Of a DNA stretch of 23,871 bases, positions 1 through 23,871 are shown piece after piece. A program made the translations under genes and the position numbers. The DNA is from a virus. Location: positions 1 through 23,871 of the IMG/VR virus record IMGVR_UViG_3300042525_000166, one strand, 5' to 3'. Every line of letters begins with the position of its first letter. Position 1 is the first letter of the stretch. Under the pieces are notes generated by a model. It was given only the letters and a program-made list of their open reading frames with translations. It ran no database searches and was not told where the DNA came from.

Positions 1-1465
1 AGTTGTTCCTGCCGGAAACATGCTGGGAAAAGACTTTGTGGGAGCTTTGGCTTGTCTATGGTTCTTTCTATCCCGCCATCCGTGTCGGGTTGTAACCACC
101 TCTGTTGACAATACTCAGCTCAACGCAGTGTTGTGGGGGGAAATGCGTAGGTTCATTCAGACCGCAGCACAACCGCTCACACACGACAAGGGCGGGCCTC
201 TGCTGGTGAATAACCTACACATCCGCAAGTACGTCCGTGACAACCTGTGCGGTTTGTCCTACATCATTGGGCGGGTTGCCAGTGATACAGGCGAAGGCTT
301 TCTTGGACACCACATTGCTTCTACTGGCGATGGTGTTCCTAGAACGTTGTTCTTTGTGGACGAAGCAAGCGGTGTTCCAGACGTGTATTACGAGAAAGCT
401 GATACATGGGCTAACCGCAAGCTGATCGTAGGCAACCCATTTGAATGTCAGAATTTCTTCAAGCACGCCGTCAAGGGTCGTCCTGGGAGTGATGATGCTG
501 GTGGCGATATTGCCAGAACCAATGGAAAAGGGTTTATTCGCAAGGTCATTCACATTGGGGCACAGGATAGTCCTAACGTCAAGTTGGGGCTTCTTCAAGT
601 TGCTCGTGGTGAAGAACCTACCTATGAAGTATTGGTCCCTGGAGTCAAAGACTACGCTACTTACGAAAAGAACATCCGGATCTGGGACAAAGTGAAGCAG
701 ACAATTTCACTCAACGGACAGTTCTATGAAGGTGCAGAAGTCTTGATGTTCCCACCAGAGTGGCTGGACCGCTCTGCCAAGATCGCACAAGACCATGTCC
801 GGCTAACGTCTCGTACTGCCAAGGCAATGGGAGTGGATACTTCTTCTGGTGGGGACACTCTTTCATGGTGTGTTGTTGACGAATTTGGTATCCTTGACCT
901 GCATTCAGTTCCGTTCATGGAAGATACTTCAGATGTAATGACTGTTACTCTTCGCATGATGGCTAAGTGGAATTTAAAAGGAAACCAAGTTCTGTTTGAT
1001 GCTGGGGGTGGTGGTAAGGAACATGCCGATTACTTGAAAAAGATCGCCAATATCGACGGAATTCGGGCAGTTGGCTTCGGTGAATCGGTCAGTTTTGAAA
1101 ATGCCTGGAAGAAAATGAAGATGTACAAGGAAATTCGCGATGAGCGTGAAACGCGGGTGGTGTACAAAAATCGTAGGGCACAGATGTATGACCTTCTGCG
1201 GATTGCAATCAACCCCATGACTGGTAGCGGGTTCGGTATTCCAGCACATTTGCACGAGTTGAGGCGGCAGTTGGCTCCTATCCCTCTGTTGTATGATGGC
1301 GAGGGAAAGCTATATTTGCCGCCTAAACGTCGGACAGACCCAGACAGTGACGAATTGTGCTTGATCGACATCGTTGGGAGGTCACCTGATGATGCGGATG
1401 CCCTTGTCTTAGCGATGTTTGGTATGATGACAGACGAAAAACCTTCCGTCGCAGGAGCGTTTTGA
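1..1465 (+). CDS. terL: Terminase large subunit (TerL), 5'-truncated by the window edge
   Basis: This is the ATPase/nuclease motor that cuts concatemeric DNA and pumps it into the prohead through the portal. The reading frame is already open at base 2 and reads VVPAGNMLGKDF, a Walker A-like P-loop, so only the N-terminal end is missing. Numbering from the Met at base 20, Walker B is FFVDEAS (about 111-117), followed by the coupling motif LIVGNP (135-140). The RNase H-fold nuclease then has acidic residues at D273 (GVDTSSGG), D327 (LFDAGG) and the DDADAL cluster (457-462). The P-loop ends GKD rather than GKS/T. The TGA stop overlaps the ATG of the small subunit by one base. The identification is firm; the true start lies outside the window. 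Confidence 0.93.
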   Translation, partial: VVPAGNMLGKDFVGALACLWFFLSRHPCRVVTTSVDNTQLNAVLWGEMRRFIQTAAQPLTHDKGGPLLVNNLHIRKYVRDNLCGLSYIIGRVASDTGEGFLGHHIASTGDGVPRTLFFVDEASGVPDVYYEKADTWANRKLIVGNPFECQNFFKHAVKGRPGSDDAGGDIARTNGKGFIRKVIHIGAQDSPNVKLGLLQVARGEEPTYEVLVPGVKDYATYEKNIRIWDKVKQTISLNGQFYEGAEVLMFPPEWLDRSAKIAQDHVRLTSRTAKAMGVDTSSGGDTLSWCVVDEFGILDLHSVPFMEDTSDVMTVTLRMMAKWNLKGNQVLFDAGGGGKEHADYLKKIANIDGIRAVGFGESVSFENAWKKMKMYKEIRDERETRVVYKNRRAQMYDLLRIAINPMTGSGFGIPAHLHELRRQLAPIPLLYDGEGKLYLPPKRRTDPDSDELCLIDIVGRSPDDADALVLAMFGMMTDEKPSVAGAF

Positions 1466-2145
1466 TGCCCCCCACCTCAAAGAAGGCTGGTCCAGGAAAC
1501 AAGAAACCGACAGAAATGTCACTTCAGCAGAAATTATTTGTTCATTATCTGCTGCAAGACCCGAAAATGGATGCTGGAAAGGCTGCTCTTCAGGCCGGAT
1601 ACGCTTCAGAGGTCACTGGACATGCTCTTTTGAAGAAAAACCAGTTTGTCATCAAGGCTGTTCGTGAATTTCTGGACAAAGCCTCGGTTAAGACAAAAAT
1701 CAGTGCAGAAAGGATCTTGAAAGAGGTAGACACACTAGCTCTACGAGACATTATTGACTTTTGTGACGAAAATGGTCAGATCAATCTGTCTGATCTTCGC
1801 AAGATTCCAGAAAGTGCTCGGCGGTGTATTGACTCACTCAAGGTCAAATCCGGGTTTGATGACCAAGGTAATGCGATTCAGATTTGTGAAATCAAGCTGG
1901 TCCCGAAATTGGCCGCTCTTGAGTTGGCAATGAAGCATCGAGGGATGCTTGATGAAGTTGGTATGCAGAAACCTGAATCCACAGACGGAAAAATGTCATG
2001 GGATGACTTGTACGAACCTCCAAACCTTCAAGCTGACCCTGTAAGACAGCGGTTGGCAATTGAACAACAGACTACAGAAGCTGCCACAGGAGCTCCTTTT
2101 GAAGCTCCTAACCCGGTATTGAGCAAGAAGGGTAAAACCACATGA
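1465..2145 (+). CDS. terS: Terminase small subunit (Terminase_2-like)
   Basis: This 226-residue protein is the probable DNA-recognition subunit that selects the packaging site and loads TerL. Residues 18-62 have the Terminase_2 pattern: a basic N-terminus, SLQQKLFVHYLL, a helix with AALQAGYAS, then the HALLKKNQFVIKAV segment, which is the helix-turn-helix region of this family. Residues 70-160 (SAERILKEVDTLALRDI onwards) match the middle domain, and the C-terminus is a low-complexity tail. I chose ATG 1465, which overlaps the TerL stop (TGATG) and follows AGGAG at about 1453-1457, over the in-frame TTG at 1462. The gene lies after TerL, the opposite of the usual order. Its stop overlaps the portal start (ATGA). 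Confidence 0.85.
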   Translation: MPPTSKKAGPGNKKPTEMSLQQKLFVHYLLQDPKMDAGKAALQAGYASEVTGHALLKKNQFVIKAVREFLDKASVKTKISAERILKEVDTLALRDIIDFCDENGQINLSDLRKIPESARRCIDSLKVKSGFDDQGNAIQICEIKLVPKLAALELAMKHRGMLDEVGMQKPESTDGKMSWDDLYEPPNLQADPVRQRLAIEQQTTEAATGAPFEAPNPVLSKKGKTT

Positions 2146-4028
2146 ACAGCGATCCTTTCGGCGACCGTTCCAAGGGCTTTGACATCAATTCGCTCAAACC
2201 GGAACATCGTGAGTTTGCCCTCAACATGGCCTTTGCGGTGGAAAATCTGGCTTCTGCTCGTGAAGAACTGCTTCGTCGGGTTGACTCTCCAGACTCAAGG
2301 GACTTGACAAAGTCTTGCAAATGGAAGGAAAACAGCGAACTTACCACTGAATTCTACCGTGAGCAATATGAACGGAACTCATACGCCGAGCGTACCGTCA
2401 ACCTGTACCCGATGGAAGCGTGGCAAGTTTCACCCATTGTGTATGAAACAGACGACTTGGACGATGAAACACCGTTCGAGTTGGCAATGAAAGATCTGTG
2501 TCGGGATATTCTAGGTGAAAGTTGGTTTGAGGACACTCGTTGTGACTCTGTGTGGTCTCACCTCAAGAATGCTCAGATTTTGGCGGGCATTGGGAACTAC
2601 GGTGTGATCCTGTTGGGCCTCAATGACGGCAAGGCTTTGGATCAGCCGATTGCTGGCGTTGACCAGTGGGGCCGGAAAAAGGACCGAAAGAACAAGACCA
2701 AGGTGAAAAGCAGCTTCAAGGAAATGCTGCCTAAGAAAGTGAAGCCTCCGACCGGAGTTGCTCCCAAGGGAACTGTTACTGTAGTAGATGCTCCGGAAGA
2801 TTCTCCTGAAGAGAAAGAGGGTGTTGACAACATCCGGGGAACTGATCTGACCTACGATCAAAATTACCCGTTCGCATCGGAGCTTGGAACCAAGCCTCCC
2901 CCGGACCGGGAAGTGGATCGTACAGAGTCTCCGATGCGGTTGTTGTATCTTCGGGAGTTTGATCAGTCCAATGTCAAGATCGAGTCGTATGAGATTGATC
3001 CCCGTCACCCTCGGTATGGGCAGCCTCTGACCTACCGCATCACGTTGGGAGATATTGCTGATCGTCAGGGTAGTGAGGAAGAGGTTGGCCTCCCAGAAAA
3101 GGATATTCTGGTTCACTGGCACCGCATCATCCACGTTACCGACAACGGTGAAATTTTCCACAAGCCGCGGATGAAGTCTGTCATTGACAATTTGATGGAC
3201 TTGAAGAAGCTGTGTGGTGGTTCTGCCGAAATGTACTGGAAAGGGAGCTTCCCCGGTCTGTCTTTGGAAACACACCCCTCTCTTGGGGGCAATGTTTCTA
3301 TCAAGCGGGAAGAAATCAAAGAGCAGATGGAACTCTACATGGAGGACCTTAAGCGGTATCTGGCTCTGTCTGGTATGACAGCCAAGTCGCTTGCCCCTCA
3401 GGTGGTAGACCCATCGAAACAGATTGATGTTCAAATTGACGCAATCTGTGTGAAACTAGCCTGTCCCAAAAGAAAGTTCATGGGAAGTGAGCTTGGGGAG
3501 CTTGCCAGTAGTCAAGACGACTCTGTGTGGAATGACCGCCTTCGGGAGTATCAGGCCAAGAAGGCTTCCCCCATCATCAGCAAGTTTATTGACCGGCTGA
3601 TCACTGTTGGGGTGCTGCCTGAGCCTGAACGTTATTTGATCTACTGGCCGTCGCTTGAGACTGTGGATTCGGTCAAGATGGCGGAAGTGGGTCTGAAGCG
3701 TACCCAAGCTCTGGCTCAGTACTCTTCTGGCAATTGTGAAGCCTTGATGCCAGCCAAGTTCTTCTACACCATGATCCTTGGACTCACAGATGAAGAAACG
3801 GCTGCCATTGTTGCAGAAGCCACTGCTCAACTCAGCACCCCAGAAGCCCGCCTGACTCAAGACCCACGGGAAAAGCAAGCGATGGATCTTGAGTTGAAAA
3901 AGCATGAAATCAGTGTCGGGACTGATTTGAAAGAAAAGCAAATGGAAAGCAAGGACCGTCAGTTAGGCAAGGGTAACGGAAACCCGGCCTCAGCCGACAA
4001 AGCCCCTACCAAGGTTCTTGGAAGCTAG
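2142..4028 (+). CDS. Portal protein (DUF1073-like)
   Basis: This 628-residue protein should form the dodecameric ring at the capsid vertex, through which DNA enters and to which the neck attaches. The N-terminal half contains the typical sequence from FYREQYERNSYAERTVN (71-87) through MEAWQVSP (91-98), then an ILAGIGNYGVILLGL strand region (146-160). VHWHRIIHV (324-332) is the hallmark segment of DUF1073-type portals. A helical stem region and the GSELGELASSQDD turn follow, and the C-terminal tail is Lys/Glu-rich. Residues 175-263 are a charged, Pro-rich insertion between the wing halves, longer than I expect for the family. ATG 2142 overlaps the TerS stop. A structured non-coding stretch follows the TAG. 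Confidence 0.87.
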   Translation: MNSDPFGDRSKGFDINSLKPEHREFALNMAFAVENLASAREELLRRVDSPDSRDLTKSCKWKENSELTTEFYREQYERNSYAERTVNLYPMEAWQVSPIVYETDDLDDETPFELAMKDLCRDILGESWFEDTRCDSVWSHLKNAQILAGIGNYGVILLGLNDGKALDQPIAGVDQWGRKKDRKNKTKVKSSFKEMLPKKVKPPTGVAPKGTVTVVDAPEDSPEEKEGVDNIRGTDLTYDQNYPFASELGTKPPPDREVDRTESPMRLLYLREFDQSNVKIESYEIDPRHPRYGQPLTYRITLGDIADRQGSEEEVGLPEKDILVHWHRIIHVTDNGEIFHKPRMKSVIDNLMDLKKLCGGSAEMYWKGSFPGLSLETHPSLGGNVSIKREEIKEQMELYMEDLKRYLALSGMTAKSLAPQVVDPSKQIDVQIDAICVKLACPKRKFMGSELGELASSQDDSVWNDRLREYQAKKASPIISKFIDRLITVGVLPEPERYLIYWPSLETVDSVKMAEVGLKRTQALAQYSSGNCEALMPAKFFYTMILGLTDEETAAIVAEATAQLSTPEARLTQDPREKQAMDLELKKHEISVGTDLKEKQMESKDRQLGKGNGNPASADKAPTKVLGS

Positions 4029-4207
4029 ACGAATACAGTCGGTCGCTGCCGCGTCGGAGTTGCCAAGTGGGGGTTTTGCCACGGACCCCGCTTCCGACGC
4101 GGCAGAGGCTGTCGTAGCGTTTCTCAGTGGGGTTGTGCTGCTCCGGGCGTGCCGGGGTGGGGTTTGTATTCCGAGCGGAAGTCGCAGTCCAATTCGGAGA
4201 AAGAGTG
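4029..4207 (+). other. Non-coding, G-rich, structured intergenic region
   Basis: This 179-nt gap between the portal and the small winged-helix gene is the largest non-coding stretch in a densely packed region. It holds a long hairpin (4046-4105), then a G-rich segment with runs at 4129-4132, 4145-4147, 4154-4157 and 4159-4162, then the AATTCGGAGA ribosome-binding region of the next gene. A reading frame starting from TTG 4018 crosses it, but its translation has no recognisable features and no convincing Shine-Dalgarno. I see no tRNA fold and no clear sigma-70 promoter. Confidence 0.6.
4046..4105 (+). terminator. Strong hairpin after the portal gene (terminator or RNA-stability/processing element)
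   Basis: CTGCCGCGTCGGA (4046-4058) and TCCGACGCGGCAG (4093-4105) are perfect 13-bp inverted repeats. Inside them, AGTGGGG (4066-4072) pairs with CCCCGCT (4086-4092) through seven pairs, one of them G-U, leaving a 13-nt loop and a 7-nt bulge on the 5' side. The hairpin begins 17 nt after the portal stop. No U-run follows directly, so a classical intrinsic terminator is not certain. A transcript-stabilising, attenuating or RNase-processing role is equally possible. Confidence 0.6.
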
Positions 4208-4492
4208 ATGATTTTTCAGTTGCCGGGGTATGACAAGTACAGTGATACCCAGAAACGGATCTTACAGAAGTTGGTTGAAGCATTGTTGACCAACTCTGGG
4301 GCCGTCACTAAGAAAGAAATGGCTGTAGTTCTTGATGATCCACAACAGCGTCCAGAACGAGTCATGCGACACATCAACTCCTTGAGAAGGGATATGAAGA
4401 TCCACAGTCCAGGATACTACATTTCTGGTGAAATGGGGATCTACAAGCAGATTCGGTACAGATTGGTTCGTTTGATCCACATTGCCGAATAG
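4208..4492 (+). CDS. Small winged-helix DNA-binding-type protein
   Basis: This 94-residue protein has the layout of an OmpR-type winged helix. A first helix (TQKRILQKLVEALLTNSG) is followed by a turn and second helix (TKKEMAVVLDD), a recognition-type helix with the typical RVMRHINSLRRDM pattern, and a wing ending SPGYYISGE. It contains nothing else, with no receiver domain. I chose ATG 4208 because GGAGA at 4196-4200 sits seven bases upstream; the frame could extend to GTG or TTG codons further upstream, but that would run into the structured leader. It sits between the portal and the capsid protease, an unusual place for a regulator. It could control late transcription or could be a structural protein that reuses the fold. 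No close family is recognised. Confidence 0.65.
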   Translation: MIFQLPGYDKYSDTQKRILQKLVEALLTNSGAVTKKEMAVVLDDPQQRPERVMRHINSLRRDMKIHSPGYYISGEMGIYKQIRYRLVRLIHIAE

Positions 4493-4557
4493 TTGCGTCG
4501 ATTTGGTCAAGTCTTGTCTGGCACTCTTGGTCGGACATACAACAAATTGGAGTCACT

Positions 4558-5766
4558 ATGGACTATCTCATCGAATACGAATCTGTGTGCAACGCGGTGG
4601 CTGTTCGCAAGCCCTTGATGGGCCGCGACCATTTTGTTGTTCCAATGTCCATGATTGTCCCCGGCGTGTTGAATGGGTCCAAAGGCCCGCTTCTGTATCC
4701 CAAAGAAGAAACAGCAAAGAATCCCAGCGTTTGGAATGGGATGCCAATTGTTGTCAACCATCCCAACGGCAGTTCTGCTCGGGTTCCGGAATACCTCGAC
4801 AAGTTTGGAATTGGCATCATTCTCAATGCCAAGGGTGATGATTCGGGCAAGTTGGTGGCCGAGGGGTGGTTTGACATTGAGCGAACCAAGGCGGTTGACA
4901 ACCGGATTTATGAAAATCTTCAATCCGGCAAGAAGATTGAACTGAGCACCGGGGTGAATGTTGCCATTGACACCCAAGTTGGTGACAACCCAGTGTTCAA
5001 CGGAGTGAAGTACGAGGGAATCGCAAGAAACCTTCGTCCAGATCATTTGGCAATTCTGCCTGATGACAAAGGTGCCTGTTCCCTTGAAGACGGTTGTGGA
5101 GTCAACAACACTTCGAAGAACTGGAAGGACCGACTTGAACAAGTGTGGAACGCGGTGTTTCACAAGAATGGAAGTTCACAAACTGAAAAGGATCAAGGCA
5201 TGGCACTCACCGCGGAACAGAAAGCCGCACTGGTTGCTGAAGTCACCAACTGCTCGTGCGGCGGAAAGGCTGCTACGGATGCAGACAAGGCTGCGATGAA
5301 CACCTTGAGTGACGAAGCCATTCTGGCTCTTCACAAGATGGTAACGACGAAGAAGACTGAACCTGAAAAGTCTCCCAACGAAAAGCAAGAAGTCAAGACC
5401 ATTGTGGTCAATGAACTGACTGCTGATCAGAAGGAGCTTCTTGAGTATGCCAAGAACAAGAAGGCCGAAGAGCGGATGGGAATCATCAAGGCTCTGACGG
5501 ATTCTGTTCCTGCTGATCAACGTCAAGCTCAAGTGTTGAACCTGTCCGGCAAGACGTTGGCTGAACTGGTGGAGCTCAAGAAGACTGTGGATGCTCTCAA
5601 CGCCGGTTCCAAGGAAGAAGGGGGTGGGGCTGACTTCAGTGGTCAAGCTCCTGCTCCGGAAGCCCAAGCCAAGAACAGTGGCAACAAGGTGAAGCCCAAG
5701 GAAGAAACCCCGTTGGAACTTCCGGCGTGGAACTGGGCGTCTGATCCCAAAACCGAAGAAGGCTGA
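4558..5766 (+). CDS. Capsid maturation protease-scaffold fusion (DUF2213-like)
   Basis: This 402-residue protein resembles DUF2213 phage proteins, found next to capsid genes and thought to be prohead proteases. The N-terminal domain (about 1-185) runs from MIVPGVLNG (32-40) through WNGMPIVVNHP (59-69) and KIELSTGVNV (126-135) to ARNLRPDHLAILPD (156-169). His68, Ser130 and His163 fall where a herpesvirus/prohead-type Ser protease would place its catalytic residues; the triad is my inference. The remainder (about 190-402) is Lys/Glu/Ala-rich and helical, with SCGGKA at about 230 and a coiled-coil-like stretch ending near 345, as expected of a scaffold removed during maturation. Protease and scaffold therefore appear to be one polypeptide. 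ATG 4558 follows TTGGAG. Confidence 0.75.
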   Translation: MDYLIEYESVCNAVAVRKPLMGRDHFVVPMSMIVPGVLNGSKGPLLYPKEETAKNPSVWNGMPIVVNHPNGSSARVPEYLDKFGIGIILNAKGDDSGKLVAEGWFDIERTKAVDNRIYENLQSGKKIELSTGVNVAIDTQVGDNPVFNGVKYEGIARNLRPDHLAILPDDKGACSLEDGCGVNNTSKNWKDRLEQVWNAVFHKNGSSQTEKDQGMALTAEQKAALVAEVTNCSCGGKAATDADKAAMNTLSDEAILALHKMVTTKKTEPEKSPNEKQEVKTIVVNELTADQKELLEYAKNKKAEERMGIIKALTDSVPADQRQAQVLNLSGKTLAELVELKKTVDALNAGSKEEGGGADFSGQAPAPEAQAKNSGNKVKPKEETPLELPAWNWASDPKTEEG

Positions 5767-5778
5767 TTTGAACTACCG

Positions 5779-5799
5779 CCGTGTCTTGTGTAGATACGG
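5779..5799 (+). other. Small hairpin upstream of the decoration-protein gene
   Basis: CCGTGTC (5779-5785) pairs with GATACGG (5793-5799) through seven pairs, one G-U, with a 7-nt loop. It lies in the 60-nt gap between the protease-scaffold stop and the AAGGAGA ribosome-binding site of the next gene. It could be an mRNA processing or stability element. It is short enough that chance is possible. Confidence 0.3.
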
Positions 5800-5826
5800 G
5801 AGGCCAGGAATTCAAGGAGAAACAAG

Positions 5827-6306
5827 ATGCGCGGAACTGAAATTCTTGCCACCGGCGCTCAGTTGCGTGGTGTGAAGAAGGAAGTGATTGTCTACGGGAC
5901 TCCGAAGCCCGGTACGGTCATGCAGGTTCGGACCGAGGCCGGTCTCACTGCTGACAACGTGGAGACTGTTGAAGTCTACACTCCGGGAGCTGATGGCAAC
6001 CGTCGCCCGATCATGGTGTTGCTGGAAAATCAACTGTCTGGCAAGACCTATGATGATGCCTATGTCAGCGGTCAACGTGGTTGGGTCTACTTCCCGGTTG
6101 CCGGTGAGTACTTGAACATGCGACTGTTGGACGTGGCTGGTACTGGGGATGATCACTCGTTCGGTGAACTCCTCATTGTCGACAACGGCACGGGCAAGCT
6201 GATTGCCACGACCGGAAGTCCTGAATCGGAGCCGTTCCAACTGTTGGAAACCATCACCGATCCGACGGCTGACACCGTGGCTCTCTGCCGGTACACCGGT
6301 TATTGA
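5827..6306 (+). CDS. Probable head decoration/stabilisation protein
   Basis: This 159-residue, Cys-poor, beta-rich protein lies between the protease-scaffold and the major capsid protein, where phages usually encode the capsid cement protein. The N-terminus (GTEILATGAQLRG) is followed by beta-strands including RRPIMVLLENQLSGK, and a region reading GKLIATTGSPES precedes the C-terminal TVALCRYTGY. These are the kinds of segment seen in small capsid-binding beta-barrels, but I recognise no exact family. The start is ATG 5827 with a near-ideal AAGGAGA at about 5814-5820. The good ribosome-binding site fits a protein made in numbers similar to the capsid subunit. The call rests mainly on position and size. 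Confidence 0.55.
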   Translation: MRGTEILATGAQLRGVKKEVIVYGTPKPGTVMQVRTEAGLTADNVETVEVYTPGADGNRRPIMVLLENQLSGKTYDDAYVSGQRGWVYFPVAGEYLNMRLLDVAGTGDDHSFGELLIVDNGTGKLIATTGSPESEPFQLLETITDPTADTVALCRYTGY

Positions 6307-6364
6307 TCCACACAAGTTCCAAATCACACCCCACCCGAGTTCATGATTTTGAGGGAGAATTTCT

Positions 6365-7513
6365 ATGTCGTCTTTGTTGATGACTGACTTTGTTTGGAAC
6401 GGCGGAAAAAACGCTGATGGCCCTGTTGCCAGTGAGCTTCAGCGTCTCCGCTATGAGCCGGGGTTCTTCAAGCCCTGGATCGGCGATGACGGGAAGAAGT
6501 ATGTTACGATCCACAACCAGTCTGGGAAGCTGGAAAACGTTCGTGTCAGCGATCTTCGCGGTGCTGGCTTTGATCACCCCGTGACCAATGCTGCTTCGTT
6601 GCGGAAGGATGAATGGGTCAAGCTGGAAAAGCGGCTGATCCAAGTGGCCCGCCCTCGCCTTCAAGCGTGGTCGGACCTGATGGCTACGAACGTGTACACC
6701 CTCGATGGTATGTCCAACACCATCCTGGAACACGAAACCATCAACGACACTGGCGATGCCTATGTCGACATGGATGCTCTTTCGGAAACCACGACGAGCT
6801 CTCCGCTCTTCGGTCTGGAAGGCATCCCGTTGCCGATTACCCACGGTGACTTCAGCTTCTCCTCGCGTCGTCTGGCGACCAGCCGAAACAACGGCCAGCC
6901 GCTGAACTTCACGATGATGGAGATGGTCACGCGGCGTATCGCCGAAAAGGTGGAAAAGACCACCATCGGTACGCTGGCGGGCTTGACCTACGGGTCTGAC
7001 TCGCGGTACTCGTTGACGTCCAAGATCAGTGGGTATCTGACCTTTGCGGGTCGGAATACCAAGACTGACTTGAACGTACCCACTGGCTCCAACCCGGAAG
7101 CCACGGTTGCGGATGTTCTCGAAATGCGGGAACAGATGTTCGAAGACAATATGTACGGTCCGTACATGATCTACCACAGCACGGACTGGGACAAGTTCCT
7201 GGACAACGACTACGCTCGGCTCGGGGGCAACAACGCCTCCATGACCTTGCGTGATCGGCTGCGGAAGATTGACGGTATCCGTGACGTCAAGCGTCTGGAC
7301 TACCTCAACTCCAGCACCAACCCCTTCACCATGATCATGGTCCAAATGACCGAAGACGTGGTGCGTGCGGTGAACGGGATGAACCTCTCGGTGATTCAAT
7401 GGGAATCCCGTGGCGGTCTCCAGTTGAATTTCAAGGTCATGTGCATCTGGTTGCCGCAGATCTTCCAGACGCAAACCGGTCAGTGTGGTATTCTCCACGC
7501 AACGACCTCGTGA
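6365..7513 (+). CDS. Major capsid protein (HK97 fold)
   Basis: This 382-residue protein is the main shell subunit. It resembles HK97-fold capsid/encapsulin-like proteins that have the segment GIPLPITHGDFSFSSRRLA (about 153-171), followed by a GQPLNFT-MMEMVTRRIAEKVEKTTIG backbone-helix region and, further on, DVLEMREQMFEDNMYGPYMIYHS and VIQWESRGGLQLNFKVM near the C-terminus. The start is ATG 6365 with GAGGGAGAA upstream. No extended N-terminal delta domain is evident, consistent with a separate scaffold encoded upstream. A long hairpin follows the stop. The codons are visibly more GC-rich than in the neighbouring neck genes, as is common for highly expressed phage structural genes. A long reverse-strand open frame across this gene is a shadow of its codon bias. 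Confidence 0.85.
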   Translation: MSSLLMTDFVWNGGKNADGPVASELQRLRYEPGFFKPWIGDDGKKYVTIHNQSGKLENVRVSDLRGAGFDHPVTNAASLRKDEWVKLEKRLIQVARPRLQAWSDLMATNVYTLDGMSNTILEHETINDTGDAYVDMDALSETTTSSPLFGLEGIPLPITHGDFSFSSRRLATSRNNGQPLNFTMMEMVTRRIAEKVEKTTIGTLAGLTYGSDSRYSLTSKISGYLTFAGRNTKTDLNVPTGSNPEATVADVLEMREQMFEDNMYGPYMIYHSTDWDKFLDNDYARLGGNNASMTLRDRLRKIDGIRDVKRLDYLNSSTNPFTMIMVQMTEDVVRAVNGMNLSVIQWESRGGLQLNFKVMCIWLPQIFQTQTGQCGILHATTS

Positions 7514-7519
7514 TCCCGA

Positions 7520-7583
7520 AGGAGGGAGGGGGATGACGGCCAAGTGTCTGCGACCTCTTGGTGCGGTCATCCCCTTTCTTCCT
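7520..7583 (+). terminator. Long hairpin after the major capsid gene
   Basis: The 18 bases at 7520-7537 pair end to end with the 18 bases at 7566-7583 (three G-U pairs). The core is GGGGATGAC with GTCATCCCC. An inner stem CCAAG (7540-7544) with CTTGG (7557-7561) extends it beyond a small internal loop. The 3' arm is pyrimidine-rich (CCCCTTTCTTCCT), resembling an intrinsic terminator, although the U-rich part lies within the stem rather than after it. It probably sets the level of capsid mRNA relative to the neck genes or protects the capsid mRNA 3' end. Confidence 0.6.
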
Positions 7584-7617
7584 ACCGTCCTCTAACCCTC
7601 CTTCAAGGAAGTATGTC

Positions 7618-8040
7618 ATGGCCGATGAAGCGTGGACGAAGTATCGCATTCTTTCTGGAAAGCATGTTCAACGTGACCGTGATGGCATCTCCCGGACGTA
7701 TGTCAAGGGTGATGTCTTTGAATGTCCGGCCCGACTGATGGCCCGACTTCAACCGGCTGGTGTTCCTCAAGAAAAGTTCACTCCGGCTGACCCCAGTGCG
7801 AAGTTGAGCAAGGGGTACACCAAGCAAGACCGGATGGACGCGTTGACCGCTGTTGTGGCTGGTGAAGTCACGACTCAGCCCGCCTTGAGTACGGAACAGA
7901 TTTCTGAACTCCGTGCTGAGTTTGAAACGCTGACCGTTGCTCAGCTTCAAGGTCTGGCTTCTGATGAAGAAATCGATGTGGCCGGCTTGAAGAAGGCCGA
8001 GATCATCGACAAGCTGTTGCGTGCCAAGAACGCTGTCTGA
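7618..8040 (+). CDS. Head-assembly protein with SAP/HeH-like C-terminal helices
   Basis: This 140-residue protein is encoded directly after the capsid gene. The N-terminal part (about 1-60) is a small beta-type region, AWTKYRILSGKHVQRD then TYVKGDVFECP, common in phage proteins at this position. The C-terminus (LTVAQLQGLASDEEI then GLKKAEIIDKLLRAK) has the spacing of the SAP/HeH/Rho-N helix-extended-helix fold, which binds nucleic acid or acts as a protein-protein module. The start is ATG 7618, seven bases after AAGGAA. An in-frame upstream extension through 7558 would enter the hairpin and is unlikely. A head-tail connection role is inferred from position. Confidence 0.6.
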   Translation: MADEAWTKYRILSGKHVQRDRDGISRTYVKGDVFECPARLMARLQPAGVPQEKFTPADPSAKLSKGYTKQDRMDALTAVVAGEVTTQPALSTEQISELRAEFETLTVAQLQGLASDEEIDVAGLKKAEIIDKLLRAKNAV

Positions 8041-8056
8041 TTCTGGAGAATGGATC

Positions 8057-8455
8057 ATGTCTGTAAGGACCACCAGTGCCGCCGTAAAGCTGATTCTTGG
8101 AAATCACTACGACAGTGCGAACAACCCTTCACTTGATCCATTCATCGAATCAGCTTCTGTGATGATTGATCAAGTTGTAACCTGTGCGACGGCCAAAGGG
8201 GTCACTCTCACAACAGCCCAACTTGAGATCATTGAACGGTGGCTCTCTGCTCACTTCTATGCTCTTTCTGACCCGATTGAATCTGAACGGATCACGGGCA
8301 AGGCAGCTTCGAAGTTCCAGGGAGCCACCGGCACGGGCTTCAACTTCACCGCGTATGGTCAGATGGCTGTGCGGATGGACAGTTCTGGATGCTTGTCTGA
8401 AATGAACTCCACTCAACAGGCGACAGTCCTGTGGCTCGGTACGACTGAGAGCTGA
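8057..8455 (+). CDS. Head-tail adaptor-like protein (gp6-type)
   Basis: This 132-residue, largely helical protein sits first in a run of neck genes. The sequence TTSAAVKLILGNHYDS, then LDPFIESASVMIDQVV, then LEIIERWLSAHFYALSD fits the helical adaptors (HK97 gp6 / SPP1 gp15 type) that bind beneath the portal. The C-terminus has GKAASKFQGATGTGFNFTAYG and then ends TTES. ATG 8057, with TGGAG at 8044-8048, fits better than the earlier in-frame codon at 8021, which lies inside the preceding gene. The family assignment is by length, helical pattern and gene order rather than a unique motif. Confidence 0.55.
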   Translation: MSVRTTSAAVKLILGNHYDSANNPSLDPFIESASVMIDQVVTCATAKGVTLTTAQLEIIERWLSAHFYALSDPIESERITGKAASKFQGATGTGFNFTAYGQMAVRMDSSGCLSEMNSTQQATVLWLGTTES

Positions 8456-8457
8456 TC

Positions 8458-8838
8458 ATGCCAGCGATGGAAGTTGCTGATCACAATGACAAGGTAGTTC
8501 TATATGAAGCCTCAGGTGTTGACGATTACGGTAATCCGACGGTTCTCAGCCCAGTTGAACTCAATTGTCGTTGGGAAGATGCTGCTAGAGAAGTCATTAC
8601 ACCAGATTCTGGAGTGGTGGCTTGTGACGCAGTGATCTTCGTGTCCAGAGAAATCCCAGTTGGGAGCTTGATATGGCGGGGAGCCTTGACTGATCTTCCA
8701 GTCACTCCCACCAACCTCAAACAAGTCATCAGGTCCAACTCAATCCCGGCCTTGAAGAAGCGGTTTGTTCAACGGGATTGCATGTTGATGAGGTACAGCA
8801 ACAAGCTCCCAGAGATTGTAGCCGGAACTGGAACATGA
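8458..8838 (+). CDS. Head-tail joining/stopper-like protein
   Basis: This 126-residue protein has the beta-barrel pattern of head-closure proteins (SPP1 gp16 / lambda FII type). It has a hydrophobic strand KVVLYEAS, the typical turn DDYGNPTVLSP, then ELNCRWEDA and later strands AVIFVSREIPVGSLIWRG. Such proteins form the ring that stops DNA leakage and binds the tail. It starts two bases after the preceding stop and is followed one base later by the next gene, so it is probably translated by coupling. Confidence comes from strand pattern and position. Confidence 0.6.
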   Translation: MPAMEVADHNDKVVLYEASGVDDYGNPTVLSPVELNCRWEDAAREVITPDSGVVACDAVIFVSREIPVGSLIWRGALTDLPVTPTNLKQVIRSNSIPALKKRFVQRDCMLMRYSNKLPEIVAGTGT

Positions 8839-8839
8839 C

Positions 8840-9238
8840 ATGCTCAAATCAGTTAAGGTTGTGAAATCTTCTGTTGAGGATGTTCAAAAGTACCTAGGCA
8901 CAGTCATTTGGGGACAAGGCAGAAGTCCAAAAACTGGAACATTTGGACACAAGGCAACAGTGGATGTTGGGTACACTGCTCCGTACGCAATCTACGTCCA
9001 CGAAGACTTGACTGTGTTTCACCCAAACGGAATTGCCAAGTTCCTTGAAACTCCTGCTAATCAAATGGCTCCAGACCTGAAAAAACAGGTTGCGGCTCAT
9101 CTGGCAGCAGGAATTGGAATTGAACAAGCTCTTGTTCGTGCAGGAAGATCTTTAGTTAGGGTTTCTCAAGAACTCTGTCCAGTCTTCACAGGATACCTCA
9201 GAGACAGTGCATTCGTTAGGGTTAGGAGTGATCCATGA
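8840..9238 (+). CDS. Neck/tail-completion protein (HK97 gp10-like)
   Basis: This 132-residue protein resembles the HK97_gp10 / minor-tail group. VDVGYTAPYAIYVHEDL (about 35-51) is the family hallmark, a Tyr-rich strand ending in VHE, followed by a FLETPANQM segment (63-71) and the helix APDLKKQVAAHLAAGIGIEQALVRAG. The C-terminus (CPVFTGYLRDSAFV) is also typical. These proteins act at the head-tail interface or in tail completion. The stop overlaps the start of the holin gene (ATGA), so translation runs directly from a neck gene into the lysis-like cassette. Confidence 0.7.
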   Translation: MLKSVKVVKSSVEDVQKYLGTVIWGQGRSPKTGTFGHKATVDVGYTAPYAIYVHEDLTVFHPNGIAKFLETPANQMAPDLKKQVAAHLAAGIGIEQALVRAGRSLVRVSQELCPVFTGYLRDSAFVRVRSDP

Positions 9239-9642
9239 TCGGTGATATGTTAATGTCTAAACCAGACACAGTTTCGTACTGGCTGTTTCAAGTTGCCAGT
9301 TCTGTCCCATTCCTGGGAACGTTGCTGATCTTGATGCTGGCGGACGTTGTCATTGGGATCATCGTAGCCTGTGCCCAACAAACCCTGTCAAGCTCTGTCA
9401 GCTTTCGTGGTATCGGAAAGAAGGTGGTAACGCTAATTGTGGTGGGGGTGTGCCACACGATCGGCAGAGAGTCACAAATGCCGTTGGCTCAACTTGCTGC
9501 TGGAGCCTACTGCGTCACAGAGATACTGTCCATCATCGAAAACTCTGCGAAGCTGGGAGTTCCATTTCCACAAGCAGTGATCGATGTTCTTCCAAAAGTG
9601 TTCCAAGGAAAAAACGCTCTTCCTCCAAGAACCGGAACCTGA
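9235..9642 (+). CDS. Holin (phage_holin_4 / TcdE-like)
   Basis: This 135-residue membrane protein should open holes in the cytoplasmic membrane at the end of infection and release or activate the lysis enzymes. Three hydrophobic stretches are visible at about 25-47, 63-77 and 84-101. The family pattern is clear: ADVVIG (36-41) in the first span, a Ser-rich loop (52-54) followed by FRGIGKK (57-63), and SIIENSAKLGVPFPQ (99-113) after the last span. The C-terminus (GKNALPPRTGT) is short and basic, as in other holins. It overlaps the upstream neck gene by 4 nt. Finding it between neck and tail genes, rather than at the end of the late operon, is unusual. Confidence 0.8.
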   Translation: MIGDMLMSKPDTVSYWLFQVASSVPFLGTLLILMLADVVIGIIVACAQQTLSSSVSFRGIGKKVVTLIVVGVCHTIGRESQMPLAQLAAGAYCVTEILSIIENSAKLGVPFPQAVIDVLPKVFQGKNALPPRTGT

Positions 9643-9643
9643 C

Positions 9644-10066
9644 ATGAACCTGAACCAGTGTTGTGAGTCTGTCGCAGAGGGGATCGAAAACCGAGGGGAA
9701 GGTTTCAAGTTCATTGAGATTCTACCGATCATCACTGGTCTTGTTCCCCTGCTCTTCAAACTGTTCGAATCCTGTGGGAAGAAAAAGGAAGACCCGGAGC
9801 CAACCCCTGTTCAACTTTCCAAGTACGTAAACGAACGGTACGATCAGGAAACGGGGGAATACGATCACGTCCTGTTCGCCAGTGTGATGAACAAGGCCAA
9901 AAGACAAGCCCGCAAGGAACGGAAGAAGCTGTCCCGCAAACAACTTCGAATAGTGGCAAAGGAAACCCTGGACCAAGCCCGAACTATGTCTGCCCTGTCA
10001 CTCAGTGCCGTGTGTGCAGAAGCCTCCACAGTTCAAGTTTCCCAAGACGACCTCTTTGTTGAATGA
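9644..10066 (+). CDS. Small single-span membrane protein of the lysis-like cassette
   Basis: This 140-residue protein belongs to no family I recognise. One hydrophobic segment (about 24-43, IEILPIITGLVPLLFKLF) follows a short polar N-terminus with CC at 6-7. The rest is polar: a Pro-rich hinge (KKKEDPEPTP), then a strongly basic helix with KAKRQARKERKKLSRKQLR, then a weakly hydrophobic, Cys-containing end. Two N-terminal Cys and one just after the span could be membrane-proximal. The start is ATG 9644, directly after the holin; the upstream in-frame codon at 9584 lies inside the holin. Position suggests an antiholin, a second holin or an accessory factor. There is no direct evidence for any of these. 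Confidence 0.5.
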   Translation: MNLNQCCESVAEGIENRGEGFKFIEILPIITGLVPLLFKLFESCGKKKEDPEPTPVQLSKYVNERYDQETGEYDHVLFASVMNKAKRQARKERKKLSRKQLRIVAKETLDQARTMSALSLSAVCAEASTVQVSQDDLFVE

Positions 10067-10077
10067 AAGGATGTTCC

Positions 10078-10920
10078 ATGAGTCGCAGCATGGCCGTTCT
10101 TCTGTTTTTGGTTTTCGGACCGGGACAGTTGGTTGCTCAAGAGATCAAGTTTCCTACTGTGGTGGTTCCCCCTGTAGTGGAGCCACAGCCTCCCAAACCG
10201 GACCTTTCTCCTCAGAAAGTTCCACGGATTGACCCAGGAGAGTTCTATGTTGTCGAGTCTGACAAACAGTTCTTTCTTCTTGCGAGTCCGGAAAAGTTTG
10301 CTTCGGTCACCTACGAAACGGGACCGTTGCGTTTACGAGGCTTGTTCTCTGGTGGATCGGGTAAGGTTGAAACTCGCAACTATTCCTCGTCGCATATCGC
10401 GATCGTGGATGCGAAGTTTGGTGTGTCTGGAAGGGCTGAGCTGATTGCAATTCCCGCAGGACTTACTGAAGAGAAAGAAATCATCAGGACTTGGGTGGAA
10501 ATTGGAACCAGTCCCCGTCCTCCTCCCGATGATGAAAAGGAAGAGGTTTCCCCCGACGTTACTCCTCCGGCACCAATTGATCCTTCTCAACTCCGGGTGA
10601 TCATGGTGTACGAATCAGGCAAGGCGTACGACAAGGAAACCACCAACATTCTGTTTTCCACAAAGATTGTGGAGTACCTCAACGCTAAGTGCGTCAAGGA
10701 TGCTGAGGGTCGTCCCAGTTGGCGAAAATGGCCGAAGGGGACTTCCGTCACAGACTCCGAGCCAGAGCCTCTGCGATCTTTGTGGAACCAGTACCTTCCT
10801 CGTATGGGGGCACTTCCCCAGATTGTGATCAGTGCTGGCACCACGGCTGAAATCTATCCCCTTCCGGCAACCGAAGAAGCCACGATGGCCTTGTTGAAGA
10901 AGATTGGGGGTGATCTGTGA
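10078..10920 (+). CDS. Exported protein with thioredoxin-like C-terminal domain
   Basis: The 280-residue product starts with a clear signal peptide (hydrophobic core MAVLLFLVFG, probable cleavage after QLVA, about residue 20). A Pro-rich linker (25-50) is followed by a small beta domain (about 52-145), a second Pro/Glu-rich linker (147-170) and a C-terminal domain from LRVIMVYES to LLKKIGGDL. The last domain has the strand-helix-strand layout of a degenerate thioredoxin fold: ILFSTKIVEYL, the PQIVIS strand with a Pro in the cis-Pro position, then a helix. There is no CxxC, so it is unlikely to be a reductase by itself. ATG 10078, with AAAGGA upstream, is preferred over ATG 10063. Similar domains are, to my recollection, frequent in planctomycete proteins. 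Confidence 0.6.
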   Translation: MSRSMAVLLFLVFGPGQLVAQEIKFPTVVVPPVVEPQPPKPDLSPQKVPRIDPGEFYVVESDKQFFLLASPEKFASVTYETGPLRLRGLFSGGSGKVETRNYSSSHIAIVDAKFGVSGRAELIAIPAGLTEEKEIIRTWVEIGTSPRPPPDDEKEEVSPDVTPPAPIDPSQLRVIMVYESGKAYDKETTNILFSTKIVEYLNAKCVKDAEGRPSWRKWPKGTSVTDSEPEPLRSLWNQYLPRMGALPQIVISAGTTAEIYPLPATEEATMALLKKIGGDL

Positions 10921-11693
10921 TCTACGCTGGCGAAAATGTGATTGACGATAGCACTCCAGCGGATGTCTATCAAACTCCAGAAGGTCTTACTTCTGGGCTG
11001 ATGCCAGAGTTCCGTGGGGTTGGCAAAATGCCTTCCTCAGCTCCTTTTCCCAAAGAGCTTCTTATTCCTCGCAACGAGTGGGAAGCCCGTATAAAGGAAA
11101 TGGAAGAAAGGAAGTCTAGGGTTTCTGACTTGTCACGTCAGGCCGGTCAGATCTGCAAGAACCAAGGACAGACGAACTACTGCTGGATCAATTGTGTGGT
11201 GTACGCTTTGGAAACTCAGCGTGTGATCCAGAACCAAGGACTGGTTTCGTTGTCACCGGCCTCTGGTGGGGCCATCATCAAGAACTTCCAGAATGTTGGA
11301 GGTTGGCCTGATGAAGCCCTTGAGTTCATTTCCACTGTGGGGGTTGTTCCAACTTCCATGTGGCCTGACAACTCGATCAACCGGGCCTTCAAGACAGTGA
11401 TGAGTGATGCGGTCCGCAAGAAATACCGCGTGCCGCTCTGGTGGGAGCTCCCCAAGCTAAACCTTGAGTACCTCATGAGTGCCCTCCTACACCGCATCCC
11501 CGTGGCTGTAGGATACCTCTGGTGGGGTCACGCTGTATGTGGTATTGACCCGGTATGGACAAACGGTCAGCCCGGTGTACGCATCCGCAACTCTTGGGGA
11601 ATGGACTGGGGATTCGAAGGCTATTCAGTTCTGCAAGGGCAACGAGCTCTTCCTGATTGTGCCGTTTCTGTTGGACAAGCGGTTGCGTCATGA
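10917..11693 (+). CDS. Papain-family (C1A-like) cysteine protease
   Basis: This 258-residue protein carries a complete papain-type active site. It has Q83 in KNQGQTNYCW (oxyanion-hole Gln) and C89 six residues later, exactly the papain Gln19-Cys25 spacing. The catalytic His is H205 in WWGHAVCGID, and the Asn is N225 in IRNSWGMDWGFEGY. The usual GSCW is replaced by NYCW. Residues 1-75 form a short N-terminal extension, with PRNEWEARIKEMEERKSRV as a possible propeptide-like helix. No signal peptide is present, so export would need the holin or virion incorporation. It starts by overlapping the preceding stop and ends overlapping the thioredoxin gene. The most likely role is proteolytic attack on the host envelope; a virion role is the alternative. 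Confidence 0.85.
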   Translation: MIYAGENVIDDSTPADVYQTPEGLTSGLMPEFRGVGKMPSSAPFPKELLIPRNEWEARIKEMEERKSRVSDLSRQAGQICKNQGQTNYCWINCVVYALETQRVIQNQGLVSLSPASGGAIIKNFQNVGGWPDEALEFISTVGVVPTSMWPDNSINRAFKTVMSDAVRKKYRVPLWWELPKLNLEYLMSALLHRIPVAVGYLWWGHAVCGIDPVWTNGQPGVRIRNSWGMDWGFEGYSVLQGQRALPDCAVSVGQAVAS

Positions 11694-12319
11694 ACACGAT
11701 GCTTTCTGTGTTGATCCTTTGTGCTGCTGTTCCTACGACAACGTACACGTTTCGTGAACAGACGGTGCAGACCACAATCAAAGTTCAACGGCAGCCTGTT
11801 CGCAAGGTGTTGATTTTTTCACACAAGAACTGTTCTGCCTGTCCCAAGTTTCAGATGAATGGGTACACCTCACCTGAACTCATCGAACTCACCAAGAAAA
11901 AGTGGCGGGTTGGGCACAACGGTGATGTTCACATTCAAGTCATTCGCACCGAGTTGGATTATGCCACCGCTGCGAAGTACAATGTGGACATGACTCCAAC
12001 CTACATCCTTGTTGAAGATGGAAAGGTGCTTTCAAGGAAGGTTGGACGGCTGAGTTCCAGACAGATCACTGACCTATACTTCTTGAAAGTAGCGGCTGCT
12101 CCATTCAAGGCTGCTGCCAAGGTCACCGCTTCTGTTTTTAACTTCGCTGTACCCAGACCCAGTCACAGACGGTACACTTGGCCCGGAGGAACTGAAGCCA
12201 GCCTTCGAGCCCATCTTGAACAAACTCACGGAATCAGAGTTCGTGGAATGTCTTTTCAACAGCTTCGTGCAATCCACGATGCTGATCACAACAACGGGTT
12301 TGTTCCAGGAAGGGAATGA
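11690..12319 (+). CDS. Exported thioredoxin-like protein with CSAC active site
   Basis: This 209-residue protein has an N-terminal signal peptide (hydrophobic MLSVLILCAAV, about residues 4-14) and a thioredoxin domain at about 38-135. The first strand KVLIFSHKNC leads to C48-S-A-C51, and TPTYILVEDGKVL (102-114) supplies the cis-Pro strand, P103. A C-terminal module (160-201) contains a WPGGTEASLRAHLEQTHG stretch and then FQQLRAIHDADHNN, with His at 175, 180, 196 and 200. I recall similar endings in planctomycete proteins, perhaps metal-binding. A secreted disulfide reductase would act on cystine bonds outside the cytoplasm. ATG 11690 overlaps the protease stop and is preferred over an in-frame codon at 11657. 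Confidence 0.75.
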   Translation: MNTMLSVLILCAAVPTTTYTFREQTVQTTIKVQRQPVRKVLIFSHKNCSACPKFQMNGYTSPELIELTKKKWRVGHNGDVHIQVIRTELDYATAAKYNVDMTPTYILVEDGKVLSRKVGRLSSRQITDLYFLKVAAAPFKAAAKVTASVFNFAVPRPSHRRYTWPGGTEASLRAHLEQTHGIRVRGMSFQQLRAIHDADHNNGFVPGRE

Positions 12320-12729
12320 CTATGGCTTTGAGACTTGGAACCACAGTTCGCAACAATGCTTGTAACGCGGTTGTGGACAGCATTGATGCAGGATCTGGAG
12401 CAGGGACCATCAAGGTCTATACCGGAGCTCAGCCGAGTGCGGTCAGCGACAACCCCTCTGGGACACTGCTGGGGACGCTTACGTTTAGCGACCCGGCTTT
12501 CGGTAACTCAGCTACGGGGGTGGCAACCGCTTCCTCCATCACGTCTGACACTTCCGCAGATGCCAGTGGAACAGCCGGCCACGCTTGCATCTTCGACAGT
12601 GACAACAACCCACTTATGGACATGACTTGTGGACAAGGCTCAGGCGACCTGAACTTTGACAACAACGTCATCGTCGCTGGTGGAACCATTGCCATTTCTT
12701 CCATGACCGTTACCGTTCCTGTGAGCTGA
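12316..12729 (+). CDS. Small virion-type protein (common phage family)
   Basis: This protein of 135-137 residues resembles a widespread phage family with the opening MALRLGTTVRNNACNAVVDS, then AGTIKVYTGAQP, LLGTLTFSDPAFG and ATASSITSDTSADASGTA. It is beta-rich, lacks a signal peptide and ends SSMTVTVPVS. Proteins of this type are encoded among tail and neck genes and are taken to be virion-associated; their precise role is not known to me. It overlaps the thioredoxin stop (ATGA). ATG 12322, two codons in, fits the family's MALR start better and also has GGAAGGGAA upstream; either start is possible. It marks the return from the lysis-like cassette to structural genes. Confidence 0.6.
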   Translation: MTMALRLGTTVRNNACNAVVDSIDAGSGAGTIKVYTGAQPSAVSDNPSGTLLGTLTFSDPAFGNSATGVATASSITSDTSADASGTAGHACIFDSDNNPLMDMTCGQGSGDLNFDNNVIVAGGTIAISSMTVTVPVS

Positions 12730-12735
12730 TGAACC

Positions 12736-13134
12736 ATGTCTAAGCAAGCCCGAATCGGTGGAACGTTTGCTCCTCCGGTTGACGAATCAATTCTTGTGTC
12801 GTACCACAATGCAATCATTCAAATGCCAGACAGTCAAGTCAAGGAGTACTTGACCAAGGTTTACGAATGTGTTGCCGCTTGGTGGAACTTGCCGGAATCT
12901 GGTGGAGAAGGAACTCCCCACCCCTCTGGCAGAGGAATCATCGTAGACCTGTCGGAAGATGTCAAAAAAGAATTGTGGGACTTGATTCCTTGGCAAGAAG
13001 AACTCAACATCATCAGTTCTGTGTTTGATGGGCTTCCGTCTGGTTCTGTTCGCAACATGGCCTTCCATCTTCTGTGGTTTGTCAACGAACTGAACCTCGA
13101 TCGTGAGCCGATGACCAACGACAAGCTGTCTTAA
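12736..13134 (+). CDS. Unrecognised 132-residue protein
   Basis: I recognise no family. The N-terminus (ARIGGTFAPPVDESILVSYHN) is followed by a helical, Trp-rich body with VYECVAAWWNLPES, then KKELWDLIPWQEELNII and MAFHLLWFVNELNLD. A Gly/Pro/His loop (about 57-66) separates the two halves. There is no signal peptide or membrane span. It lies between two small beta-type virion proteins, with a 6-base gap upstream and 26 bases downstream, so a virion or tail-assembly role is likely. The start ATG 12736 follows GCTGATGAACC, without a strong Shine-Dalgarno. Confidence 0.55.
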   Translation: MSKQARIGGTFAPPVDESILVSYHNAIIQMPDSQVKEYLTKVYECVAAWWNLPESGGEGTPHPSGRGIIVDLSEDVKKELWDLIPWQEELNIISSVFDGLPSGSVRNMAFHLLWFVNELNLDREPMTNDKLS

Positions 13135-13160
13135 ACAACCACGATGAATAGGAATATGTC

Positions 13161-13691
13161 ATGGCTACAACAGCCTGGGCGAGCTTCGCGTCAGCGACAT
13201 TGACCGGCGATTGGTCCGCATATCCCAGCAGCCGCGTTTTGACGCAAGACGGCAGCAACGCCGACTGGGGCAATGCTGGCATCAACGTGAGCGCCACGCT
13301 GCTCAATCCGGGATTCTCAGACCTGCCCGATGACGCGACGATCACCGGGTTCAATGTTCGGTGCTACGCGCGGGAAACAAACTCGGGGCAGGTGTACGCC
13401 TACCAAATCTACCTGCGTCAAGCGGGGGCGGATTACGGCAGCAACCGAGGCGGAACGACAGCCGGATTCAAGATTCAATCAACGTTCCAGTGGCACTCAT
13501 GGGCTGTGACGGACGGCACGGTAACACCAGCACAAGCGAAGGCGTCGACGTTCGGTGTGAGAGTCGGGTTTGACGAAACCGGAAACCAAAACAGCCCTAG
13601 CCTCGAAGTTGATGCGTTTCAGATTCAGGCGGTGTACACCGTTCCAGTAATCTCCGGACATACTCGTAGAACTCTTCTTGGAGTCGGTTGA
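13161..13691 (+). CDS. Beta-sandwich virion protein of distinct base composition
   Basis: This 176-residue protein has alternating strands typical of a jelly-roll or carbohydrate-binding-like beta-sandwich: NPGFSDLPDDATITGFNVRCY (49-69), then VYAYQIYLRQAGADYGS (77-93), then FGVRVGFDETG and SLEVDAFQIQAVYTV near the end. The motif DDATITGF...V is common in phage and bacterial surface proteins with lectin-like domains. Its codons favour GCG, CGC, AGC and GGC far more than the flanking genes, whose third positions are more mixed, which suggests recent acquisition. It may be a receptor-binding or head-decorating protein. The start is ATG 13161 with TAGGAATATGTC upstream. Confidence 0.55.
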   Translation: MATTAWASFASATLTGDWSAYPSSRVLTQDGSNADWGNAGINVSATLLNPGFSDLPDDATITGFNVRCYARETNSGQVYAYQIYLRQAGADYGSNRGGTTAGFKIQSTFQWHSWAVTDGTVTPAQAKASTFGVRVGFDETGNQNSPSLEVDAFQIQAVYTVPVISGHTRRTLLGVG

Positions 13692-13693
13692 TC

Positions 13694-13996
13694 ATGAATC
13701 ATGTCAAAATTTCTACTTCTTCTTCTGGAGCAACTCAACTGGTTGCTGCGGTTGCTGGTAAGAAGATTGTAGTGATCTCTTACGCTGTCATCGTCAATGC
13801 AGCAGTCAACGTCAAGTTTCAATCAGGATCTACTGACTTGACCGGGTTGATGTACTTCGCAGCCAATGGGGGAGCAACAGTTACTGTTGAAGGATTAGGA
13901 TGTTTCGAAACCGCAGCAGGTGAAGCACTCAACATCAACCTCTCTGGGGCTGTCGCAGTTGGTGGTCACATCACCTACGTGGTCATGAATGCTTGA
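13694..13996 (+). CDS. Small beta-rich virion-type protein
   Basis: This 100-residue, highly beta, Ala/Val/Gly-rich protein has no signal peptide. The sequence ATQLVAAVAGKKIVVISYAVIVNAAVNVKFQSG ends in AVAVGGHITYVVMN, the pattern of a small single-domain beta-sandwich common in phage tails and heads. ATG 13694 is chosen over TTG 13688, which overlaps the preceding stop; GGAG lies about ten bases upstream. It is probably a decoration or tail accessory subunit. Function is not established. Confidence 0.55.
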   Translation: MNHVKISTSSSGATQLVAAVAGKKIVVISYAVIVNAAVNVKFQSGSTDLTGLMYFAANGGATVTVEGLGCFETAAGEALNINLSGAVAVGGHITYVVMNA

Positions 13997-14008
13997 TCGG
14001 AGGCACAG

Positions 14009-14362
14009 ATGAATCTTGCTTACCAATACAGGGCCAAGATCACCAACGTGGTGGATGGCGACACCCTAGACCTGGAGATCGATCTTGGGTTTAGAGCGCG
14101 ACTCGAGATAAGATGCCGGGTCTGGGGTGTCAACTGTCCAGAAGTCAAAGGTGATTCCAAAGTCAAAGGAATGGCTGCCACACACTTCACAAGTGAACTA
14201 ATCCGTGGTTTCACTTCTGTGATGGTAAGAACCCACAAGGATGCAGACTCCTTCGGACGGTATGTGGCAGAAATCATTGGAACACGACAAGACGGAACTG
14301 TACTGAACCTTGGTGACGAGTTGATCAAAAACGGTCATGCTATTGAATTCATGAGGAAGTAA
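14009..14362 (+). CDS. Staphylococcal-nuclease-like (SNase/TNase) enzyme
   Basis: This 117-residue protein has a complete SNase-type core. It reads VVDGDTLDLEI (14-24), RCRVWGVNCPE (35-45) and the helix SFGRYVAEI (81-89). Arg37, Glu45 (eight residues apart, as in Arg35-Glu43 of staphylococcal nuclease) and Arg84 correspond to the catalytic trio. The Ca2+-ligand Asp just before the PE motif is Asn42 here, so metal dependence may differ. No signal peptide is seen, so it would act in the infected cell or in the virion. It lies among tail genes, with ribosome-binding GGAGGC upstream and two bases before the fibre gene. It may degrade host or competing phage DNA. Confidence 0.85.
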   Translation: MNLAYQYRAKITNVVDGDTLDLEIDLGFRARLEIRCRVWGVNCPEVKGDSKVKGMAATHFTSELIRGFTSVMVRTHKDADSFGRYVAEIIGTRQDGTVLNLGDELIKNGHAIEFMRK

Positions 14363-14364
14363 CC

Positions 14365-15669
14365 ATGTCTCTGATCCTTGCTGACCGAGTTCGTGAAACC
14401 ACAATCAGTTCTGGTACAGGAACAGTTTCTCTTTCGTCGGTGTCTGGGTTTCAACGATTCAGTGCCGTTTGTGCAATCAACGATGTTGTGCCGTACTTCA
14501 TTGTTGATGGAACTGCTTGGGAAGCTGGTATTGGTCGGTACACGGCAGCGAACACTCTCACTCGAGAGACTGTGATCAGGTCCTCCAACAGCGACACAAT
14601 CTTGACGTTGTCTGGGAATACAAAGGATGTTGCTCTTGGCATGATCGCAGACATGGCAAAATCTTACTACAGTAAGAACCTGCTTACGAATTCGTCATTC
14701 AAAGTTTGGCAACGGATGGCTTCTACTGGAGCAGCCGCAGTCAGTGATGGAGCGATGCTCGCTGATGGGTGGTTTGGACTTGAAAGTTCTGGAAGTGCTA
14801 TTCTCAAGGCTTCATACTCCGCTGCCAACTCATACATGGAAGTTCAGCAGTCTGTAGCAAGTTCTATTCGTATTGGTGCAGGTCAATGTTTGTGGGCCAG
14901 TGATACTTACAATTTGAGAGGGTCTAAAGTCACCTTGGCGTTTGATGTCGCTGTAAATGTTGCTACTGCTCGTACAATTCGTGCAGCAGTTCTTGAATGG
15001 ACTGGTACAGCAGATTCAGCTACTCGAGACGTTGTCAATGATTGGACAAGTGGCACATTCACCACTGGAAACTTCTTCAAGTCCACAAATTTTGTCCTTG
15101 CTGGAATTGGAAGTGTAACGATCCCATTAGGCTCTGGAGGAGCATTTCACACGGGGTACGTCACTACCAGTGCTATCACTTCGTCAGCTAACAATCTGAT
15201 CATTTTTTTATGGGTACAGGATACGTTTGGAACCCTTGAAGCATTCAGAATCAAAAACCCAACTCTTGTTCGTGGTAGTTTCCCAGGAATGTACACAGAC
15301 CAAGAAGAAGCCTTGGAGAGAGTGTGTTGCCTCAAGCGGTTCTGTAAAACATTTCCAACTGGAACTACTCCTGCAAACAATGCTGGGTTTACTGGATCTC
15401 TTCCAGGACAAACAATTGTTGGTTCGATTGATCCAGAAATCACATGGCGGTTTCCTGTCACAATGGGCAAAGCAACTCCGACCATCACCTTGTACAACCC
15501 TTCTTCTGGAACAACCGGGCAGTGGAGAGGATTGGCAGCTACTCTTGCCAACGCAAGAAGTTACTACACTTCGGAAAACGGAACAGTCATCGACAATACT
15601 GACACTGCCGGAGCTTCAACAGAGACCTGCTTCATTCACGGAACTGCCGAAGCCGAACCTTGTGCCTGA
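14365..15669 (+). CDS. Tail fibre / receptor-binding-type protein
   Basis: This 434-residue protein has three parts. The N-terminal part (1-100, SLILADRVRETTISSGTG then VDGTAWEAGIGRY and TRETVIRSSNS) is the module that many phage fibres use for attachment. A central beta-sandwich (about 106-310) begins NLLTNSSFKVWQRMA and contains DGAMLADGWFGL, of the kind found in carbohydrate-binding domains. The C-terminal domain (about 318-434) contains ERVCCLKRFCKTF, ITWRFPVTM and YNPSSGTTGQWRG and ends HGTAEAEPCA. Five cysteines in the C-terminal part are notable. It starts two bases after the nuclease gene. Its position before the tail-tube genes is unusual. Confidence 0.75.
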   Translation: MSLILADRVRETTISSGTGTVSLSSVSGFQRFSAVCAINDVVPYFIVDGTAWEAGIGRYTAANTLTRETVIRSSNSDTILTLSGNTKDVALGMIADMAKSYYSKNLLTNSSFKVWQRMASTGAAAVSDGAMLADGWFGLESSGSAILKASYSAANSYMEVQQSVASSIRIGAGQCLWASDTYNLRGSKVTLAFDVAVNVATARTIRAAVLEWTGTADSATRDVVNDWTSGTFTTGNFFKSTNFVLAGIGSVTIPLGSGGAFHTGYVTTSAITSSANNLIIFLWVQDTFGTLEAFRIKNPTLVRGSFPGMYTDQEEALERVCCLKRFCKTFPTGTTPANNAGFTGSLPGQTIVGSIDPEITWRFPVTMGKATPTITLYNPSSGTTGQWRGLAATLANARSYYTSENGTVIDNTDTAGASTETCFIHGTAEAEPCA

Positions 15670-15677
15670 TGTGAACT

Positions 15678-17906
15678 ATGTACGGATATGTTGCATACGC
15701 TGAGCTTCCGTACTCCACCATCTGGGTGTTCACTGCTTCGTCGACTCTCAATGTCGGTGCAGCAACGATCGCTTGTAGTGTCCAGCATGTGAGACCGGTG
15801 TACACTGGAAGTTCTGCTGTCACCACCGGAGCAGCAACTCTGTCCGGTTCTGCCCAGCATGTTCGTCCTACGTACACCGGGTCTTCTGCTGTCACAATTG
15901 GAGCAGTCACTCTTGCGAGCAGTGTTCAACATACGACGCCAGTCTACACAGGAACAGCCAACCTTTCTACAGGAGCATTCAGCCTTTCAGGTTCTGTTGC
16001 ACACACAACCCCGGTCTATTCTGGAACAAGTGTGTTGTCCATTGGAGCGGCCACCTTGGCTTCCAGTGCAACTCATGTTCGTCCAGTCTACACTGGTTCC
16101 TCCAGCTTGACTGCTCCGGCCACAACATTGACGGGTTCGTGTACTCACAGCCCTCCCAGCTACACCGGAACCTCGACTCTGGTGGTCGGAGCAGTCACTG
16201 GATCAGGTTCAGCAACTCACACTCGTCCAGTCTACACAGCTTCCAGTTCTGTGTCTATTGGAGCGGTCACCTGTTCTGCTTCGGCAAGCCATACTCGCCC
16301 GACCTACACTGGGTCCAGTTCTGTTCAGACCGGAGTTACTGTCATTTCAGCCTATGCTGAATTTGATGCTCCAGTCTACACAGCTTCTTCTGCTGTGACT
16401 ATGGCTGCGGTGACAGTGGCAGCTTCTGCTTCCCACACCACTCCAGTCTACACAGCATCAGCAGACCTAACTTCACCGAAAGCCACAATTTCAACAACTG
16501 TAGTCCACACGACACCAACATACACAGCTTCTTCATCCGTGACGGTTGGTTCAACTTCTTTGTCTTCAAGTGTGGCTTTCACAGCCCCAATCTACTCTGG
16601 TACGAGTGAATTGGCTGTTGCACCGACAACCTTGACCGGAACTGCTTCTCATGCGGCAGCAGTTTATCTAGCTTCTGCAACATTGTCTGTCCCACAGATC
16701 ACCTATTCAGCATCAGGAACTCATGTTCGTCCAACATACACAGCTTCTTCTGTTCTACTAAGTGGGTCTGTGATTCTGTCTGGCAATGCTTCACACACTG
16801 GACCGATCTACACAGGAACGGGAGTGCTTACGGCCGGGGTAACTGCGCTGACTGGCTCTTGTTCGTTTGTACGACCAGTCTATACAGCGACCGGAACACT
16901 CCAATGCGAAGCAGTAACTCTTCAAGCCTCAGCCACGTTCACCAGTCCTATCTACTCTGCGACCGGATCACTGTCAACTGGAGTAATCACTGTTCAAGGA
17001 ACAGCAGTATTCACGAAGCCTGTTTATCTGGCTTCTAGTTCCTTAACGGTCGGGGGAACAGGTATTTCTGGTAATGCCACTTTCTCTTCAGGGAGCTTTA
17101 CAGCGGAAAGCAGTTTGACAGTTCCAGAAGCGGTACTTTCAGCCATCGGTTCCCATGCTGTTCCGGTGTACACTGCCGAGGCGTTTATTGTTGCCCCAAA
17201 AACGACACTACAAGGGGCAACAAATAGCACCCCGCCAGTTTATACGGGTTTGGCGGTTCTGATTGCGCCTAGGGCCACCGGCAGCGTCTCAGCTACTTTC
17301 CAGCCACCGGTGCAAACTGCAAGCGGTAACCTGTCGGCTCCGGCTACGAGTTTGGTGGCCTATGCTCTTCAGACTTCCGATGCCACTTACCTAGCGTCTT
17401 GTCATCTGACCGTTGGTTCTGCACACCTTTCGGGGTATGCTGCTCGAGTAGAAGTAATTTATCGGCTGGATCATTCCCCAGCAGATATCATTCGTCACTG
17501 GATCGTTTCTTCGGTGTACGGGACTTTGCCTAGCGATTCTTCTGCTTCTCCGGTTTCTGTGAACTACATGCCGGACGAGCCTGACAATTGTTCTTGTACC
17601 TTTGACACCAAGGGATTCCCAGAAGGTCGTGAGTCTGTTGAAGGAGGTGTACAACAACATTACGGAGTTCAAGTCCAAGTACGATCTGATGACTATCCAG
17701 ACGGGTGGACAAGAATTCAGCAGTTCAAGACCAAGTTGACAGAAGAAGTCAATAGGTCTAGAGTGTCAATTGGATCCAGTTTGTATGAAATTCAGGCAGT
17801 AAGTTCTCTTGGATCTCCACGGTTTTCTGGTAAGGAAGCTGGTACAAAGAGATTCAGGTTTGCAGCAGATTTCAAAACTGCGTTGATCCAGCTAATCCAA
17901 ACATAA
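15678..17906 (+). CDS. 24-residue-repeat fibre fused to a tail-terminator-like domain
   Basis: This 742-residue protein has a short N-terminus (1-18), then 24 tandem units averaging 24 residues (about 19-595; only one unit is 25 long), and a C-terminal domain of about 147 residues. Typical units are TGSSAVTTGAATLSGSAQHV followed by RPTY, then TGSSAVTIGAVTLASSVQHT followed by TPVY. The regular Tyr-ended, Ser/Thr/Val-rich period suggests a beta-solenoid or beta-triple fibre. The C-terminal domain starts HSPADIIRHW and contains GVQVQVRSD and SLYEIQAVSS. It is a paralogue of the next gene product, matching at HSPADI, SVxY, GIQLRVRA and RDRFVANF. The stand-alone family looks like tail-terminator/minor-capsid proteins, so the fusion probably anchors a fibre to the tail neck. 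Confidence 0.75.
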   Translation: MYGYVAYAELPYSTIWVFTASSTLNVGAATIACSVQHVRPVYTGSSAVTTGAATLSGSAQHVRPTYTGSSAVTIGAVTLASSVQHTTPVYTGTANLSTGAFSLSGSVAHTTPVYSGTSVLSIGAATLASSATHVRPVYTGSSSLTAPATTLTGSCTHSPPSYTGTSTLVVGAVTGSGSATHTRPVYTASSSVSIGAVTCSASASHTRPTYTGSSSVQTGVTVISAYAEFDAPVYTASSAVTMAAVTVAASASHTTPVYTASADLTSPKATISTTVVHTTPTYTASSSVTVGSTSLSSSVAFTAPIYSGTSELAVAPTTLTGTASHAAAVYLASATLSVPQITYSASGTHVRPTYTASSVLLSGSVILSGNASHTGPIYTGTGVLTAGVTALTGSCSFVRPVYTATGTLQCEAVTLQASATFTSPIYSATGSLSTGVITVQGTAVFTKPVYLASSSLTVGGTGISGNATFSSGSFTAESSLTVPEAVLSAIGSHAVPVYTAEAFIVAPKTTLQGATNSTPPVYTGLAVLIAPRATGSVSATFQPPVQTASGNLSAPATSLVAYALQTSDATYLASCHLTVGSAHLSGYAARVEVIYRLDHSPADIIRHWIVSSVYGTLPSDSSASPVSVNYMPDEPDNCSCTFDTKGFPEGRESVEGGVQQHYGVQVQVRSDDYPDGWTRIQQFKTKLTEEVNRSRVSIGSSLYEIQAVSSLGSPRFSGKEAGTKRFRFAADFKTALIQLIQT
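15732..17462 (+). repeat. Tandem array of about 24 units of 72 bp (24 codons)
   Basis: The array fills three quarters of the fusion gene. Unit borders are marked by the codons for PVY, PTY or PIY followed by TGSS, TASS or TGTS. Unit 23 has one extra codon. Similarity between units is clear in protein but patchy in DNA, so the array is old or under drift rather than freshly expanded; stretches such as CCAGTCTACACAGC recur in neighbouring units. The units are not CRISPR-like, since they are translated and lack spacers. Confidence 0.9.
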
Positions 17907-17915
17907 AGAACAATC

Positions 17916-18359
17916 ATGGCTGAACTGACACACTCTCCAGCAGACATCGTAAGACATGCTCTGATTGCTCTTGGACAAGGCAGTCTTCCGCGGAATTACG
18001 TAGATTGGCCGATCTCGGTAGGATACGAGTTGGACTCTCCTGATTCTTGTGTTACGTTGTTTGATACAACTGGAACTCCAGATGGGAGGTCACAGATCGA
18101 TGGAGAAGTTCTACAGCATCCTGGAATCCAGTTGAGGGTGCGAGCTTCTGGTCATCAGACTGGTTGGAGCAAAATCAACTCCCTGACTGTGGCCTTGGAC
18201 GCAATCAACAACTATCGAGTAACGATTGACTCGTCAACATACACCATCCAAGTTATCTCAAGGAGAAGCACGGTTGAGTCCATCGGGAAAGAAGATTCGG
18301 TAACTAAGCGTGACCGATTCGTTGCAAATTTCACAGTCTCAATAGATCAGGAAGGATAG
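17916..18359 (+). CDS. Tail terminator / minor tail protein
   Basis: This 147-residue protein lies directly upstream of the tail-tube gene, as tail terminators often do. It contains HSPADIVRHALIALGQG, DSPDSCVTLFDTTGTPDG, then GIQLRVRASGHQTGW (the typical 'GVQVRVR' segment of this family) and YTIQVISRRS. Terminators cap the finished tube at the end that joins the head. It is a clear paralogue of the C-terminal 147 residues of the preceding fusion protein and has almost the same length, indicating duplication followed by fusion in one copy. It begins nine bases after that gene and ends one base before the tail-tube start. Its Shine-Dalgarno is weak (AAAGAAC), suggesting reinitiation from upstream. 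Confidence 0.7.
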   Translation: MAELTHSPADIVRHALIALGQGSLPRNYVDWPISVGYELDSPDSCVTLFDTTGTPDGRSQIDGEVLQHPGIQLRVRASGHQTGWSKINSLTVALDAINNYRVTIDSSTYTIQVISRRSTVESIGKEDSVTKRDRFVANFTVSIDQEG

Positions 18360-18360
18360 T

Positions 18361-18840
18361 ATGGCCGCCCCTACACACACAGCACGGTCCACTCCCGGTG
18401 GAAAGATGTTGAAGGATGGGTACAGCACAAAGATTGCCTTTGCTGCTGACCCGGATGTCTCGTTGTGGGAAAAGACCGTTCAACCTCCAGGTTTGGACGG
18501 GGGTGATGCAATTGACATCACCACGATGCACAACACGACTTTGAGGACGTTTGCTCCTCGGTCGTTGCAGACCATGACAGAGATGCAATTGACCTGTGCG
18601 TATGACCCTCGTGTCATGCCTCAATTGCTGGCTCTGATCAATGTTGAAACGACAGTCACGGTTCACTACCCCAACGGTGACCGGCTCAGCTTCTTTGGGT
18701 TCCTCAAGAATGTGGACCCTTCGGAAAACACCGAAGGTGAACAACCCGAAATGACTGCTACCATTGTTCCGACCAATACGGATCCGAGCACTGGTGCAGA
18801 AGAAGACTTCGCCTACGACGAGCTTCACACCGGAACGTGA
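18361..18840 (+). CDS. Major tail tube protein
   Basis: This 159-residue protein should build the tail tube in stacked hexamers. The sequence matches the common siphovirus tail-tube pattern: GYSTKIAFAADPDVSLWEK (20-38), PGLDGGDAIDITTMHNTTLR (43-62), FAPRSLQTMTEMQLTCAYDP, LINVETTVTVHYPNGDRLSF and GEQPEMTATIVPTNTDPSTG near the end. It follows the terminator by one base and precedes the chaperone genes, the standard order. The DPS/TG ending is typical of the family. ATG 18361 overlaps nothing but is close enough to the upstream stop for coupling. Confidence 0.85.
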   Translation: MAAPTHTARSTPGGKMLKDGYSTKIAFAADPDVSLWEKTVQPPGLDGGDAIDITTMHNTTLRTFAPRSLQTMTEMQLTCAYDPRVMPQLLALINVETTVTVHYPNGDRLSFFGFLKNVDPSENTEGEQPEMTATIVPTNTDPSTGAEEDFAYDELHTGT

Positions 18841-18880
18841 TCTGGTGTGGTTCCATAATTCCTCCTGAAAGGAAAGTAAC

Positions 18881-19309
18881 GTGTCGCAGACGTCAGCAGT
18901 TGAAGTGATGGACTTTTCCGAGGACCGCAAGACAGTTCAGGTCAAGTTGCCATCTGGTGACTATGTGCTGAAAGAAGCTCTGTCTTCTGATGTGTACTCG
19001 TGGAAGAACTTCATCGCTTCCCAAATGAAGATGGAAGGGACCAGCGTAGTTTCTCTTGGACGTACCGCAGAAGCCGAAGCGGTACTGCTGGGTCGATGCT
19101 TGTTTCCAGTCGGCAAAGAACAGCCGTGTGGGGATGCCTTTGTCAAGCTGTTGTCTTCCAAGACAACGGAGGCTCTGATCAAGAAGCTGAAAGAGATCAG
19201 TCACATCACCGAAGATGAGAGTGTTGAAGCCATTGACAAGCGCATCGAAGAGTTGACCGAAAAGAAGGCTAAGTTGGCTGGAGCAAAGGAAGAACGAAAA
19301 AACGAGTAA
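18881..19309 (+). CDS. Tail assembly chaperone, gpG-like (zero frame)
   Basis: This 142-residue protein is the short form of the tail chaperone that keeps the tape measure soluble while the tube forms around it. The body is a beta-then-helix domain (KTVQVKLPSGDYVLKEAL, later EAEAVLLGRCLF and AFVKLLSSKTTEALIKKLK). The end is a charged helix (IDKRIEELTEKKAKLAG onwards). The start is GTG 18881, preceded by AAAGGAAA; a weak TTCC/GGAA hairpin covers that site and might tune its use. Just before the stop is A AAA AAC, in the correct phase for a -1 shift into the following open frame. Confidence 0.8.
   Translation: MSQTSAVEVMDFSEDRKTVQVKLPSGDYVLKEALSSDVYSWKNFIASQMKMEGTSVVSLGRTAEAEAVLLGRCLFPVGKEQPCGDAFVKLLSSKTTEALIKKLKEISHITEDESVEAIDKRIEELTEKKAKLAGAKEERKNE
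19297..19303 (+). other. -1 ribosomal frameshift site (A AAA AAC)
   Basis: The codons CGA AAA AAC GAG TAA near the end of the chaperone gene give the ideal X XXY YYZ heptamer A AAA AAC in zero-frame phase. After the slip, reading resumes at 19303 in the frame of the downstream open reading frame, with no stop before 19645. Tailed phages use this device to produce a fixed ratio of G and GT proteins. I see no convincing stem-loop or pseudoknot just downstream, so the zero-frame stop four bases after the heptamer may be the helper. Confidence 0.85.
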
Positions 19310-19647
19310 AGCGGGACTGGACACTGTTTCAACTCTCATTGAGATGGGGTATCCTCGTAGGAGATCTTCGCAAGAGGCTCACCTACGGGGATTATCTCGA
19401 TTATAAGCTGGCTCTAGAGTTGGAACTAAACCAGCCTTCCCGCGCAGACCTGTACGCTGCTCAGATTGCCACAGAAGTCAGAAGAAGTGTGGCTAAGACT
19501 CCATCTAGGATTAAGATCAAAGACATGATTCTTAAGATGGATCTTCCAGCAGAGAAGAAACACGAAACTGTTGAAGAGTACAGTCAGAGAGCCAAGGCAA
19601 TTTGGAAGTCTAGACTGGTTGGACTCAAGCCGAGGAAGCAGCAATGA
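19303..19647 (+). CDS. gpT-like extension of the tail chaperone (made by -1 frameshift)
   Basis: The downstream frame encodes the T-domain of the GT chaperone. From the slip point it reads VKRDWTLFQLSLRWGI, GDLRKRLTYGDYLDYKLALE, SRADLYAAQIATEV, then IKIKDMILKMD. The pattern RLTYGDYLDYKL...RADL.AAQIA is typical of this domain. The predicted GT fusion (18881-19303 joined to 19303-19647) is about 255 residues. The ATG at 19339 has no convincing ribosome-binding site and would omit the first helix, so independent translation is unlikely. The stop overlaps the tape-measure start (ATGA). Confidence 0.85.
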   Translation, partial: RVKRDWTLFQLSLRWGILVGDLRKRLTYGDYLDYKLALELELNQPSRADLYAAQIATEVRRSVAKTPSRIKIKDMILKMDLPAEKKHETVEEYSQRAKAIWKSRLVGLKPRKQQ

Positions 19648-22600
19648 ATCTTAGCCCCATCATCATCCAGATCAAGGCCGAAGCCGAACAGTATTTTGCG
19701 ACTGTTCAAAAGATCGGTGATGAGGTCAAGAAACAAGTTGCACAGACAAGTTCGTACATGAACAGTCTGTCTTCCAACGTCAAGAAGGCTTATACAGAGA
19801 CTTTCCAACTGCTTTCTAAGGGTGCGGCATACGCTACGGCGGAGTTTAGAAAGAACATTTCTTACACGAAGCAAGCGTATGCTGACCTCTGGGCCACGAT
19901 GAAGACTGGAAGTGCTTATGCGTTCCAGCAATTTTCTAAGGACCTTCAGTTGTTTAGGATCAGTGCGTCTGTTGCTGGAAGAATCTTCCGCCAGAGCATT
20001 GTTTCTAGTGGACTGTCCTCTCTAAAGATGCTTGGGACAGCATTGGCTAAGACAGGAGTTCACTACACTGCCATCATGCAGATCCTTAGGTCTCTGGCTA
20101 CAAATCTGCGGAGTCAAAGAACTCTGTTTGGAGCGATGGGATCAGTAGCTAGAATCAACTTAGCTTTGATCAAAGTCAGCTTGACACCAGTCATCACGGC
20201 TCTGTCAACAATGGGGTCTGTGATCAGAACAAGCGTCATTTCGGCATGGAATATGCTGAAACAGGCTGTGGCAGCGACTGCTCATCAAGTTTCTCAGTTT
20301 GTGCGTTCCACAGTTATTGGAATGCAAACTGCGATTGCCAGCGTACGGACATTCGGTAATCACTGGATTCTTGCCGGTAAGAATATCCGTTCTGCTGGTA
20401 AGATGATGTCGGTATACATCAGCACTCCACTGGCTCTGTTGGGGGCGGCATCTGTCAAAGCCTTTGCTCAGTTTGACGAATCTCTCACCAAGACCAAAGC
20501 ATTCTTGGGACCGAAAGAGGGTACACAGAAGAACATGGCTGTTCTTGAAAATGCAGCTATGGCGAATGCCACCAGCGGAGAAAGTCCGTTCGGTGCTACC
20601 GAAACAATGGATGCTTTCAAGCTGATGTCCCAAAGCGGTATGGGGGTTGCTCAGTCACTTGAGACCGTTGGGATCATGAGCCAGTTTGCTACTGCCGCAG
20701 AAATGAATATGGAAGATGCGACACAAGCGTTGTTGACATCACTATATTCGTTTAAGGCTGCATCTGATGATCCGTTAATCATGGCGAACAACTTGGTTCG
20801 GATGTCGGATGTGGTTGTTGCTGCTGCTTCTAGTTCTACCGCTAGTGTGGGTGAAATTGCCCGGTCTATGGCGTCCGACTCTGCTGCTGCCGCGCATCAG
20901 TACGGCATGAGTATTGAGGGCCTCGGTGCAGCTTTGGCTACGTTTGCTGATGCTGGCAAGAAGGCAGAAAACGCCGGGCACACTGTCGGCCGAGCGTTGC
21001 GGTTGATGACCGGCACGTTCATGAAAAACAAGGCTGTCTGGCAGAAGTATGGAATTGACCTGATCGATAAATCCACTGGTCAGTTCGTTGACTTCGGCCA
21101 AGCGATAGGAATGATTGAAGACAAGCTGGGGAGTCTTACTGGCCCTGGAGGTGTTGCACTTCTTGAGGCTTTGGGAATTGAACAACTGTCGCAGAAATCC
21201 ATCACTCCCCTACTCGGTCTTTCCAAGAAAATGCGGGAATTGGAAGAGCAGTTCAAGAAGGCTGGAACTACGGCTGAAATGGCTAAGACCATGATGGGGT
21301 CTTTTTCCAACCAGCTTCGTATGTTCAAGAACGCTGTGGAAGTTGCTGCAATCTCTGTCGGCAGAATGTTGGCTCCGTACGTAATCTTTGCTATGGCAAA
21401 GATCCGAGAAGGGATGGCGTGGGTTGCTTCTTGGAGTGATCAAAACAAGAAACTTGCGATGAACATCGCATTGGTGGTGGCTGCCCTTGGTCCGATTCTT
21501 GTTGGGATCTCTGTGTTTGTGTCCTTGGTTGGATATCTGATCACAGGTATTGCAACTTTCATGGGATTCATTGGATCTATCTTGACAGCGATGGCATCCC
21601 TTGGTGGAGTCGTTGTTTGGGTCACTGCGACCTTCCTGCTGATTATTCCATTGATCACATTCTTTGGAATGATCATCAAGAGGTCTATTGATTGGATGGG
21701 AGGAATTGAACAAGCCGCCATGACAATCTGGGGAACACTACTCGCCTTCTGGGCATGGGTTTCACCGATGTGGAATTCTTTCATGAGCCTTGTGATGGTT
21801 GTTGCCAGTGATCTGGCAGACACCTTCATCTGGGCAGTCACTCGTATAGTCAACTGGGTCTCGTGGGCGACTACGTCAATCCTTAACTACTTTGGAATGA
21901 CGTGGAATGATGTGAGTGAACTGACCGCTGAACTGTTTAAGATGATGGAGTTCACTTGGCTCAACATGGAGTTGGTGTGGCAGCTTGCCATGCTGAACAT
22001 GAGGCTCTACGCTACGCAGTTTGTTGATCAAGTTATCTTCATGTTTTACGGCCAAATGGCAGGAGCAGTCAGCAACGCATTTGAAGAGATGGAAACTGGG
22101 ATGTTGAACTTTGGAGACATGTCTTGGACAGTCTTCAACAACTTGATCAAGAACATCATCTCTATGATGAAGAGTCTTCCAGGATTGATTGCTGGAACTA
22201 CGAATCTTGCGGACATCTGGACCCCACTAACAGAAGGATTTGTTGCAAGAGTTCCAGAACTGAAAGACATCAGCAAGCGTCAGATTTCTGACACTGAAAA
22301 GGCTTTGACAGCAGAAGTTGCTGCTCAACAAGAAAAGGTTGCTGGAGCTTACAACAAGTTCAAAAACAAGGCCGCAGAAAACGCTGTTCCCGAAGCCAAG
22401 AAACTTGTAGATGCTGCTAAGCCCGTCTGGGGAGAAATGAAAAAGGATGCGGCACATGGCAGCGAAGAGTTTGTGGAAGAACTTGAAGACAAGAAGAAGA
22501 AAGTAGAAAAAGCGTTTGATCTTGGAGATTCTGCGCTGAAAGGAAGCAGTGAGGCCGCTAAGAGAATTGCAGAGTTCATGGATGGAATTCCAGACATCAA

Positions 22601-23162
22601 AGACGCTGAAAGGAAAGCTGAAGAAGCTACGTCTGGGATGGCTGGTGATGCGATTTCTGCCTACTCCGGGCTGGCAGCAAGTGGTGTCGCTGACATGTTC
22701 GATGCAGCCAGTTCTGTGACAGGAACAGGGAAAAAATCAGCAGGGTTCTTCAGTGTTCCAGACGATGTGATGGATGTCATGGAACCTGGAGTTAAGGCAG
22801 CTTCTACTGCTGCGGACATGGCAGAGCTCTTTTCTCCTCAAGAGCTCTTCAATATGGACATGATGGCTCCGGTTGAGAGCATGCCTACTGAAGTTCCAGA
22901 CCTCATGGATATGCTGGAATTTCACCCAGAGTTTCTAGATTCAATCATACCTAAGGAGCAGTCCCTAGAAGATGCTGAAATGGAATTTTGGAAAGGTGGA
23001 ATGCTCCCACCACTGGACGAGAGCTCTACTTCAACCACTGATCCCAAGCAATCTCAATTCCAAGAAATGGTTGTCCTGTTGAGGGGCATTCTTGAAAACA
23101 CGTCGGCCACTGCAAACGAAGACCCGATTACTTCTGTCCTCCAGCCCGCCGGAATCGCATAA
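19644..23162 (+). CDS. Tail tape measure protein
   Basis: The 1172-residue product sets tail length and travels into the host envelope during DNA injection. It starts with a helical stretch (about 1-240). A TP901/PhageMin_Tail-type core (about 265-580) follows, with KAFAQFDESLTKTKAFLG, MSQSGMGVAQSLETVGIM, GEIARSMASDSAAAAHQYGM and GTTAEMAKTMMGS. Several hydrophobic spans lie at about 605-685 (IALVVAALGPILVGISVFVS and VVWVTATFLLIIPLITFFG), as in proteins that form a membrane channel. The C-terminal third is charged and helical (EAKKLVDAAKP, then EELEDKKKKVEKAFD) and ends PASA-free, in LQPAGIA. By the usual rule of about 0.15 nm per residue the tail would be near 175 nm. Confidence 0.92.
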   Translation: MNLSPIIIQIKAEAEQYFATVQKIGDEVKKQVAQTSSYMNSLSSNVKKAYTETFQLLSKGAAYATAEFRKNISYTKQAYADLWATMKTGSAYAFQQFSKDLQLFRISASVAGRIFRQSIVSSGLSSLKMLGTALAKTGVHYTAIMQILRSLATNLRSQRTLFGAMGSVARINLALIKVSLTPVITALSTMGSVIRTSVISAWNMLKQAVAATAHQVSQFVRSTVIGMQTAIASVRTFGNHWILAGKNIRSAGKMMSVYISTPLALLGAASVKAFAQFDESLTKTKAFLGPKEGTQKNMAVLENAAMANATSGESPFGATETMDAFKLMSQSGMGVAQSLETVGIMSQFATAAEMNMEDATQALLTSLYSFKAASDDPLIMANNLVRMSDVVVAAASSSTASVGEIARSMASDSAAAAHQYGMSIEGLGAALATFADAGKKAENAGHTVGRALRLMTGTFMKNKAVWQKYGIDLIDKSTGQFVDFGQAIGMIEDKLGSLTGPGGVALLEALGIEQLSQKSITPLLGLSKKMRELEEQFKKAGTTAEMAKTMMGSFSNQLRMFKNAVEVAAISVGRMLAPYVIFAMAKIREGMAWVASWSDQNKKLAMNIALVVAALGPILVGISVFVSLVGYLITGIATFMGFIGSILTAMASLGGVVVWVTATFLLIIPLITFFGMIIKRSIDWMGGIEQAAMTIWGTLLAFWAWVSPMWNSFMSLVMVVASDLADTFIWAVTRIVNWVSWATTSILNYFGMTWNDVSELTAELFKMMEFTWLNMELVWQLAMLNMRLYATQFVDQVIFMFYGQMAGAVSNAFEEMETGMLNFGDMSWTVFNNLIKNIISMMKSLPGLIAGTTNLADIWTPLTEGFVARVPELKDISKRQISDTEKALTAEVAAQQEKVAGAYNKFKNKAAENAVPEAKKLVDAAKPVWGEMKKDAAHGSEEFVEELEDKKKKVEKAFDLGDSALKGSSEAAKRIAEFMDGIPDIKDAERKAEEATSGMAGDAISAYSGLAASGVADMFDAASSVTGTGKKSAGFFSVPDDVMDVMEPGVKAASTAADMAELFSPQELFNMDMMAPVESMPTEVPDLMDMLEFHPEFLDSIIPKEQSLEDAEMEFWKGGMLPPLDESSTSTTDPKQSQFQEMVVLLRGILENTSATANEDPITSVLQPAGIA

Positions 23163-23871
23163 TGCCAGTTCTCAGTGCCAAACTGTATGATGTTCGGTAC
23201 TCTCGTGATCGTGATGGGTACCGAACTTACAAGACAAAGTATCTGGTTCACACTACCCAAGGGACCGGTCCCAACGAGATTGCTGACTTTGTTGGGCTTC
23301 CGGCTCTGGGGTCCATGTACGATGACACAATGGGTGGAGTAGGAACAGGAACTGGCCGTGCAGACGACTGGTGTTTCTGCCACCCAGACTGGACCATTGA
23401 ACCTCATCAAGGCAAACAAGGTGAAGTTCCAGAGTGGTGGTCTGTTGAAATTCCGTTTTCAAACAAGCCCCTCAAGCGGTGTCAAGACCTAGAAATTGAC
23501 AACCCAATTGACGAGCTATCAGAAATCACTGTCTCGTTCGGTAAAAAGACCATTGAAGCAGAACGTGACAAAGATGATGATCCGATTGTTTCCAGTAGTC
23601 ACGAGAAGCTGACTGGTGCGGCTGTCGAGTTTGATAAGGGAACCATTTCGGTCAAGATCAAAGCTAACTTTCCCACCATTGATCTTGGGTTGATCGCAGA
23701 GTGCATGAACCGAGTTAATGCAGAACCTATGTGGGGTCTGCCCGCTCGATGCGTCAAATTGTCTGGAGCCTCTGCGGAAAGAAAGCTCTACGGTTGCTGT
23801 TCTTTCTACTACACAATAACCTACGACCTAGATGTGGATAACGAAACATTCGACCGCAACGTGCTTGATGA
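23162..23871 (+). CDS. Distal-tail-type protein, 3'-truncated by the window edge
   Basis: A frame opens at ATG 23162, overlapping the tape-measure TAA by one base (TAATG), and stays open to the window end, giving at least 236 residues. It begins MPVLSAKLYDVRYSRDRDGY, continues with KTKYLVHTTQGTGPNEIADF, has a Cys/His/Trp-rich patch (DDWCFCHPDW, about 80-89), a beta-rich middle (EITVSFGKKTIE) and ends with KLYGCCSFYYTITYDLDVDN. The position immediately after the tape measure is that of the distal tail (Dit-like) or baseplate hub-attaching protein. I see no motif proving this, and the paired cysteines are unusual for such proteins. Confidence 0.6.
   Translation, partial: MPVLSAKLYDVRYSRDRDGYRTYKTKYLVHTTQGTGPNEIADFVGLPALGSMYDDTMGGVGTGTGRADDWCFCHPDWTIEPHQGKQGEVPEWWSVEIPFSNKPLKRCQDLEIDNPIDELSEITVSFGKKTIEAERDKDDDPIVSSSHEKLTGAAVEFDKGTISVKIKANFPTIDLGLIAECMNRVNAEPMWGLPARCVKLSGASAERKLYGCCSFYYTITYDLDVDNETFDRNVLD

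Follow-up and report, generated by a model that had tools for sequence, protein, structure and literature searches.

In the described holin-endolysin cassettes, such as S-R-Rz/Rz1 of phage lambda and holin-endolysin-Rz-Rz1 of Mannheimia phage 587AP2, the holin gene is tightly packed with its downstream genes in a late operon, often near the terminase genes, and the cassette encodes an enzyme without an export signal together with exported accessory proteins. Phage P1 encodes a SAR endolysin, Lyz, with disulfide control, in which the redox state of the catalytic Cys is set in the periplasm. The exit of Planctomycete phages appears to be undescribed; a literature search on Planctomycete phage lysis or on papain in phages found nothing relevant.

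Here we describe a five-gene cassette in a 23,871-base piece of an uncultured tailed phage (IMGVR_UViG_3300042525_000166), a fragment rather than a whole genome, hereafter called the window. The cassette resembles the holin-endolysin type in all the respects listed above, but its enzyme is a C1A cysteine protease and its accessory proteins are of predicted thioredoxin fold and not recognised spanins. We read it as a late-operon, holin-linked protease cassette for attack on the envelope, most likely serving lysis, and give this reading slightly less than an even chance.

Layout of the five-gene cassette

The window contains genes for a small terminase, a portal, a DUF2213 protein and tape-measure proteins, and a capsid gene resembling known major capsid proteins (MCPs). 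Between the head-tail genes and the tail lie the five translationally coupled cassette genes (9235-12319), all on the plus strand, and their ORFs and junctions agree with the first-pass annotation of the sequence, which had described five consecutive genes with near-overlapping junctions. The first gene (9235-9642) encodes a predicted holin of the Phage_holin_4_1 family, as that annotation had proposed (PF05105, E 8.3e-25, 87.6 bits against a curated cut-off of 22.2; phrog_199 holin, E 2.3e-15). A 1-nt gap after the holin stop, also described before, leads to the second gene (9644-10066), which encodes smTM, a small protein with one TM segment that was correctly called as a membrane protein; similar single-TM proteins of the same layout stand two genes upstream of the protease in other papain loci. 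The smTM ORF has a further possible start at 9584, and the ATG at 9644 is the one that matches the 1-nt gap. An ATGA overlap joins smTM to SPtrx (10063-10920), an exported protein with a signal peptide, an Ig-like domain, a Pro-rich linker and a C-terminal thioredoxin-like domain lacking CxxC. SPtrx is joined by a GTGA overlap to the papain-type protease (10917-11693), and a further ATGA overlap leads to the last gene (11690-12319), encoding an exported thioredoxin with a CSAC motif and a C-terminal His-rich domain (HLEQTHG...LHDADH).

The overlaps run on into the flanking structural genes, which lie outside the module, and the cassette is thus part of the head-tail operon. Upstream, a head-tail gene (8840-9238, plus strand), with a homologue at 31087-31494 in the relative G001, overlaps the holin start; downstream, a virion structural protein gene (12316-12729, plus strand; phrog_3758, E 1.2e-27) overlaps the thioredoxin gene and is coupled to the cassette.

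The papain-type protease

The protease matches the papain/cathepsin peptidases (PF00112) with an E value of 3e-9 and 37.6 bits (curated cut-off 20.7). An AlphaFold model built from 38 aligned homologues (pLDDT 94) has cathepsins K, L and S as its best Foldseek matches (procathepsin K, E 1e-12), which identifies the enzyme as a C1A endopeptidase type. It carries the Gln, Cys, His and Asn of the family at the residues named earlier (Q83, C89, H205 and N225), together with the NSWG motif. Over 163 papain loci, the oxyanion Gln is conserved in 157 of 161 sequences, and the Cys, His and Asn in 162, 160 and 154 of 162, respectively; the enzyme is therefore under selection for activity, and a pseudogene is ruled out.

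A signal peptide and an inhibitory propeptide are common in eukaryotic C1A members but unnecessary for family membership. The window protease has neither in classical form, its N-terminus not being signal-like and only ~75 residues preceding the catalytic domain, and it differs from the known C1A peptidases also in having exported thioredoxin-fold proteins as neighbours. The likeness to SAR endolysins is confined to the idea of periplasmic redox control over a catalytic Cys: the enzyme is not a muramidase, and the window protease, which has no hydrophobic stretch over threshold before the catalytic Cys, lacks an N-terminal SAR or TM segment, as do most of its viral relatives. With hydrophobicity as a crude predictor of anchoring, such a segment is found in 12 of 137 viral proteases (125 are unanchored) versus 28 of 42 genome copies. 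Some phages do have a TM-anchored protease (e.g. G001), and some of the unanchored genome copies lie in prophage-like surroundings. A viral protease that usually has no way out of its own, next to partners that are exported, would fit an enzyme released by a holin.

Holins near the protease in other phages

PF05105 holins were found in 2 of the 54 phage records of the group searched, with the protease nearby both times, in the window and in locus L147 (E 1e-12). In locus L138, a holin of the LydA type (phrog_6384, E 7e-6) lies five genes upstream of the protease, and the TM proteins neighbouring proteases include members of an additional holin family (phrog_2359, E 3e-9). Recognised holins are few and present at a minority of loci; nevertheless, the association of holin and protease first noticed in the window extends to holins of more than one family in other phages.

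The exported partners of predicted thioredoxin fold

The CSAC motif of the thioredoxin at 11690-12319, called in the first-pass annotation, is present in the sequence along with a cis-Pro segment (MTPTYI). Its profile matches fall below the curated cut-offs (Thioredoxin_2, E 4e-5, 24.4 versus 27 bits; Thioredoxin, E 0.006, 17 versus 23.5 bits). For SPtrx, the call of an exported protein holds, and the degenerate thioredoxin fold also attributed to it is suggested by the AlphaFold model (pLDDT 85), in which an N-terminal Ig-like sandwich is followed by a thioredoxin-like domain without CxxC. Foldseek aligns this model with thioredoxins 6zmu, 6x0b and 1ep8 at a probability of 0.99 and a TMt of ~0.5, but with weak E values of 0.025-0.05.

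The gene after the protease varies. In L138 it encodes a trypsin-thioredoxin fusion (Trypsin_2, E 1e-9; Thioredoxin, E 5e-10), and in many relatives a thioredoxin-like protein without CxxC or some other protein. Disulfide reduction, put forward earlier as part of the mechanism, is weakened by this as a general step, and would apply only to those members that have a CxxC partner, as the window does.

Recurrence of the cassette in unrelated phages

Relatives were collected with a two-sequence MCP alignment, which yielded 47 IMG/VR loci (44 of them new, 36-53% identity), and with two protease alignments, which gave 60 viral relatives in one case and 277 in the other (of these, the best 80 were kept), and 15 genome loci, mostly from Gemmataceae and other Planctomycetes and also from Mucilaginibacter and Flexithrix. 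At a shifted position in the same interval, the MCP relative G001 (64.75 kb, MCP identity 52%) has genes for a TM protein, an exported protein, a protease of the C1 type and a thioredoxin-like protein that is also exported, and the protease is present in several other members of the MCP family. Three proteases and the thioredoxin of the window, used as queries, found no relative in the 50,697 named phage genomes of INPHARED.

In 116 of 163 loci, a member of the SPtrx family is encoded upstream of the protease at a distance of at most six genes; it is immediately upstream in 97 of them, and no more than three genes away in all but one. Across 99 distinct viral loci, exported or anchored N-termini are predicted for 44% of the proteins at position -2, 60% at -1 and 39% at +1, against a background of 7.2% for genes at least six positions away, and exported CxxC proteins make up 23% at +1 against 0.5% in the background (Fisher p 1e-31 at -1 and 1e-18 for CxxC at +1, values inflated by shared ancestry). 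Frequencies so far over background rule out chance neighbours. L122 and L123/L124 show the same gene order as the window: small TM protein, exported protein, protease, exported thioredoxin. Structural genes vary among the phages that carry the cassette, which often lies beside TerL or portal genes (L119, L127, G131 and G133); the module occurs across unrelated phage backbones. The linkage for which a profile search had been proposed is thus conserved in many phages.

These data bear on two readings in which the enzyme would have no part in lysis. A virion-associated protease that cuts the envelope during genome injection would agree with the place of the gene amid head and tail genes and with its coupling to the gene for a virion structural protein, but the partners bear signal peptides, unnecessary in virion proteins, and the cassette is linked to holins and shifts relative to the head and tail genes, standing beside TerL elsewhere; we regard such an entry role as very unlikely. 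Most phage proteases have no export signal, as expected of a cytoplasmic enzyme for host takeover or capsid maturation whose exported neighbours are linked by chance or operon economy. We consider this highly improbable, given the linkage to exported neighbours far over background and the mostly anchored chromosomal relatives, whose predicted topology faces the periplasm. Capsid maturation is rejected on the further ground that separate head protease genes seem to be present (DUF2213 in the window; a ClpP-like gene recognised by sight in G131).

Chromosomal operons in Gemmataceae

The protease is present in 34 of 95 Gemmataceae species, typically in an operon of three genes, for SPtrx, a TM-anchored protease and a thioredoxin-like protein that is exported and, in those inspected, has no CxxC. 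These operons adjoin housekeeping genes outside visible prophages and are syntenic between species (L261/L265, L263/L264, L271). They share gene order and the same protease and SPtrx families with the phage cassette, but differ from it in that the protease is mostly TM-anchored and no holin is seen. The core system therefore appears at home in Planctomycetes, and the occurrence of a holin-less operon on host chromosomes implies that the enzyme is not intrinsically lethal. The first-pass annotation had proposed a possible new module; it does recur in phages, with a recognised holin at a minority of loci, but a holin-less version is also a three-gene chromosomal operon of Gemmataceae. The shared system would go back to a phage cassette that hosts domesticated or to a host one that phages acquired and freed of its anchor.

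The chromosomal operons are the main evidence against the lysis reading, as a purely lethal role would not predict them. They would suit a periplasmic protein-processing system acquired from Planctomycete hosts, which remodels or sheds surface proteins (for superinfection exclusion, receptor shaving or nutrient supply) without lysing the cell. The same slot in other MCP relatives holds other exported hydrolases, as expected of accessory genes: trypsin-like proteins (Trypsin_2; L013 and L030, and by motif L014, L031 and L034), a Lipase_3 protein (L014), and a C92 protein with a C39-like protein, the latter assigned by eye (L019). Against such a role, most phage copies are unanchored and lie in late operons near holin-like genes, small TM genes are strongly linked at -2, and the genomes scanned yielded no other lysis enzyme. 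Since the host form cannot serve simply for lysis, an accessory function keeps its place as a possible, if rather unlikely, account.

The earlier link to Planctomycetes holds through the chromosomal relatives and does not extend to a host assignment for the window virus itself. PF07595, the Planctomycete extracellular motif, used as host evidence, had no match in 36 phage records. The MCP family was not found as a prophage in 392 Planctomycetota genomes, in a search run without a positive control, nor in a scan of genome contigs, and hence no host is inferred from integration.

Searches for a peptidoglycan hydrolase

As the first-pass annotation had noted, the window shows no peptidoglycan hydrolase, none being matched among its main ORFs. 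Pfam scans of selected proteins from G001 and G006 gave no peptidoglycan hydrolase among the matches listed (25 of 55 families in the first scan and 25 of 31 in the second), and a scan of selected proteins from G131 gave none of its own. In the latter, GH24 and GH19 had one member each, as expected from three added control endolysins, the third of which was unmatched. The proteins for the G131 scan and for the second of the two G001/G006 scans were picked by eye from records that are possibly incomplete. Searches with single profiles found GH24 in 0 of 40 records (control found), M15_4 in 0 of 40, Amidase_2 in 0 of 23 and GH19 in 0 of 29 (controls found). Profiles replaced a screen of 29 genomes with regular expressions for endolysin motifs, which was set aside because its patterns failed to detect any of three known endolysins in control phages. 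Profile searching of the relatives' proteins scanned, a non-exhaustive set, thus bears out the suggestion that a canonical endolysin is lacking; a divergent one may have escaped these profiles, and no record is certified complete.

Proposed mechanism

In the lysis reading that we prefer, the inner membrane would be opened by the holin or, in the relatives, by a different small membrane protein. The cathepsin-like protease, being unanchored, would thereby be released into the periplasm and meet the two exported thioredoxin-fold proteins already present there. The protease would cut envelope proteins, standing in for the endolysin of a holin-endolysin cassette, and the exported partners would probably chaperone it, activate it or present substrates to it. 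In members with a CxxC thioredoxin, including the window, this protein could maintain the catalytic Cys in its reduced state or break disulfides of envelope proteins. The original proposal, a breach of the envelope by proteolysis plus disulfide reduction, is therefore retained for the proteolytic cassette, in part through its linkage and the holins, and given up for reduction as a general step.

C1A proteases are not known to cut peptidoglycan. One published description of the planctomycete wall is that of a protein sacculus with disulfide bonds (PMC2754498), and Gemmata and other Planctomycetes do have peptidoglycan, at low abundance (PMC5814848), so that a protease cassette alone would leave the breach of the peptidoglycan unexplained.

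Implications

A bolder generalisation, which we consider unlikely, is that no peptidoglycan hydrolase takes part when phages of Planctomycetes, and possibly of some Bacteroidota, lyse their hosts. A holin-freed cathepsin-like protease and exported thioredoxins would dismantle a disulfide-rich protein envelope, and Gemmataceae would keep a membrane-anchored form of this system for their own use. If a protease occupies the position of the endolysin, the concept of a lysis cassette would become broader, and what holds the Planctomycete envelope together would become a directly testable question. The cassette protease also serves as a marker by which a large group of uncultured phages can be recognised.

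Proteins associated with the papain protease

Gemmataceae chromosomes contain a three-gene operon (L261, L263, L264, L265, L271 and other loci) that encodes, in order, an exported Ig/thioredoxin-like protein, a papain protease anchored by a transmembrane segment and an exported thioredoxin-like protein. The papain protease was found in about one third of the Gemmataceae species searched. In the viral locus L138, the papain protease is immediately followed by an exported fusion of a trypsin-like protease and a thioredoxin with a CGPC motif (8835-9782). The window thioredoxin carries a His-rich C-terminal domain (12180-12316, HLEQTHG...LHDADH), which is similar to a domain (HLIHTHG...LHGKMHG) of an exported protein encoded downstream of the protease in locus L055 (16284-16901). 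A small membrane protein adjoins a protease in the phage contig L220 (7265-7798), and is likely the member that matches Lipid_desat (PF10520). The papain-cassette phage G017 encodes an exported protein (L078, 10693-11142) that, by eye, resembles a CAP/SCP-type domain.

In five loci related through the major capsid protein (L013, L014, L019, L030 and L034), the matching head-tail interval is occupied by other exported or hydrolytic proteins, comprising trypsin-like proteases, class 3 lipases and a C92 permuted papain-like enzyme.

Other genes in the window and related phages

The structural region of the window includes a staphylococcal-nuclease-like endonuclease (14009-14362; phrog_452, E 2.5e-27). 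Two neighboring genes (15678-18359) match the tail terminator family PF12691, through the C-terminal part of a 742-aa protein and through the following 147-aa protein, and this pair looks like a duplication.

The related phages G001 and G006 (L009-L012 and L061-L064) encode an amino acid:DNA transferase (ADDT) and a thymidylate synthase, genes that suggest hypermodified DNA in these phages.
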